Positions 1-64,000 of a stretch of 64,000 nucleotides of DNA are shown here, piece after piece. How positions within the stretch are numbered: position 1 is the first letter of the stretch; each line of letters begins with the position of its first letter. Origin of the DNA: Nostoc sp. PCC 7107 (GTDB lineage: Bacteria > Cyanobacteriota > Cyanobacteriia > Cyanobacteriales > Nostocaceae); assembly GCF_000316625.1 (NCBI RefSeq), contig NC_019676.1, positions 1,227,001 to 1,291,000 on the forward strand, given 5' to 3'. The translations under genes and the position numbers were made by a program. The notes under the pieces were generated by a model that made no database searches, was not told the origin of the DNA, and saw nothing but the letters and a program-made list of their open reading frames with translations.

Positions 1-141
1 CGTTCTTACTCCCTACAAATAACACCAAAGTTTCATCAGTACTTCCAAATCGAGCAACTTCCTCAACCATTTGATACTAAAGAACAGCAACTAGAATTAG
101 ACCTAACTATTGAAGATGAGTTAGAAGATGTGAGGGAATAG
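1..141 (+). CDS. C-terminal end of an ScpB-like protein (partial)
   Basis: An open frame enters from the left edge and ends at TAG 139-141, giving 46 residues. The segment TPKFHQYFQIEQLP resembles the end of the winged-helix domain of segregation and condensation protein B, where a TPEFLxYFGL motif precedes a short acidic tail. The tail here is rich in Glu and Asp. ScpB works with SMC and ScpA in chromosome segregation. Only the tail is visible, so the assignment is an inference from one motif; the reading frame is clear. Confidence 0.4.
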   Translation, partial: RSYSLQITPKFHQYFQIEQLPQPFDTKEQQLELDLTIEDELEDVRE

Positions 142-207
142 AGGCTAGAAAAGAGATTTTTCCTGTTGAGCTTTGAGTCTTTCCATGAATAGCTGAAGTT
201 GATTTTT

Positions 208-993
208 ATGAAGTGCAGAATTGTCACAAAATCTTTAATTGGAGTTTTATTTCCAACATTATTGTTGTGGATGAATACAACCACTGCTCAGTCGCAGTCT
301 ATATCTGTAGAGCAAAAGATAGATAGCACAAAAATAGTACCAGGAGAGCCAATCAAGTATCAACACTTTGGCAATGGAAAACGGATGAGGCGCATACCAG
401 GGAAAGCAGGAAGCACTTGTTTGCGAGGCAGAGGTAAAAATCATCTGACTGTTTTAGTGCCAGAAAATAATCCTATATTGACTACTGTTGAACAACCAAA
501 ATTATTTTTCTATCTTCCCAAAACTGCCAAAACCTCTGTACTAGGATTTGAGTTTTTTGTAGAAGATGCCGCTCAAAAAGTAATTTATCAAAAAAAGTAT
601 AAGGTTAATCAGAAACCGGGAATTTTTAGCCTTAATTTACCTGCTAATAAAAATCAGCGATTACTCGAAGTTAGTCAGGAATATAATTGGTATTTAACAG
701 TTATTTGTAATCGCGCAGATCGTTCTCTTGATCTCGTTGTGGGTGGAATTATCAAACAAATTGTCCCTGACAAAGAGTTGACGAATAAGTTAAAGAAAGC
801 TTTGCCAAGAGAACGTGCGGCTTTATATGCAGCCAATGGCATTTGGTACGATAGTTTGGCTATCCTCGCGCAGTTGCGCCGTCAGCGTCCAAATGATGCT
901 GCTTTGCAAAGAGATTGGCAAAGTCTTTTAGAGTCAGTCAAATTAGCAAATATCGTCCCAGAGCCTTTATTGGGTGAGTTAGAAATTGAGTGA
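208..993 (+). CDS. DUF928 family secreted protein, copy 1
   Basis: A 261-residue protein. The ATG at 208 is preferred to the TTG at 199 because it matches the start of the downstream paralogue (MKCRI against MKYRI). The N-terminus is basic, followed by a hydrophobic run and a TTTAQSQS stretch, which reads as a signal peptide with cleavage near residue 31. The body contains the conserved LVPENNP, FFYLPKTAK and YNWYLTVIC blocks of DUF928, a cyanobacterial family often found near CHAT or CHASE2 genes. It ends in a helical segment (RERAALYAANGIWYDSLAIL). Function is unknown; a periplasmic or surface role follows from the signal peptide. It is the first of a tandem pair 47 bp apart. Confidence 0.8.
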   Translation: MKCRIVTKSLIGVLFPTLLLWMNTTTAQSQSISVEQKIDSTKIVPGEPIKYQHFGNGKRMRRIPGKAGSTCLRGRGKNHLTVLVPENNPILTTVEQPKLFFYLPKTAKTSVLGFEFFVEDAAQKVIYQKKYKVNQKPGIFSLNLPANKNQRLLEVSQEYNWYLTVICNRADRSLDLVVGGIIKQIVPDKELTNKLKKALPRERAALYAANGIWYDSLAILAQLRRQRPNDAALQRDWQSLLESVKLANIVPEPLLGELEIE

Positions 994-1040
994 AAACATT
1001 TTTTAGTGGCATTTCATAAAGGGCGTTGTGAAAAATCCTG

Positions 1041-1835
1041 ATGAAGTACAGAATTATTAAAAAATCTCTAATTGGAATTTTATTTTTAACATTATTGTTT
1101 TGGATGAATGCAACCACCGCTCAGTCACAATCTATGCCTGTAGAGCAAAACATAGATAGCATAAAAATAGAACCAGGAGCGCCCATCAAATATCAACACT
1201 TTGGCAACGGAAAGCGGATGAGGCGGATACCAGGAGGAGTAAGAGTGTATTGTTTGTTAGGCAGAGATAAAAATAATTTTACTGTGTTAGTCCCAGAAAA
1301 TAATCCTGTACTGACTACAGTTGAGGGTCCCAAACTATTTTTCTATATTCCCAAAACTGCCAAAACCACTGTACAAGGATTTGAGTTTTTTGTAAAAGAT
1401 GCTGCTCAAAAAGTAATTTATCAGCAAAAATATAAAGTTAATCAGCAACCAGGAATTTTTAGCATTGATATACCTGCTGATAAAAATCAGCCATTACTTG
1501 AAGCTGGTCAAGAGTATCATTGGTATTTAGGCGTGATTTGTCAACCTCAAGACCGCGCTCGTGATCAAGTTGTAGGTGGAACTATCAAACAAATTGTCCC
1601 TGACAAAGAGTTGACTAATAAGTTAAAAAAAGCTTCGCCAAGAGAACGTGCGGCTCTCTATGCAACTTCCGGTATTTGGTACGATAGTCTGGCTATCCTC
1701 GCACAGTTACGTCGTCAACGTCCAAATGATGCTGCTTTACAAACAGATTGGCAAAGTCTTTTAGAGTCAGTCAAATTAGCAAATATTGTCCCAGAGCCTT
1801 TAGTGGGTGAGTTAGAAGTAGATACAACAAAATAA
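1041..1835 (+). CDS. DUF928 family secreted protein, copy 2
   Basis: 264 residues, a close tandem paralogue of the gene just upstream along its whole length, including the signal peptide, the FGNGKRMRRIPG block, the LVPENNP block and the helical C-terminus. The two copies differ mostly at scattered positions, and the region around the YCLLGRDK segment is the most divergent. The same strand and the 47 bp spacing suggest a recent duplication and probable co-transcription. The stop at 1835 is followed within 10 bp by an inverted-repeat element. Function unknown. Confidence 0.8.
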   Translation: MKYRIIKKSLIGILFLTLLFWMNATTAQSQSMPVEQNIDSIKIEPGAPIKYQHFGNGKRMRRIPGGVRVYCLLGRDKNNFTVLVPENNPVLTTVEGPKLFFYIPKTAKTTVQGFEFFVKDAAQKVIYQQKYKVNQQPGIFSIDIPADKNQPLLEAGQEYHWYLGVICQPQDRARDQVVGGTIKQIVPDKELTNKLKKASPRERAALYATSGIWYDSLAILAQLRRQRPNDAALQTDWQSLLESVKLANIVPEPLVGELEVDTTK

Positions 1836-1841
1836 TCTAGG

Positions 1842-1940
1842 TGTAGGTTGGGTGGAGGAACTGAAACCAACATTCTCAAGAATTTGTTGGGTTACGCTCT
1901 TGCTACACCCAACCTACTATTCTCTTAACTGAACCGTATT
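1842..1940. repeat. Truncated copy of MITE-like element family B
   Basis: The reverse complement starts with AATACGGTTCAGTTAAG, then GTAGGTTGGGTG, and matches the element at 17085-17219 over most of its length. Internally GTAGGTTGGGTGGAG and CACCCAACCTAC form a hairpin. The terminal repeat is present only at the 1924-1940 end; the other end, next to the DUF928 stop codon, lacks it. This looks like a decayed or end-deleted copy. Confidence 0.6.
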
Positions 1941-2040
1941 GTCCTTTAAGGTAGATATAAAACCCATACCTGTGGAAAAGACGCTACTCTTGTACTATGG
2001 TTTAGAGTAGAATTAGCAACTAAGCTAAAAAAGACTGCCA

Positions 2041-2388
2041 ATGGTGTTTGATCCTGACTTTTTGAATGACAACTCCGAGGAACACCCGAATCAACTTCTA
2101 AGCGAGAACTTTGAGGAAAACCCCAATCAGTTACTCCAATATTTGCAGCATCAGTCTCCTGATGTTCTAGCGCGTGTCGCCCAGTCTGTCAGCCCCGAAA
2201 TTAAGCAAATCATTTCCCAAAACGTCCAAGGGCTGGTGGGAATGCTTCCCGCAGAAAACTTCAATGTGCAAATTACTACAGACCGAGATAATCTCGCTGG
2301 GATATTAGCATCGGCAATGATGACGGGGTATTTCTTGCGGCAGATGGAGCAAAGAATGCAGTTAGATTATTTATCTGATGGGCAATAG
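2041..2388 (+). CDS. DUF760 family protein
   Basis: 115 residues, the typical size of the small DUF760 proteins conserved in cyanobacteria and plastid-bearing plants. Signature segments are NQLLQYLQHQSP, VLARVAQSVSPEIKQII and the C-terminal ASAMMTGYFLRQMEQRM helix. A short acidic N-terminal duplication (HPNQLLSENFEENPNQLL) precedes the domain. No signal peptide or membrane span is seen, so it is probably cytosolic or peripheral. The biochemical role is unknown in bacteria. It stands alone between an inverted-repeat element and a convergent protease gene. Confidence 0.8.
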   Translation: MVFDPDFLNDNSEEHPNQLLSENFEENPNQLLQYLQHQSPDVLARVAQSVSPEIKQIISQNVQGLVGMLPAENFNVQITTDRDNLAGILASAMMTGYFLRQMEQRMQLDYLSDGQ

Positions 2389-2446
2389 TTAAAAGAGTCA
2401 AAGTCAAAAATCTCTAGACTCTGGACTTTGGCCTCTGGACTATTGA

Positions 2447-3652
2447 CTATTTTTTGGGATAAATACCCGACTGCACTTTTAAAGTCTGTATTTTGCCACT
2501 GCGGTTGATTTCAAGTACGAGAATATCTCCAACTGTGCTGGACTCTACCAGTTTCTGCACTTGGGCGGCTGTTTTAACTGGCTTTGCGTTAACTTTTTGA
2601 ATTACGTCTCCAGGGAGCAGTCCTGCCCGTTTTGCTGGGGAGTTATCGAGAACCCCCTTAATCACAACGCCAGTATCTTGCTTGATATTGAGCTTGTTTT
2701 CTAGATTAATTTGTTGTTTTTTTGTGGGAGATAAATCTGCCATTTCGATTCCCAAAAAAGGATGATCTACCCGCCCTTTAGTAAATAGTTCTTTGGCAAC
2801 ACGGGCTGCGGTTTCAATAGGAATAGCAAAACCTAATCCTTGGGCATCAGCACGAATGGCTGTATTCACGCCAATTACCTCACCTTGGGCATTTAATAAA
2901 GGCCCACCCGAATTACCTGGGTTAATAGCCGCATCAGTTTGGATGAAACTCACGCGTTTCTCTGGGACACCAACTTGTGCGCTCGTGCGGTCTGTAGCGC
3001 TAATAATACCAATGGTAACAGTGTTATCTAAACCGAGAGGATTGCCAATAGCGATCGCCCATTGTCCAGGAATCAAATTTTGAGAATTGCCCAGCTTCAC
3101 CGTCGGCAATTTATCCCCAGGAATTTTCACAACTGCCACATCTGTAATCGTATCAACGCCTAATACTTTTCCCTCAAAAGTGCGACCATCTTTGAGGGTA
3201 ACTTGAACGGTATCGGTATCAGCTACAACGTGGGCATTTGTCAGCAATTCACCATTTTGGCTCAAAATAAATCCTGACCCTGTACCGCGCTCAATGCGTT
3301 CTTGGGGAATTGCTTGCTCTTCTTCACCAAAAAAGCGGCGTAATAGAGGATTTTTCAAAGCTTCTGAGATGGGATTTGCTACCTTGCGAGTTGCATTAAT
3401 GCGAACTACTGCCGGGCCTACTTTCTGCACTGCCGTGGCAATAAAATTTACATTATCTCCACCAGTAGTTCCAATATTCCCGCTGGGAGCTAATGGGGTG
3501 ACAGATTCTGGAGGTAAAGCTGCCGTCACATTTCTTAACTCTCGAAACGAGTGATTTTGTGTCAGGAGATAGCGACTACCAAACAGACCTGCACCACCAC
3601 CAACCAAGAGTAAAGATAAATAAATAGCCAGTTGCTTCAAAGATAAATTCAT
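2447..3652 (-). CDS. HtrA/Deg-family serine protease with PDZ domain
   Basis: A periplasmic or membrane-anchored trypsin-like protease of the HhoA/HhoB/HtrA type. I start at ATG 3652 (401 residues) rather than TTG 3676. An N-terminal hydrophobic segment (residues 10-25) is a signal or anchor. The catalytic triad is visible as His141 (TNAHVV), Asp171 (TITDVAVV) and Ser248 (NPGNSGGP). A single PDZ domain follows at about residues 300-395, with the GVLDNSPAKRAGLLPGD core. A single PDZ domain is the usual cyanobacterial arrangement. The expected role is degradation of damaged envelope or thylakoid proteins under light or heat stress. It is convergent with the DUF760 gene. Which of the three paralogues it is cannot be told from sequence alone. 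Confidence 0.92.
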   Translation of the reverse strand: MNLSLKQLAIYLSLLLVGGGAGLFGSRYLLTQNHSFRELRNVTAALPPESVTPLAPSGNIGTTGGDNVNFIATAVQKVGPAVVRINATRKVANPISEALKNPLLRRFFGEEEQAIPQERIERGTGSGFILSQNGELLTNAHVVADTDTVQVTLKDGRTFEGKVLGVDTITDVAVVKIPGDKLPTVKLGNSQNLIPGQWAIAIGNPLGLDNTVTIGIISATDRTSAQVGVPEKRVSFIQTDAAINPGNSGGPLLNAQGEVIGVNTAIRADAQGLGFAIPIETAARVAKELFTKGRVDHPFLGIEMADLSPTKKQQINLENKLNIKQDTGVVIKGVLDNSPAKRAGLLPGDVIQKVNAKPVKTAAQVQKLVESSTVGDILVLEINRSGKIQTLKVQSGIYPKK

Positions 3653-4213
3653 AATAATTACGCTTAAGGACAGCAATGCAGTTGCTAATTTCTAAGTGTA
3701 GTCAAGCAATTGGTCAGTGGACAGATAAATTTAACATAGAGTTGCTTAATAAATATTGAAACTTAGACATTGGTGATTAGGCGAGAGCTTGACGCGTTGA
3801 GAGAATCACCAACATCCATTTATAGTTATACGGCTAATATTTCTGGGAAGACTAGTCTTAATTGATCAAGATTAGATCCCTAGAATGTCATGACAGTTGT
3901 TTCCTGTGACGAAGAAGCGAGAAAAATGGATAGTTGCGCTGATGTAGCTGCGCCAATTTCTGGCTATCTCATGGCTAGGAACATTTCTTCTAGGGGTCGG
4001 ACTTTAGTTTATTGGGTATTCATTATGCTGACTAATTCCCCATTGTATTCAAACAGTTTATGGAATTATTTACACGCGATCGCCTGGAAATTCTCAAGAG
4101 GTTGTGCCTTCAAAGCACAATTTTCTTAAAAAATGTGCATATTGAACAAAATATCCCACCGCAACTGGTACAAAGCGAAAACTTAGTAGCAGGGGCGGGG
4201 CGAATTTCTATGG
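3653..4213. other. Intergenic region between protease and kinase genes
   Basis: 561 bp without a convincing intact gene. It should carry the protease promoter at its left end and the kinase promoter at its right. Open frames here lack family resemblance and a good ribosome site. The right third holds a possible GAF remnant, listed separately. Confidence 0.4.
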
Positions 4214-4239
4214 ATGAGGTGTTTTATGTCCATAGTTAG
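4060..4239 (+). pseudogene. Possible remnant of a GAF-domain C-terminus
   Basis: A 59-codon frame from ATG 4060 begins MELFTRDRLEILKRLCLQ. This resembles the end of GAF domains in cyanobacterial multidomain kinases, where FTPDRLEVLKLLSSQAA is a frequent pattern leading into the final helix. The rest of the frame has no recognisable domain, and it overlaps the start of the next gene by 26 bp in another frame. It may be debris of an older sensor gene. Evidence is a single motif, so this is tentative. Confidence 0.3.
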
Positions 4240-6211
4240 TCTGAGAAAAATTCTCAACAAAAAAGAGATGCCGTCTCTACTTCAGAGCTTAGCCAGCCAA
4301 ATCAACAGCGCCATTGATATTGAACTGGTAGACGGCACACAACTAATCAGTATTGGAGAACAAACTAGCAAAAACCGCTATCCCATTGAGGTATCAGGAG
4401 AAAACATCGGTTGGGTAGTTGGGGAAGAACAGACAAACACGGTCGCTACCTTGCTCTCGTTGCTGGCAAAACAAGAAGCCGAAAAAAAAGAACTAGCGAA
4501 AGAATTACTAGAGCGATATCAGGAAATTGATTTGTTTCAAGATATCTCGACTCAACTGACGACGAGTTTGGATACGCGCCAAATTGCCCAACTTGTGCTT
4601 CAGGAGATGAGTCAATTAATTGCATCATCTGCGGGAGTGCTGATGCTTCTGAGTCCTGATGCAACTACCTTGGAAATTATTGCTGAGTTTGGCAATTTTT
4701 TTGACCACCATCCAATAGCATCAGCTAAAGGCATTATTGGCGACATTGTGCAATCTGGTCGTGCAGAACTCGTCAATGATGTACAAGCAGATCCGCGATT
4801 ATGGGGGAAAAAAAACGTTAATGCGCTGATTTGTGTACCCTTACGAGCCAAAGAACGGATACTAGGAGCGATCGCTATTGGCACAAACAAAATTGACGCA
4901 TATAAAGCCGAGCATCTCAAACTTGTGAGTATTTTTGCCTCCCAAACCGCAGTAGCCATTGAAAAAGCTGTGCTTTATGAGCAAAGCATTCAAGCAACCG
5001 CCCAGGCTAAAGCCCAGACAGAAAGACTCCAACAGGCTCTGCAAGATTTGCAACTAGCGCAAACTCAATTAATCCAAAGCGAAAAAATGTCCAGTTTGGG
5101 ACAACTCATCGCCGGAGTTGCCCATGAAATCAACAATCCAGTTAACTTTATTTGCGGCAACTTGCGGTGTGTTTCCGAGTATGCACAAGACTTACTGCAT
5201 CTGCTGTTAGAGTATCAGAAATGCTTTCCTGTAGCTCCTCCAGAACTGGAATCAGAATTAGACAACATCGATTTGGAATTTATTATTCAGGATTTGCCCA
5301 AACTACTAGATTCGATGAAACTAGGGAGCGATCGCATCGTCGAAATTGTCAAATCCCTGAAAAACTTCTCTCGTCATGATGAAGCCCAAACGACAGCCAT
5401 CAACATCCACGATGGAATTGACGGAACACTGATGATTTTGCGCCATCGCCTCAAAGCGGCTACCCATCACCCAGAAATTGCCATTATTAAAGACTATGCC
5501 AAACTTCCCCTAATTGAGTGCTATCCCGGACAGTTAAACCAGGTGTTTATGAACATTCTGGCCAATGCCATTGATGCTTTAGAAGAGTCATTTGTCTCAA
5601 ACGAATCACCAATAATAAATAACATAGGACAAATGACACTCCCGACCATTACCATTCGCACCCAAAACCTAGACAATCAGTGGGTGATCATTCGCATCGC
5701 CGACAACGGCCCAGGAATGCCGGAAGAAATTGTAAAACGTATCTATGATCCATTTTTCACGACAAAAGAGATTGGTAAGGGAACTGGCTTGGGTATGGCT
5801 ATCAGTCACCAAATTATTGTGGATAGACACCGAGGACTTCTCAAGTGTCGTTCTCAACCAGGTCAAGGCACAGAATTCTGGATTCAGATTCCGGTGAATT
5901 TTGCAGTAGAAAACCCTGAAGTAAGCGAGGATAGCATAAATTCTGTCTCTAGTAGCGCGATCGCCTCATCAGCCAATATATCGGATGCAGAAGGCTTCAT
6001 TTCCTCCACCAGTTATATGCTCAACTCAACTGAACTGCTAATCCGCCATAGTCACCTGATTCGGCGACTTTCACAGCAGAGTCCAGATATTGACGCAGCT
6101 TCACCGAGCCAAATTTATCTTATGTTTCAACGTCATCCAATTTTATTAAAGCTTTACTCCACCTTGTTGTCCTGGTTTTGTTGTCCTAACCCTACCCAAA
6201 TCCACCGTTAA
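4214..6211 (+). CDS. GAF-domain sensor histidine kinase
   Basis: 665 residues from ATG 4214; ATG 4226 is an alternative with a GAGG eight bases upstream. The first 90 residues form an unassigned domain. A helix leads to a GAF domain at about residues 100-260 (ICVPLRAKERILGAIAIGTN). A coiled coil (residues 262-290) precedes the dimerisation domain with the phospho-acceptor His304 in GVAHEINNP. The HATPase domain at about 430-570 has DNGPGMP and GTGLGMAIS boxes. The C-terminal 95 residues are low complexity with no domain seen. No membrane span is found, so it is a soluble sensor. It lies 31 bp upstream of a hybrid kinase on the same strand, with a receiver gene beyond, so the three probably form one pathway. 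Confidence 0.9.
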   Translation: MRCFMSIVSLRKILNKKEMPSLLQSLASQINSAIDIELVDGTQLISIGEQTSKNRYPIEVSGENIGWVVGEEQTNTVATLLSLLAKQEAEKKELAKELLERYQEIDLFQDISTQLTTSLDTRQIAQLVLQEMSQLIASSAGVLMLLSPDATTLEIIAEFGNFFDHHPIASAKGIIGDIVQSGRAELVNDVQADPRLWGKKNVNALICVPLRAKERILGAIAIGTNKIDAYKAEHLKLVSIFASQTAVAIEKAVLYEQSIQATAQAKAQTERLQQALQDLQLAQTQLIQSEKMSSLGQLIAGVAHEINNPVNFICGNLRCVSEYAQDLLHLLLEYQKCFPVAPPELESELDNIDLEFIIQDLPKLLDSMKLGSDRIVEIVKSLKNFSRHDEAQTTAINIHDGIDGTLMILRHRLKAATHHPEIAIIKDYAKLPLIECYPGQLNQVFMNILANAIDALEESFVSNESPIINNIGQMTLPTITIRTQNLDNQWVIIRIADNGPGMPEEIVKRIYDPFFTTKEIGKGTGLGMAISHQIIVDRHRGLLKCRSQPGQGTEFWIQIPVNFAVENPEVSEDSINSVSSSAIASSANISDAEGFISSTSYMLNSTELLIRHSHLIRRLSQQSPDIDAASPSQIYLMFQRHPILLKLYSTLLSWFCCPNPTQIHR

Positions 6212-6242
6212 TCCCAAATCAATAATTCAGGAAATTATAAAT

Positions 6243-9200
6243 ATGTCTAGCCAACAACTTGACGAATTCAACCGTCATCTCTTGGAAAAATGTCCTATTG
6301 GTCTGGTACTGTGGCGCACAGATGGAACTTTGATTGACATCAATCCTGTCTATGCAGCTATTTTGGGGCGAACTGTTACAGAAACTCTCCACCTTAACTA
6401 CTGGCAAATTATTTCTCAAAACTACGTTACTACCCAGCAAACCATCATCGAAAACCTCGAAAAAACTGGTTGTTACAGATCTGATGAACAAGAGTACATT
6501 CATAGAGATGGGCATTTGGTTGCAGTTAAAATCTCCGCGGTGATGATTGAACAGCAGGGGGAAAAGCTAATCTGGTCGAGTGTCGAGGATATTAGCGACC
6601 TAAGACAAGCCCAACAAGAACGCCAACAATCGGAAAAAATCTTAAAAAGGAGCGAAGCGCGATATCGTTCTCTGGTGAAAACTAACACGCAAATTATCTG
6701 GGTGAGTACACCAGAAGGAATTTGCTTTGAACTCGCCGACTGGATAGCTTACACAGGGCAAACTTTAGCGGAAGCTGAGAATGGAGGCTGGATTGATGCC
6801 GTTCATCCTGACGATCGCGGCTATACCGGAGAAGCTTGGGGTATTGCGGTTGCTAACCTGAGTCAATATCAAATTGAATACCGCATACGCGGCAAAGATG
6901 GCAACTATCGTTATTTTTGGGTTTGGGGCGCACCCGTAGTTGAAGATGATGGTAATGTGCGAGAGTGGATTGGTACTTGTACAGATATTCACGATCGCAA
7001 ACTGACAGAAGCTGAAAATCAAAGATTAAAAGAAAGATATCGCTCCTTAGTCACTGCTACATCCCAACTGGTGTGGGGCGCAACCCCAGAAGGAATGGCA
7101 ATCGGTAGTGAAATGCTCACCTGGATAGCTTATACAGGGCAGAGTGAAGCTGAGGTTGAGGGTTGGGGCTGGATTGAAGCAGTTCACCCCGATGATCGCG
7201 ATCGCTCTGCAAAAGTTTGGAATGCAGCAGTGGCAAACCGCAGTATCTACCAAACAGAATATCAGTTGCGGCGTAAAGATGGCATCTACCGCTATTTCTC
7301 AGTTTGTGGCACTCCGGTTTTAGCCGCAGATGGTAGTATCCGGGAATGGATTGGCACTTGCACCGATATTCACGATCGCAAACTCACCGAAGCAGAAAAT
7401 CAACGTTTATTTGATATGTTGAATCATTCTGGTGATGCCATCATTGTCCGCGATATGACCGATAAAATCTCCTACTGGAATCAAGGCGCGGAAAGACTTT
7501 ATCATTGGACGCGTGAGGAAGTTAAAGACCGATACATTTACACATTTCTCAAAAAAATATTTCCCAAACCCAAAGCAGAAATCACTGCTGAGTTATTACA
7601 GCAAGGTAATTGGGAAGGCGAAGTCCAACATATAACCCATGATGACAAACTGATTACTGTCCAGAGCCGATGGACACTACAACGGGATGCGTCTGGTGAA
7701 CCTTGTGCGGTATTGGAAATTAATACTGATATTACTGCTCGTAAACAAGCCGAAATTGCTCTACGCCAACTCAATCAAGAACTGGAAGCCAGAGTCGCCG
7801 AACGGACAGCAGCGGTCAAAGATACCCTTGCTGAAGCCCAAGGGTTAAATGCGATTTTGGATAACTTAGCAGATGGTTTGTTAGTAGTGGATATGTCAGG
7901 ACAAATTACCCACTTCAATCCGGCTTTTTTAGCGATGCAGGGATTGAGACCTACAGATCTCAAAGGCAACTATCAGGAATTACCAATTCCAGGTTTAACA
8001 CATCTAATTGAACAAACTCAATCCCATCCTCAAGAGGCATTTGCCGCCGAAATTGCCTTGGTAAAGGAACGCATTGGTCAGGCTGTGGCGACCGCTATCT
8101 TTAAACAAACAACACCTGAAGAACCTGCTACCTGCTTTGGTTCAGCACTTCTAATTCGGGATGTGACAGCAGAAAAAGAAGTTGACAAAATGAAGACCGA
8201 CTTCATTTCCACAGTTTCCCACGAACTGCGGACACCATTAACTTCGGTACTAGGATTTGCCTCCATTATTAAAGAAAAGCTGGAAACCGATGTTTTCCCG
8301 ATGGTGATTACCGAAGACCGCAAGTTGCAAAAAACGATTAAGCGGGTGGGTGACAATTTAAATATTATTGTGTCAGAAGCAGAACGGCTGACATCCTTGA
8401 TTAACGATGTTTTAGACATTGCCAAAATGGAAGCCGGGAAGGTGGAATGGCAAATGCAACCACTTGATCCTAGTGAGTTACTAGATTGGGCTACGACTTC
8501 TACCGCCGGGTTGTTTGAAACCAATTGCCTGCAACTAGTCAGCGAGATAGAACCGGGAGTACCGCAAATAGTAGGAGATCGCAATCGTCTATTACAAGTC
8601 CTGATCAACTTGATTTCTAATGCGGTGAAATTCACTCAATCCGGGACTGTTACCTGTCGTGTCAAACAACAGAACGACGGTGTATGTATCAGCGTCATTG
8701 ATACAGGTATCGGTATTGCCCCCGAAGACCAGCCCAAAGTCTTCGAGAAATTCCGCCAAGTTGGCGACACCCTCACCGATAAACCCAAAGGTACAGGGTT
8801 GGGATTGCCCATTTGCAAACAAATTGTTGAACATCATGGTGGCAGAATCTGGGTAGAAAGTGAACCAGGTAAAGGCAGCGTCTTCTCATTTCTGATTCCT
8901 ATATATGCCAAGGACGACAAAAGTAATGGACAAATCAATTTAGATGCCTTGGTTAAGCAACTCAAAGAACACGTCATCACCACCAACAAAGTACTTTACG
9001 AAAACCGTAAAACCATTCTAGTAGTCGATGATGATGCCAATATTCGAGAATTATTGCGGCAGCAATTAGAAAACGAAGGCTACAAAGTTCGAGAAGCAAA
9101 AGACGGTATGGATGCAATTCATCAAATCAAAATCGCCCGTCCTGATTTGATTCTCTTAGATGTGATGATGCCCCAAATCAACGGCTTTGATGTGGCCGCA

Positions 9201-9617
9201 GTTCTCAAAAATGACCCCAACACAGCAGATATTCCGATTATCATTCTGTCAATTATTGAAAACAAAGAACGCGGCTATCACATTGGCATCGATCGCTATC
9301 TCACCAAGCCCATCAATATAGAACAACTCCGTAATGAAATTGGTTCACTACTTTCTCAAGGTACTTCTAGCAAAAAAGTATTGGTGGTTGATAAAAATGC
9401 CTCAACCTTAAAAACCTTATCAGATGTACTGCAAACTCAAGGCTACAGCGTGATCGAAGCCTCCGATCCGCAAGAATGTATTAACAAAGCCCGTTCAGCT
9501 AAACCTGACATGATCATTATTGATTCCATCTTTTCCAATGAAACCGATCTGGTGAAAACACTCCGGTTTGAAAAAGAGTTAGAAAATGTATTTTTTATCA
9601 TGCTGTCTGATCGGTAA
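6243..9617 (+). CDS. Multi-PAS hybrid histidine kinase with two receivers
   Basis: 1124 residues. Five PAS domains are readable at about residues 10-125, 140-260, 265-385, 390-505 and 535-640. The second and third are near copies (both contain WIAYTGQ and end REWIGTCTDIHDRK). The HisKA domain carries His660 in STVSHELRTP. The ATPase domain has DTGIGI and GTGLGLPI boxes. Receiver 1 starts near residue 924 with phospho-acceptor Asp973 in LLDVMMP. Receiver 2 starts near 1044 with Asp1094 but stops after about 80 residues, without the final beta strand and conserved Lys. No membrane segment is present. The order suggests internal phosphorelay, with output probably through the receiver gene downstream. 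Which signals the PAS domains sense cannot be read from sequence. Confidence 0.92.
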   Translation: MSSQQLDEFNRHLLEKCPIGLVLWRTDGTLIDINPVYAAILGRTVTETLHLNYWQIISQNYVTTQQTIIENLEKTGCYRSDEQEYIHRDGHLVAVKISAVMIEQQGEKLIWSSVEDISDLRQAQQERQQSEKILKRSEARYRSLVKTNTQIIWVSTPEGICFELADWIAYTGQTLAEAENGGWIDAVHPDDRGYTGEAWGIAVANLSQYQIEYRIRGKDGNYRYFWVWGAPVVEDDGNVREWIGTCTDIHDRKLTEAENQRLKERYRSLVTATSQLVWGATPEGMAIGSEMLTWIAYTGQSEAEVEGWGWIEAVHPDDRDRSAKVWNAAVANRSIYQTEYQLRRKDGIYRYFSVCGTPVLAADGSIREWIGTCTDIHDRKLTEAENQRLFDMLNHSGDAIIVRDMTDKISYWNQGAERLYHWTREEVKDRYIYTFLKKIFPKPKAEITAELLQQGNWEGEVQHITHDDKLITVQSRWTLQRDASGEPCAVLEINTDITARKQAEIALRQLNQELEARVAERTAAVKDTLAEAQGLNAILDNLADGLLVVDMSGQITHFNPAFLAMQGLRPTDLKGNYQELPIPGLTHLIEQTQSHPQEAFAAEIALVKERIGQAVATAIFKQTTPEEPATCFGSALLIRDVTAEKEVDKMKTDFISTVSHELRTPLTSVLGFASIIKEKLETDVFPMVITEDRKLQKTIKRVGDNLNIIVSEAERLTSLINDVLDIAKMEAGKVEWQMQPLDPSELLDWATTSTAGLFETNCLQLVSEIEPGVPQIVGDRNRLLQVLINLISNAVKFTQSGTVTCRVKQQNDGVCISVIDTGIGIAPEDQPKVFEKFRQVGDTLTDKPKGTGLGLPICKQIVEHHGGRIWVESEPGKGSVFSFLIPIYAKDDKSNGQINLDALVKQLKEHVITTNKVLYENRKTILVVDDDANIRELLRQQLENEGYKVREAKDGMDAIHQIKIARPDLILLDVMMPQINGFDVAAVLKNDPNTADIPIIILSIIENKERGYHIGIDRYLTKPINIEQLRNEIGSLLSQGTSSKKVLVVDKNASTLKTLSDVLQTQGYSVIEASDPQECINKARSAKPDMIIIDSIFSNETDLVKTLRFEKELENVFFIMLSDR

Positions 9618-9714
9618 TATTAACAAGGCAGAAGGATGAAATTTCAACTTCATCCTTCATACTTTTATTTGATGACTTTTACAAATAATTTTAAAAATCC
9701 CAGCGGATGACTAT

Positions 9715-10092
9715 ATGACGCAAAAAATTCTCATTGTTGATGATGAACCGAACATCGTAATTTTGTTAGAACAAGCTTTAGAAGCATTAGAAGATGAAGG
9801 TGTAGAACTTCTAACTGCGAGAAATGGAGAAGAAGCACTGGAAACTATTAAAACTGAAAAACCAAACCTAGTTTTTCTTGATGTAATGATGCCAAGAATG
9901 AATGGTTTGGAAGTTTGTCAGATAGTGAAACATGATCTCAAAATGAATGAAGTTTATATTGTGATGTTGACAGCAAAAGGACAGGAATTTGATAAACAGA
10001 AAGGAATTGAAGTTGGTGCTGACTTATATCTAACTAAACCTTTTCGCCCGAAAGAAGTACTGGAAAAATCAATGCAGGTATTAGGATTTTGA
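9715..10092 (+). CDS. Stand-alone response regulator receiver (CheY-like)
   Basis: 125 residues, a single receiver domain and no output domain. It shows the acidic pair in VDDEPN, the phospho-acceptor Asp56 in FLDVMMPRMNG, the conserved Thr/Ala switch in MLTAKGQ and the Lys in YLTKPFRPKE. Such proteins act by protein contact or shuttle phosphate in a relay. The position 97 bp downstream of the hybrid kinase on the same strand makes it the natural partner of the two kinases. The ATG at 9715 has a weak upstream GCGGA. Confidence 0.9.
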   Translation: MTQKILIVDDEPNIVILLEQALEALEDEGVELLTARNGEEALETIKTEKPNLVFLDVMMPRMNGLEVCQIVKHDLKMNEVYIVMLTAKGQEFDKQKGIEVGADLYLTKPFRPKEVLEKSMQVLGF

Positions 10093-10268
10093 ATAAAAAC
10101 TGACTACCGCTATATCTCTCAATTCTCACAAGCGATCGCTCATAGCGTTTGTTTTAAGCGATCGCCACTCTCAAAACAAACCCATCATACCCCACATATC
10201 GCCTGTGAATTTACTTGATGATGCTCCTGACTTTTCACGGGATCTGAAAAACCTCTCCCCTACAACTT

Positions 10269-10435
10269 TCTACGGTGTACACACAAGTCCGATCAACCTT
10301 GCTTCATAACGTTTTGATCCCCCCTAACCCCCCTTAAAAAGGGGGGAATATATTCAAAGTCCCCCTTCAAAAGGGGGATTTAGGGGGATCAAACCACATT
10401 TTGCACCCAGCACAAATATGTGTGTACACCGTAGA
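10269..10435. mobile_element. MITE-like element, family A copy 1
   Basis: 167 bp bounded by a perfect 17-bp terminal inverted repeat (TCTACGGTGTACACACA). It contains no open frame of note. The interior carries a large C-rich/G-rich palindrome. A second element with related termini but a different interior lies at 15951-16164. The structure fits a non-autonomous transposable element; no target duplication is obvious. Confidence 0.7.
10316..10390. repeat. C/G-run palindrome inside the MITE
   Basis: An imperfect palindrome bounded by GATCCCCC and GGGGGATC with repeated CCCCCTTNAAAAGGGGG blocks. It can fold into a long stem with several smaller internal stems. Sequences of this kind recur in cyanobacterial intergenic DNA. 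It may act as a bidirectional terminator for flanking transcripts, which is inference. Confidence 0.65.
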
Positions 10436-10464
10436 CAGCTTCATCACACCATCATTCGACCTCA

Positions 10465-10671
10465 GAACTAGAAGATTCTCGTTTGAAACAGGAACATTCT
10501 CGTTTAAAACAAGAATACTTTAGTTTGAAACAGAAACATTCTCGTTTAGAACAAGAACGTTCTCACTGGAAACAAGAATACTTTAGTTGGAAACAGGAAC
10601 ATTCTCGTTTGCAACACGAAAGTTCGGGTTCTGAACATGAAACTTTGTGTTCAAAACAGGAAACTTGGAGA
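10465..10671. repeat. 21-bp tandem repeat array encoding heptads
   Basis: About ten imperfect copies of a 21-bp unit of the form GAACATTCTCGTTTGAAACAG. Read on the plus strand it gives a heptad protein repeat (EHSRLKQ, EYFSLKQ, KHSRLEQ and so on) without internal stops up to TAA 10672-10674. The heptads place Leu or Trp at one position and charged residues around it, like a short coiled coil. The only start in this frame is TTG 10483 and no ribosome site is evident, so translation is doubtful. It could be a minisatellite or the tail of a lost gene. Confidence 0.6.
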
Positions 10672-10718
10672 TAAAAGCTTGATTGATGAGGTTGGGAAGG
10701 TAAATTTTCGTGTTCTCG

Positions 10719-13055
10719 TTAGAGAGAATCGCGTAAAATTGCTAAATTCTCACGCACAGCCACAGTATTAGGGTGATTCGCGCCTAAACTTTGCTCCACA
10801 ATATTCAAAGCTTGGAGAAACAAGAGTTCGGCTTGGTCGTACTTTCCTTGGGAATAGTAGAGTGATGCCAAGTTGTTGAGGCTGGTGGCGATATCGGGAT
10901 GATTGTCTCCCAGCAGGCGTTTATCGAGTTCTAAAGCTTGGAGTAAAAGGGGTTCGGCTTGGTCGTACTTTCCTTGGGATTTGTAGAGTCCTGCCAAGTT
11001 GTGGAGGCTTTGGGCGAAATGGGGATGATTTTCTCCCAGCAGGCGTTTATAGAGTTCTAAAGCTTGGAGATACAGGGGTTCGGCTTGGTCGTACCTTCCT
11101 TGGGATTCGTAGAGATATGCCAAGTTGTTGAGGCTGGTGGCGACATGGGGATGATTGTCTCCCAGCAGGCGTTGCCTGAGTTCTAAAGCTTGGAGTAAAA
11201 GGGGTTCGGCTTGGTCGTACTTTCCTTGGGATTCGTAGAGATATGCCAAGTTGTGGAGGCTGGTGGCGACTGAGGGATGATTGTTTCCCAGCAGGCGTTG
11301 CCTGAGTTCTAAAGCTTGGAGAAACAGGGGTTCGGCTTGGTCATACTTTCCTTGGGATTTGTAGAGTAATGCCAAGTTGTTGAGGCTCATGGCGACATGG
11401 GGATGATTGTCTCCCAGCAGGCGTTTATCGAGCTCTAAAGCTTGGAGTAAAAGGGGTTCGGCTTGGTCGTACTTTCCTTGGGAATAGTAGAGATATGCCA
11501 AGTTGTGGAGGCTAGTGGCGACTGAGGGATGATTGTCTCCCAGCAGGCGTTTATAGAGTTCTAAAGCTTGGAGATGCAGAGGTTCGGCTTGGTGATACTT
11601 TCCTTGGGATTCGTAGAGTGCAGCCAAGTTGTTGAGGCTTAGGGCGACTGAGGAATGATTGTCTCCCAGCAGGCGTTTATAGAGTTCTAAAGCTTGGAGA
11701 TACAGGGATTCGGCTTGGTCGTACTTTCCTTGGGATTGGTAGAGAAATGCTAAGTTGTTGAGGCTGGTGGCGACATCGGGATGATTGTCTCCCAAGAGGT
11801 TTTGTACTGTTGATAAACACTTTGCTCTCCAAGGTTCGGCTTGGGTATATAACCCTTGTCCTTGATAGAAGCGACTCAAGCCGACGAAAGGCCAAATTAA
11901 ATCTTCATCACTGACGTATTGAATGAGATTGTTTGCTACTTCAGCTATATGTGGTATGGCAAGGGAAACAGCGTTAATTTCCTCAAGGGTAGGAGTCTCA
12001 GGAATTTCTTGAGCAACTGCTACCATTACCTGACAAAACGATCGCTTAAATTCCTCTGCTTGCTCTAAACCTGTAAACTTAGATTGGAAAAATTCCCGCA
12101 GTAGGGGATGTAGTTGATAGATTCCTTCACCTTTGCGCTGGAGTAAATGCAGATTCAATAATTTATCATCCCGAATTTCCTCTAACTCATCTTCATCTTT
12201 CTCTGTTAAGCACTGTTCTACTAAGTTCCAGGGTATGGGTGCGGTTGCAAATAAACTGAGTACACAGCCTAATAAATTATCATCCTCTGCTAATTCCTGC
12301 CAACTTAACTCAAAGGCGGCTTTTATTCCCCGTTGTGCTGTCATATCGGCTTCTGGGTTGACAGTTGCAGGTTGTTCTAGTCGCTTTTGCTTTAATCGTC
12401 CCATCATTTTCAATAGGGACAAATCTTGTTTTTTCGCTAAATATCGCCCCACCAACTCTAAACCCAAAGGTAAATACCCCAGCCATTCACACAATTGATT
12501 GGCTACATCTAATTCTCTCTCAATTCGCCCTGGTGTTTCTGCCAACAAAGACCGTAACAACTCCAACGCTGCATCTGGTTGTAATACATCTAAAGATAAT
12601 TGCTTGATGGCTGCACCTAACTTTTTGCGCGTAGTCATCAACACTTTAAACCTGAAAGATGCGCCCTGTAGGTAAGGTCTTATTTCCTGGTAATCTGTCA
12701 CATCATCCACCACCAGCAGCACATCACCCTCACGCCAATTCCGCCAGCAGTATTGTACTTGTGCCGGTAAATCAAATTCTTCTGGTGGCTTTAAATCAAG
12801 CTGAGTTCTGGCAAACCGCACCACTTGAACGCTAAAATCCTCAACTTTCGCCTGTAACCAGCACAGTCCACCTTTGTAGTTTTCGCGCTGAGTCATGGCA
12901 TATTGCAAGGCGAGTTCTGTTTTACCCAGTCCACCCATTCCCAAAATAGCCGCAATGGCTACACTTCGACTACGCTCAGTCAGCACTTGGTTATTTTCCT
13001 GCAAAAGTTGATGGAGGTTTTGCAGTTCTTCATCACGTCCCACAAATTTCACCAC
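10719..13055 (-). CDS. NB-ARC and TPR protein (downstream part of interrupted STAND gene)
   Basis: 778 residues if started at GTG 13055, but the same frame is open for 23 more codons upstream (encoding PPEQERVKSKPEIPQN) to a TGA at 13125-13127. Beyond that TGA the same frame continues as the gene at 13125-13583. The NB-ARC ATPase shows a P-loop (GMGGLGKTELA), Walker B (VLLVVDDV) and the downstream GLPLG-like motif (GYLPLGLEL). A helical region to about residue 390 precedes eight near-identical 42-residue TPRs (SLNNLAxLYxSQGKYDQAEP) with diverged repeats at each end. Proteins of this architecture are STAND NTPases, which oligomerise when the TPR sensor binds a ligand; some are immune or cell-death switches. 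The function here is inferred from family only. Confidence 0.8.
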   Translation of the reverse strand: MVKFVGRDEELQNLHQLLQENNQVLTERSRSVAIAAILGMGGLGKTELALQYAMTQRENYKGGLCWLQAKVEDFSVQVVRFARTQLDLKPPEEFDLPAQVQYCWRNWREGDVLLVVDDVTDYQEIRPYLQGASFRFKVLMTTRKKLGAAIKQLSLDVLQPDAALELLRSLLAETPGRIERELDVANQLCEWLGYLPLGLELVGRYLAKKQDLSLLKMMGRLKQKRLEQPATVNPEADMTAQRGIKAAFELSWQELAEDDNLLGCVLSLFATAPIPWNLVEQCLTEKDEDELEEIRDDKLLNLHLLQRKGEGIYQLHPLLREFFQSKFTGLEQAEEFKRSFCQVMVAVAQEIPETPTLEEINAVSLAIPHIAEVANNLIQYVSDEDLIWPFVGLSRFYQGQGLYTQAEPWRAKCLSTVQNLLGDNHPDVATSLNNLAFLYQSQGKYDQAESLYLQALELYKRLLGDNHSSVALSLNNLAALYESQGKYHQAEPLHLQALELYKRLLGDNHPSVATSLHNLAYLYYSQGKYDQAEPLLLQALELDKRLLGDNHPHVAMSLNNLALLYKSQGKYDQAEPLFLQALELRQRLLGNNHPSVATSLHNLAYLYESQGKYDQAEPLLLQALELRQRLLGDNHPHVATSLNNLAYLYESQGRYDQAEPLYLQALELYKRLLGENHPHFAQSLHNLAGLYKSQGKYDQAEPLLLQALELDKRLLGDNHPDIATSLNNLASLYYSQGKYDQAELLFLQALNIVEQSLGANHPNTVAVRENLAILRDSL

Positions 13056-13124
13056 TCCACTCAGGGGTAAATTTTGCGGTATTTCAGGTTTTGACTTTAC
13101 CCGTTCCTGTTCGGGCGGCTGTAG

Positions 13125-13583
13125 TCAGTTGTATGTGTTGTGCTGTTCCCCAATTGTGATTTGTTGGGCAACCATTGCCCCTTTTTCAGCTTGGATACTT
13201 TCTGCTAACTTGGCAAAGTTATTAACAATCGATGGCTGCGCTTGAATTTCTGCGGCTAATTTTTGAATTTCCTCAGCCTTGGGGGATTTATCTTGATTGA
13301 TTGTGGCTTCTACTTCCCGTACTGATTGAGCAATTTCGGTATCTGTATCAGCTGCGGCTTTCAACTCCAACACCGCTTTACCATAATCTAACGCCTGCTG
13401 TGTGTTTTCTTGTGACGTATTCGCTAACAAGGGCAGCTTATTTTTCTGGCGTAGCTTGGCGATTAACTCGTTACTTTTTTCTAATGCTGCTTCTCCCAGC
13501 TTTTCGCCTGTTTTTTCTAAAGCCTTAGTTAAAACTATAGTAGCGATCGCAGTTCCTACGGCTGTTAAGGTTACTGGTTCCAT
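13125..13583 (-). CDS. N-terminal helical segment of the interrupted STAND gene
   Basis: 152 residues from ATG 13583, ending at TGA 13125. It opens with a hydrophobic helix (TAVGTAIATIVLTKALEKTG) and continues as Ala/Glu/Lys-rich helices. The end, QQITIGEQHNTYN, resembles the linker seen in NB-ARC proteins of Nostocales before a proline-rich stretch and the ATPase. The TGA is in the same frame as the downstream NB-ARC gene, so one codon separates the two. It may act as an effector or membrane-association module. As a separate gene it would be a free N-terminal fragment. Confidence 0.65.
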   Translation of the reverse strand: MEPVTLTAVGTAIATIVLTKALEKTGEKLGEAALEKSNELIAKLRQKNKLPLLANTSQENTQQALDYGKAVLELKAAADTDTEIAQSVREVEATINQDKSPKAEEIQKLAAEIQAQPSIVNNFAKLAESIQAEKGAMVAQQITIGEQHNTYN

Positions 13584-13703
13584 AACTTAACAATAATATT
13601 CCGAGATTATACTGATTTTTCCTCAGCATAACAGTTTCTCAACAGAAAAAAAATCACAAATTACATAGCGGTTCTCAGTTGAATTTACCACTGTTTTGAC
13701 CTC

Positions 13704-13811
13704 ATGACTCTGGGAATTAAGCGAAGAAACACCAATTCCGGGATTCAATCGCTTTTTGTCCGTGATCCTGGTAGAAACAGAATAGAAATTGCCGAGTTTA
13801 CCAAGGAATAA
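13704..13811 (+). pseudogene. Remnant of a VOC/glyoxalase-fold protein
   Basis: A 35-codon frame encodes GIQSLFVRDPGRNRIEIAEF, which matches the C-terminal strand pattern of vicinal-oxygen-chelate proteins (usually LFVRDPDGNRIEL, with the Glu as metal ligand). The usual DPDGN has become DPGRN. The preceding 100 residues of the fold are missing. The stop at 13811 lies four bases before the GTG of the next gene and the AAGGAA within it may serve as that gene's ribosome site. It is probably a 3' fragment of a deleted gene. Confidence 0.55.
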
Positions 13812-13814
13812 CTT

Positions 13815-14837
13815 GTGTCTGATTTAATTAACAAACAAATCTTGCTTAAAAGCCGCCCTGTCGGTGAACCAAAAGAAACTGATTTCGCTTTAGTCGAAGC
13901 GCCAATTGCGGAACCCGGTGAAGGCGAAGTTCTCAGTCGGACAATTTATTTATCTCTCGACCCTTATATGCGTGGTTTGATTAGCGAGGGTGAATCTTAT
14001 GCAGCAAATGTGGAATTAAATTCAGTAGTTGTTGGCGGGACAGTTAGCCAAGTTATTCAATCAAATCATCCACAATTTCAAGCTGGAGATTTTGTCCTGA
14101 GTGGGAACGGTTGGCAAACGTATGCAGTAGCTAAGGGCGAGACACTGCGGAAACTTGATCCCAACCAAGCACCTTTATCTTATAGTTTGGGTGTGTTAGG
14201 TATGCCTGGACTAACTGCTTACGCGGCGCTGTTAGATATCGGTCAGCCCAAAGCAGGCGAAACCGTCGTAGTTTCTGCCGCTTCTGGGGCTGTGGGTGCA
14301 GTTGCTGGGCAAATTGCCAAAATCAAAGGTTGTCGAGTCATTGGCATTGTTGGCAGTGATGACAAGCGAGATTATATAGTCAAAGAATTAGGCTTTGATG
14401 TGGGAATTAATCGCAAAACTGAAGAACTGAATGCAGCGTTAAAAGCAGCTGCGCCTGATGGAATTGACGTTTATTTTGATAATACCGCCGGGGTGATATT
14501 AGAAACTGTGTTGCAGCAAATCAACCTGGGGGCGCGGATTCCTTTAGTTGGGTTAATTTCAGAATATAATGCCACATCTGCGCCTCCTGGCCCTAATTTA
14601 AGACCTCTGTTAATTAAACGTGCTTTAATCAAAGGTTTTTTAGTTAGTGATTACCAACACCGCGCTAATGAATTTGTCAGCGACGTTGCGGGTTGGTTAA
14701 AATCTGGTCAACTTAAATATCAAGAAGATGTTGTAGTTGGTTTAGAGAATGCGCCCCGTGCTTTTATTGGTTTATTGCGAGGGGAAAACTTTGGCAAGCT
14801 AGTTGTCAAAGTCAGTGAAGAGTCAACCGCCGTTTAA
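13815..14837 (+). CDS. NADP-dependent MDR oxidoreductase (COG2130 / CurA-like)
   Basis: 340 residues from GTG 13815, preceded by AAGGAAT. It belongs to the zinc-free medium-chain dehydrogenase/reductase family that includes leukotriene B4 12-hydroxydehydrogenase and bacterial alkenal or curcumin reductases. Visible marks are the N-terminal LLKSRPVGEP, LDPYMRG, the LGMPGLTAYAAL segment and the nucleotide-binding SAASGAVGAVAGQIAK loop. The expected reaction is NADPH-dependent reduction of a conjugated double bond in reactive carbonyls. The neighbouring ABC genes do not suggest a substrate. A VOC remnant directly upstream hints at an older detoxification pair. Confidence 0.88.
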   Translation: MSDLINKQILLKSRPVGEPKETDFALVEAPIAEPGEGEVLSRTIYLSLDPYMRGLISEGESYAANVELNSVVVGGTVSQVIQSNHPQFQAGDFVLSGNGWQTYAVAKGETLRKLDPNQAPLSYSLGVLGMPGLTAYAALLDIGQPKAGETVVVSAASGAVGAVAGQIAKIKGCRVIGIVGSDDKRDYIVKELGFDVGINRKTEELNAALKAAAPDGIDVYFDNTAGVILETVLQQINLGARIPLVGLISEYNATSAPPGPNLRPLLIKRALIKGFLVSDYQHRANEFVSDVAGWLKSGQLKYQEDVVVGLENAPRAFIGLLRGENFGKLVVKVSEESTAV

Positions 14838-14891
14838 GTTGGTGCATAAGGTAGAATAACAGCGATTGCACCAGAAAATAACTTCTTGTGA

Positions 14892-15908
14892 ATGAAAATC
14901 CCGTTACTAGCCGCTGTTACTCAAAACCGCATACTCTGGGCTGTTTTGCTCATCAGTACAGCGCTAATTATTACTTTAGCGCTGTCACTTTCTCAAGGCG
15001 CAGTACCTCTAAGTTTTTCACAATTGTGGGCAGCAATTCTGCATCAAGGCGACCCCACTAACCAAACTATTATCTGGGATTTGCGACTTCCCCGCATTAT
15101 CGCTGCTGTAATTGTGGGTGCAGCTTTGGGAATGTCTGGCGCACTACTGCAAGGAATGTTACGCAACAGTCTAGCTGACCCTTTTATTTTGGGAATTTCC
15201 GCAGGTGCAGGATTAATTGTAATTTTAATGATTACTTTGCACGTCTTCCCCATTGCTATTCCCTTAGCTGCGTGGCTGGGTGCAATTTTGACCTCAGCCA
15301 TAGTGATTTTTCTCGGTCGTGCAGGTTCGGGAATTTCCATTGAACGGTTGATTTTAGGCGGTGTGGCGGTCAGTTCTTTATTAGGTGCAGTGCAAAGTAC
15401 ATTACTGTTACTCGCCGAAGACGGTCAAATTCAAGTGGCGTTGAGTTGGTTGGTGGGTAGTTTGAACGCCAGAGGCTGGAAAGAAATTACCACAGCGGGG
15501 CCTTATATTATGGTGGCGTTGTTGGGCGGATGTTTGCTGGCGCGGTCGGTGAATGTGCTGGCGTTGGGAGATGATTTAGCCGTGGGCTTGGGTGTATCAT
15601 TAACGCGATCGCGTTTATTAATTGGTGGTGTGGCAACTTTACTCGCCGCCGGTGCTGTTAGCATCAGTGGTTTGATTGGCTTTGTTGGTTTGATAGTACC
15701 CCACGGAGTCCGGTTACTAGTAGGTACAGACCACCGCTTTGTTTTACCATTGTCAGCCCTGGCGGGCGCATGGTTACTCACCTTTGCAGATTTACTTTCT
15801 AGATTAGGCGCAGTAGAACTACCAGTTGGTTCTGTGACTGCTTTGTTAGGTTCACCTTTATTTATCTGGTTGCTTTATCGTCGTTCATCTGGATTAGGTA
15901 AGTCTTAA
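14892..15908 (+). CDS. FecCD-family ABC transporter permease
   Basis: 338 residues with about nine or ten hydrophobic spans, the length usual for BtuC/FhuB/FecD permeases. Diagnostic stretches are LRLPRIIAAVIVGAALGMSG with GALLQGMLRN, and GLIGFVGLIVPHGVRLLVG near the C-terminus, which is the coupling loop that contacts the ATPase. It imports iron chelates, haem or cobalamin; the specificity cannot be read here. The ATPase gene follows on the same strand 299 bp downstream, beyond a repeat element. No substrate-binding protein gene is nearby, so the third component must lie elsewhere or left of this window. Confidence 0.9.
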   Translation: MKIPLLAAVTQNRILWAVLLISTALIITLALSLSQGAVPLSFSQLWAAILHQGDPTNQTIIWDLRLPRIIAAVIVGAALGMSGALLQGMLRNSLADPFILGISAGAGLIVILMITLHVFPIAIPLAAWLGAILTSAIVIFLGRAGSGISIERLILGGVAVSSLLGAVQSTLLLLAEDGQIQVALSWLVGSLNARGWKEITTAGPYIMVALLGGCLLARSVNVLALGDDLAVGLGVSLTRSRLLIGGVATLLAAGAVSISGLIGFVGLIVPHGVRLLVGTDHRFVLPLSALAGAWLLTFADLLSRLGAVELPVGSVTALLGSPLFIWLLYRRSSGLGKS

Positions 15909-15950
15909 TTTTAGTAAGACAAATCTTTCTTCCAGCCTCTTTTTTCTAAA

Positions 15951-16164
15951 AACTATGATGTACACACGAGTTGCTTAATTAGCAATGTAATAACGTCGCT
16001 TCACATTATTAATGTATTGAGTTACATTGTTAATGTGTCGTCTCACACTATTAATGTATTGAGTTACATTGTTAATGCGGCGCTTCACATTATTAATGTA
16101 TCGACTGTAAGAATTAATTTGTCTTATTGAGTAGCAATTTTTAAAGTTTGTGTATACGGTAGTT
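15951..16164. mobile_element. MITE-like element, family A copy 2
   Basis: 214 bp with imperfect terminal inverted repeats (AACTATGATGTACACAC at the left; AACTACCGTATACACAA as the complement of the right end; 12 of 17 match). The ends resemble those of the 10269-10435 element. The interior is unrelated and consists of an array of short palindromes. It fills almost the whole gap between the FecCD-type permease and its ATPase, so it probably inserted into a former operon. Confidence 0.55.
15995..16106. repeat. 42-bp tandem repeat of short palindromes
   Basis: About 2.6 copies of a 42-bp unit that itself holds two related palindromes, ACATTATTAATGT and ACATTGTTAATGT, separated by CTTC or TTGAG spacers. 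Unit 1 is 15995-16036, unit 2 is 16037-16078 and a partial third follows. The five palindromes are evenly spaced at about 21 bp, two helical turns, which would suit cooperative protein binding or may simply be slippage. Confidence 0.65.
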
Positions 16165-16207
16165 AAAGAGAAGTCAAATCTAATTTCTCAAATACGTCTT
16201 TCTTAAA

Positions 16208-16984
16208 ATGCCTTTAGAACTGCAAAATCTCACTGGTGGTTATACCGCAGAACCAATTGTGCAGAATATTAACCTCACCTTGCAAACAGGAGAATGGTTA
16301 AGTTTAGTTGGTGCTAATGGTTCTGGTAAATCAACGTTACTCAAATTATTAAGTCGAATTCTAGCACCACAACAAGGAATTGTCTTACTTGACGGTAAAG
16401 CAATTCATTCTCAACCGCCAAATGTAGTAGCGCAAAAGTTGGCACTGTTACCACAACAACAAACTGTACCAATAGGCTTAAATGTCAGACAATTAGTAAG
16501 TTTAGGACGTACACCGCATCAACCTTGGTGGCAATGGGAATTAACAGCACAAGATTGGCAAAAAGTTGATGCAGCAATTCAAAAAACCCAATTAGAAAAT
16601 AAGTGCGATCGCCCAGTTGAACAACTATCAGGAGGTGAAAGACAACGCGCCTTTTTAGCTCTGGCATTGGCACAAGAACCAAAGGTTTTATTATTAGATG
16701 AACCAACAACTTATCTAGATATTAATTATCAATTGCAATTATTAGAACTATTAAAAGATTTAAATCAACAACAGGAATTAACAATAGTCACAGTGTTACA
16801 TGAATTAAATTTAGCTGCACGATATAGTTCCCGAATTGCCTTATTAAAACAAGGAAAACTTTGGGGAGTTGGCACACCAAAAGAAGTGTTAACACCACAG
16901 GCGATCGCGCAAGTTTTTGACGTGGAAGCTGTGATTATTCAAACACCCGTTGGTTTACAAGTTTGTGCCATTTCTGCCATATAA
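16208..16984 (+). CDS. FecE/FhuC-type ABC transporter ATP-binding protein
   Basis: 258 residues. Walker A is GANGSGKST, the signature is LSGGERQRAFLA, Walker B is VLLLDEPTTYLD and the switch His lies in TVLHELN. This is the standard ATPase subunit for siderophore, haem or B12 importers and pairs with the permease 299 bp upstream. The C-terminal PVGLQVCAISAI segment is the short tail usual in this subfamily. It is followed by a terminator-like hairpin. Separation from the permease by a MITE may have uncoupled their expression. Confidence 0.9.
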   Translation: MPLELQNLTGGYTAEPIVQNINLTLQTGEWLSLVGANGSGKSTLLKLLSRILAPQQGIVLLDGKAIHSQPPNVVAQKLALLPQQQTVPIGLNVRQLVSLGRTPHQPWWQWELTAQDWQKVDAAIQKTQLENKCDRPVEQLSGGERQRAFLALALAQEPKVLLLDEPTTYLDINYQLQLLELLKDLNQQQELTIVTVLHELNLAARYSSRIALLKQGKLWGVGTPKEVLTPQAIAQVFDVEAVIIQTPVGLQVCAISAI

Positions 16985-17017
16985 ATTTAAATATGTTTCA
17001 GGCTAATAAATAAACTT

Positions 17018-17050
17018 ATATACCCGACTTTTTAAAGAAGCCGGGTATAT
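17018..17050 (+). terminator. Hairpin terminator after the ABC ATPase gene
   Basis: Stem arms ATATACCCG and CGGGTATAT with a second stem CTTT/AAAG inside. It lies 33 bp past the ATPase stop codon. It belongs to a recurring CCCGACTT...AAGTCGGG hairpin type also found at 30066 and 45250. A clear U-run is missing, so the termination role is inferred from position. Confidence 0.55.
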
Positions 17051-17084
17051 GGTTATTCACACACAATTTAACTAACTTTAATCT

Positions 17085-17219
17085 AATACGGTTCAGTTAA
17101 GCAGAAAAGTAGGTTGGGTGGAGCGATCGCTCCACCCAAAAAAGTCTTGAGGATGTTGGGTTTTGTTCCTCAACCCAACCTACGCCAGAATTGGTTTTTA
17201 GTCTTAACTGAACGGTATT
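17085..17219. mobile_element. MITE-like element, family B, full copy
   Basis: 135 bp with 17-bp terminal inverted repeats (AATACGGTTCAGTTAAG and CTTAACTGAACGGTATT, one mismatch). Inside, GTAGGTTGGGTGGAG, a HIP1 site and CTCCACCC form a hairpin, and CAACCCAACCTAC pairs with the left GTAGGTTGGGTG. The copy at 1842-1940 is the same family in the opposite orientation. No coding capacity. Confidence 0.7.
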
Positions 17220-17224
17220 GAACT

Positions 17225-17845
17225 TTAATCTTCAATTGGTGCATTAGGAACTTTGGCATCAATATCAACTTGAGTCAAGTTAGGCATTAACCAATCAATA
17301 TCACCTGCTTTCAAAACATTGGCAGGGGTCACATTAAATTCAACAACACCTGTTTCTGAATTAATTTTTGCAACTAATTGAGTACCATCTACAACTTTAA
17401 TAGCTAAAGGTTCTGTTAAGCCTTCAATATCACCAAGTAATTTAGTGCCAACTGGTAGATAAACACCATCACAATCCCAATCATGATCTGTAACTTGAGC
17501 ATTACCCAAAAAATAGAGAGTATTACCTTGCGCTATTTTTTTGGGTTTATGTCCATAGACAGCAAGCGTTTTACCTGTTTCATTACGACACTGCGCCCAA
17601 CTTCTTGCTGTTTCTAAAATATATTTTTGTAATTTCAAATCACCTAATTTCCGTTCAATTTCTTCTGGTGTATATTGCGAGTCAGCCGGAGTTTCTTTTA
17701 ATTTCACCAGGTTATCAATTGCTTGGGTAACTTCGGTATAATCAGTACTTTGTGTCAGATTTGGTTTACTAGCCCAAGAAGGTGGAGCGATGACTAAATT
17801 TACTAAAAGTACTAAAGTAACAAGAGCAATGCGGAATAGTTTCAT
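17225..17845 (-). CDS. Secreted protein of unknown function beside CadD-like gene
   Basis: 206 residues from ATG 17845, chosen because AGAGGAT lies eight to ten bases upstream and the product then begins with a clear signal peptide (MKLFRIALVTLVLLVNLVIA, cleavage near PSWA). The mature part is hydrophilic, contains the segments LQKYILETARSWAQC and DHDWDCDGVYLPVG, and two Cys that may form a disulphide. I do not recognise a family. It is 54 bp downstream of the CadD-like gene on the same strand, so the two are probably co-transcribed and it may be an envelope partner of the exporter. Confidence 0.7.
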   Translation of the reverse strand: MKLFRIALVTLVLLVNLVIAPPSWASKPNLTQSTDYTEVTQAIDNLVKLKETPADSQYTPEEIERKLGDLKLQKYILETARSWAQCRNETGKTLAVYGHKPKKIAQGNTLYFLGNAQVTDHDWDCDGVYLPVGTKLLGDIEGLTEPLAIKVVDGTQLVAKINSETGVVEFNVTPANVLKAGDIDWLMPNLTQVDIDAKVPNAPIED

Positions 17846-17899
17846 GATATTTATCCTCTTGAGTGTACAAACTTTTTTAATGAACATTGATAACTAAAT

Positions 17900-18616
17900 T
17901 TACCAGTCAATGTTGGCAGATGTTTCTATCTGTGTATTGATGCCATACAGTTTGACTAATCCCATCAACACTAAACAGCTAACTGCTAAAGCAATGGGAG
18001 GCAATGAAGCGCTATCTAAAATAATAAATACTCCTAAACCAATTAACACAAAGGGAACAATATTATTGCCATATTGAGAAATTAAATTACAAATAGCAGG
18101 TTGGCAAGTAAGTTTATATGTTCCATAACACCAAACACCAACTAGTGCTAAAAATACTGCAATAATGATGAGTAAATTAGATAAATCTGCATTCGCAAAT
18201 AATGGCATATAAATACTGATGTTATCACTACCATTGCCAATAGTAATAGCAGCAACACTAAAAGATTGAGGAGATAATAAGCCAGCGAAGGGTGAAGATT
18301 TAGTTAGTTCTTGCTCTGGTTCTGTTGTTGAAGAAGTATCTTTATCTTGATTTAATAGACGATTTAAACCAATAGCGATGGGCGCAAAACCTAGAAAACC
18401 CATCCAATGAGATGGCAAAATTAAACCACCTAAAAACCCAGCTAAACTAGCAATTACCAGTGTACTAAAACCAATATATTGACCAATCACAATGTGCCGC
18501 CGACAGAAGTTTGCATTCACTTGCGAAAATAACAGCGTTAGGATGACTAAATCATCTAAGTTTGTCGCGGTAAAAGCTGTTATTCCAGTAGGAATTCCCG
18601 ATATGATTCCATTCAT
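17900..18616 (-). CDS. Cadmium-resistance (CadD-like) membrane transporter
   Basis: 238 residues with five or six hydrophobic segments. The N-terminal GITAFTATNLDDLVILTLLFSQV, with the Asn-Leu-Asp-Asp acidic pair inside the first span, and the later TIGNGSDNISIYMPLF, with Asn/Asp in a repeat-like second half, are typical of the CadD family, relatives of LysE/cation exporters. The expected role is efflux of Cd2+ or another divalent cation across the plasma membrane. Substrate is inferred from family. The 252-bp upstream region is AT-rich and presumably holds the promoter. Confidence 0.85.
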   Translation of the reverse strand: MNGIISGIPTGITAFTATNLDDLVILTLLFSQVNANFCRRHIVIGQYIGFSTLVIASLAGFLGGLILPSHWMGFLGFAPIAIGLNRLLNQDKDTSSTTEPEQELTKSSPFAGLLSPQSFSVAAITIGNGSDNISIYMPLFANADLSNLLIIIAVFLALVGVWCYGTYKLTCQPAICNLISQYGNNIVPFVLIGLGVFIILDSASLPPIALAVSCLVLMGLVKLYGINTQIETSANIDW

Positions 18617-18868
18617 TTATATCTCTCCTTTATCTACAAATTGAGATGGTGTCTGTTGTGCTTGATTGATGTCTGCAAATACTGGGTAAGTTGCTACTTT
18701 GTTAAGTGTGGAGTTGTAGCCTTGAAAGTTAATTGAGTTGCTGAAGCAATTCAAATATGTGATTGTATGATAATGCTGGTTATATTTTCGAGTGGCAGAG
18801 TCAAGATTTTAGTCTAGAACAGGATCGAGATATTTAAAATTTAGACTCTCACTATTGATAATTCATGA

Positions 18869-19483
18869 TTATCGACGAATGTATTGATCAATAACTTTGG
18901 CATTATCGACAATTGATTTATCGTGTTTACTGGCTTGGTTAACAGGTGCGACTTTAGGAAATTTATTGTTAATTTGTACAATCAGTCCTGGTGCTAAGGC
19001 GATTTGATTATCTTTAATTTCTTTGTCAGTAGCTGCTAAATTTACTTTCATTTCTCGCAGCATTTGCTGTTGTTCTTTGACGATTTGAGTTAGTTCAGCG
19101 ATTTGTTGCGAGTGCAATGTATCTAACTTTTCATGAAGTAATTCAATGTTTTGTCCGGCGCGTAAGTTTACTTGATGGTCAATTTCAGCATTTCGGCGGT
19201 CAGTATCAGACTGACGGTTTTGACTCATCAAAACTATGGGTGCTGTGTAAGCTGAAGCGAATGAAAATACTAAATTGAGCATAATGAATGGCGACTCATC
19301 CCAATGAGGAATTCCTGGTGCTAAGTTCATTCCCACCCATCCAGCTAAAATGGTACTTTGACAAATCAGAAATTTCCAAGAACCTACCTGAGATGCAAGT
19401 TTATCAGCCAGGTATTGGCCGCGAGTTAATTCTTCAGGTGTAATTTGTTTTGGCTCTGATTTTTGTCTAACTACTGGCTTCAT
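18869..19483 (-). CDS. DUF1003 membrane protein
   Basis: 204 residues. The DUF1003 core is seen from about residue 20 to 130: DKLASQVGSWKFLICQS, two hydrophobic spans (ILAGWVGMNL and FIMLNLVFSFASAYTAPIVLM), then the conserved QNRQSDTDRRNAEIDHQVNLRA. A coiled-coil (KLDTLHSQQIAELTQIVKEQQ) and a soluble tail follow. The family is widespread in bacteria and its role is unknown. It stands alone between the CadD-like gene and a divergent permease gene. Confidence 0.88.
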   Translation of the reverse strand: MKPVVRQKSEPKQITPEELTRGQYLADKLASQVGSWKFLICQSTILAGWVGMNLAPGIPHWDESPFIMLNLVFSFASAYTAPIVLMSQNRQSDTDRRNAEIDHQVNLRAGQNIELLHEKLDTLHSQQIAELTQIVKEQQQMLREMKVNLAATDKEIKDNQIALAPGLIVQINNKFPKVAPVNQASKHDKSIVDNAKVIDQYIRR

Positions 19484-19705
19484 AATTTACTTCTGTGGGT
19501 GATTGCTGACTGTGTTTTTGTCTATGGGTTTAATTTATGCTGTTCTTCTGATAAGTACAAATATTATTTTCTTTTAAATTGATAAATTTAAGTGATTAAT
19601 ACAGCTACATACCCAAAAGTACTTAGATGACGTTTGAGCGATCGCACTCCAACCGCATCTGTTCGTGTAATATGAGTTAGCTTTGCCGTCTCACCAATAA
19701 CTGTT

Positions 19706-20632
19706 ATGAGTCAACTGACATCTAAAGATTGGATTATCATCCAACAACGACTCACACCATACTTGTTTTTGCTACCTGCTTTAGTGCTGTTGGGGTTAAC
19801 TGTGTTTTGGCCTGCATTACAAGCCTTTTACCTCAGTTTCACTAGCTACGAAGATATTTCTCAACCGCCACAGTTGATAGGTTTTACTAATTTCCTGCGT
19901 TTGTGGAAGGATGCAGTTTTTTGGAAAACTTTAGAAAATACTTTTCTTTATCTGGTAGGTGTAGTACCAATTTTGGTGATTGCTCCTTTGGGGTTAGCAA
20001 TTTTGGTTAATCAAAAATTGCGGGGAGTTAGTTGGTTTAGAGCCGCATATTACACACCAGTGGTAATTTCAATGGTAGTCGCAGGTATAGCCTGGAAATG
20101 GTTGTACGCAGAAAACGGTTTACTTAATCAATGGCTGAAAACTTTGGGAATTTTCCCCGAAGGAATTCCTTGGCTCACCAGTCCAGATAAAATTTTGGGG
20201 ATTGTTCCAATTTCTCTCGCCAGTGTGATGGCTGTGACTATTTGGAAGGGATTAGGCTATTACATGGTAATTTATTTAGCTGGGTTACAATCCATCCCCG
20301 CTGATGTGTATGAAGCCGCAGCTATTGATGGCTCAGATGGTATTCGCAAACATTGGGATATTACAATACCTTTGATGAGACCTTATTTAGCTTTAGTAGC
20401 AGTAATTTCAGCTATTTCTGCCACTAAAGTTTTTGAGGAAGTTTATATTATGACCCAAGGCGGCCCACTCGATAGTTCTAAAACTATTGTTTATTATTTA
20501 TACGAACAAGCTTTTAGTAATTTAGATATTAGCTATGCTTGCACAATTGGGTTGATATTATTTTTAATAATTTTAGGACTGTCGGTTTTACGCTTAAGTC
20601 TTAATCAAGAAGGCGGAGATTCTATTGTCTAG
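19706..20632 (+). CDS. Sugar ABC transporter permease (MalF/UgpA type), orphan
   Basis: 308 residues with six hydrophobic spans. The cytoplasmic coupling loop EAAAIDGSDGIRKHWDITIP carries the EAA motif with the conserved Gly, and the N-terminus (YLFLLPALVLLGLTVFWPAL) is standard for the first permease of carbohydrate importers of the CUT1 type. These work with a second permease (MalG-like), an ATPase and a binding protein. None of these is adjacent; flanking genes are DUF1003 and phosphoesterases. Either partners are encoded elsewhere or the cluster has been dispersed. Confidence 0.88.
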   Translation: MSQLTSKDWIIIQQRLTPYLFLLPALVLLGLTVFWPALQAFYLSFTSYEDISQPPQLIGFTNFLRLWKDAVFWKTLENTFLYLVGVVPILVIAPLGLAILVNQKLRGVSWFRAAYYTPVVISMVVAGIAWKWLYAENGLLNQWLKTLGIFPEGIPWLTSPDKILGIVPISLASVMAVTIWKGLGYYMVIYLAGLQSIPADVYEAAAIDGSDGIRKHWDITIPLMRPYLALVAVISAISATKVFEEVYIMTQGGPLDSSKTIVYYLYEQAFSNLDISYACTIGLILFLIILGLSVLRLSLNQEGGDSIV

Positions 20633-20940
20633 AAAACTTATATGATTTATTTATCTACGTGCGATCGCACTTCATCCTAATTTATCAGCAAATAAGCTAA
20701 GTTCTATACTACTGTTGTGATTATTCTCACCTTGTTGTCAAATTTACTGGGTAACTGTTTCACTGAGTCAGTGATGATTCTTTGACTTGCTCATATAATT
20801 TATTTTTTATCCTCACCACAGCAAATATAGGGTTGAATAAATATTTATCAAGTTTATCAAAAGTGTTTAACCTGCAACTTTCAAACGGCAGATTGTTAGT
20901 TAGACTTTAAACGCTATTATTGAAGTTTATTAAACCTATT
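20633..20940. other. Intergenic region upstream of phosphoesterase pair
   Basis: 308 bp, AT-rich, with one partial HIP1 site near 20660 and no open frame or strong hairpin. It probably contains the promoter for the phosphoesterase genes. I see nothing else. Confidence 0.4.
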
Positions 20941-21771
20941 ATGCACTGGTTATTATCTGGGCCGTTGACTGTTGAAAAATTAACGGTTAAGATTGCGGGC
21001 TTACCTGCGTCGTTACAAGGTAAGAAGTTGGTGCAGATGTCTGATTTTCATTATGATGGTGTGGCTTTGTCTGATGAGATGTTAGAAAAGGCGATCGCAT
21101 TTAGCAACCAACTAAAACCAGATATAGTAATCCTCACAGGTGATTATGTTACAAATAGTCCGCAACCAATTCATCAACTAGTTTTAAGATTAAAGCAATT
21201 GCAAGCTCAAGCTGGTATTTATGCCATACTCGGTAATCATGATATATATTACCGAAATTCAAAAACAGAAATTACCAAAGCTTTAACTAACATTGGTGTA
21301 AGTGTTTTATGGAATGAAATCGTTTATCCTTTTGGTCAAGAATTAGCACTAGTGGGACTCGCAGATCGTTATTCACCAGAATTTAATCCTGCGCTAGTAA
21401 TGGCGCAACTAGACCCAAATATACCCCGAATTGTGCTATCTCATAACCCTGATACAGCGGAAATATTACAAGCATGGCGGGTAGATTTGCAGTTATCTGG
21501 TCATAGTCATGGTGGTCAAATCGTGATTCCCGGTTTAGGGGCGGTGATAGCTTATCGCAAAAAAATAGTCCAAAAAATTCCCTACAAAATCCGGCGTTAC
21601 TTTCCACTGTTAAGCCGAGAAAATTATGTCCTCCGTCATTGGGAATGGGCGCAGGGTTTACATCGTGTAGGAAGCAATCTGCTATATGTCAATCGTGGTT
21701 TAGGAACTTATTCCCCAGGAAGGCTATTTTGTCCGCCAGAAGTGACATTGATTACCCTACAAAAAGAATAA
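20941..21771 (+). CDS. Calcineurin-like metallophosphoesterase, copy 1
   Basis: 276 residues from ATG 20941, preferred to TTG 20920 because the paralogue downstream also begins MHWL. Metal-binding blocks of the family appear in order: SDFHYDG (Asp, His), LTGDYVT (Asp), LGNHDIYY (Asn, His), LSHNPD (His) and LSGHSHGGQ (His, His). This resembles the YkuE/LpxG-like subgroup of predicted phosphoesterases. The natural substrate is unknown; a nucleotide, phospholipid or lipid A precursor pyrophosphate are possible. No clear signal peptide is seen, only a mildly hydrophobic start. Confidence 0.88.
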   Translation: MHWLLSGPLTVEKLTVKIAGLPASLQGKKLVQMSDFHYDGVALSDEMLEKAIAFSNQLKPDIVILTGDYVTNSPQPIHQLVLRLKQLQAQAGIYAILGNHDIYYRNSKTEITKALTNIGVSVLWNEIVYPFGQELALVGLADRYSPEFNPALVMAQLDPNIPRIVLSHNPDTAEILQAWRVDLQLSGHSHGGQIVIPGLGAVIAYRKKIVQKIPYKIRRYFPLLSRENYVLRHWEWAQGLHRVGSNLLYVNRGLGTYSPGRLFCPPEVTLITLQKE

Positions 21772-21857
21772 ATTGTGATTAAATTTTTACTATTTTTTAA
21801 GATGGTTTTTGTTATTTGATAAGCTGTAAACGCTGCTATGAGGAGTGTTTCTGCACT

Positions 21858-22697
21858 ATGCACTGGTTGTTTACGGGACGTTTAAGTGTAGATAAAATAA
21901 CGGTTAAGATTGCCGGACTGCCGCAATCTTTAGCAGGTACAACATTAGTACAGTTATCAGATTTTCACTATGATGGAATGCGCCTTTCAGAAGAAATGTT
22001 GCAAGAAGCGATCGCAGTTACTAATGAAGTAGAACCTGATTTAATTGTCTTAACTGGTGATTACGTCACGGATGATCCTAGCCCAATTCATCAACTTGTG
22101 ATGCGACTCAAACATCTGCAAAGTCGCTGCGGAATTTATGCTGTACTTGGTAATCATGACATCCATTACAATCATTCTCAAGCAGAAGTTACAAATGCTT
22201 TCGCTAGTATTAGCGTTCATGTGCTGTGGAATGAAATCGCCTATCCCCTGGGCGAAGAATTACCCATAGTTGGTTTAGCTGATTATTGGTCGCGGGAGTT
22301 TAATCCTGTACCCGTGATGCAGCAACTAGACCCGTTGACACCGCGGATTGTTCTTTCTCATAATCCTGATACTGCCAAGATATTAGAACAGTGGCGTGTT
22401 GATTTGCAGCTATCTGGTCATACGCATGGGGGTCATATTGTCATTCCCGGTTTTGGCCCGGCGGTTTTTTATTACAAGAAGTTACTCAAACAATTACCAA
22501 AAAAACTGCGGCGACAAGTGCCATTTTTATTTGATGATTGCTCTAAAGTAGTGAGATATTGGGAATGGGCGCAAGGATTTCACAAAGTAGCAAATAATCA
22601 GTTATATGTTAATCGTGGTTTAGGAACTTATCGACCAGGACGCTTATTTTGTCCACCAGAAGTTACGGTGATTACTCTAGTGAAGTCTGAAGTCTGA
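21858..22697 (+). CDS. Calcineurin-like metallophosphoesterase, copy 2
   Basis: 279 residues from ATG 21858, a tandem paralogue of the gene 86 bp upstream with the same metal blocks (SDFHYDG, LTGDYVT, LGNHDIHY, LSHNPD, LSGHTHGGH). An AGGAG lies about 14 bases before the start, so the upstream in-frame start at 21816 is less likely. The final residues VKSEV come from a heptamer repeat (TGAAGTC) that overlaps the stop codon; the paralogue ends QKE instead. Substrate unknown. Confidence 0.88.
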   Translation: MHWLFTGRLSVDKITVKIAGLPQSLAGTTLVQLSDFHYDGMRLSEEMLQEAIAVTNEVEPDLIVLTGDYVTDDPSPIHQLVMRLKHLQSRCGIYAVLGNHDIHYNHSQAEVTNAFASISVHVLWNEIAYPLGEELPIVGLADYWSREFNPVPVMQQLDPLTPRIVLSHNPDTAKILEQWRVDLQLSGHTHGGHIVIPGFGPAVFYYKKLLKQLPKKLRRQVPFLFDDCSKVVRYWEWAQGFHKVANNQLYVNRGLGTYRPGRLFCPPEVTVITLVKSEV

Positions 22698-22705
22698 AGT
22701 CTGAA
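22681..22705. repeat. Short tandem heptamer repeat (TGAAGTC) at a gene end
   Basis: Three and a half copies of TGAAGTC. The repeat covers the last codons and the stop of the second phosphoesterase gene. Heptamer arrays of this sort (STRR) are characteristic of heterocystous cyanobacteria. Confidence 0.8.
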
Positions 22706-22754
22706 ATAGATTCTGGGAATTGGCTCATAAGGTGACTACATCCTCAAAACTATT

Positions 22755-22800
22755 AACCGCCTAAGTTACGACCGATCAACATCAGTAACTACAGGCGGTT
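22755..22800. terminator. Hairpin downstream of the phosphoesterase pair
   Basis: Stem arms AACCGCCT and AGGCGGTT with a second stem GTTAC/GTAAC inside and a 15-base loop. It sits 58 bp after the phosphoesterase stop, so it may terminate that transcript, although a U-run is lacking. The remaining 460 bp up to the cobL terminator contain no gene I can support. Confidence 0.45.
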
Positions 22801-23261
22801 TATTAAACAATTTGCAATTGTTCGAGAAGATTTAAAAAACAGAAGAATTAACTCAAATAAGGTGGATAAATGCAATCGTTGTTCTCAAACTTCAACATCC
22901 TTGATTCTAAATAGGCAGGCATTTCTGGCTGTACGTTCAAAAACCTCCAATCAAATCAATAGAATTAAGGCGAAAACACTTCCATAGGATGTGATAGTTG
23001 AGTTGCGATCGCGTTGATCTTAGAGCGGGAGGCACAGGCTCTAATTTCAAGTTTTTTTGACTTCACTTAAACTTAACCTTTCTGTACCTTGACCTTAATC
23101 TAGCACGCTATTATTTGAGGTGGTAGATGTATTTACTAAATTTGAACACCGTTAATGTGTCGCAATATTCTAGGGAATTTTCTTAAGATTGTTGATGCTT
23201 TTTAATCACATTGATATTAAGTTTATTTAAGCAAAGCGACTGAAAGTCCCGGCTACACAGA

Positions 23262-23281
23262 CAAAACCCACTTGCGTGGGT
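23262..23281 (-). terminator. Rho-independent terminator of cobL
   Basis: On the minus strand the hairpin ACCCACGCAAGTGGGT is followed at once by TTTTGTCTGT, 12 bp past the cobL stop. The neighbouring CGGCTACACAGAC sequence belongs to a repeat common in Nostocales intergenic DNA. Confidence 0.6.
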
Positions 23282-23292
23282 GGAATCGAAAA

Positions 23293-24495
23293 TTATTTAA
23301 CTGCTATCCATTGGGTAACAGGCGACATCACACGCCATCCGAGGAATTTACCAATAGGTTCTGCTCTTTGAATAGCAATTCGGGTAAAACTGCCGCCAAC
23401 TTTTTCGTACCATTGAAATAAGGTTTGCTCACTTTCGATGGTGACGGCGTTCGCGACTAAACGACCACCTGGGGGTAGTGCTGACCAACAAATATCAAAT
23501 AATCCAGCTGCTGTAACTCCACCACCAATAAAAATAGCGTCTGGTGTGGGTAAGCCTGGCAAAGCTGATGGTGATTGTCCGGCGATAATTTCTAGGTTGG
23601 GTGTACCCAAAGCTGTGGCATTATCGGCAATATATTGCAGTCTAGATGAATTTTGTTCAATGGCGATCGCTCGACATCGAGGATGGCTTCGCATCCATTC
23701 AATGGAAATTGAACCACAACCCGCGCCGACATCCCACAAAAGTTCTCCTGGTAGGGGTGCTAGGGTTGATAAAGTAATTGCTCTGACTTCTCGTTTGGTT
23801 AATTGTCCATCATGATGATAGGCATGATCTGGCAATCCTGGTAATCTGGGTAAGGCTGTAACTCCAACATCAGCAATACAATCAACGGCGATGGTATTCA
23901 AGTCAGCAATTTCTGTTTCACTCCAAAAGGCGGCTGTACTTGCAATTATCCGTTCGTGAATTCCGCCGATACGTTCCAAGACAATCATTTTACTCTCACC
24001 ATAGCCACGACTTTTGAGGATTTCTGCCACAATTTGCGGGGTTTCCTTCCCAGCACTCAAAATTAATAACTTGGCTTGGGGATAAATATAAGACTGAAGC
24101 AAACTCGCAGGACGACCGCACAAACTTAACGTCTCTACGTCAGTTAATGACCATCCCAGTTTGGCGCAAGCGAGGCTAAAGGCTGAAGGTGCGGGGATAA
24201 TTGTGATTTCTGAGATGGGAATATGTTTGGTTAAGGTGACACCAACGCCGTAACATAAAGGATCACCGCTGGCTAAGATGCAGATTTGCTGACCACGACG
24301 GCTAATAATTTCGGCGACTGATGCGCTAAAAGGAGAAGTCCAAGAAATTTTTTGGTGCTGGTCATCAGTGGGAAGCATGGCTAAATGCCTATCGCCTCCC
24401 ATAATAACCTCAGCTTGAGCAATTATAGAACGGGCGATCGCACTTAAACCCTGTAACCCATCTTCGCCAATACCTATAATAGACAGCCATTTCAA
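23293..24495 (-). CDS. cobL: Precorrin-6Y C5,15-methyltransferase (decarboxylating), CbiE-CbiT fusion
   Basis: 400 residues, the full length of fused CobL. The N-terminal half (about 1-205) is the CbiE tetrapyrrole methylase, with IGIGEDGLQGL, GGDRHLAMLP, CILASGDPLCYGVG and IPAPSAFSLACAKLGW. The C-terminal half (about 215-400) is the CbiT methyltransferase with the SAM-binding LLWDVGAGCGSISIEW and FIGGGVT. It methylates precorrin-6B at C5 and C15 and removes the acetate side-chain carboxyl during cobalamin synthesis. The upstream MFS gene ends four bases before its ATG, so they are one operon. No cobalamin riboswitch features were found upstream of the pair. Confidence 0.93.
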   Translation of the reverse strand: MKWLSIIGIGEDGLQGLSAIARSIIAQAEVIMGGDRHLAMLPTDDQHQKISWTSPFSASVAEIISRRGQQICILASGDPLCYGVGVTLTKHIPISEITIIPAPSAFSLACAKLGWSLTDVETLSLCGRPASLLQSYIYPQAKLLILSAGKETPQIVAEILKSRGYGESKMIVLERIGGIHERIIASTAAFWSETEIADLNTIAVDCIADVGVTALPRLPGLPDHAYHHDGQLTKREVRAITLSTLAPLPGELLWDVGAGCGSISIEWMRSHPRCRAIAIEQNSSRLQYIADNATALGTPNLEIIAGQSPSALPGLPTPDAIFIGGGVTAAGLFDICWSALPPGGRLVANAVTIESEQTLFQWYEKVGGSFTRIAIQRAEPIGKFLGWRVMSPVTQWIAVK

Positions 24496-24499
24496 TGTT

Positions 24500-25705
24500 T
24501 TATTCTCCAGTCTCGATTCGAGAAACTTTCTTATACAAAAGAATACACAAAGTCACTACTAAACAAGCAACTTCCGCCAATAAAAATGCACCGACAGATG
24601 TTAGACCAATTTGTTTAATTAATAGTGAAACAATTGCCGTTCCGCCAGCACTACCACCAAAGTATAAACCTGTACCTAAGCCAGCCTGAGTTACGGGTAG
24701 TTTGCCTAGTGCGAAGGGAATCATACTGATCAACACTAAACTAAAACTCATCCCAAAAGCCAGAATTAAGGCGATCGCTAAAATATAATTATCGTTTAAT
24801 ACTGTTAACCCCATCAAACCTGTCATCGTTCCCAGACCCAGCAACATCGATTTATTTACACCTAAATCTGCTGTCCAGTCTCCTAAAGGTACAGATGCAA
24901 TTGCTGAGACTAGCAGTATCTCAGAAGCGATAAATTCTACTTGCAATCCTGGGAGTTGAGTTTGTAATTTTTGGGGAAAAATGGCAAATAACAGGTTAAC
25001 TTCAAATCCTGTAGCTAAACCGATAACAAAAATCAGGCTTAACAACACAGTTGGTGCAGTCGCAGATTTATCTTGATGATATATAGTTGGGACAAAACTA
25101 TGTTTAGGAGTGAATATTTGCAAAATATATGCTCCCAAGACTAAAGCGATCGCGCCTAACATAAAGGTAATCGATGCACCTAGACTAGATAGTAAAATGT
25201 TAAATAATGGGGCGATCGCTCCCACTGTACCAAACACTAATACCAGGATGGCATTTGCTTGAGGTAATTCTGTGGCGGGGACAAACTGAGTTAAAAGTGC
25301 GATCGCCGGGCCACGAAATATAATCATAGCTATAACCCAAGCCGTCATCAGCACTGGAATAATCCAACGAATACCTGTGGGTAAATTGTAGTCAGCCAAC
25401 AACGAAACACCGACAAACATTAACCCAGCTAACACCACCCCAACGCTAATCATCGGTAAACGACTACCCAAGCGCTGCTGAATGCGATCAGAAATTCCCC
25501 CATTCAAAGGTTCAAGAACTGCGGCGATTAACCCTTGTACTATTCCCAGCCAACCAGCTAATTCAAATAATTCTAGTTCTTGTAATATTTTTGGTTGATA
25601 AAAAGCATATACCATCCAACTGAGGATAATTGCTGCTAGTAAAGCCGCTAATCCCCAAACTTGTCGCCATAATATTTCCCGGCTGGTGTTGCAAGAGTTG
25701 ACCAT
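24500..25705 (-). CDS. Major facilitator superfamily transporter
   Basis: 401 residues with about twelve hydrophobic spans in two halves of six. The loop between spans 2 and 3 reads PLNGGISDRIQQRLGSR, a version of the MFS signature with the charged GxxxDRxxxR pattern. Substrate is unknown. It is directly upstream of cobL in the same operon, spaced by four bases, which could point to a tetrapyrrole-related or unrelated cargo; I would not name one. The ATG is followed by a short soluble N-terminus with a Cys (VNSCNTS). Confidence 0.85.
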   Translation of the reverse strand: MVNSCNTSREILWRQVWGLAALLAAIILSWMVYAFYQPKILQELELFELAGWLGIVQGLIAAVLEPLNGGISDRIQQRLGSRLPMISVGVVLAGLMFVGVSLLADYNLPTGIRWIIPVLMTAWVIAMIIFRGPAIALLTQFVPATELPQANAILVLVFGTVGAIAPLFNILLSSLGASITFMLGAIALVLGAYILQIFTPKHSFVPTIYHQDKSATAPTVLLSLIFVIGLATGFEVNLLFAIFPQKLQTQLPGLQVEFIASEILLVSAIASVPLGDWTADLGVNKSMLLGLGTMTGLMGLTVLNDNYILAIALILAFGMSFSLVLISMIPFALGKLPVTQAGLGTGLYFGGSAGGTAIVSLLIKQIGLTSVGAFLLAEVACLVVTLCILLYKKVSRIETGE

Positions 25706-26167
25706 TCTTCTGCCTTAGACCCGTGGTGTGATTTTAAGACAAATTCTTCTATTTAAATCGCATTAAAAATTGCACAATTGGCAAACCGTAAAGTGCTTAT
25801 CTTGTACAATTCATAACACCTAATTCATAAAAGGTAAGTAGGACTTAGTGATATTACTAATAATACTTTCGATAAAAAATTACCTTGACAGCACAACTTT
25901 TACCACTATGATTTTAGCGATTTCACTAATTTATAGATTCATTTAACGTTATTTATTGCACATCTTTTATATCCGTAATTGAGCTAAATAGTTTTTAAAT
26001 TGTACATTTAACAAGATTTTTAGCTATTTTTGCTTTTAGATAGACGTTACCATATTAACTAATATATGTTATCTAACTTTGTATATAATCGATTGCTTAA
26101 TCAGTGAGCCAACTTATATCAATAAAATCAATCTTATGCCAATTTGCATACTGGTATAGCAGTCAAC

Positions 26168-26242
26168 TAATTTTGGATTTGGGGTTTTTTCCGCCCACCG
26201 GAGACGGGACATGAACCCAAAAAATCTAAAATCTAAAATTGG
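26168..26242. repeat. Inverted repeat with TTTTGGATTT arms
   Basis: The left arm TAATTTTGGATTTGGGG and right arm ATCTAAAATCTAAAATTGG pair imperfectly around a GC-rich centre containing CGCCCACCGGAGACGGGAC. AATCTAAAATCTAAAATTGG-type sequences recur in Nostocales intergenic DNA; related TTTAGATTTTG text is seen near 52810 and 60970. Confidence 0.5.
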
Positions 26243-26580
26243 CACGGTCAAATGCAATTTTTGAAACATCCAATCACATTACTATATAGTCAGACACTTT
26301 CAATATTCTGAAAATGGATGGTGCGGAGGAACTATCCTTTAGAGGATGTTTTAAAAGTCCTCTCATTAGGAGCGAAACATTTCGCTTAATCTCCCTAAAT
26401 CTCCTTTTTTAAGGTAGGGCTGTTTCATTCCACCAGGGCAAAGAGTTTGTCAATCTCATTAGAGAGAAATCTATGGGCAGTTGTGATGGAAAGATGACCA
26501 TTGAGGCGAAGTATATTAATTGCGATCGCTCATAGAACAGAAAGATTAGCCGTGGCATTACCCAAATGTATAGTATAACT

Positions 26581-26605
26581 CCCCAACTTCTTTAATAGGT
26601 CGGGG
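26581..26605 (+). terminator. Orphan terminator-like hairpin
   Basis: CCCCAACTT and AGGTCGGGG form an imperfect stem followed by ATATTTTTGT. It is a weaker version of the CCCCGACTT...AAGTCGGGG hairpins at 30066 and 45250. No plus-strand gene ends within 3 kb upstream, so the transcript it would terminate is unknown. Confidence 0.4.
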
Positions 26606-26821
26606 ATATTTTTGTACAAAAAAATATATTCTGCTAGAGAAAAGCAAAGATTGATTAAACTTAATATTTGTTATAAATTAGCAGCAATAGTTAAAACTTC
26701 CATGATGTATAAAGTGTCTTTTGCAATCAAGTTATATAAATCATTGACAGAGAATTTACATATTAAATAAAATACTGGCAGATGTAGATTATATCTAATA
26801 GCAAAAGTTACGTAAGAGTTT

Positions 26822-26979
26822 ATTTATAAAGTAAAAAAATTCTTGTAGGGTGTGTTATGCGGATATTGTGAGCTAACTAATCACAAAAACTATCTGCGAG
26901 CGCCTAACGCACCATCATCACCTGGCGGTGCATTAGGCTGAAGCCATAACAGACCCTACTTAAGATTTACTTTATAAAT
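26822..26979. mobile_element. MITE-like element, family D
   Basis: 158 bp with long terminal inverted repeats of about 35 bp. The outer 14 bp are identical (ATTTATAAAGTAAA) and an inner block GTAGGGTGTGTTATG matches the complement of CATAACAGACCCTAC with one mismatch. The centre contains CGCCTAACGCACC and GGTGCATTAGGC, a palindrome frequent in cyanobacterial intergenic DNA. It ends 63 bp before the next gene and could supply or disrupt promoter sequence. Confidence 0.65.
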
Positions 26980-27042
26980 CGGATCTAAATTATTTGCTGA
27001 AATAATCACTGCCAGCAAAACAATAGAATTGGGAGAAAATTT

Positions 27043-27399
27043 ATGCAGGCTAAAATTATTGCTACTTTAACAGTTGTAGCAGCTATTGTCAGCTTAACAA
27101 ACTCGGTTTGCGCTCAGTCATTATCTGCGCCTACCGTCAATGAAGAAAGCTATAAAATAACTAGTGATTCTCTAGAAGGAATTGGTACGAGAACAGCAGA
27201 AAGTGACTTTATGAAATTCTTTGAAGGAGGAAATATCAACCGCACCTCCAACAACAACCAAACAAATAAGTCACCTTCTGATGGACTGCACTTTAATCGC
27301 GCGGTCTTACTACCTAGTACTTCCATTTTCTTACAACCGGCGGCGCAGTCGACAGATGGTAATAATGGATTAGAGGTGCAATTAGATTTAGGGAGTTAA
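27043..27399 (+). CDS. Small secreted protein of unknown function
   Basis: 118 residues preceded by GGGAG at a good distance. The first 25 residues form a signal peptide (IIATLTVVAAIVSLTNSVCA, cleavage after CAQS). The mature part is polar, rich in Asn, Ser and Thr, with an NRTSNNNQTNKSPSD linker and no Cys, so it is likely flexible and periplasmic or extracellular. I recognise no domain. It has its own terminator at 27461 and stands upstream of ccmP. Confidence 0.65.
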   Translation: MQAKIIATLTVVAAIVSLTNSVCAQSLSAPTVNEESYKITSDSLEGIGTRTAESDFMKFFEGGNINRTSNNNQTNKSPSDGLHFNRAVLLPSTSIFLQPAAQSTDGNNGLEVQLDLGS

Positions 27400-27460
27400 A
27401 GCTGATCATCTCCTAATAGAGAATATCTCATATATATAGATGAAAATTGCGATAGTTCAA

Positions 27461-27490
27461 AGCCCCAGTTTCTTTTGAGTAGCTGGGGTT
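27461..27490 (+). terminator. Rho-independent terminator
   Basis: AGCCCCAG and CTGGGGTT stem with a 14-base loop, followed by TCTTTGTTTT. It lies 60 bp past the small secreted protein gene and separates it from ccmP. Confidence 0.7.
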
Positions 27491-27602
27491 TCTTTGTTTT
27501 CATACGGAGCATTAAGGTATTGAGCGTGGGTTATGGTAGTTTAAAGTTACAGGCATATTATTGCAATATGTAAACTTTACCTCATGACTGGAGAGCAAAA
27601 CC

Positions 27603-28244
27603 TTGGGTATAGAACTACGCAGTTTCGTATTTCTTGACAGCTTGCAACCTCAACACGCAGCCTATATGGGAACTGTAGCTCAAGGTTTCTTGCCATTACC
27701 AGGAGATACATCACTGTGGATTGAAATCTCTCCTGGTATTGAAATCAATAAAATTACTGATGTAGCGTTGAAAGCTGCCTCTGTGCGTCCCGGAGTCCAA
27801 GTAGTTGAGAGATTATATGGTTTATTAGAAGTTCATTCTGGTTCCCAAGGAGAAACACGCACAGCTGGTCAAGCCATTTTGGATATGTTAGGAGTCAGAC
27901 GAGAAGAATGTCTCAAACCGCGTGTTGTGTCTAGCCAAATCATCCGCAACATCGATGCTTACCAAACACAACTAATAAATCGCACCCGCCGAGGACAGTT
28001 GTTACTAGCGGGACAAACCTTGTATGTATTAGAAGTAGAACCAGCTGCTTACGCCGCATTAGCCGCCAATGAAGCAGAAAAAGCAGCATCAATTAATATT
28101 CTGGAAGTACAAGCTGTAGGTAGTTTTGGCAGGCTGTATTTAGGTGGACAAGAACAGGATATTCTAGCAGGAGCAAGGGGAGCGTTAACCGCGATTGAAA
28201 ATGTAGCTGGCCGGACAAATCCCAATAGTGGCCGCCAGGAGTAA
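27603..28244 (+). CDS. ccmP: Carboxysome shell protein CcmP (tandem BMC domains)
   Basis: 213 residues from TTG 27603, preceded by GGAGAG; the length equals that of known CcmP. Two bacterial microcompartment domains follow each other: residues about 5-100 ([40 protein letters not shown]) and about 108-210 ([43 protein letters not shown]). CcmP forms pseudohexameric trimers, often stacked, with a large gated pore thought to pass metabolites such as 3-phosphoglycerate or RuBP through the beta-carboxysome shell. It is outside a main ccm operon here, as is usual. A pentapeptide-repeat gene follows 10 bp downstream. Confidence 0.93.
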
Positions 28245-28254
28245 AGGAGAGAAA

Positions 28255-29055
28255 ATGGCAAATCAAGAGCATCTGGTTGTATTGAAAGCAGGTGCAGTTA
28301 CCTGGAGTGAATGGAGACAGAAAAATCCTCAAATTCAACCAGATCTCAGCGCTGCAAACTTGCAAGGAGAAAATCTCAGAGGAGCTAACCTGCAAAAAGT
28401 CAACTTGACTAAAGCAGATTTGAGCCAGGCTTTATTAGTGCGTGCTAACCTCAACGGTGCAGATTTGAGTGGTGCAAATCTTTATCATGCCAAGCTAATT
28501 GAAGCAAACTTGAGTGCAGCTAACTTGAGTGTGGCTAACTTAAGGGGGGCAACTCTCACACAAGCAGATTTGAGTCATGCCAATTTTATTGGTGCCGACT
28601 TAAGTGAAGCAAATTTGAAAGAAAGTGCGATCGCTAATACTATCCTCATCGGCACAAATCTGCAAGATGCTAACCTCAAGGGCGCTGATTTAGGTGCAGC
28701 CAAACTCATTCGTGCTAACCTAGCTTATGCAAACTTAATAGAAGCCAACTTGATTGCATCTGACCTCAGCAAAGCCAACCTCTACAAAGCAGATTTAATT
28801 GGGGCTTACCTCTACCAAACAAATTTAAGCAATGCTAATCTCAGCTATGCTTACCTAAGTAGCGCATATATGCCGCAAGCAAATCTCAGTGAAGCTGACT
28901 TGACAGGCGCAAACTTGAGTTATGCTCACCTTCAAGGAGCCAACTTGGCAGGTGCTAACTTGAATGGCGCTAACCTAACTGGGACTAAACTCCGAGGCGC
29001 TAACCTCATCGGTGCAAATCTGGAGAATGCAATTATACCTGATGTATGTCATTAA
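28255..29055 (+). CDS. Pentapeptide-repeat protein
   Basis: 266 residues from ATG 28255, chosen because AAGGAGAG sits eight bases upstream; the earlier in-frame start would overlap ccmP. A short N-terminal region (LVVLKAGAVTWSEWRQKNPQ) leads into about 45 tandem pentapeptides of the A(D/N)LxX type running to the C-terminus, which fold as a right-handed quadrilateral beta helix. No membrane span or catalytic motif is seen. The role of most such proteins in cyanobacteria is unknown. The 10-bp gap to ccmP suggests one operon, so a scaffold or interaction role in CO2 concentration is possible but unproven. Confidence 0.9.
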   Translation: MANQEHLVVLKAGAVTWSEWRQKNPQIQPDLSAANLQGENLRGANLQKVNLTKADLSQALLVRANLNGADLSGANLYHAKLIEANLSAANLSVANLRGATLTQADLSHANFIGADLSEANLKESAIANTILIGTNLQDANLKGADLGAAKLIRANLAYANLIEANLIASDLSKANLYKADLIGAYLYQTNLSNANLSYAYLSSAYMPQANLSEADLTGANLSYAHLQGANLAGANLNGANLTGTKLRGANLIGANLENAIIPDVCH

Positions 29056-29309
29056 TAGAACTTACGCGCATAACAGCATACAGGTAACAAACTTCCGCCA
29101 TAAGCGTCAGCCGAACGGTGATAGAATTGACTTAGAAACTGATTGTGCTTGATTAATGTCGTAAAGACAGAGCATTTTTATGTAGCTGATTTAATAAATG
29201 CGATCGCTTCTGAGTTAAATAACTGGAAAACCGTCTCAGAAAGTACTCTTGCGACTAACTAAATTTTGATATCCTCCTGCTAACAACGAAAATGTTGTCA
29301 GGTAGATTA

Positions 29310-30011
29310 ATGACGCGAATTAATGGATTTCTTGGTCGCCGGAATTTTTTGAGGTTTGCGGGTACAGGTAGTTTAGCGATCGCTGCTACAGCTATTGGTG
29401 GTAGTTTAGCAGATAGTATCCAGGCTGATGTCAATCCAGCTAACCCTAATCCAGTTAACCCAACTCAAGCTTTAAAACTTTTGCTGGATGGGAATCAACG
29501 ATTTATCCAATACAAACGCCAATATCCCCATCAATCATTAGCACGTTTACAATTAGTAGCCAAAGCCCAGTACCCTTTTGCAGCTATTTTAGGTTGTGCT
29601 GACTCTAGAGTTCCAGCGGAAATTATTTTCGATCAAGGATTAGGAGATTTATTTGTGGTGCGAGTCGCTGGTAATGTCGCCAGTGATATAGTTATTGGTA
29701 GTTTGGAATATACTACAGCTGTATTAGGTACACAGCTAATTGTTGTGTTGGGTCATACAAAATGCGGTGCTGTTGCCGCAGCCATCAAAAACGAACCTAT
29801 GCCTGGAATGATTGGGCATGTAGCAGAAAGCATCAAACCTGCGTTAACCAACTTAAATTCCACGGATGCAGTAATTGCCAATGTACAGTATCAGGCAAAG
29901 AAATTACAACAACATTCAAAAATGTTAAGTCAAATGTTGCAAGCAGGCAAAATCAAAATTATTGGTGCTTGCTACGATATTGATACTGGCAAAATTAATC
30001 TCATTCCTTAA
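29310..30011 (+). CDS. Exported beta-carbonic anhydrase, copy 1 (EcaB-like)
   Basis: 233 residues. ATG 29310 is chosen over 29292 because AGGTAG upstream and the MxRINGF start match copy 2. A twin-arginine signal (GRRNFLRFAG followed by a hydrophobic run) directs folded export to the periplasm or thylakoid lumen. Zinc and active-site residues of beta-carbonic anhydrases are present: Cys96-Asp98-Arg100 (CADSR), His149 and Cys152 (GHTKCG). It interconverts CO2 and bicarbonate and resembles EcaB of Synechocystis. It lies just downstream of ccmP and the pentapeptide gene on the same strand, consistent with carbon acquisition. Confidence 0.9.
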   Translation: MTRINGFLGRRNFLRFAGTGSLAIAATAIGGSLADSIQADVNPANPNPVNPTQALKLLLDGNQRFIQYKRQYPHQSLARLQLVAKAQYPFAAILGCADSRVPAEIIFDQGLGDLFVVRVAGNVASDIVIGSLEYTTAVLGTQLIVVLGHTKCGAVAAAIKNEPMPGMIGHVAESIKPALTNLNSTDAVIANVQYQAKKLQQHSKMLSQMLQAGKIKIIGACYDIDTGKINLIP

Positions 30012-30065
30012 TTTATAGCTGTATGTAGCAAGCCGATTTAATTGGTGAAAATTGAGACACTCAGA

Positions 30066-30092
30066 ACCCCGACTTTTTCAAAAAGTCGGGGT
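30066..30092 (+). terminator. Terminator between the two carbonic anhydrase genes
   Basis: Perfect 11-bp or longer stem ACCCCGACTTTTT with its complement AAAAAGTCGGGGT, 54 bp past the stop of copy 1. It implies that the second anhydrase has its own promoter in the AT-rich 310 bp that follow. No other feature is seen in that gap apart from one HIP1 site near 30322. Confidence 0.7.
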
Positions 30093-30405
30093 GCTTGTGA
30101 TTGAATAATATTTAAGAATACTATAAACCTTACTTATTGCTTTTATGTAAAGAAAATTAACCATAGACTACCACCACACTTAACCATATTATTTTTATAT
30201 GTAAATTAAATTCAACTGAGATACATGACTCTGATATATTTCAGTTGATGATAAAGATTGAAAATTACTAAGTTAAATCAATTAATTTATCTTTACCTGA
30301 AGGACACAATATGCTGCAAGCGATCGCATTTTCAGGCAGAAGATTCAATTGGATTGTGAGTAAACCAACTTAGAAAAAATACACTTTTGGGAGTGAGGTA
30401 GATTA

Positions 30406-31140
30406 ATGAGCAGAATTAATGGATTTGTTGGACGGCGAAATTTTTTGAAATTAGCTGGTGTCGGTAGTGTTGCTGTTGGTGCGAGTGCTACTAGTAGTGT
30501 AGTTTTGCAGTCAGAACAAGCAGTTGCTCAAAAACCATTGAATTCTGAACCAAAACCTCAACTCAAAGACCCTCAAGAGGCTTTAAAAAGGTTGATAGAA
30601 GGTAATCAAAGATTTATAGAAGAAAAACGTCTTAACCCAAATCAGTCAAGATTACGTTTACAAGAAACCTCTCTAGGTCAATATCCGTTTGCAGCAATAC
30701 TGGGCTGTGCAGATTCTAGAGTTCCAGCTGAAATAGTATTTGATCAAGGATTAGGAGACTTATTTGTCGTCCGGTTAGCTGGTAATGTGGTGAGTCAAGA
30801 GGGTGTTGGTAGTCTAGAATTTGCTACTGTGATATTAGGTGCGCCATTAATTGTGGTTCTTGGTCATACAAAATGTGGTGCGGTTTCAGCAGCGGTCAAA
30901 GGAGAACCGCTTCCTGGAAGAATCGGAATCTTTGTTGAAGAAATTAAACCAGCTGTAGAACTTGTGAGAGATAAGACAGGTAGTTTAGAAGATAATTCCA
31001 TTATCTCTAATGTTAAATATCAAGTCAGAAGATTAGAAGAAAGCTCAACGATTTTAAGCAAACTTATCAAAGAAAACAAATTAAAAATTGCTGGCGGTCG
31101 TTATGACGTAGCAACAGGGAAAGTCACATTTGTAGCTTAA
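30406..31140 (+). CDS. Exported beta-carbonic anhydrase, copy 2 (EcaB-like)
   Basis: 244 residues, a paralogue of the gene 394 bp upstream. A GAGGTAG precedes ATG 30406. The twin-arginine signal reads GRRNFLKLAG. Active-site residues are Cys101 (CADSR), His154 and Cys157 (GHTKCG). Compared with copy 1 it has a few extra residues before the catalytic domain and in the helical loop GIFVEEIKPAVELVRD. Both copies keep all ligands, so both should be active. Separate regulation is likely given the terminator between them. Confidence 0.9.
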   Translation: MSRINGFVGRRNFLKLAGVGSVAVGASATSSVVLQSEQAVAQKPLNSEPKPQLKDPQEALKRLIEGNQRFIEEKRLNPNQSRLRLQETSLGQYPFAAILGCADSRVPAEIVFDQGLGDLFVVRLAGNVVSQEGVGSLEFATVILGAPLIVVLGHTKCGAVSAAVKGEPLPGRIGIFVEEIKPAVELVRDKTGSLEDNSIISNVKYQVRRLEESSTILSKLIKENKLKIAGGRYDVATGKVTFVA

Positions 31141-31294
31141 TTTAATCGCCAAACTTTAATCAAGTCAGATTTTGTTAGTAGTGCATGGTAATGATAAAAT
31201 AAGCAAGAGTAGTTCAAGATAAGAGCTATGTACTACTACCAAAACGATAATGCTATAGATATCGTTAAATATGCTTCTGAATTCTTATTCAATC

Positions 31295-31390
31295 ATGACT
31301 AATTTTATACGTCTAGAAGCATTAGGAGAAGCGTTATTAGATTTTTCGACACTGGCGGATTTAGAAGCTTGGTTAAGCCAACCAAGTTGA
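31295..31390 (+). pseudogene. C-terminal remnant of a DUF4351 / Rpn-family nuclease
   Basis: A 31-codon frame encodes RLEALGEALLDFSTLADLEAWL, which is the typical C-terminal DUF4351 motif of cyanobacterial Rpn-type transposase-related nucleases. The catalytic part upstream is missing; the preceding 150 bp contain no related frame. It ends 18 bp before the end of the convergent kinase gene. Confidence 0.6.
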
Positions 31391-31407
31391 TGAAATATCG
31401 CCATTCT

Positions 31408-33423
31408 CTACTGTGATATTGGCCAAATTTTAATAATATTCTCCGCACTACCGCCACTAGCGATCGCTTGACCATCTGCACTAATAGCAACAGAATAAAT
31501 ATAGCCAGAATCACGTTTTAATGTGCGAATTTCTTGACCAGTCGTGGGATTCCACAATTTAATCGTATTATCACTACTACCACTTGCCAAAATAATACCG
31601 TTGGTAGTTTTTCTATAAGCGACAGAATTTACTTTATCAGAATGCTGTCTTAGAGTGCGAATTGTCTCACCTGTCGCTAAATTCCAGAGTTTAATAGTTT
31701 TATCTTTACTACCACTCGCCAAAGTTTTGCCATCGGGACTGAAGGCGAGAGAAAGTACTAATTCTGAATGGCCTTCAAGAGTGCGAATTTGTTTCCCAGT
31801 TGCCACATTCCAGAGTTTAATAGTTTTATCCCAACTACCACTAGCCAGAGTTTTGCCATCGGGACTGAAGGCTATGGTTGCAACAGCTTGGCTATGTCCT
31901 CTAAAAGTGCGAATTAACTTACCAGTTGTCAGGTTCCAGAGTTTGATTGTTTTATCTAAGCTACCACTAGCCAAGGTTTGACCATCGGGACTAAAAGCTA
32001 CAGTCGCCACTCCGTCAGTATGTCCGGTGAGTGTGCGAATTTCTTCAGTTGTGGCTAGATTCCACAGTTTAATTGTTTTATCTGCACTACCACTAGCGAG
32101 AATTTTACCATCAGGATGGAATGCGATCGCCCAAATCCATTTCAAGTGTCCTTTGAGGGTTTGAAGTTCTGTTCCCGTCCCTAGATTCCACAGTTTAATT
32201 GTCTTATCATCGCTACCACTAGCCAAAATTTGCCCATTGGGTGCAAAAGCGACAGAATTAACATCACTCGCATGTCCCCTGAAAGTTTGAGGTTGCGCTG
32301 CACTTTCTGAGACTTCGGTAGTATTAAGCTTAGGGAATGACTGAAAATACCAAATTCCGCCTAATCCCAAAAGTATCATGACAACATTCACCAGCAATAA
32401 TTTTTGCAAGTTGTCATTGAGTTTGAGTGCAAATAACCGCTGATGAGTTCCTGGAACTGTGAGTAAAGTTGGCGCTGCTGTCAATAAGCTGGTTGATGTT
32501 GGAGATGCTAAAGACTGTTTTTTCAAATCTTGGATAACTTGATCTGCTACTTGATAACGTTGGCAGATATCTGTAGTTAGCAGTTTATCCAAAACTTTAC
32601 CTAACTTTGAGCCTATGGTGATCCTACCTCTATCTGTACTTGGTAGATATCGTCGCCAATATTTCACCCAACTATAGCCTTGCTGCATCCATAATTTTGA
32701 TGGTGCATTTCTCGTCAGTAAATAAAAGCAAGTGACACCTAAACTATATAAATCACTGGCTGGGAAAGCTTGACCATCCTGCATTTGTTCGATAGGGGTA
32801 TAACCATGTGAGCCGATGGTTGTACCTAGTTTAGTTTGAACTGTGGCTGTTAATTGCTTAGATGCACCAAAATCAATTAATACTAGTTTGTCATCACTGC
32901 GACGACGAATAATATTTTGTGGTTTAATATCTCGATGAATTACGCCGCGATCGTGAATAAATTTTAGTACAGGCAGTAAATCAAGTAAAACTCTCATAAC
33001 TTGAGTTTCGTTATAAGTTACTCCTTGCCGTAATTCCTGTAGCAAATTTTGTCCATCTATAAATTGTTGAACTAAAAATAAATAATTATCTTGCTCAAAA
33101 TAAGCTAATAATGCAGGTATTTGTGGATGTTCTCCTAAATGTTGCAATCGTTGCGCTTCGTCTTGAAATAATTTAATTGCTTTCTTGATTGCAGCAGCTT
33201 CTTGAACTTTGGGTGCAAATTGTTTAACTACACACCATTCATTCAGTTTATCTGCATCTTCCGCAAGATAGGTTCTGCCAAATCCGCCTTCATCTGATAG
33301 TACTTTAATGACACGATAATGCCCTCTTAATAATCTTACTAATGGTGTATTGCAATTTTGACAATACTGGTTTTCATCAGAATTTAAAGGCTCAGGGCAA
33401 TCGGGATTCAAGCAGCAGACCAT
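31408..33423 (-). CDS. Ser/Thr protein kinase with zinc ribbon and WD40 propeller
   Basis: 671 residues in three parts. Residues 1-30 hold a zinc ribbon (Cys4, Cys9, Cys21, Cys24). The Hanks-type kinase domain spans about 36-300, with glycine loop DEGGFGRTY, Lys67, HRDIKPQN and DFGASK, so it should be active. A hydrophobic span near residues 340-358 (LLLVNVVMILLGLGGIWYF) places the C-terminus outside the cytoplasm. Seven WD40 repeats (GHxxxVxxVAFSPDGxxLASGSxDKTIKLWN) fill residues about 380-671 and make a complete propeller. The layout suggests signal sensing or scaffolding by the propeller and kinase output inside. Targets are unknown. It is monocistronic and faces the anhydrase genes. Confidence 0.92.
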   Translation of the reverse strand: MVCCLNPDCPEPLNSDENQYCQNCNTPLVRLLRGHYRVIKVLSDEGGFGRTYLAEDADKLNEWCVVKQFAPKVQEAAAIKKAIKLFQDEAQRLQHLGEHPQIPALLAYFEQDNYLFLVQQFIDGQNLLQELRQGVTYNETQVMRVLLDLLPVLKFIHDRGVIHRDIKPQNIIRRRSDDKLVLIDFGASKQLTATVQTKLGTTIGSHGYTPIEQMQDGQAFPASDLYSLGVTCFYLLTRNAPSKLWMQQGYSWVKYWRRYLPSTDRGRITIGSKLGKVLDKLLTTDICQRYQVADQVIQDLKKQSLASPTSTSLLTAAPTLLTVPGTHQRLFALKLNDNLQKLLLVNVVMILLGLGGIWYFQSFPKLNTTEVSESAAQPQTFRGHASDVNSVAFAPNGQILASGSDDKTIKLWNLGTGTELQTLKGHLKWIWAIAFHPDGKILASGSADKTIKLWNLATTEEIRTLTGHTDGVATVAFSPDGQTLASGSLDKTIKLWNLTTGKLIRTFRGHSQAVATIAFSPDGKTLASGSWDKTIKLWNVATGKQIRTLEGHSELVLSLAFSPDGKTLASGSKDKTIKLWNLATGETIRTLRQHSDKVNSVAYRKTTNGIILASGSSDNTIKLWNPTTGQEIRTLKRDSGYIYSVAISADGQAIASGGSAENIIKIWPISQ

Positions 33424-33762
33424 ACTGGGAATCCATTTTCTGTTTATATATATGTTAGTTGATGACGTATAATTTTGCTATGAAGCTGCTAGAATTTTCC
33501 TAGTAGCTGAGTTATTAATATACACTTATATTAGTAATTATGAATTAATAATACCGTAATTTTATTGATTATTGGTATTATTTTAAGTAGCGTTTATCAT
33601 TTGTAATGTCTCAATTATATGTTCTCCATACATAACAAAAGCAGTGCTGAGTAATAATTGTGGCAAAAAATCTTAGTTATTTTTTAGCATTATTATTCAT
33701 TCAATGAAAATATCTATCTACAGGTAGAAAAAATCACAGAGAATTATCAAGAGGAGTGAACT
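33424..33762. other. AT-rich divergent promoter region
   Basis: 339 bp, very AT-rich, between the divergent kinase and PPC-protein genes. Contains no open frame or strong hairpin. AGGAG just before 33763 is the ribosome site of the downstream gene. Confidence 0.4.
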
Positions 33763-34986
33763 ATGGCAGTAAAATATAATCAGCAATCTCCCTTGCGGAT
33801 GAAATTGAATTTACTTGCTGCTATTAGTAGTTTAGCGATCGCCAGCCATATCCTACCAATCAGCGCTTTAGAAATACCCTCACTCACTAGACAATTTCAA
33901 CTTGCGAAAACCCCAGATGAACGCCAACCAGAAGCAGTACAACAAGGTATTGAGCAAATTCCCGCTGCGGAACCGCCAGTAAGTCCAAAACCAAATAAAT
34001 CTATTGATTCACCTTTACCACCGCGTGTCCCACCTGAAGACACCAACCCAAATCCCCAACCAGCACCATCTCCCCAAGGAGAAACTAACCCAACTCCGCA
34101 ACCATCGCCTGCTAACTCTACTCCTAGACAAACTAATCCAACTCCGCAACCATCAACTCCCAGACAAACTAATCCCACACCGCAACCATCACAAAATCGT
34201 TCTACATCTACAACTCCAGGACAAAGACAAACACCAAATAATTCAGGTAGAACCAGAAACCAAAAACCGAGAGGTGTAGCTGCTGCATCCTCTAGAACAC
34301 CTGCTTATAAAAAAATCAACTTTGTCGATATTGCTTTCGGGATTTTGGATAAAAAAGATTTTCAAGCTCAAGGTAGACCATATCATTTCTACCAATTTGA
34401 GGGTAGAGAAAATCAACTGATTCAAATTCGGCTATTGGGTAGTGCAGATCAAAGACGTTCTAACAATTTAAGTTTACGTCCTTATATGTTTCTCCTCGAC
34501 CCCAATAATAACGTCATCCTCAAACGAGGCGGTGGAGAAACAGATAGAGATGCTTTTATCTTTGCGCGATTACCTGTAGCGGGTACATATACAATAGCAG
34601 TCACTAGTCAAAACCCAGGTGATACAGGCCGTTATAGTCTTGCTATCCGAGACGATAGAGCCAGCTATATTTTAGATGAATCTGGAGAACTGAGTCAGCA
34701 AAACTTAGTCTTCAAACAAAATGGTACACCCTATAATGTGACACAATTTCAAGGCACAAAAAATCAACTGGTGAGTATTCGTGTAGATAGTGTGAATGAA
34801 GAGTTCTCACCTTATATAGTTTTACTTAATTCTCAAGGACAGAGAATTGCTGCTAATAGCGATCGCGATGGTAAATATAGCGCCCTTATTGACCGAGCGA
34901 GATTATCCGAAGATGGTATTTATTATATAGTTGTGACCTCTAGTAATCCAACCCAACGCGGTAATTACCGATTAACTTTGTTTTAA
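33763..34986 (+). CDS. Secreted proline-rich protein with two PPC-like domains
   Basis: 407 residues preceded by AAGAGGAG. A signal peptide occupies about residues 13-36 (LNLLAAISSLAIASHILPIS). Residues about 60-180 are a Pro/Thr/Gln/Asn linker with repeats of TNPTPQPS, likely extended and wall-spanning. Two similar beta-sandwich domains of the bacterial pre-peptidase C-terminal type follow at about 195-300 and 310-407, each with a YxFYQFEG or YNVTQFQGTKNQL strand, a LLDPNNN/LLNSQGQ turn and a GxYxIAVTSxNPxxxGxYxL ending. No protease domain is attached. The probable role is binding or surface display in the envelope. Confidence 0.8.
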   Translation: MAVKYNQQSPLRMKLNLLAAISSLAIASHILPISALEIPSLTRQFQLAKTPDERQPEAVQQGIEQIPAAEPPVSPKPNKSIDSPLPPRVPPEDTNPNPQPAPSPQGETNPTPQPSPANSTPRQTNPTPQPSTPRQTNPTPQPSQNRSTSTTPGQRQTPNNSGRTRNQKPRGVAAASSRTPAYKKINFVDIAFGILDKKDFQAQGRPYHFYQFEGRENQLIQIRLLGSADQRRSNNLSLRPYMFLLDPNNNVILKRGGGETDRDAFIFARLPVAGTYTIAVTSQNPGDTGRYSLAIRDDRASYILDESGELSQQNLVFKQNGTPYNVTQFQGTKNQLVSIRVDSVNEEFSPYIVLLNSQGQRIAANSDRDGKYSALIDRARLSEDGIYYIVVTSSNPTQRGNYRLTLF

Positions 34987-35084
34987 AATCGGGTACAAAT
35001 TAATCAAGCGAACTGTAGTACCTTGCGGGAAAGGGAACCTACGCTTCTACAAGTTTTGGCGAATGTATATATCTTGACAAGCAT

Positions 35085-35179
35085 AGAACTTACGCAAAAT
35101 ACCTCTCAAACTCTCATTTCTCCGTGACCTCTGCGTCTTTGTGGTTCGATTTTCCGTAGCCTGTGTGTGCGTAAGTCCT
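35085..35179. mobile_element. MITE-like element, family C copy 1
   Basis: 95 bp with terminal inverted repeats AGAACTTACGCA and TGCGTAAGTCCT. Its reverse complement is nearly identical to the element at 44649-44739, including GAAAATCGAACCACA and GACGCAGAGG blocks. It lies in a 458-bp gap before the polysaccharide export genes; the rest of the gap is AT-rich, with no gene I can support. Confidence 0.7.
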
Positions 35180-35444
35180 GAAGCAAAATAATCAGGCAAT
35201 ATCAATATATTGTCAAAATATTGTCAAAAATTCTATTGAGAAATATATCTACATATTCAAATGTATTGATTTATAGACAGTTTTAAAACATAATTTTCTA
35301 CTATGCGCTCGTTGTTCTTGTAAAACTTGAGACTAACTAGCAAATTTGCTTCATTAAAAATCTCTCGTGTAGGTAAAGTATTATACATTCTAATTGCTGG
35401 CGCTGTTTATTTCTCTGCTTTATTTTTGGTGTGGGTGCTTCAAG

Positions 35445-36251
35445 ATGTTCTGGCAATTAAAAGCAAGTTTGCAAAGATCGCAAGTGCAGCATTACTGGGA
35501 ATTGCTACAAGTATTGGTAGTAAGAAATTTAAATGTGCGTTACCGAGGATCGTTTTTAGGAGTATATTGGTCGCTGCTCAATCCATTACTAATGACAGGA
35601 GCGTATACAGCAATTTTTGGCACCGCGTTCGCCTCTTATTATGGCAATTCTATTATCAACTATGTGCTGGCAGTATTCACCGGACTGGTAGTGATTAATT
35701 TTTTCTCAGCATCGACAGGTCAAGCCTTATTGAGTGTAGTGAATAATGGAACATTGTTGAACAAAATTAATTTGCCAACCAGTGTTTTTCCCGTATCAAT
35801 GGTGGTAGCCAATGTCTTTCAGTTTGCAGTCGGAGTATTCCCATTGCTGGCATTAATGACATTAATTAATTCCAAAAGTTTAGTCAATGTATTGGTATTA
35901 TTTTTACCATTACTGGCGATGGTTCTGGTATCTATTGGAATTAGCTTGCTAGTAAGTGCTTTATTTGTATTTTTTAGAGATTTGCCTTACTTCTATGAAT
36001 TGGTTATTTTTATACTTTGGTTGAGTAGTCCTATATTTTATCCAGTAGTCATTGTACCAGCAACAGTAAAGACATTGCTGGTACTAAATCCTTTGTTTCC
36101 AGTAATTGAAAGTATCCGTCAAATTTCTTTATCAGGAGCAGTTCCAGAAGTTCACCTAATTGTACACTCTCTTTTGAGTGGAGTTATTTTTTTGGCTCTA
36201 GGAATAACTTGTTTTCGTTGCTTGCGAACTTCATTCATGGATTTGCTGTAA
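35445..36251 (+). CDS. ABC-2 polysaccharide export permease (Wzm/KpsM-like)
   Basis: 268 residues from ATG 35445; the earlier in-frame TTG would add a foreign stretch. Six hydrophobic spans are present. The N-terminal LLQVLVVRNLNVRYRGSFLGVYWSLLNPL is the amphipathic gate helix and first span typical of Wzm/TagG/KpsM proteins. It forms the channel of an exporter for lipopolysaccharide O-antigen or exopolysaccharide and pairs with the ATPase that starts one base after its stop. An overlapping frame from 35327 is a shadow. Confidence 0.88.
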   Translation: MFWQLKASLQRSQVQHYWELLQVLVVRNLNVRYRGSFLGVYWSLLNPLLMTGAYTAIFGTAFASYYGNSIINYVLAVFTGLVVINFFSASTGQALLSVVNNGTLLNKINLPTSVFPVSMVVANVFQFAVGVFPLLALMTLINSKSLVNVLVLFLPLLAMVLVSIGISLLVSALFVFFRDLPYFYELVIFILWLSSPIFYPVVIVPATVKTLLVLNPLFPVIESIRQISLSGAVPEVHLIVHSLLSGVIFLALGITCFRCLRTSFMDLL

Positions 36252-36992
36252 ATGGAAGTCATTCGTCTGAATCAAGTTTCTCTGTGGCGACGGACACAAG
36301 AAGAACTTTCTTATGACTTAAAGAAAACTATCTTGTCATTTTTAGAAGGAAAGTATCGTTACCCGGCTAAGAAGTTGGTGCTAGATCAAATTGATTTGGT
36401 GGTTAAATCAGGAGAAAAAGTAGGAATTATTGGGGCGAATGGAGCAGGAAAATCTACACTTTTGAAGCTAATCTGTGGAATTTTGCAGCCACAGCAGGGA
36501 GTTGTGCGAGTGAAAGGGAACATTGCGCCATTAATTGAGTTAGGCGCAGGGTTCGATCCTGAAATTTCTGTGATGGCTAACATTATCTTTTATGGAGTAA
36601 TGTTAGGATTCTCACGACAAGAAATGATGAATAGGGCAGCAGCAATTTTAGAGTTTGCAGAGTTGCAAGACTATTCCTTAGTCCCAGTCAAAGTATTGTC
36701 ATCCGGTATGGTAGCACGGTTAGGTTTTGCGATCGCCACCGATGTGCAACCAGATATTTTGATTCTTGATGAAGTGCTATCTGTTGGGGATGAAAGTTTT
36801 AAGAATAAGTCCAAGCAGCGAATTGAAAAGTTTTGGGCTGCGGATACCACAGTTTTATTAGTTTCTCATGATTTGGATTTTATTAGACAGTCGTGTGAAT
36901 GGGTGATTTGGTTGGATAAGGGAAAAGTGAAGTTAACAGGAGATACCAACCGCGTAGTTGAAGCATACCTGACAACTACAAATAATTCTTAA
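36252..36992 (+). CDS. ABC polysaccharide export ATPase (Wzt/KpsT-like)
   Basis: 246 residues. It has the extended N-terminal insertion of this subfamily (LSYDLKKTILSFLEGKYR), Walker A GANGAGKST, the LSSGMVARLGFAIA signature and Walker B ILILDEVLSVGD. It lacks the C-terminal carbohydrate-binding domain of long Wzt proteins, so it should serve a KpsT-like route without end-cap recognition. It abuts the permease gene directly and leads the glycosyltransferase cluster. Confidence 0.9.
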   Translation: MEVIRLNQVSLWRRTQEELSYDLKKTILSFLEGKYRYPAKKLVLDQIDLVVKSGEKVGIIGANGAGKSTLLKLICGILQPQQGVVRVKGNIAPLIELGAGFDPEISVMANIIFYGVMLGFSRQEMMNRAAAILEFAELQDYSLVPVKVLSSGMVARLGFAIATDVQPDILILDEVLSVGDESFKNKSKQRIEKFWAADTTVLLVSHDLDFIRQSCEWVIWLDKGKVKLTGDTNRVVEAYLTTTNNS

Positions 36993-37066
36993 ACTATCAA
37001 GATTACTCTCTCAAATTGAGCATTCATAACACTTTTAACTAATTGCTTATAAAGCCAAGTAAATAA

Positions 37067-38365
37067 ATGAATAAATATCCAGATAAAATTGCTTTTTTTT
37101 CTTCAGACTTAGAACAAGTAGTGCATCGAGGTATTGCGATTTATACAAAAATGCTTTTAAAATGTGCTGACAATCTTGGATATAAAAACTACTTAATTAC
37201 AGGAGCAAAATGTACAAAAAGTTATCCTTTAGCGCAACAGATCATTATTGAAAAGCATTTAGAAAATCCATCTAATCATCCTGATATATCTAGGCTAATG
37301 GCGCATTGGCTTAAAGGTCAGCTTGGTTTTTCGCATTTAGTAAAAATAGAACGTGAGCGAACTACAGAAACTAGCGATCGCCTGAAATTTTTGCATAACT
37401 TGAAGGGATTTTTAAATCAAAAATTAATTTACCAATTAGCACAAAATGTTCAACCAAGACTTTCGGGTAACGCCTATAAACTCAATATTAGTCACAAATT
37501 TAATATAGTATTTTGTACATCTCCTGCTAATATTCGTGTTCCACGCCAAACTAAACTTGTACAAACGCTTCATGATATTATGCCGATGACGCGTAATGAT
37601 CACCCCGATAATACATTTATCTTTTATCGCCGAGTGCAGAATATGTTGCGTCACTCAGATCTGATTCTTAGCGTTTCTGAAACCTCGCGTCAAGATTTGT
37701 TAGCGATTTTTCCAGAATATGAACAGAAGATCATCACAGTTTATGAACCACTAGCTGATTTGCCTTTGTTAGCTCTTAAACAAGTCGATGAATCTCTGGT
37801 TTTAAAAAAATATCATATCCAACGCCAAAACTACTTGTTATTTGTCAGTTCTTTAGAAAAACGTAAAAATATTTTTCGGCTGATTGAAGCTTACTTAGGA
37901 ATTCAAGAACAAGTCGGCGTACCTTTGATAATTATCGGAGAAAAAGATGTAGGTAATCCAGAAATTGTCCCATTACTAAATTCGCTAAACTGTGAAAATA
38001 AAATTAGGTATTTAGGTTATATATCTGATGTGGAAAAATTTATTTTATTAAGAAATGCTTTGGCTTTTATGTTTCCCTCACTTTATGAAGGGTTTGGATT
38101 ACCACCTTTAGAAGCAATGCAGGTAGGATGCCCAGTTTTAACATCAAAAGCAGGTTCACTAGCAGAAGTTTGTGCTGATGCTGCATTGTATATAGAAGAT
38201 CCTCAGAGTACTTTAAATATTGCTCAGGGAATTTTAAAAATAGTCAGAAACCAACCACTACGACAGGAGCTTAGTATGAAAGGATATATTAGAGCTAGTG
38301 AATTTAGCTTCGGTAAATATAAACAAAGGCTGAGTAAAATTCTAGAAAATTTGTTAGTTGAATAG
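37067..38365 (+). CDS. Family 4 glycosyltransferase
   Basis: 432 residues, GT-B fold. The N-terminal domain starts with KIAFFSSDLEQVVHRGIAIYTK; the C-terminal nucleotide-sugar domain contains FVSSLEKRKNIFRLIEAY and the EX7E-type motif EGFGLPPLEAMQVGCPV. An unusually long insertion (about residues 75-130) separates the first strands. It should transfer a sugar from an NDP donor with retention; donor and acceptor are unknown. It is the first of three glycosyltransferases behind the export ABC genes, 74 bp after the ATPase. Confidence 0.88.
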   Translation: MNKYPDKIAFFSSDLEQVVHRGIAIYTKMLLKCADNLGYKNYLITGAKCTKSYPLAQQIIIEKHLENPSNHPDISRLMAHWLKGQLGFSHLVKIERERTTETSDRLKFLHNLKGFLNQKLIYQLAQNVQPRLSGNAYKLNISHKFNIVFCTSPANIRVPRQTKLVQTLHDIMPMTRNDHPDNTFIFYRRVQNMLRHSDLILSVSETSRQDLLAIFPEYEQKIITVYEPLADLPLLALKQVDESLVLKKYHIQRQNYLLFVSSLEKRKNIFRLIEAYLGIQEQVGVPLIIIGEKDVGNPEIVPLLNSLNCENKIRYLGYISDVEKFILLRNALAFMFPSLYEGFGLPPLEAMQVGCPVLTSKAGSLAEVCADAALYIEDPQSTLNIAQGILKIVRNQPLRQELSMKGYIRASEFSFGKYKQRLSKILENLLVE

Positions 38366-38447
38366 AAATCTATCTAAATTAAATAAAATAGCGGTAATCA
38401 ACACAAAATTCATCAATAGCAATCTCGAATATTTATAATGTTGTCAA

Positions 38448-39494
38448 ATGAGAGTTGTAGTTGCTAGAACTTGTATTCCATTTGTTTTTGGCGGGGCTGA
38501 AATCCTGGCTGAAGAATTAGTAAATGCCCTTCAAGTGGCTGGTCATTTAGTCGATACCATTACTATTCCATTTACCAATTATTCACCGGAGAAGCTTCTA
38601 GACAATATTCTGGCTTGTCGATTGCTAGAAGTGACTCGTCCTGGAAAACAAGACATTGATCGCTTAATAGCTCTTAATTTTCCTGCTTATTTAATTCCTC
38701 ATCCAAATAAAGTTATTTGGCTAATTCATCAATATCGAGCAGCTTACGATCTGTGGGATACACCTTTAAGCCATTTACAGCAAGTCTCTGACAATTTACA
38801 GATTAGAGCCGCAATTTATCGTGCTGATCAAAACGCATTTTTAGAGAGCCGACAAATTTATACAATTTCTCGTAATGTTTCTTGTAGGTTAAGTGTGTTT
38901 AATCACTTAGATTGCCAATATTTATACCATCCTCCACGAAATGCCGATCAATTTTATTGCGATATTCCTAGAGAGTACATTTTTTTTCCAAGTCGAATTA
39001 CGCAAATTAAGCGTCAAGAGCTAATTATTCAAGCTTTGTTGTGGACAAAACAACCTGTTAAAGTCTTGTTTGCTGGAGCCGCTGATGTTGATGACTATAT
39101 AAAAACCTTAAAAATTTTAGCTGAGAAATTGCAAGTTAGCGATCGCGCCATATTTCTTGGCAGAATTAGTGAGTCGGAAAAAATTCAGTATTACGCCCAG
39201 TCTAGAGGGGTTGTTTATCCTCCAGTAGATGAAGATTATGGTTACGTCACTCTAGAAGCAATGCTATCTGCAAAACCTGTCATTACCTGTACAGATTCAG
39301 GAGAACCTGTAGAGTTCGTGCATTCAGGAGAAACTGGTTGGGTAGTAGAACCAACTCCACAAGCACTGGCCGATGCAATGGATAAACTCTGGGTTAATAC
39401 TCATCAAGCAGCTCAAATGGGTCAACAGGCTCGTGAAAAATATAAAAGCTTGAATATTGATTGGGTAACTGTTGTAGAGAAGTTATTGAAATAA
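38448..39494 (+). CDS. Family 4-type glycosyltransferase
   Basis: 348 residues. It opens with VVVARTCIPFVFGGAEILAEEL, the glycine-rich acceptor loop of GT4 enzymes, and has FFPSRITQIKRQELIIQALL and EDYGYVTLEAMLSAKPVITC in the donor domain, where the two Glu of the EX7E motif are represented by acidic residues. Cytosolic, likely at the membrane face. Donor sugar unknown. Its stop is two bases before the ATG of the next gene, so translation is probably coupled. Confidence 0.87.
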   Translation: MRVVVARTCIPFVFGGAEILAEELVNALQVAGHLVDTITIPFTNYSPEKLLDNILACRLLEVTRPGKQDIDRLIALNFPAYLIPHPNKVIWLIHQYRAAYDLWDTPLSHLQQVSDNLQIRAAIYRADQNAFLESRQIYTISRNVSCRLSVFNHLDCQYLYHPPRNADQFYCDIPREYIFFPSRITQIKRQELIIQALLWTKQPVKVLFAGAADVDDYIKTLKILAEKLQVSDRAIFLGRISESEKIQYYAQSRGVVYPPVDEDYGYVTLEAMLSAKPVITCTDSGEPVEFVHSGETGWVVEPTPQALADAMDKLWVNTHQAAQMGQQAREKYKSLNIDWVTVVEKLLK

Positions 39495-39496
39495 AG

Positions 39497-40849
39497 ATGC
39501 AAACACAACTACGTACAAAAAAAAATGATTCATACAATTTAAAAATTAACTGGTTCTCTCCTATACCGCCAGCACCTACAGGCATAGCAGATTACACAGT
39601 CAGACTGATGAAAGAGCTTAGTCAGTTTCTAGAAGTAACAATTTGGACAGAACAACAAGTTTACGATCTAGAAATTACCCATTATGCGATTGTCAGAACT
39701 TATGATTGTTCTTGCTTCTCTTGTCCGGAATTGCATGAAGCTGACTTAAATATTTACCACGTTGGCAATAATGGAAGTTTTCATACAAATATTTGGCAAC
39801 TTAGTCAACAATTTCCTGGTTTGGTAGTGCTTCATGATGCAAGACTTCATCATTTATTTGGTGAAATATACAGAGACAAATGGCACGATCAAAAAGCTTA
39901 TTTACAATTAATGTCTTATTACTATGGTGAGACAGGAAAAAAACTGGCTGAAAGATTTTGGGATAGACAAATCTCTATTGAGTGGATGGCTGAAAATTTT
40001 CCTCTGACAGAATTAGCACTTGCAGGATCTCTAGGTGTTGTCGTCCATAATCCAGAAGTAGAGCAAAATCTTCAGCAAAAGTTACAAATACCTGTTCATT
40101 ATTTGCCACTTTGTTATAATTTCACATCTGTACTTAGATCTGTTGCCCCTCGCACTCTTGAACCTCCATATAAATTAATCACTTTTGGGCATCTGGGTTT
40201 GAATCGACGTATAGATCAGATTTTAAAAGCATTACAAACTCTACCGCAAAAACAAGATTTCCATTGGGATATTTACGGGACTGTTTGGGACAAAAAATAT
40301 TTACAAAAACAAATTTGTACATCAGGATTACAGAATCACGTTAGTGTTCATGGATTTGTACCAGATCAAGTTTTGCATGAAGCATTAAGCCAAGCTCATT
40401 TAGCAATTAACCTCCGCTATCCATCTATGGGCGAAGCATCCTTATCTCAGCTATGGATTTGGTATCACGCTTTGCCTAGCCTAGTCACAGATATAAGTTG
40501 GTATCACCATTTACCATCCGATACAGTCGCTAAAGTGCGTCTAGAGTGTGAAATTCAAGATATTCAAGCTCATTTACAAAACTTTCATGCTCATCCTGAT
40601 GCTTTTGTGGAAATGGGACTGAGAGGAAAAGCATTACTAGAAAAGCAGCATTTACCATCAACTTATGCAAAACAACTTGTGCAAATTATCTCCACCATGA
40701 CTGCGTCCTATCAATTATCTTCTAACCCGCTCGTGAAAGACTATTTTGCTAAAAGAGTTAGTCAAGAGTTTCCAGAAATCTCAGAAAATCTTTGGCTGTA
40801 TTCAAATGCTAATGGAATTAACCAGGCAATCCGCTTTATTACTTCTTAA
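39497..40849 (+). CDS. Glycosyltransferase, GT-B fold
   Basis: 450 residues from ATG 39497, two bases after the upstream stop; the earlier in-frame start lies inside the previous gene. The N-terminal WFSPIPPAPTGIADYTVRLM is the standard first strand and Gly loop. The C-terminal donor domain contains ITFGHLGLNRRIDQILKAL and NLRYPSMGEASLSQLW, the motif that replaces EGFGLPxLE in this subgroup. It probably acts in the same glycan pathway. Donor and acceptor are unknown. Confidence 0.85.
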   Translation: MQTQLRTKKNDSYNLKINWFSPIPPAPTGIADYTVRLMKELSQFLEVTIWTEQQVYDLEITHYAIVRTYDCSCFSCPELHEADLNIYHVGNNGSFHTNIWQLSQQFPGLVVLHDARLHHLFGEIYRDKWHDQKAYLQLMSYYYGETGKKLAERFWDRQISIEWMAENFPLTELALAGSLGVVVHNPEVEQNLQQKLQIPVHYLPLCYNFTSVLRSVAPRTLEPPYKLITFGHLGLNRRIDQILKALQTLPQKQDFHWDIYGTVWDKKYLQKQICTSGLQNHVSVHGFVPDQVLHEALSQAHLAINLRYPSMGEASLSQLWIWYHALPSLVTDISWYHHLPSDTVAKVRLECEIQDIQAHLQNFHAHPDAFVEMGLRGKALLEKQHLPSTYAKQLVQIISTMTASYQLSSNPLVKDYFAKRVSQEFPEISENLWLYSNANGINQAIRFITS

Positions 40850-40926
40850 ATTTTACTTTGATTTTCTTGGTATTCAGCAATTTGAAGAAGTACAGTTTCT
40901 GGTGTAAGCAAAAGTTTGTTTATTAT

Positions 40927-41454
40927 ATGTTTTCTGAAAAAAATGTAAAAATCGCCAAATATCTAGCTATTTTTCTCAAAGATATTGATAATATTAATAT
41001 CCAAAAAGGACTTGATGATTTGCAGATTTATAGTTTTCAAGGTATCCGCTATATTTCAGAGGAAGTGTTTGCTAATCATCAATACTTATCAACTTTTATC
41101 AAAAATGTTCAAGATTATATTAAATCAACTACTTTAATTGAAGAAGACTCAGAAATTGCCTGCGATTTTTTTATTACCTTTTTGTACAATATATTTCTAA
41201 GTCGAAACCCAGAGAATCAATTTGTTATTCAGCCTTGTGTTGAGGTAGCTATTAAACAAAAAATATGCGCTTTCTTCCACTCACAAGATTTTTTAGAAAA
41301 AACTGCCAAATCCTTAAAATTTGAATACAGATACCAAAAGTATAATAAAGAGAATATATTGCTCATAGGTAATTGCCAAGCAGAGGAATTATTCAGAGTA
41401 CTTAGTATCTTTCAGGACAATTTTAATGTTTTTGCAATCCTATTTGATTTGTGA
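40927..41454 (+). CDS. Truncated WcbI-like polysaccharide protein
   Basis: 175 residues from ATG 40927; an earlier TTG at 40858 is possible. The first 135 residues are helical with no family I know. The last 30 (NILLIGNCQAEELFRVLS) match the first strand and nucleophile-like loop of the WcbI putative acetyltransferase/SGNH-like family, which normally continues for over 200 residues. Here the frame stops at TGA 41452-41454 and I find no continuation in other frames downstream. So the enzyme domain is cut off just after it begins. It is the last gene of the polysaccharide cluster. Confidence 0.55.
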   Translation: MFSEKNVKIAKYLAIFLKDIDNINIQKGLDDLQIYSFQGIRYISEEVFANHQYLSTFIKNVQDYIKSTTLIEEDSEIACDFFITFLYNIFLSRNPENQFVIQPCVEVAIKQKICAFFHSQDFLEKTAKSLKFEYRYQKYNKENILLIGNCQAEELFRVLSIFQDNFNVFAILFDL

Positions 41455-41611
41455 ACATCTAAAGAATAGTAATAAAATATGCGATCGCCAGATGAAACAG
41501 AGCTTTTTGTTTTATGTCTCTCAAAGATCATCTTGCCGATAGAAAAACTAACTAAAAAAATACTCTGCGCTTCTTTGCGTGAACCTTTGCGTACCTCTGC
41601 GTTAAAAAAAC

Positions 41612-42457
41612 TTACTTCTGATTCCCACTTGGTATTAAAACCCCATGTTTCGGACTAAATAATAAAGCCAAAACAAATAACCCTGATACTACCAAAACAA
41701 TCGCCGGGCCGGAAGGCAAATTATAAAAGTAGCTGAGATACATCCCGCTGATACTGGAAAATACACCAATCACAGCGCCGACAATCATCACTTCGTGTAA
41801 GCGTTTGACTAATAAATAAGCTGTCGCACCAGGGGTAATTAACAGCGATAGGACTAAAATTACACCGACAGCTTTCATACTGGCGACAATTGTTAAAGCA
41901 ATCAGCAACATCAAACCAAAGTTTAACCGATTGACTGGTAAACCTGCGGCTTGAGCGCCTAAAGGGTCAAAGGTGTAAAATAAAAGCTCTTTGTAGATTA
42001 AAATAACTACTACTAAAACAATCATGGCGATAATGGCTGTATCTCGCACTTCGTCAACGGTAACGCCGAGAATATTGCCGAAAAGAAAGTGATTTAAGTC
42101 GATTTTATTATCTTTTTGAACAACCGTAATTAAGGTAATCCCAAGGGCGAAGAAGGCAGAAAAAACTATCCCCATTGCTGCGTCTTCTTTGATTGGCGAT
42201 CGCGTTCTAATCCAGGAGATCGCCATTGTACTCAAAACCCCGGCGATAAATGCGCCAACAAAGATATTTGCGCCGATCATAAAGGCGATCGCTAATCCTG
42301 GTAAAACAGAATGACTGATAGCATCGCCTAGCAGTGCGAGTCGTTGCACCATTAAGTAACTACCGACAACTGCACACAACAAACCAACTAAAATTGCAAT
42401 GATGAGCGATCGCTGCATGAAGCCGTATTGTAACGGCTCGATTAGTGCTTCTAGCAT
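41612..42457 (-). CDS. mntB: Manganese-type ABC transporter permease
   Basis: 281 residues with about eight hydrophobic spans, family of ZnuB/MntB/PsaC permeases. Typical blocks are LVGLLCAVVGSYLMVQRLALLGDAISHSVLPG near the N-terminus and VGVILVLSLLITPGATAYLL in the second half. It pairs with the ATPase gene 94 bp upstream on the same strand. Manganese rather than zinc is suggested because the matching binding protein lacks a His-rich loop. The call of the metal is an inference. Confidence 0.85.
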   Translation of the reverse strand: MLEALIEPLQYGFMQRSLIIAILVGLLCAVVGSYLMVQRLALLGDAISHSVLPGLAIAFMIGANIFVGAFIAGVLSTMAISWIRTRSPIKEDAAMGIVFSAFFALGITLITVVQKDNKIDLNHFLFGNILGVTVDEVRDTAIIAMIVLVVVILIYKELLFYTFDPLGAQAAGLPVNRLNFGLMLLIALTIVASMKAVGVILVLSLLITPGATAYLLVKRLHEVMIVGAVIGVFSSISGMYLSYFYNLPSGPAIVLVVSGLFVLALLFSPKHGVLIPSGNQK

Positions 42458-42462
42458 AAAGA

Positions 42463-42545
42463 TTTAAACGAACCGCAGAGAGAAGTTGCGTGCGGGGGTT
42501 CCCCCCGTTGAGCAAACTTCAGTGGGCGCAGAGGACACGGAGAAA
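42463..42545. repeat. Nested cyanobacterial repeats between mntA and mntB
   Basis: AACCGCAGAG at the left and GCGCAGAGGACACGGAG at the right are the two halves of the repeat found in family C elements. A hairpin-forming insert (GCGGGGGTTCCCCCCGTTGAG) splits them. It fills most of the 94-bp gap between two co-oriented transporter genes. Confidence 0.5.
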
Positions 42546-42551
42546 GAGAGT

Positions 42552-43376
42552 TTAGGCAGCGTCGGAGAAGTACATAACTTTACCGCCGTAAGCTAGATGG
42601 AGGTTTTGTTCGGTGAGGACTTGTTGTCGGGAACCTGTGGCGATTAATTCGCGGTTGAGTAAAATCAAGTCATCAAAATGGGTGATGGATTCGCCTAAGT
42701 CGTGGTTGACGACTAGGACGATTTTATTTTCGGCGGCGAGTTCTTGGAAGACTTCAAAAACTACGGCTTGGGTTTTTTGATCAATTCCTACCAATGGTTC
42801 GTCAAAACAGAATATGTCTGCTTGTTGTGTCAAGGCGCGGGCTAAAAAGACTCGTTGTTGTTGTCCCCCTGATAATTGTCCTATAGGGCGATCGCGGAAA
42901 TCACTCATCCCCACTCTTTCTAGGGCGCTGTTGGCGATTTGGCGGCTAACTCCTGAAAAACTTCGCAACCAGCCTGTTTTTTTCACCCGTCCCATCATCA
43001 CGACATCCCAAACGGTGGCGGGATAAGTCCAATCAATTTGGCTGCGTTGGGGTACATACGCAACTTTTGACCTTTGCTGCATTAAGGGTTGGTTTTGGTA
43101 CATTACCATCCCACTACTAACAGGAACCAAGCCCAACATTGCTTTCATCAGGGTACTTTTACCAGCACCATTCGGGCCAAAAATCCCTGTCAGTCTCCCC
43201 GATTTAATTACACAGTTAATATCCCTCAAGGCTTCTTGAGTCCGGTAGTGTACCCCCAAATGGGCGATAGAAATTGCATCGGGGGAATTTATATCCATAG
43301 CTTTGATATACGATGCAGAACTTTCACCAATCTTTTGGGTATGTCCCAAGTTGGCGTAAAAAGAAACGTTTTCCAT
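42552..43376 (-). CDS. mntA: Manganese-type ABC transporter ATP-binding protein
   Basis: 274 residues from ATG 43376; ATG 43295 is an alternative that would remove an atypical 27-residue leader. Walker A is GPNGAGKST, the signature is LSGGQQQRVFLARAL, Walker B is IFCFDEPLVGID and the switch His lies in VVNHDLG. The segment VAYVPQRSQIDWTYP is characteristic of Mn/Zn transporter ATPases. It is encoded upstream of mntB and divergent from mntC. Confidence 0.87.
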   Translation of the reverse strand: MENVSFYANLGHTQKIGESSASYIKAMDINSPDAISIAHLGVHYRTQEALRDINCVIKSGRLTGIFGPNGAGKSTLMKAMLGLVPVSSGMVMYQNQPLMQQRSKVAYVPQRSQIDWTYPATVWDVVMMGRVKKTGWLRSFSGVSRQIANSALERVGMSDFRDRPIGQLSGGQQQRVFLARALTQQADIFCFDEPLVGIDQKTQAVVFEVFQELAAENKIVLVVNHDLGESITHFDDLILLNRELIATGSRQQVLTEQNLHLAYGGKVMYFSDAA

Positions 43377-43383
43377 AAGGGTA

Positions 43384-43434
43384 TTTTCATATTTATTACT
43401 TGAGCTTACTACAAAAATGAGAGAAATATGAAAA
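43384..43434. promoter_or_regulatory. Inverted repeat in the divergent mntA/mntC promoter region
   Basis: The arms TTTTCATATTT (43384-43394) and AAATATGAAAA (43424-43434) are exact complements, separated by 29 bp, in the 89-bp gap between the divergent transporter genes. A shared operator or looping site for a metal regulator is possible. It matches no consensus I can name with confidence. Confidence 0.4.
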
Positions 43435-43465
43435 AATCTATAATAAGCAATAATATTGTAGATAA

Positions 43466-44515
43466 ATGAATCTAATACTTGAGATAGAGAACACCTGGAT
43501 CTCTGATAATCGAATAATCCCCAGACAGAAAAAAGTTAGTTTTAGCTTAGTTTCTCGGCTGTGTCTGGGAATGCTTTTGCCATTGGCTTTATTTAGTTGT
43601 AGTCAAAACAACACCAACTCCACAACTGCCAAAAGTAGTGATAAACCGTCGGTTGTGGCCACTAGCACCATCATTGCAGACTTAACCCAAGAAGTTGGCG
43701 GTGAGGAAATTCAACTCAAGGGAATCCTCCAACCGGGTGCTGATCCCCATGTTTATGAACCAGTTCCCGCAGATAGTCGGTTTTTGGAAAAAGCAGACTT
43801 AATTTTGTATAACGGTTACAACTTAGAACCAGGGCTAATTAAGTTAATGAATGCGGCGGGAAAAGGTCGGAAAGTTGCTGTGGGGGAAATAGTCAAACCT
43901 TTAGAATTAGATAAAGGTAAAGGTGAAATCGTACCAGATCCCCATGTTTGGGGAAGTGCGGAAAATGCAGCCGCAATGGTTAACGTGATTCGAGATGCGT
44001 TGATAGAGTTATCGCCAGCCGATAAAGCAAAATTTACCCAAAATGCAGCAGAATTAACGGCTGAATTAAAACAACTGCATACATGGATAAATCAACAGAT
44101 TCAAACTATTCCGCCAGATAAACGCCGACTAATTACCACCCATGATGCCTTTCAATATTATGGACGTGCATACAAAATTGCGATCGCCGGAACTTTAATT
44201 GGTATCAGCACCGAAGAACAACCAAGCGCCCAAACTGTACAAAGATTGGTAGAATCGGTAAAACAAACAGGCGTACCCGCAATTTTTGCCGAAACTACCA
44301 TTAATCCCACCTTAATTAAAACTGTAGCTCAAGAAGCTGGCGTAAAACTAGCACCGCATCAACTCTACTCTGATTCAATTGGTGCAAAAGGCAGTGATGG
44401 TGAAACATACATCAAAATGATGGAGGCAAATACACGCGCCATTGTTGAAGCTTTGGGAGGTAGATATACACCATTTCAACTAATTAAAAAGATAGAAACT
44501 AAACCTCAAAAATAA
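43466..44515 (+). CDS. mntC: Manganese-type ABC substrate-binding lipoprotein
   Basis: 349 residues. After a polar N-terminal extension of about 28 residues comes a hydrophobic signal with lipobox LFSC (Cys near 45), so it is lipid-anchored. Metal ligands of the cluster A-I family are visible: His95 (GADPHVYEP), His160 (PDPHVWG), a Glu near 250 (STEEQPS) and Asp303 (YSDSIGAKGSDG). There is no His-rich loop, which separates it from ZnuA. It delivers Mn2+ to the MntA/MntB importer for the photosystem II cluster. Unlike the mntCAB operon of Synechocystis, it is divergent from the other two genes. Confidence 0.87.
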   Translation: MNLILEIENTWISDNRIIPRQKKVSFSLVSRLCLGMLLPLALFSCSQNNTNSTTAKSSDKPSVVATSTIIADLTQEVGGEEIQLKGILQPGADPHVYEPVPADSRFLEKADLILYNGYNLEPGLIKLMNAAGKGRKVAVGEIVKPLELDKGKGEIVPDPHVWGSAENAAAMVNVIRDALIELSPADKAKFTQNAAELTAELKQLHTWINQQIQTIPPDKRRLITTHDAFQYYGRAYKIAIAGTLIGISTEEQPSAQTVQRLVESVKQTGVPAIFAETTINPTLIKTVAQEAGVKLAPHQLYSDSIGAKGSDGETYIKMMEANTRAIVEALGGRYTPFQLIKKIETKPQK

Positions 44516-44618
44516 ATATAGCGATTTTCACTTGGGTAGAATACAAATTCATCCGCGTTCATCTGCGGTTAATTATTTTTTTACTGTACCTAATTGAGTC
44601 GATAACTGCTATATTTAC

Positions 44619-44639
44619 TACTCCCTACTGCCTACTCCC
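44619..44639. repeat. Short tandem heptamer repeat (TACTCCC)
   Basis: Three heptamers, TACTCCC, TACTGCC and TACTCCC, in the 322-bp gap after mntC. The same gap holds a family C element; otherwise it shows no gene. Confidence 0.7.
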
Positions 44640-44648
44640 TTTAATTTC

Positions 44649-44739
44649 AGGACTTACGCACAGACTACGAAAAATCGAACCACAGAGACGCAGAGGACAC
44701 GGAGGAATGAGAGCTTGAGAGAGTTCTTGCGTAAGTCCT
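44649..44739. mobile_element. MITE-like element, family C copy 2
   Basis: 91 bp bounded by AGGACTTACGCA and TGCGTAAGTCCT, a perfect 12-bp terminal inverted repeat. The interior includes AAAATCGAACCACAGAGACG and CAGAGGACACGGAG. It is the inverted near-copy of the element at 35085-35179, with a few substitutions and a short length difference. Confidence 0.75.
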
Positions 44740-44837
44740 AAATTTCATCAGAAACTCTCTCGGAAGAAAGACAGCATCATGGCTTTAATTTTATAAATTG
44801 GGTTAGTGAATACATACTTTTAATTTGTGAAATAGCC

Positions 44838-45197
44838 ATGACTAAAGAACTAGAAAATCAAAATAATCAACCTGCAAATAGTCAAGCAGAGATTGAACAG
44901 CCTGTAAGCAAAGATTGGCATTCCCGCGAAGAACCAACAGCTAAAGAAAGAAACTTAACAGCAAATCCTGGGGACAGAATCTCAGATAAACCTGAATCTG
45001 TTGAAGAGAAAGCAAAACAGGTTGCTGTGGATTCACCAGATATCACAGGCGATCATATTACAGTTCCGACATACTTTGTTGTGGAAGAACCCAACGGTGA
45101 GAAAAAAGCACTGCATCATGTGAAAGATGCGGAAGAAATTTCTGATGTAATTCGTCAAGCCAGAGTTGACGAAAATGGTAATCGGATTTGGTGGTAA
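44838..45197 (+). CDS. Small hydrophilic protein of unknown function
   Basis: 119 residues. The first 70 are polar and probably disordered, rich in Glu, Asn and Gln. The C-terminal 50 (YFVVEEPNGEKKALHHVKDAEEISDVIRQARVDENGNRIWW) look like a small folded unit with an aromatic end. No signal, span or known motif. A terminator follows 53 bp downstream, supporting a real transcription unit. I recognise no family. Confidence 0.6.
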   Translation: MTKELENQNNQPANSQAEIEQPVSKDWHSREEPTAKERNLTANPGDRISDKPESVEEKAKQVAVDSPDITGDHITVPTYFVVEEPNGEKKALHHVKDAEEISDVIRQARVDENGNRIWW

Positions 45198-45249
45198 TAG
45201 TTGACTCTGTTAATGTTAACTAGATAGAGGCTAAGAATTGATAGGCTCA

Positions 45250-45280
45250 GATCCCCGGCTTTTTTGAGAAGTCGGGGATC
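45250..45280. terminator. Bidirectional terminator between convergent genes
   Basis: Arms GATCCCCGGCTT and AAGTCGGGGATC with one mismatch, followed by TTGTTGTTT on the plus strand. It lies between the plus-strand small gene and the minus-strand RND permease, so it may serve both. Confidence 0.65.
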
Positions 45281-45315
45281 TTGTTGTTTACAAATGATTG
45301 AGGACTACTATAGTT

Positions 45316-48300
45316 TTATACAGCATGAGAATCTGGCTGTTTGCGCCATTGGCGTTTTTTCATCAAGCTTTGCCAAGATTCCATATATGTATAGAACACA
45401 GGTGTTAAATACAGGGTGAGAAATTGGGAAAACAGCAATCCTCCAACCACGGCTAAACCCAGGGGACGGCGTGTATCTCCGCCTGCACCCAACCCAAGGG
45501 CGATGGGTAAAGTTCCCATCAAAGCTGCCATTGTAGTCATCATGATTGGGCGAAACCTGACGACACAAGCTTCATAGATGGCACCGTAGGGAGTTTTACC
45601 GCTTTGCCGGGCTTCAATGGCGAAGTCCACCATCATAATGCCGTTTTTCTTCACAATCCCAATCAGCAAAATAATGCCGACAAAGGCGTAAATATTCAAG
45701 TCAACTTGGAATAATAATAAGCTTAACAACGCCCCAAATCCAGCGGAAGGCAAACTCGAAAGAATTGTCAAAGGGTGGATAAAGTTCTCATATAGAATTC
45801 CCAACACAATATAAATTACTAAAATCGCCACTAGTAGCAATAATCCTAACCCTTGTAAGGAAGACTGAAACGCCTGTGCAGAACCTTGGAAACCTGTAGT
45901 AATACTGGCGGGTAATGTTTGACGGGCAATGTGTTCAATTTTATCTGTGACGCTACCCAGTGATACTCCGGGTTTGAGGTTAAAGGAAATAGTTACCGAA
46001 GCTAACTGTCCTGAGTGGTTAATAGTCAACGGCCCCACACCTTTGGAGATACTGGCGACGGCATTTAATGGTACTAGTTGTCCATTGGGGGAGTGAATTG
46101 ACAGCAATTCTAAGGCGCTGGGGTCTCCCTGATATTTGGGTTCGACTCCCATAATCACTTGATATTGGCTATCGGAGGCGTAAATTGTGGAAACTTGCCG
46201 TGTACCGTAGGCATTACTCAGGGCAGTTTCGATTTGTTCGGCAGTTAGCCCCATAGATGCCGCTTGATCACGGTTGATGTCAACTTGCACTTGGGGGTTT
46301 TTGATTTGCAAATCACTGTTGACATCTTGTAAATCAGGTAGCCCTCGGAGTTTTTCTTCTAATGTTGGCGCATATTGATATAAATCTTGAATATTCGGAC
46401 TTTGTAAGGTGAATTGATATTGAGCTTTGCTTTGTTGTCCACCAATATTAATCGCTGGTGGGTTTTGCAAGAAAACCTTCATCCCAGGGATGCGTGATAG
46501 CTTGGGGCGCAGTTCTTGGACAATTTCATCAGCACTCAGTTTGCGTTCTTCGCGGGGTTTGAGACTGATAAATAAGCGTCCGGTATTACTAGAAGAATTT
46601 GCGCCACCTGCACCAACACTGGAGTTAATCGCTGCGATGTTGGGGTCACGATCTGCGATCGCCGCTACAGCCTGTTGATGTTTTACCATTTCAGCAAAGG
46701 AGATATCTTCGGCGGCTTGGGTGGAGGCGGTGATTTGTCCGACATCCGCAGTGGGAATAAAGCCTTTCGGCACAACCATAAATAAATAAACCGTAGCCAC
46801 AACAATAGCCCCAGAGATAAACATTGTTGTACGGTGATATTTAAGCGATCGCTTTAAACTCCACTCATACCCACCCAAAATCACATCGAAAAATTTTTCG
46901 GAAGTATTATAAAGTCCCCGGTTAAATCTTTGAATTCTGCCTTTGAAACCTTTTTTCACTGGTTCTCCTTTGTCTGCTTGCTGGTGATGGGGTGGAAGCA
47001 AGAATCGAGAACACAGCATTGGTGTCAAACTCAGAGAAATTATTCCCGATACCAAAATTGCCACGCTGATAGTTACAGCAAACTCGCGGAATAATCGCCC
47101 TAAAATTCCGCCCATAAACAGCACGGGAATAAATACGGCGACTAAAGAAATGGTCATGGACAAAATTGTAAAGCCAATTTCCCGTGAACCATTTAACGCA
47201 GCCTCTAACCGACTTTCACCCATCTCCATGTGACGGACGATATTTTCTAGCATGACTACCGCATCATCCACCACGAAACCGACGGAGAGAGTTAACGCCA
47301 TCAAGGACAAGTTATCCAGGGAGAAGCCCAGCAGTAGCATCACGCCAAGGGTGGCAACTAAAGATAGTGGTACTGCCAAACTCGGTATAATTGTCGCCCG
47401 GAGGTTGCGAAGAAAGAGGAAAATTACCAACACAACCAAACCAATAGTCAGCAGTAGCGTAAACTGGACATCATCGACCGATTCACGAATGGCTTGAGAG
47501 CGATCGTAGAGAATCTCCATATTCACGGCTGCGGGGATTTGTTCGTGGAATTTCGGCAGCAGTTTTTTAATCGCCTCGACGACTTCAACGGTATTGGTTC
47601 CTGGTTGCTTTTGAATGGCTAGAACAATTGCCCGCACACCAGAATGAGATTTTTGCTTCGGCTTTTGGGTCTTGCTAAAATACCAACTTGCAACCTTGTC
47701 ATTTTCTACACTATCCAAGACTTGGGCAACTTCTCCGAGTTGGACTGGCGCACCGCCTTGATAACTGACAATTAAAGAACGATAGGCAGCCGCATCATTA
47801 AGTTGTCCGTTGGCTTGAATGGTAAAATTTTGTTCTTGCCCATAAAGTGTCCCCGTAGGGATGTTGGCATTTCCTTTACTAATAGCGTCCGCAACTTCAT
47901 CTACACCTATACCTTTAGCACTGAGAGATTCCGGGTCAAGCAAAACTCTCACGGCGTACTTTTGCGAACCGTAGACTTGCACCTGTGCCACACCATTGAC
48001 CATTGATAAACGTTGTGCCAGTTGGGTTTCTGCATACTTGTCTACAGTGGACAGGGGCAGAACAGCAGAATTCAGGGAGATGTAGAGGATGGGCTGATCT
48101 GCGGGGTTTACCTTGCGATAGGATGGGGGGCTGGGCATATCCGCAGGTAATTGCCGAGTTGCTTTAGCGATCGCAGCTTGCACATCTTGGGCAGCCCCGT
48201 CAATATCTCGACTTAAATCAAATTGCAGTGTTACCTGACTACTACCCAAAGAACTAGTCGAGTTCATGGAACTCAAACCAGCAATACTCGAAAATTGCGC

Positions 48301-48504
48301 TTCTAAAGGTGTCGCCACCGATGCCGCCATTGTTTCTGGATTCGCCCCAGGCAAGTTAGCACTCACCTGAATTGTGGGAAAATCCACATTCGGCAAGTCA
48401 CTCACAGGCAACATTCGGTAACTCATCAGCCCGAAAATCAACACGCCAACCATTACCAAAGTCGTCATGATTGGGCGACGAATAAATAACTCGGAAATAT
48501 TCAT
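45316..48504 (-). CDS. RND efflux permease (AcrB/MdtB-like)
   Basis: 1062 residues, the full length for the HAE1 subfamily, with twelve spans and two large periplasmic loops. The start MNISELFIRRPIMTTLVMVGV is typical. Span 4 carries the proton-relay pair in GFVVDDAVVMLENI. The C-terminal half has LSSLPSAGFGALLSLLL and LLIGIVKKNGIMMVDFAIEA. It exports hydrophobic compounds with the adaptor encoded 68 bp upstream and an outer-membrane TolC-like channel that is not in this window. Substrate range is unknown. Confidence 0.93.
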   Translation of the reverse strand: MNISELFIRRPIMTTLVMVGVLIFGLMSYRMLPVSDLPNVDFPTIQVSANLPGANPETMAASVATPLEAQFSSIAGLSSMNSTSSLGSSQVTLQFDLSRDIDGAAQDVQAAIAKATRQLPADMPSPPSYRKVNPADQPILYISLNSAVLPLSTVDKYAETQLAQRLSMVNGVAQVQVYGSQKYAVRVLLDPESLSAKGIGVDEVADAISKGNANIPTGTLYGQEQNFTIQANGQLNDAAAYRSLIVSYQGGAPVQLGEVAQVLDSVENDKVASWYFSKTQKPKQKSHSGVRAIVLAIQKQPGTNTVEVVEAIKKLLPKFHEQIPAAVNMEILYDRSQAIRESVDDVQFTLLLTIGLVVLVIFLFLRNLRATIIPSLAVPLSLVATLGVMLLLGFSLDNLSLMALTLSVGFVVDDAVVMLENIVRHMEMGESRLEAALNGSREIGFTILSMTISLVAVFIPVLFMGGILGRLFREFAVTISVAILVSGIISLSLTPMLCSRFLLPPHHQQADKGEPVKKGFKGRIQRFNRGLYNTSEKFFDVILGGYEWSLKRSLKYHRTTMFISGAIVVATVYLFMVVPKGFIPTADVGQITASTQAAEDISFAEMVKHQQAVAAIADRDPNIAAINSSVGAGGANSSSNTGRLFISLKPREERKLSADEIVQELRPKLSRIPGMKVFLQNPPAINIGGQQSKAQYQFTLQSPNIQDLYQYAPTLEEKLRGLPDLQDVNSDLQIKNPQVQVDINRDQAASMGLTAEQIETALSNAYGTRQVSTIYASDSQYQVIMGVEPKYQGDPSALELLSIHSPNGQLVPLNAVASISKGVGPLTINHSGQLASVTISFNLKPGVSLGSVTDKIEHIARQTLPASITTGFQGSAQAFQSSLQGLGLLLLVAILVIYIVLGILYENFIHPLTILSSLPSAGFGALLSLLLFQVDLNIYAFVGIILLIGIVKKNGIMMVDFAIEARQSGKTPYGAIYEACVVRFRPIMMTTMAALMGTLPIALGLGAGGDTRRPLGLAVVGGLLFSQFLTLYLTPVFYTYMESWQSLMKKRQWRKQPDSHAV

Positions 48505-48572
48505 AGATTTTCCTATTTCTTATAGCCAAGAGCATTTGGATAGAAAGTTATGAATGTCAGTAAGAGGAATTT

Positions 48573-49979
48573 TTACCTCCTGCCTCCTGCCTCCTGCCCT
48601 CTGCCTCCTGTCAATCCCTGCTTAACTTGCACTTCTGCCCCTGGTACAAGGTTGAATTGTCCATCGATGACTACTTGTTCACCTGGTTTGATGCCTTGGG
48701 CGATCGCAGTTTCATTATTGACAGCATCTCCCACAACTACAGGACGCATATCTACTGTGTTATCTGGTTTAACTACATACACAAATTGCTGTTGTTGTCC
48801 AGCTTGAATGGCTTTGGTTGGTACAGTTACAGCATTGGGTATCTCGGATAATTTGAGAACAACATTCACAAATTGCCCTGGTAACAATCGCTCGTCGTTA
48901 TTACTAAATGTGCCTTTGAGTTGAATTGTGCCAGTTTGAGTATTTACGCCACTGTCAACAAAAGTTAAATAACCATGTACAGGATTACCTGAATCTTTGG
49001 GGGGGATGACATCAACTTCTAATTTGTGGTTGCTGGTGTACTTTTTCAAGTCTGGCAACATTCGCTGCGGAATCGAGAAGTTAACGTAAATCGGGTGAAT
49101 CTGGCTGATGGTAATTAGAGGATCTGTGGAATTAGCAGTAACTAAATTACCTTGATTTAACTTGAGGCTGCCCGTGCGCCCAGTAATTGGCGAATAAATA
49201 GAACTATAAGAAAGCTGGACTTTAGCATTATCAATAGCGGCTTCGTCTGCGACTACTGCGGCTTGAACATTTTTTACATCTGCTTGGGCGGCGACTACGG
49301 CTGCTTGGGCGTTAGCCACTGCATCTTGGTCTGCTTTGACTGTTGCTGTTTGAGCAACTGCACTTGTTTGGTATTGTTCAGACTGCTCTTTACTAATTGC
49401 ACCTTGTTGCAGTAACCCTGCATAGCGTTGTGCCTGGACATTGGCATTATTTGCCTGGGCTACATCTTTGAGGACTGTGGCTTTGGCTTGGTTAACTTGG
49501 GCGATCGCTTTGTTAACATTAGCCTCGGACTGCTTGACTAATGCTTCGTCTTTGGCTTTCGCCGCCATTGCTTGCATCAGTGCTGCTTGCTGGGGACGAG
49601 AATCGATCCGAAACAGCAAATCCCCTTTTTTGATGTTCTGTCCTTGGCGGAAATACACTCTCGTTAACTGTCCCCCAATCTGTGACTTGACAGAAACAGT
49701 TGAATATGCTTCTACTGTACCTGTAGCCTTGATGAAAATTGGGATTGTTTTTTGAGTAGCAGTAGCCACCATAACAGGAACAGGTCGTTTTTTACCCACA
49801 TCTTTTCCTGTTGATTGAGCTTCGGAAGCTCGACCACAAGCCGAACACAAATAAGCCAAACTTAATATTAGTAACCATAACTGCCTTGTGGGCAGCCAGT
49901 GGCGATCGCTCAAACTCTTGGGCAAAAGTTGCCACACAGGATTTTTAATCAAGACAGAAGCTAAACGGCTCATATTCAC
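48573..49979 (-). CDS. RND efflux periplasmic adaptor lipoprotein
   Basis: 468 residues. A hydrophobic N-terminus ends in a lipobox-like LCSAC near residue 48. The lipoyl half-motifs (GTVEAYSTVSVKSQIGGQ and YSPITGRTGSLKLNQGN) flank a long Ala/Gln/Val coiled-coil hairpin of about 100 residues, followed by beta-barrel and membrane-proximal domains ending near QFNLVPGAEVQVKQG. The last ten residues (GGRGQEAGGR) are encoded by a heptamer repeat and do not belong to the family. It is the first gene of the operon, behind a strong palindrome, and its partner permease follows. Confidence 0.92.
   Translation of the reverse strand: MNMSRLASVLIKNPVWQLLPKSLSDRHWLPTRQLWLLILSLAYLCSACGRASEAQSTGKDVGKKRPVPVMVATATQKTIPIFIKATGTVEAYSTVSVKSQIGGQLTRVYFRQGQNIKKGDLLFRIDSRPQQAALMQAMAAKAKDEALVKQSEANVNKAIAQVNQAKATVLKDVAQANNANVQAQRYAGLLQQGAISKEQSEQYQTSAVAQTATVKADQDAVANAQAAVVAAQADVKNVQAAVVADEAAIDNAKVQLSYSSIYSPITGRTGSLKLNQGNLVTANSTDPLITISQIHPIYVNFSIPQRMLPDLKKYTSNHKLEVDVIPPKDSGNPVHGYLTFVDSGVNTQTGTIQLKGTFSNNDERLLPGQFVNVVLKLSEIPNAVTVPTKAIQAGQQQQFVYVVKPDNTVDMRPVVVGDAVNNETAIAQGIKPGEQVVIDGQFNLVPGAEVQVKQGLTGGRGQEAGGRR
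48577..48611. repeat. Heptamer array (CTCCTGC) inside the 3' end of the adaptor gene
   Basis: Five exact-phase heptamers: CTCCTGC three times, CCTCTGC and CTCCTGT. On the minus strand they encode the Gly/Arg/Glu-rich tail of the RND adaptor. A short tandem repeat of the STRR type that has grown into a coding region. Confidence 0.8.
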
Positions 49980-50018
49980 ACACAGTGGCTGGTGTTTTCC
50001 GCAAAAATGTTTAGTTTG

Positions 50019-50047
50019 TTAGATAAACTCTATGTTAGTTTATCTAA
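50019..50047. promoter_or_regulatory. Operator-like palindrome upstream of the RND operon
   Basis: Perfect 11-bp arms TTAGATAAACT and AGTTTATCTAA separated by CTATGTT. A second, overlapping pair ATGTTTAG and CTAAACAT (50008-50051) extends the symmetry. It sits about 40 bp before the adaptor start, where a TetR- or MarR-type repressor would bind. The remaining 260 bp to the ycf23 gene contain a C-rich short repeat near 50170-50208 and no gene. Confidence 0.6.
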
Positions 50048-50308
50048 ACATTAGAATGCTAACAATTTATCTTAAGTAATAGCCCAGTGGTAAGTACTGA
50101 AATTTTCCAGACATTTGGAAAGTGAATTTATAGATAGATTTTTGATTTTCTGAAACTGTTACTCAAACCCTCTCCCCTACACCTCTACACCCTTGCACTC
50201 CTGCACTCTAAACGTGTAAACTCAAGGCTTAACAACCTACTACCCCCTAGCCGCAAACGCTCAGTAGTGTAAAAATATTCCTACCTTAGTAGCTCCAAAA
50301 AACAAACT

Positions 50309-51055
50309 ATGACCATAAATTCTGCACTACAACGTGCATTTACCAACCGCAGCGTTCTCAAAGTTATTAGTGGTTTGCATAACTTTGAGTGCGATCGCGT
50401 GGCTGCTATTATTAAAGCGGCTGAAATTGGTGGTGCGACTTTTGTTGATATCGCCGCTGATCCAGCATTAGTGGCAATGGCCAAAAGCTTGATTAATTTA
50501 CCAATTTGTGTGTCAGCAGTTGAACCAGAAAAATTTGTGCAAGCTGTGGCGGCTGGCGCAGATTTAATTGAAATTGGGAATTTTGACTCTTTTTACGCCC
50601 AAGGACGCAGATTTGAGGCTGAAGAAGTATTAGCGCTGACTCAGCAAACCCGCGCACTGTTACCAGAAATCACCTTATCTGTGACAGTTCCTCATATTTT
50701 GGAACTAGATCAACAAGTACACCTGGCAGAAGAACTAGTCAAAGCTGGTGCTGACATCATCCAAACCGAAGGCGGAACCAGCAGCCAACCTGCTCACTCT
50801 GGCACTTTGGGATTAATTGAAAAAGCTGCTCCCACCTTAGCCGCAGCTTATGAAATTTCTCGCGCTGTATCTGTACCAGTATTGTGCGCTTCCGGCATTT
50901 CTAACGTTACCGCACCTTTAGCGATCGCGGCTGGTGCAGCTGGTGTTGGTGTCGGTTCTGCGATCAACCAACTCAACAGCGAAATAGCCATGATTGCTGC
51001 TGTACGTGGTTTAGTCGAAGCTTTAGCGACTGCAAACAACCGCGCGATCGCCTAG
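50309..51055 (+). CDS. ycf23: Ycf23 / DUF561 TIM-barrel protein
   Basis: 248 residues, as in cyanobacterial and red-algal plastid Ycf23. Recognisable segments are LKVISGLHNFECDRVAAIIKAAE, the ATFVDIAADP strand, AGADLIEIGNFDSFY, DIIQTEGGTSS and CASGISNVTAPLAIAAGAAGVGVGSAI, the phosphate-binding end of a TIM barrel. The catalytic role is not established. It is likely soluble and essential-like in distribution. It stands alone, divergent from the RND operon. Confidence 0.9.
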   Translation: MTINSALQRAFTNRSVLKVISGLHNFECDRVAAIIKAAEIGGATFVDIAADPALVAMAKSLINLPICVSAVEPEKFVQAVAAGADLIEIGNFDSFYAQGRRFEAEEVLALTQQTRALLPEITLSVTVPHILELDQQVHLAEELVKAGADIIQTEGGTSSQPAHSGTLGLIEKAAPTLAAAYEISRAVSVPVLCASGISNVTAPLAIAAGAAGVGVGSAINQLNSEIAMIAAVRGLVEALATANNRAIA

Positions 51056-51080
51056 TTAGTCTCAAAGGTTGGTCTTTTGT

Positions 51081-51155
51081 AGTGGCGTGTTACGCCGTAG
51101 GCTAACGCACCATCAGAGATTTTTGGTGCGTTATGGACATTAATCCTAACGCACT
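51081..51155. repeat. Inverted repeat with GTGCGTTA blocks
   Basis: Nested complements AGTGGCGTGTTA with TAACGCACT and CTAACGCACCA with TGGTGCGTTA, 26 bp past ycf23. This palindrome is common in cyanobacterial intergenic DNA and is related to the core of the 26822 element. The rest of the gap to 51380 shows no supportable gene. Confidence 0.55.
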
Positions 51156-51380
51156 AATCTCTTGGGTATCTTGTTATCACCCGCTAATTTCCGACAGTGC
51201 AGACATGACATCTTTAGTTGTTTGATATTCAAACCAGTTCATTTTTTTTCATCCAGCGTATTGCCAATACTACTGGCAAGCTGTATCCTGTGCATCCTGA
51301 TGTTTAAGGTGAGGCGCATCATAGCTGCTTGTACATTCTTCACCTCTCCATCTTTAAATTGGTTTTATCAATAAAATGTT

Positions 51381-51599
51381 TTAAACTCTGGATGTCGGCT
51401 TTAAAAATAGCCACGCGACAAAGAATGTAGCGGCTGTAAATAGTTGCGTTAAATCCAAAGCCGATAGATACCCATCTGCAAAAGAAGCAATACTGCGATC
51501 GGTAATGCCAAATACCCAAGATGAGAGTCCAAATAGCCAAATCCCATTCTTGAGATTGCCTACGAACTCTTTAGAGTCGGATTTTTTTTCGTCTTTCAT
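51381..51599 (-). CDS. Small two-span membrane protein
   Basis: 72 residues. ATG 51599 has GGAG about ten bases upstream. After a charged N-terminus (MKDEKKSDSKEF) two hydrophobic stretches follow (NGIWLFGLSSWVFGI and LTQLFTAATFFVAWLFL), so a hairpin membrane protein is likely. I recognise no family. The ribosome site and the charge distribution favour a real gene, but it is short. Confidence 0.45.
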   Translation of the reverse strand: MKDEKKSDSKEFVGNLKNGIWLFGLSSWVFGITDRSIASFADGYLSALDLTQLFTAATFFVAWLFLKPTSRV

Positions 51600-51890
51600 G
51601 TCTTCTACTCCGATGGTGGAAAATCAAGTATCTGCAAATGAGAGCTTTTGAACTTCCGACACTGATACATAACTATATTAATAAATATTTCATGGCATTG
51701 ACTAAACTGCCTAAAGATACATCTGGATATATTGACAATCAACCTTTAGTAACCTTATCTATGAAAGTAGGCTGTAAACCCTTTCTGTACATCCTCACAC
51801 TTTTACTTTCTCTCTAAGTCCTGCTACTAAAAACCTCATAATGATGAAATTAAGTCACAATGGTAGTGGGCAATCATAGAGGGTGCTGCT

Positions 51891-52202
51891 ATGGATCGTC
51901 TAATTCAAATCATTCGGAACTTATTTATTCGCCTTGAAGGCTATTTTTCGGTTGTTTTCAAGGGCTTTTTGAGTTTTTTCGGCTATATTTTTGGCTTTTT
52001 TGCTAAAATTTTCGGATTTACTAGCTCTGGTTATTACTTGGAATCTGATGCGGCGCAAACTATCCAGCGAGTTGCAGATAAAGAACCCATAAAAACAGAG
52101 CAAAAGACTAATTCGGAAAAGCCGACATTTACACGTCGTCGTTCTCCGTCCAAAGTAGAGGATTATTACCTCAACATGGCTCGTGATGTTGGAAAGAAAT
52201 AA
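51891..52202 (+). CDS. Small membrane-associated cyanobacterial protein
   Basis: 103 residues preceded by AGAGGG. The N-terminus is an amphipathic Arg/Phe-rich helix (LIQIIRNLFIRLEGYF), then a very Phe-rich hydrophobic segment (FLSFFGYIFGFFAKIFGF) that likely inserts in the membrane. The C-terminus is polar and basic (TFTRRRSPSKVEDYYL). It resembles small conserved hypothetical proteins of cyanobacteria, though I cannot name a family. Function unknown. Confidence 0.65.
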   Translation: MDRLIQIIRNLFIRLEGYFSVVFKGFLSFFGYIFGFFAKIFGFTSSGYYLESDAAQTIQRVADKEPIKTEQKTNSEKPTFTRRRSPSKVEDYYLNMARDVGKK

Positions 52203-52422
52203 AAATTAATTTTCAATATCTGTTTTGCAGGGTGGGTTACTTGGTTAACACACCCTGCACATATACGCTAATATTGGAAAGTGTCTTCAAAAAGCAGAAA
52301 TATTTAAGTATTTATACTTGCTTTGGTTTTAAGCCACAACAAAATCCCCAGAACAATCCTACTCATCAGTTTGATAATCATCAAACCGATGTACTATACA
52401 AGTAAATTTTTAACAATTAACA

Positions 52423-52719
52423 ATGGTAGAACGCCCAATTAAGAAATCGGAACGTCAGGCTCAAGGAAATACTGACAATAATTCAGAAAATTCTGATTCT
52501 GCGCCTTCTATTGAATCTCATCCTAAACGCTCAAATTCTAGAGACAATCGCTCCTCTGGTAAAAGAAAAAAAGACTCTGCTAAGGATGAAATTAAACAGC
52601 AGGTTAATCCTGCTCTAGCGCGTGGGCCAAAACCTGTTAAAGCTCCCATTCTTGCGCCATCAGAGCCTGAACCTGACGCGGAGCAAATCTCTGAAGAGTC
52701 TCAATCTGAAGAATCATAA
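52423..52719 (+). CDS. Small disordered hydrophilic protein
   Basis: 98 residues with almost no hydrophobic residues. Ser, Lys, Glu, Asn and Asp dominate, with a basic patch (SSGKRKKDSAKDE), a Pro-rich stretch (ARGPKPVKAPILAPSEPEP) and an acidic end (ISEESQSEES). It is probably disordered. No domain or signal peptide. It lies in the same orientation as the gene 220 bp upstream. Coding status rests on the long, clean ATG frame. Confidence 0.55.
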   Translation: MVERPIKKSERQAQGNTDNNSENSDSAPSIESHPKRSNSRDNRSSGKRKKDSAKDEIKQQVNPALARGPKPVKAPILAPSEPEPDAEQISEESQSEES

Positions 52720-52846
52720 GCCTCTAACTTCAGACTCAGTAAAGTAAAGTCAAGGTATTTTTTGCCTTGGCTTAATTTTTAAGAATTAACAGCATCATGT
52801 AATTGAATTTTAGATTTTGCATCTTCAATCTAAAATTGATTTACTT

Positions 52847-53377
52847 CTATTCGTCAGTTGGTGGTTGCTCTTTGTCGCTAAGTTTGACCAAGCCTTCTAA
52901 GCCATACCACAGCAGAAGATATAAAGTGGTTGTTTTCCATCGAGCTAAGGGCGGAAGCAATCTTTTCAGTACGATCGCCACTATAATAAAGGGGATAATT
53001 ACTCGCAAGTCTACGCTCTCTTTAGTAATATTTGTGACTTGCTGATTAAATTTAAATAGCGTTTGAGTTAACTTTGCAGGCTGAGATTTTTCGCCTGGAT
53101 TGACTATGATTAATAGCCCTTGAGCCTGTAATTTCTCTATGATTTCTGCAAAATTGCTATTTTCGGCTGGTGTATATATTGTAATACTGCCTGTTTGAGA
53201 ATTCACCTTAACTTGATCAATCTGCGGAAAAAAGACTTTGAGGTAATTAGCAATTAGCTGAATTTCCGCTTTTTCTTGGTGCTGAGGGGAAATTTTTAGC
53301 CGTAGCCGCCCCGGAGTTTGACTGACAATTTGAATATATATTGGTGTGGATAAATTCTCTAAAGGTAATTCTGGCAT
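52847..53377 (-). CDS. HMA-like domain membrane protein
   Basis: 176 residues. The segment IQIVSQTPGRLRLKISPQ with the later VKVNSQTGSITIYTP is the pattern of the metal-binding-like HMA2 fold that lacks the CxxC pair, as found near P-type ATPases. A hydrophobic span follows (DLRVIIPFIIVAIVLKRLL) and a second weak one (TTLYLLLWYGLEGL). No Cys metal site is present, so metal binding is doubtful. Function unknown. It lies 46 bp downstream of a glycosyltransferase on the same strand. Confidence 0.6.
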   Translation of the reverse strand: MPELPLENLSTPIYIQIVSQTPGRLRLKISPQHQEKAEIQLIANYLKVFFPQIDQVKVNSQTGSITIYTPAENSNFAEIIEKLQAQGLLIIVNPGEKSQPAKLTQTLFKFNQQVTNITKESVDLRVIIPFIIVAIVLKRLLPPLARWKTTTLYLLLWYGLEGLVKLSDKEQPPTDE

Positions 53378-53423
53378 AAAACCTCCGCTACACCCAACCT
53401 AATATGTCGCCAAATTTTTGACT

Positions 53424-54716
53424 TTACTGAATATCAATAATTGATTCTGGGGAATTCAATTTTAGAACATTATCTACATTTGATGTGCGTTTGGCGATCG
53501 CATCCATAAATAACTCTTCATACTTTGCAATTGCTGCTTCGCAAGCATAATGCTCAACTGCAAACTGTCGGCCTTGCTTACCTAAATATTCTCGGCGCTG
53601 TGGATGATGATACAACTCTAAGATGGCATCTGCTAGAGCATCGGGAGATTCTGGTTCAACAATTACACCTCCGCCACTTTCTTGAATTGCTTTAGCCGCC
53701 GTACCTGTTGCTGGTACTGAACCCACAATTGGGCGACCACTCGCCAACAGCAGGGGAATTTTAGAAGGCATATTAAAGGAAATGACATTGCGTTTTTGTA
53801 CAATTAACCCAACATCAGCAGCGGCTAACATTTGCGGGAGTTGGTCGCGCGGCTGTAACGGTAAGAGTAATACATTATCTGCGCCGCAAGATAAACAATC
53901 TTGTTGTAATCTTCTCAGGGCGATCGCTTCTCCAGCAATCACAAAGGTAATTTCTGGAATATGACTTAACTTTGCTGCCGCTGCGACGACTGTTTCTAAA
54001 CCTTGAGTCAAGGCAATATTACCAGAATACATCACCACAAATTTTCCATCTAATTGATGGGTTATCTTCCAGGGATTATGCTCTTTTGGTAGTGGATGAA
54101 TGAAATTGACATTTACCCAGTTTGGAATACAAATAATTTTTTTAGCAGATATACCTTTATTAACTAAATTTTCTAAAAAACCATCAGCAATTACGCTGAT
54201 GGTTTGAGCATTCCGATAAGAAAATTTCTCTAATAACTCACAAAATCGAATCATCCTTTTATTAGTCATTAACCCAAGGCGCACTGCTGCCTCTGGTAGA
54301 ATATCTTGTACATTTAACACTACTGGGCAATTGTATATTTTGCCTAATAAAGCCGCTGGCAATGTCACTAATAACGGTGGTATCGTCAGCAAAATTACAT
54401 CTGGTCGTTTACCTCTCAAGGCTTGAGGTAAACTAGTAACGATAAAACTTAACTCCAATAGTAATCTATCTAGTAAATTGGGTTTTGACTTGATTCGTAA
54501 ATAACTGCGTTGAATAGTTACCCCATTAATTTTTTCTGTCACATACCACTTACCCTGATAGCCTTGATAAATTTCTCGTTGGGGATAGTTGGGCATTCCT
54601 GTAATTACCCGCACTTCATGACCTTGTTTGACTAGTCCTTCTGCTAGTTCCGTCATTAAGGGTGCAATTCCAATTGGTTCTGGATGGTAGTTATAGGAGT
54701 AAATCAAAATCTGCAT
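53424..54716 (-). CDS. WcaI-like glycosyltransferase
   Basis: 430 residues. The start LIYSYNYHPEPIGIAPLMTELAEGL and the PNYPQREIYQGYQG segment are typical of WcaI-type family 4 glycosyltransferases of colanic acid-like exopolysaccharide pathways. The donor domain has VVMYSGNIALTQGLETVV and SKIPLLLASGRPIVG. A Ser/Asn-rich 20-residue tail follows. It is distant from the export cluster at 35-41 kb, so it may serve another glycan. Confidence 0.88.
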   Translation of the reverse strand: MQILIYSYNYHPEPIGIAPLMTELAEGLVKQGHEVRVITGMPNYPQREIYQGYQGKWYVTEKINGVTIQRSYLRIKSKPNLLDRLLLELSFIVTSLPQALRGKRPDVILLTIPPLLVTLPAALLGKIYNCPVVLNVQDILPEAAVRLGLMTNKRMIRFCELLEKFSYRNAQTISVIADGFLENLVNKGISAKKIICIPNWVNVNFIHPLPKEHNPWKITHQLDGKFVVMYSGNIALTQGLETVVAAAAKLSHIPEITFVIAGEAIALRRLQQDCLSCGADNVLLLPLQPRDQLPQMLAAADVGLIVQKRNVISFNMPSKIPLLLASGRPIVGSVPATGTAAKAIQESGGGVIVEPESPDALADAILELYHHPQRREYLGKQGRQFAVEHYACEAAIAKYEELFMDAIAKRTSNVDNVLKLNSPESIIDIQ

Positions 54717-55203
54717 GTGTTATTGATCAAATTTGTTTTTGCAATTAAGCGGAATTTTAAGATAAGTTTTTAGCTGTTTAGCGAGTTAAATTAATAGGTT
54801 ATGATTTAGTTAATTTTTTCAATAGTTAGATTGGAAAATTAAAAGTTGTATGTACAATCTGCACTTCGACTTGATTTTGCATGGAGATTATATCAACTCA
54901 GATGAAATTAATACAGACTTATCTACACATTGAACACAAAAAAATGTAAATTTTAATTATTGTCTGGTGTAATTAAGCTTGAGAAAAGGATGATTCATTA
55001 TTGATAGGGTAAATTACTCAAGAGCAACCTAAGTTTACCATTGAGTTAGTTACTGAAGCGGAAAAGCGCCAGGGTGCAAGGGAGAAGACCCCATAAATAA
55101 ATTTAGGAGGTAGTGCGTTGGACTGAGCGAGTAAAATACTCATGTCTAGCCTCTCATCCTGTTCTATCCCTTATTGGTGGATGCAGTTCATAATGGCTAA
55201 TGA
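54717..55203. other. Intergenic region upstream of the WcaI-like gene
   Basis: 487 bp, AT-rich at the left with the presumed glycosyltransferase promoter, mixed at the right. I see no gene, no strong hairpin and no known repeat. Confidence 0.4.
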
Positions 55204-55695
55204 TTAGACGTTCAGGCTATTTCTGATTTGCTGTACAATCGCACCTAAATCTTGGGAGATATCAATATAAATTGCTGCGGCTGTGGTTGGCGCTTCTAAA
55301 GTATCAAACTGGCTTTGTAAAAGATTGGCTGGCATAAAATGACCGTGGCGATCGCGCAATCTTTGTTCAATCAACTCATAACGGCCTGTGAGGTACACTA
55401 ACTTTACCCGTGAATCATCACCACAAAGAATCTGACGATAACTAGCTTTGAGGGCTGAACAAGCCAAGATGACGTTTTTTTCTGCTTGTAACCATTGGGC
55501 GATCGCTGTTTGTAATGATTCTAACCAAGGTTGGCGATCGGCATCCGTCAGCGGTTCCCCTCGGCTCATTTTTGCCTTAGCAGCAACTGAATGAAAGGTG
55601 TCTGCATCGTCAAATTCCCACTTTATCGCTGCTGCAAGTGCTTGACCAATGGTGGTTTTACCGGAGCCAGCTACTCCCATAATCAGAATTATCAT
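55204..55695 (-). CDS. gntK: Gluconokinase
   Basis: 163 residues, the standard size of GntK. P-loop GVAGSGKTTIG at the N-terminus, the substrate-side WEFDDADTFH, GEPLTDADRQPWL, CSALKASYR and the HFMPANLLQSQFDTLE segment are all diagnostic. It phosphorylates D-gluconate with ATP to 6-phosphogluconate, feeding the oxidative pentose phosphate or Entner-Doudoroff route. It is 110 bp downstream of the por gene on the same strand; the gap contains a C-rich CCTACACC repeat. Confidence 0.93.
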   Translation of the reverse strand: MIILIMGVAGSGKTTIGQALAAAIKWEFDDADTFHSVAAKAKMSRGEPLTDADRQPWLESLQTAIAQWLQAEKNVILACSALKASYRQILCGDDSRVKLVYLTGRYELIEQRLRDRHGHFMPANLLQSQFDTLEAPTTAAAIYIDISQDLGAIVQQIRNSLNV

Positions 55696-55805
55696 TTGTA
55701 GTTATATAATACTACAGGGTGTAGGGCATGAGGGTTTTGAATACCTACACCCCTACACCCTTATACCCAATCTCAAAAGACTATTTGAGTGGGTGAATTT
55801 TTTCT

Positions 55806-56774
<969 letters not shown>

Positions 56775-57046
56775 TCAGACTCTGTTATCGCCTTTTACTA
56801 TCTTCTGGATTTTACATCACTGGGTTATACAGATAATCTATCAATTTTTCCTTAATACTTGTTAACAAACCAGAAGAATAAATCTAGGCTTATAGATAAT
56901 TGCGAAATATGAAGATAATATCTATTTATAATGCTGACTATCAAGAATCTTCAGGCGATCGCGTTTTTCATTGCTGAGAATACTTGTTGTTGAGAAATAT
57001 TGATATAATTTATACCAGTTTCATTTCATCTATTTTAAATAAGAAT

Positions 57047-57063
57047 GGTGGGTATAACCCACC
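57047..57063 (-). terminator. Hairpin downstream of the YbjN-like gene
   Basis: GGTGGGTTATACCCACC on the minus strand, a perfect 7-bp stem, 24 bp past the stop codon and followed by ATTCTTATTT. Confidence 0.5.
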
Positions 57064-57087
57064 AAAAAATCTTATTTAATTTTTATT

Positions 57088-57501
57088 TTATAATAAACAT
57101 TCTCTAGTTTGATGATGATTGATAAACATTTCCATGTCATAGTCAACATTATCTAAGACAATTGAAAAATTGGTTCTGTCGTATTCGCCCTCACAAAAAG
57201 TTTCCATATACAAATTACTTGCTGAATTATCAATATATGCTTTCATAAACATAAACAATAAATTCAGTTCATTTACATATTCTAAGAGATTAGGTCTATT
57301 TACATTGAGGTTGCAAGAATAAAGAATTCTAATTAATACACCTCGATTTGGCACATGTTTAACTATCAAACCATGCTTTCTGGAATGACGACATAAAAGT
57401 AACTCCTCTTCTTCTTCAACATGATATCCATTAAATTCTAAATGATTGCGATATCTGACTAAAGGGTGAGCTAAATAATCACCGATATTAATTTCGGACA
57501 T
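57088..57501 (-). CDS. YbjN-like protein
   Basis: 137 residues from ATG 57501, chosen because GAGG lies nine bases upstream; a start at 57516 is less likely. The layout of a short N-terminal helix, five-stranded sheet and helices (LLEYVNELNLLFMFMKAYI, FCEGEYDRTNFSIVLDNV) resembles YbjN or type III chaperone-like proteins, which bind other proteins. No signal, span or catalytic motif. Function unknown. The family call is by pattern and not certain. Confidence 0.55.
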   Translation of the reverse strand: MSEINIGDYLAHPLVRYRNHLEFNGYHVEEEEELLLCRHSRKHGLIVKHVPNRGVLIRILYSCNLNVNRPNLLEYVNELNLLFMFMKAYIDNSASNLYMETFCEGEYDRTNFSIVLDNVDYDMEMFINHHQTRECLL

Positions 57502-57922
57502 GGGTATAAACCTCACAAATTTCTTAACCCATTATGCTGGTTAAAATTAGTATTCCCACTTAGATAGCATTTATCAACTAAATGGTGAAATAGCCAGGGG
57601 ATGTATCACCATCAGAACTTGTGCATAACAATTATGCCAAATAGATTGACAGAACTTAGATGCAGCAAGCAATAGGTAACGCTTTTACAAGACTTTGCTA
57701 AACACGTTTAAGTTTAAATAAGCAGTATGCTTTCAGGGATGTTTGTCAAGTTTTGAGCGAATATAATTTCGCTACTACACAAACAAAGTCCAACTCCGTG
57801 GACTAACGGAAAATCAAGGATTTGGAGAAGGGTAAAAAGGTGTAGGAGTGTTAGGTATTTAAAACTCTTACACCCCAAACCCCATCACAATAACTAACTT
57901 TCGCGCTTGAGTCCTGTAAGTT
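57502..57922. other. Intergenic region with C-rich repeat
   Basis: 421 bp. The only notable sequence is a pair of complements GGTGTAGGAGT and ACTCTTACACC near 57839-57876, which can form a hairpin at the end of the FG-GAP gene and may terminate it. Confidence 0.4.
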
Positions 57923-59170
57923 TTAGCCTGTATACCAAGCAGCACCAAGTCTGTCTTTAGTCGCTAAAGTAGATTCTGTGGCTTGTGTACCATTCATTGT
58001 CCAAATTTTATCTGCACCTGAAGCTTGATCGCGCCAGTAGACATCAGTTTTGCCATCACCGTTGAAATCACCAAAGGATGGTGTTAAAGATGCGCTATTG
58101 CTGGGGAGAAATGCTTCAGATTTAACTGCTGTACCATTCATTAACCAAGCGGTGTTCTCGCCAGTCTTCTGATTGTGCCAGAAGATATCGGTTTTGCCAT
58201 CGCTGTCAAAATCACCAATGTTAGCTTGCCAAGATGAATCAAGTGTCTTAGCAGCAGCTTCAGTGACGACGATACCGTTCATTGTCCAAATTTTGTTTTG
58301 ACCAGTGGAAGTATTTCGCCACAGAATATCGGTCTTCAAGTCGCCGTTAAAATCGCCAAGGATAGCTGTTGAAGATGAAGATTGAGATTGTAGATTAAAC
58401 TTACTAGCTTTTGTGCCATCCATAAACCAAGCACTGTTAGTACCAGTGTTGGCGTTGCGCCAGAAGATATCACTCTTACCATTGCCATCAAAATCAACCA
58501 CAGTTGGAGTCAAGCCTACTGCTGTAGTCTCTAGAACATTGGCACTAGAAACTTTTGTGCCATCCATTAACCAAACAGCATTTTGACCAGTTTTAGCGTT
58601 ATTCCAGAAGATATCAGTTTTGCGATCGCCATTGAAATCACCAATTAAAGGATTCCAGTTAGCATCTACTTTTTCTAAAGCTGCTGTACTAGCAACTTTG
58701 GTGCCATCCATGAGAGCAACTCTGTTTTCTCCTGTCTGTTGATTCCGCAATAAAAAGTCAGTTTTGCCATCATTATTAAAATCGGCAATTTTGTAAGTCC
58801 AAGCGTTGATATCAAACTTACCTACAGAACCTTGAGAGAGAACTTGTCCACCATCCATCAGGCGAATCACAATCTCACCTGTTTGAGCATTCACCCACAT
58901 TTTGTCTACTTTGCCATCACCGTTGAAATCGGGGGCAATTGCAGCACTTCTTAAATAAGGGTTGGGGTTAGCGCTGGTTGTTACTTCTGATGTTGAACTT
59001 TTTTGTGCTGATAAAGAATAATTGTCTAATGTTGAAGACGCACTACTGCGGGAAAAATTTTTACCGATTCCTTGTGAATTGTCTAGAGTTTCTAACAATG
59101 CACTTGATTTTTTCAAAGATTCAGAAAACAGGCTTGTTTGTAATGTTGAGGATTTTGAATTTGAAGACAT
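57923..59170 (-). CDS. FG-GAP/VCBS seven-repeat protein
   Basis: 415 residues. The first 75 are Ser/Thr-rich and low in hydrophobic residues, with no standard signal peptide. Seven repeats of about 47 residues follow (DFNGDGKTDIFWRN, TGxNxxWLMDGTKV), each starting with a DxDxDG-like calcium-binding loop as in integrin alpha and VCBS proteins. Seven such units make a complete beta-propeller. The lack of a Sec signal suggests type I-like or non-classical secretion, or an intracellular role. Function unknown; adhesion or polysaccharide binding is common in the family. Confidence 0.85.
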   Translation of the reverse strand: MSSNSKSSTLQTSLFSESLKKSSALLETLDNSQGIGKNFSRSSASSTLDNYSLSAQKSSTSEVTTSANPNPYLRSAAIAPDFNGDGKVDKMWVNAQTGEIVIRLMDGGQVLSQGSVGKFDINAWTYKIADFNNDGKTDFLLRNQQTGENRVALMDGTKVASTAALEKVDANWNPLIGDFNGDRKTDIFWNNAKTGQNAVWLMDGTKVSSANVLETTAVGLTPTVVDFDGNGKSDIFWRNANTGTNSAWFMDGTKASKFNLQSQSSSSTAILGDFNGDLKTDILWRNTSTGQNKIWTMNGIVVTEAAAKTLDSSWQANIGDFDSDGKTDIFWHNQKTGENTAWLMNGTAVKSEAFLPSNSASLTPSFGDFNGDGKTDVYWRDQASGADKIWTMNGTQATESTLATKDRLGAAWYTG

Positions 59171-59640
59171 AGTGCGTTCTAATCACTGGTTGTCTTCAAA
59201 GTTTTAACTTACAAATCACATTCATTTCTGTATTCTAAGAACAGTTATTGTTTTTTTTGGATTGTTAAATAAACATTTTATTAATTCAAATATCAAGGTT
59301 TATATACATAATCAATCTGCCATAAAACATTTGCATGAATTTTGCAAGTCGGGAATAATCAATCATTGATTTTGTCAGCGTATTTTATTTATGTCAGGTT
59401 TTAAATATATAAAATAAGTTTGTTATCTAGTTATCAGTTAGGTAAAATAAAAATGCCCAACAAATACAAAACTGGACTCATCCAAAAAGTTTAACGTGCT
59501 GGTCACAAAATAACGAACAGTATCTAAAGAAGTAGAAAATATTAGTTAAAATAACTAAGCAACTACTAAAAGTCTTTGTTTGTATAGCCATGCAAAAAGT
59601 GTAAAATAATACAGTAATTTAACTAGTAAATTGAACAGCT
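59171..59640. other. AT-rich divergent promoter region
   Basis: 470 bp between the divergent FG-GAP and aminopeptidase genes. Very AT-rich with several A/T runs. No open frame, repeat or strong hairpin is seen. Confidence 0.4.
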
Positions 59641-60957
59641 ATGCAATTAGAATATCGGCAGCGTCGGCAGCAGTTAATGTCAAAAATTGGTAATGGGACT
59701 GCGATTTTTCGGAGTGCGCCAATGGCAGTTATGCACAACGATGTGGAATATGCTTATCGCCAAGATAGTGATTTTTTTTACTTAACAGGCTTTAATGAAG
59801 CGCAAGCTGTAGCAGTGTTAGCACCACATCATCCCGAACATCGTTTTATTTTGTTTGTTCAACCAAAAGACCGAGAAAAAGAAGTGTGGTCTGGTTATCG
59901 CTGTGGTGTAGATGCAGCCAAAGAAATTTATGGTGCTGATGCAGCTTACCCGATTAATGAATTAGATGAAAAGTTGCCCCAATATTTGGAAAAAGCCGAT
60001 CGCATTTATTATCACTTGGGGCGCGATCGCCATTTTAATGAAAAAATTTTAGAACACTATCAAAGTTTACTGCGGACTTATCCAAAGCGAGGTACAGGGC
60101 CAATTGCCATTGAAGATACTTGTACAGTACTTCACAGTCTGCGATTGATTAAAACAGAATCTGAGTTAGAAATGATGCGCCAAGCAGCAGCGATCGCCGT
60201 TGAAGCACATAATCAAGCGATGGCGATCGCTAAACCCGGACGTTATGAATACGAAATTCAAGCCGAAATTGAACGGATCTTTCGACTCCGAGGCGGAATG
60301 GGGCCAGCTTATCCGTCGATTGTGGCTTCTGGTGTGAATGCTTGCGTTCTCCACTACATTGAAAATAATTGCCAGATGCAGGATAGAGAGTTGCTATTGA
60401 TTGATGCAGGTTGTGCATACAGTTATTACAACTCAGATATTACCCGCACATTTCCTGTTGGTGGTAAATTCACACCCGAACAAAAGGCATTATATGAAAT
60501 TGTCCTAGAAGCCCAAAAACAAGCGATCGCCCAAATACAACCAGGTAATACTTTTAAATCAGTTCACGATACCGCTGTGCGCGTCCTCACCGCAGGCTTA
60601 ATAGACCTTGGCATTCTCAAAGGCGAAATTGACAAAATCATCGAAGAAGAAAAATACAAACCATACTATATGCACCGCACCAGCCATTGGTTAGGCTTAG
60701 ATGTGCATGATGTTGGCGTTTACCAACACGGTGACGACAAACCACAGATTTTACAACCGGGTCAAGTGTTAACAGTAGAACCAGGACTTTACATCGTTCC
60801 AGATACAAAATTAGCCGAAGACCAACCACAAACAGACCCACGTTGGATTGGTATTGGCATTCGGATTGAAGATGATGTATTAGTTACACCTACAGGACAT
60901 GAAATCTTAACAGATGGAGTTCCCAAAGAAATCGATGAAATAGAAAGAGTTGCTTAG
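59641..60957 (+). CDS. pepP: Xaa-Pro aminopeptidase
   Basis: 438 residues, matching E. coli PepP. The N-terminal creatinase-like domain (FRSAPMAVMHNDVEYAYRQDSDFFYLTGF) precedes the pita-bread catalytic domain at about 175-430. Dinuclear metal ligands are in LIDAGCAYSYYNSDITRTFP (two Asp), TSHWLGLDVHD (His), TVEPGLYI (Glu) and IRIEDDVLVT (Glu). It removes an N-terminal residue preceding proline. It is cytosolic and monocistronic. Confidence 0.93.
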   Translation: MQLEYRQRRQQLMSKIGNGTAIFRSAPMAVMHNDVEYAYRQDSDFFYLTGFNEAQAVAVLAPHHPEHRFILFVQPKDREKEVWSGYRCGVDAAKEIYGADAAYPINELDEKLPQYLEKADRIYYHLGRDRHFNEKILEHYQSLLRTYPKRGTGPIAIEDTCTVLHSLRLIKTESELEMMRQAAAIAVEAHNQAMAIAKPGRYEYEIQAEIERIFRLRGGMGPAYPSIVASGVNACVLHYIENNCQMQDRELLLIDAGCAYSYYNSDITRTFPVGGKFTPEQKALYEIVLEAQKQAIAQIQPGNTFKSVHDTAVRVLTAGLIDLGILKGEIDKIIEEEKYKPYYMHRTSHWLGLDVHDVGVYQHGDDKPQILQPGQVLTVEPGLYIVPDTKLAEDQPQTDPRWIGIGIRIEDDVLVTPTGHEILTDGVPKEIDEIERVA

Positions 60958-61045
60958 AAAAAACAGAAGAATTTTAGATTTGGAATTTCAGCATTAAAAA
61001 TTCAAAATTGAAGTGGTAGAAGATAGAAGTCAAAAGTAATTTATG

Positions 61046-61073
61046 ACTTCACACTTCACACTTCATACTTCAT
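61046..61073. repeat. Short tandem heptamer repeat (ACTTCAC/ACTTCAT)
   Basis: Four heptamers, two ACTTCAC and two ACTTCAT, in the 209-bp gap after pepP. Nearby TTTAGATTTGGAATTT belongs to another frequent Nostocales repeat. Confidence 0.75.
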
Positions 61074-61166
61074 ACTTTCTAGGGAAATTCAGCAGTTACA
61101 CGGAAGCTATAAAAAATCAGATCAGTTATTCAGTGAAAGATAGTCAGTACATCTAGCTAGAAAACA

Positions 61167-64000
61167 ATGGTCAGTAATAGTTCTGTGCAGGCAGATAAAA
61201 ACCAGCGCTTGGTAATGCGCCTGCCACGCACATTGAGTTATCTAGAAACCTGGGGTTTTGGGCTGACAGGTCATGTAGGATGGATTGGCACTGCACCGGT
61301 TATCCATGCAGCATTGGGATCTAAAGCAATTTTAGTGTGGTTGTTTGGCGTAATTGTCTCCTGCATTTTGAACTTGCAAATCCAAAGTTTAGGCAAACAT
61401 TGGTTAGATGTAACAGGAGGAACGCCTAATTATACGGCTCGGCTGCTCAAAAACTTTCCAAATATAGGTCGCTACGTTGCCTTGGGATATTATTTTAGCT
61501 GGGCAGCAGCACCAGCTTTGTATGCAATTATCCTCACAGATTTAGTCAAGGTTAATTTTCAACCTTTAGGCATTTCCTGTCCAGAAACTTTCTTAAAAAT
61601 TGCATTTACGGTAGTTCCTTTTATTTTGGCATTTAGTGGTACTCGTGCTGTCGCACTACTGCACCTATTTTTTGTCATTCCCGCAATTTCATTAGTGCTT
61701 TTGTTTTGTACTCAAGGCGGAATTTGGTTAGTTTTCTCGCAGGGTATTAATTTGTTTCCACCGAGTACCCATAGCCTCAGTTTTGCAGAATGGGCAAAGT
61801 CTTTTTTCCTAGCTAGTTATTCAGTTTACGCTTGTGAAACCACATCTGCTTTTGTCGCTGATAGTCGTTCTCCCCAGAAAACTTTGAAGTTTTTAACGAC
61901 AGCTACGTGGTTAATTCCGCCAGTATTTCTCGGTGGTTCTTGGGTCTTAATGTGTGCCTCTACCAACCCAGATATTGGTGAAGATACATTCTTGAATTTA
62001 CTTACAGCATCCCAACCTTTTTGGGGTCAATTTGCCCCTTTTTTAGTCACACTACTCATTACTTTCTCATGTCTGTTGAGTTGTGCTACGGCTGTTACCA
62101 ATTCTCCCCGCATTCTTTACCAACTTGCCTTAGATGGTCAGTTGTCTCCCGTATTCACGGTAGTTTCTCGTCAAGGGATCTTGGGGCCTGCTATCTTCAT
62201 TACTTTTTTACTCAGTCTGCTTTGTTTGAATTTAGGCAATGTATCTCAACTTGTCACCGTAGCAGGTACATGTTATTTGTTATCGATTATGGGACTGCAT
62301 CTAGGATTGTGGTTATGTCGCCATCAACCAGAAGTTTTATGGCCTTGGTGGTCATTGGGTTTTTTTTTCGTAGAAGCAGTAGTTTTAGTAGTTGGGGGTT
62401 TAGCTTGGAGTTGGTATGAGTTATTAATTGGGCTATTTGTACCCTTTGCATTGATGATAGGAGATGAGGTGCTGCGTCGCTGCAACTTTGCACCATTTGA
62501 TTCTCAATGGTGGACACAGCGTGACGAAGGACAGTTTAGTAGTTATAATCCAGACTTTGTTGTACTTCAGGTAATTGTTCTAGTTTCTCTTATTTGTAGT
62601 TCTGCTATTGGCAGTTGGTTTCTGCGTAATTTATTGGATGGAGACCATAATACCTCGCGGAACTCTTTACTAGCGATCGCTTTAGTCATGCTTTCGTTTG
62701 TTGGGGTAGCGATCGCTTGCTGGACTACCCTACCACAAATTGCGGCTATTGATGAAGCACGCCAACAGGCAAAAAACCTATTTATTACCACCCTCAATAC
62801 TGTTCCCGATATTGTTTTAGTTCTTGATGAACAAGGTATCATCCTTCAGACCAATGTAGCGGCTGAAGAATTATTTCAAATTAGCACCCAACAGTTAGTC
62901 GGGCAGAACTTGAATCAATTCCTCATAGACCATTATGGCAAACCAGAGCAATGGGCTATGAGGAGTGAACAAACGCTCAAAACTAACCAAGGCTCATACA
63001 TTGTTGAATCTACTGTTTCCCAACCATCTAATCTCCAACTACGACAATACGTTGTCATTTTGCGAGATATCACTCAGCGCAAACTAGCCGAAGAAGAACT
63101 CAAACAATACCGTTGTCAGCTAGAGCAGTTGGTAGCAGAACGTACCATTGAACTCATGAGAGTTAATCAACAACTGCAACAAGATATTATCGAACGACAA
63201 CGCGCACAAGAACTATTGCTACACAACAGTTTACATGATGCTCTCACAGGACTACCCAACCAATCGTTGTTCATGGAGCGAGTCAAACAGGCTCTAGAAC
63301 GCACTAAACAACAAAAAGATTATGTATTTGCCGTACTCTTCTTAGATTTAGACCGTTTTAAAGTCATTAATGACAGCCTGGGACATTTACTCGGAAATCA
63401 ACTGTTAATTGCCATTTCCCATCGACTCCAGTCAGTTCTACGTGCAGGAGATATGATTGCACGGTTTGGCGGGGACGAGTTCACAATTTTACTTGACGAA
63501 ATTGATGAAATTAATGATGCAATACACGTAGCCGAGCGAATTCAAAAGTTACTAGCTTTACCATTTCAATTAAATGAACATAAAGTTTTTACCAACGCAA
63601 GTATAGGAATCGCGGTGGGTAAAAATAACTATGAGCAAGCTGCCAATATTTTACGGGATGCTGATGTGGCAATGTATCGTGCCAAATCCCTTGGTAAAGC
63701 ACGTTATGAAGTATTCCATCCCAAAATGCACGAAAGTGCATCTCTGCTATTGCAGTTAGAAACTGCTATGCGCCATGCACTCATCCAGCAAGAAGAATTT
63801 CGCCTCCACTATCAACCCATTGTTTCGCTGCTGACGGGCAAAATTATCGGATTTGAAGCGCTGATTAGGTGGCATCATCCAGAAAGAGGTATCATTTCCC
63901 CAGAAGATTTTATTCCCCTCGCAGAAGAAACAGGAATGATTGCTTCTATTGGTCAATGGGTGCTTTATGAAGCCTGTCGTCAATTGCAAGCATGGCATCA
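61167..64000 (+). CDS. APC permease-like sensor fused to PAS-GGDEF-EAL (partial)
   Basis: Open from ATG 61167 to the right edge, 944 residues seen. Residues about 15-530 are hydrophobic with some twelve to fourteen spans and resemble amino acid-polyamine-organocation permeases (WGFGLTGHVGWIGTAP, GGTPNYTARLL, TNSPRILYQLALDGQLS). Two extra spans end near 530. A PAS domain follows at about 540-640 (LVLDEQGIILQTNVAAEELF), a coiled coil, then GGDEF with an intact RFGGDEF (768-772) and EAL with GFEALIRWHH (897-899) cut by the window edge. The GGDEF part should make c-di-GMP; EAL activity cannot be judged without the rest. The permease part may be a receptor rather than a carrier. Confidence 0.88.
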   Translation, partial: MVSNSSVQADKNQRLVMRLPRTLSYLETWGFGLTGHVGWIGTAPVIHAALGSKAILVWLFGVIVSCILNLQIQSLGKHWLDVTGGTPNYTARLLKNFPNIGRYVALGYYFSWAAAPALYAIILTDLVKVNFQPLGISCPETFLKIAFTVVPFILAFSGTRAVALLHLFFVIPAISLVLLFCTQGGIWLVFSQGINLFPPSTHSLSFAEWAKSFFLASYSVYACETTSAFVADSRSPQKTLKFLTTATWLIPPVFLGGSWVLMCASTNPDIGEDTFLNLLTASQPFWGQFAPFLVTLLITFSCLLSCATAVTNSPRILYQLALDGQLSPVFTVVSRQGILGPAIFITFLLSLLCLNLGNVSQLVTVAGTCYLLSIMGLHLGLWLCRHQPEVLWPWWSLGFFFVEAVVLVVGGLAWSWYELLIGLFVPFALMIGDEVLRRCNFAPFDSQWWTQRDEGQFSSYNPDFVVLQVIVLVSLICSSAIGSWFLRNLLDGDHNTSRNSLLAIALVMLSFVGVAIACWTTLPQIAAIDEARQQAKNLFITTLNTVPDIVLVLDEQGIILQTNVAAEELFQISTQQLVGQNLNQFLIDHYGKPEQWAMRSEQTLKTNQGSYIVESTVSQPSNLQLRQYVVILRDITQRKLAEEELKQYRCQLEQLVAERTIELMRVNQQLQQDIIERQRAQELLLHNSLHDALTGLPNQSLFMERVKQALERTKQQKDYVFAVLFLDLDRFKVINDSLGHLLGNQLLIAISHRLQSVLRAGDMIARFGGDEFTILLDEIDEINDAIHVAERIQKLLALPFQLNEHKVFTNASIGIAVGKNNYEQAANILRDADVAMYRAKSLGKARYEVFHPKMHESASLLLQLETAMRHALIQQEEFRLHYQPIVSLLTGKIIGFEALIRWHHPERGIISPEDFIPLAEETGMIASIGQWVLYEACRQLQAWH

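Follow-up and report, generated by a model that had tools for sequence, protein, structure and literature searches.

An APC-fold membrane domain joined to PAS, GGDEF and EAL domains in Nostoc sp. PCC 7107: a candidate transceptor-like sensor from a cyanobacterial family with exchangeable outputs

In yeast, Ssy1 is a sensor of the APC type, and the amino-acid permease Gap1 is described, in the part of the source available, as a permease that signals. Both signal via separate partner proteins and are not known to carry a fused PAS, kinase or GGDEF-EAL part. Several bacterial sensors carry the transporter domain and the output in one chain. In the available parts of the respective reports, CbrA is described as an SLC5-STAC-PAS-kinase protein with histidine as its ligand (PMC13022988), Ks-Amt5 as an Amt-kinase fusion sensor (PMC5764959, PMC10433425), Azoarcus AmtE as an Amt domain with GGDEF/EAL (PMC8467165), and the 5TMR-LYT receptors as proteins of a transporter-related fold whose outputs (kinase, GGDEF-EAL, SpoIIE) are interchangeable (PMC11109136). 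A search of titles and abstract openings in the open-access literature retrieved no bacterial GGDEF protein or kinase fused to an APC domain. The word 'permease' is likewise absent from the main text, as far as available, of a study of the c-di-GMP enzymes of Anabaena PCC 7120 (PMC13075795) and from the available part of a review on second messengers in cyanobacteria (PMC10117731).

The window analysed here is a stretch of 64,000 nucleotides (G000:C1:1227001-1291000) from the 6.33-Mb, single-contig genome of Nostoc sp. PCC 7107. Its right end holds the gene described below (Table 1). The initial annotation had proposed that one frame joins a membrane region to PAS, RFGGDEF and EAL, and this is borne out by the continuation of the frame in the organism's own genome and by Pfam; the full EAL domain, for which a rightward extension had been suggested, was found outside the window. 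The 1126-aa protein scored 35.7 bits on AA_permease (cut-off 24.6), 155 on GGDEF and 255 on EAL. An assembly join or frameshift near residues 500-540 was considered and rejected, because the membrane-half match stays in one frame through query residue 525 or beyond in all 61 + 82 ORFs collected (79 of the latter 82 closed, three cut by contig ends), and because conservation in the family alignments is among the highest of the whole protein at residues 515-524. The upstream Xaa-Pro aminopeptidase probably lies outside the system, since such a neighbour is found at only 5/36 loci.

Table 1. Features of the studied gene and its 5' neighbour, in window coordinates.
Feature	Position	Strand	Remarks
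APC-PAS-GGDEF-EAL gene	61167..64000, stop at equivalent of window 64547	+	open frame, 1126 aa, continued in own genome
APC-fold core	61263..62276	+	Pfam AA_permease aa 33-370; structural matches ~aa 16-454
Two added spans	62553..62795	+	helices aa 463-489 and 496-543
PAS domain	62790..63083	+	Pfam, ~aa 542-639
GGDEF domain	63231..63698	+	Pfam aa 689-844; RxxD motif and RFGGDEF intact
EAL domain	63765..64000, completed past window	+	Pfam aa 867-1103; EALIRW and DDFGTG present
Xaa-Pro aminopeptidase, 5' neighbour	59641..60957	+	aminopeptidase P adjoins 5/36 Nostoc-type GGDEF-EAL loci

Helices counted in the predicted model (a hydropathy profile was also run) amount to 14 spans, two more than the 12-span APC core, in keeping with the 'about 12 or more' estimated initially. 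The second extra span, a single predicted helix extending into the linker, contains the conserved sequence ACWT[ST]LPQ. The APC relationship of the membrane half, likewise proposed at the outset, was confirmed by the profile search, Pfam, profile-profile comparison and fold being in agreement. In the Pfam scan PF00324 listed the window protein and PF13520 did not; the latter exceeded its cut-off of 27 in the relatives L174 (71.6 bits) and L176 (56.8 bits). The membrane-domain profile retrieved LysP from the PDB at E 1.1e-5, the only other row, COX7a, being due to chance; the single membrane-half sequence retrieved only carbonic anhydrase, near E 0.9. Judged from the predicted model, the membrane half has a LeuT-type APC fold. 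Assignment to a specific APC subfamily was rejected, the curated matches being too weak. TMAO permease was the best curated match in seven of the nine members scanned (L174, L176, L104, L099, L159, L165 and L199; E 5e-10 to 2e-6), far below the model's cut-off of 690 bits, and also, weakly, in the window protein itself; L100 and L116 matched best, and weakly, another APC subfamily.

Matches to the membrane half were found in 23 of 60 related genomes, in 42 of 386 genomes sampled across the phylum and, at E up to 1e-30, in 99 of 217 Nostocaceae genomes, the own genome being included each time. Transporter-like sensors had been called rare in the initial annotation; this one, however, is common in cyanobacteria, mostly with kinase outputs. 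The proposed architecture search revealed a cyanobacterial family in which kinase outputs are commonest, followed by GGDEF-EAL. A contig scan confirmed 230 stretches, the best 80 of which (79 loci) were taken. Their record titles are cyanobacterial except for one MAG named Tatlockia (L161); in the membrane-domain tree this one falls together with L159 from Aliterella. Plasmid relatives of the membrane half were searched for and none was found.

The two collections together comprise 143 ORFs, some representing one gene twice, or 129 after collapsing identical cores. None is a free permease; the membrane domain is fused in every collected member. By motif, the 129 were labelled as 77 kinases, 42 GGDEF-EAL proteins and one SpoIIE protein, with nine left without a label, three of which are cut by contig ends. 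Pfam, applied to 19 members, identified HisKA/HATPase, HisKA with a receiver (L048, L104), HisKA_2/HWE (L166) and SpoIIE (L179), and showed L176 to be of the GGDEF-EAL type and L174 to consist of APC-PAS only. In the phylum sample, permease-sized frames (456-497 aa) match only at 22-32% identity (E 7e-5 or weaker); 33-56% is seen in a few fragments that are short or broken by stops, and shorter partial frames also occur in the Nostocaceae sample. Since one and the same domain precedes kinase, GGDEF-EAL and SpoIIE phosphatase outputs, and since no free member is among those collected, these sequences strongly suggest that the APC domain serves as a sensor.

Several members have unusual arrangements. 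The SpoIIE-type phosphatase behind an APC sensor (L179:5986-8727, +) represents a third kind of output. The shortest closed ORF (609 aa) is a kinase-type APC sensor (L175:5962-8427, +) whose frame stops before the ATPase part, which the next ORF holds. The APC-PAS protein of 653 aa without an output domain (L174:5917-7878, +) is followed downstream, on the opposite strand, by a SecA-like gene (SecA judged by eye), and genome G147 has three APC-kinase genes in a row (L089:2985-12245, -).

We regard it as fairly likely that the window protein is a transceptor-like membrane sensor of a small amino acid or amine, tied to a neighbouring decarboxylase (see below), which controls c-di-GMP turnover; the ligand, transport, the direction of regulation and the phenotype are what we infer. 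The APC-fold domain would bind, and perhaps also carry, the small amino acid or amine; ligand-driven motion of the LeuT-type core would pass through the two added spans and the long helix to the PAS domain, which would set the balance between c-di-GMP synthesis by GGDEF and breakdown by EAL. The ligand would probably be a substrate or product of the neighbouring PLP decarboxylase, with serine/ethanolamine ahead of histidine/histamine. The initial annotation had suggested that behaviours such as motility or hormogonium formation might be affected in turn.

Alternatively, the APC part might be a degenerate anchor, a relict of the fold, with PAS alone sensing a cytoplasmic cue. APC transporters usually carry a small Gly-x-Gly substrate segment in TM1. 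In the family alignment a near-invariant Trp (131/135 rows; W-x-G/A/S) stands at this place, in a register to the free permeases that was set by eye, the hhalign alignment being gapped there; together with the lack of a free member among those collected, this would suit an anchor. The membrane domain is nevertheless well kept, with a mean column identity of 61% over 50 members (33% for the whole protein, a figure that mixes unlike outputs), and the TM6 Glu is retained in 132/135 rows. Moreover, L085 and L100 keep APC plus output without a recognised PAS, the Nostoc member L085 having APC joined directly to GGDEF-EAL. An anchor therefore appears unlikely, and a sensing role of the APC domain is preferred.

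In order to follow the exchange of outputs, a tree was built from 96 membrane domains, ten from GGDEF-EAL proteins (chosen from many) and 86 others. GGDEF-EAL proteins are nested within the kinases, two changes being needed. The nearest relatives of the Nostoc GGDEF-EAL group are the kinases L159 and L161 (SH-aLRT 94), and the window protein from aa 534, the PAS region, shares 54% identity over 113 aa with L159; therefore, the exchange appears to have taken place behind PAS. An additional PAS marks the second GGDEF-EAL form, L165 from Aliterella, whose complete tail best matches a paralogue from its own genome (59%, 736 bits), against 55% and 526 bits over a shorter stretch for the window gene. 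On the trimmed core L165 is nearest to paralogues of its own genome and to a G176 protein (63%) rather than to the Nostoc tails. By the membrane domain, a single origin of the GGDEF-EAL form is not rejected (AU p 0.106). In trees of the GGDEF-EAL part, from which 11/24 paralogues in one and 6/21 in the other were dropped (out of frame, motif-less or too short), all APC-linked tails came together in 0/200 bootstrap trees; the starred branches alone are compatible with one origin. GGDEF-EAL took the place of a kinase behind a common PAS, probably twice, two origins being favoured, though not proven.

The enzymatic part of the window protein has RAGD five residues before the RFGGDEF context, and its translation contains the EAL motifs EALIRW, SVNFS, EITES, DDFGTG, KIDR and AEGIE. 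Among 43 distinct tails, which were picked by their EAL motif, GGDEF is present in 42, RxxD in 39, EITE and KIDR in all 43, DDFGTGYSS in 40 and AEG[IV]E in 42. Since the catalytic motifs of both domains are intact, both synthesis and breakdown of c-di-GMP are possible.

In the genome of PCC 7107 a 383-aa PLP decarboxylase is encoded convergently 997 nt downstream (equivalent to window 65544-66695, outside the window), with a short-chain dehydrogenase in between. It is the most conserved neighbour of the 36 Nostoc-type GGDEF-EAL loci, being present within the fetched flank at 33 and the first downstream gene at 31. A PLP decarboxylase also stands beside nine kinase-type relatives, in three orientations overall. 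It diverges from the sister kinase genes L159 (201 nt apart) and L161 (171 nt apart), precedes the sensor gene in the same direction at six loci and is convergent at one. When the neighbours of kinase-type members were clustered, it came within 4 kb at only three loci, which counts against the transceptor reading.

Co-occurrence was assessed with the GGDEF-EAL form defined by a membrane half of at least 70% identity and presence of the decarboxylase by a score over the NF002748 cut-off, in three samples that overlap. The decarboxylase is present in 10/10 GGDEF-EAL carriers vs 2/50 others among 60 relatives, in 6/6 vs 2/380 in the phylum sample, and in 57/58 vs 13/159 among 217 Nostocaceae (Fisher p 2e-38, kinship ignored). 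Both sensor and decarboxylase are missing from G003 and G008, two of 11 genomes of the window's genus. The exception is G558, which carries the sensor but in which no decarboxylase passes the cut-off, a further point against the transceptor reading. Ten positions common to both decarboxylase-linked sensor groups passed an ad hoc filter, the best being Ser217 in TM6 (43/44 and 6/7 vs 10/84 others); as the filter had no chance control, these positions carry no weight here.

This linkage might merely be inherited gene order within one clade, uninformative on the ligand, as most carriers are relatives of Nostoc and 27/36 loci share a ParA-like gene upstream as well. However, the decarboxylase stays while the upstream neighbour differs between Nostoc groups (ParA-like at those 27, aminopeptidase P at five), its three orientations go with different sensor and decarboxylase subclades, and it is kept after the genes moved apart, persisting elsewhere in the genome in G005, G006 and G010 where adjacency is lost. 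We thus find inherited order alone rather unlikely and favour a link between the ligand and the decarboxylase.

A decarboxylase and an APC exchanger form a classic pair, and the decarboxylase scores 528.4 bits on the NCBIfam histidine decarboxylase model NF002748 (cut-off 305). Both, together with the account, in the part of the source available, of CbrA as a histidine transceptor (PMC13022988), would suit a transporter-receptor for histidine/histamine whose c-di-GMP enzymes report flux or binding. The nearest solved structures, however, are plant serine/alanine decarboxylases (403 bits), ahead of bacterial histidine decarboxylase (339), and the alignments show YPY at the pocket, the motif of serine decarboxylase, instead of YPE; according to the available part of the source, this pocket position decides between serine and alanine in plant decarboxylases (PMC11407765). 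Fifteen sensor-less decarboxylase loci were also examined, a set without three relocated copies in sensor-carrying genomes and without G543, G544 and G501:C113. Two of the 15, L204 and L216, adjoin APC transporters (L204:5204-6661, -; L216:6190-7635, +) that best match the NCBIfam ethanolamine permease at 364.5 and 341.1 bits, just below the cut-off of 381.75 (next best ~118); these two were picked by eye before scanning and were the only neighbours scanned. Because of the nearest structures, the YPY motif and these neighbours, serine/ethanolamine is favoured, with low confidence, over histidine/histamine, and a histidine/histamine receptor appears decidedly unlikely. Comparison of the membrane domain with two single ethanolamine-type permeases by hhalign was weak (probability 5.8% and 1.0%), which speaks against the transceptor reading.

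The His before the PLP lysine is missing in 45/45 decarboxylase entries tied to GGDEF-EAL genes or to L159/L161, some of these being one gene from two collections. Linked entries have SAK or SGK instead of SGHK, as for example at L121:16545-17696 (-), outside the window. The three relocated copies likewise lack this His, while 21/22 others keep it and one is unreadable by pattern. Activity of the His-less enzymes is accordingly uncertain, again a point against the transceptor reading. As they are otherwise intact and conserved, they may have been remodelled rather than decayed. At L219:4292-7942 (+), decarboxylase-like sequence occurs inside a 1216-aa protein.

A narrower proposal, offered only tentatively and as a possibility that we rather doubt, is that this cyanobacterial APC sensor family detects ethanolamine derived from serine, or the amino acid from which it comes, as a product or substrate of the partner decarboxylase, and that the family was rewired twice from a phosphorelay to c-di-GMP by a change of output, with the sensor unchanged. 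If true, no earlier case of a bacterial APC transceptor fused to a second-messenger enzyme would be known within the literature searched, and the His-less decarboxylases might have been reshaped into signalling components of their own. To our knowledge, few c-di-GMP input signals are known in Nostoc, and the linked decarboxylase narrows the ligands of such an enzyme to a few testable candidates. One conserved sensor on several unlike outputs is also a natural experiment in how kinases and cyclases read transporter-type movement.

Like CbrA and other SLC5-STAC kinases, the window protein has a LeuT-type transporter domain, a linker, PAS and an output in one chain, and the ligand of CbrA is an amino acid. 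Unlike them, its family is APC, not SLC5, and also uses GGDEF-EAL and SpoIIE outputs; no Pfam match to SLC5 (SSF) or STAC was found in the window protein (E up to 1) or in 18 further members (0.001). Ks-Amt5 and AmtE similarly join a transporter-like domain to a kinase or GGDEF/EAL, but theirs is an ammonium transporter domain with ammonium as ligand, and Pfam found no such domain in the window protein or the 18 members. Since these domains were looked for and not found, the protein falls outside the CbrA and Amt types. Gap1 and Ssy1 share with it the use of amino-acid permeases as nutrient sensors, but are eukaryotic. 5TMR-LYT receptors also have a transporter-related membrane sensor with swappable outputs, though of the S-component fold, not APC. 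From the free APC permeases (LAT, ApcT, AdiC, LysP, ethanolamine permease), to which its 12-span core is related by fold and profile, the family differs in the two extra spans, the output fusion and the altered TM1 segment (by-eye register). In its presumed working the window protein is akin to the known transporter-fused sensors, but it belongs to none of them, and with it the APC fold would join the short list of transporter folds that serve as fused signal inputs in bacteria.
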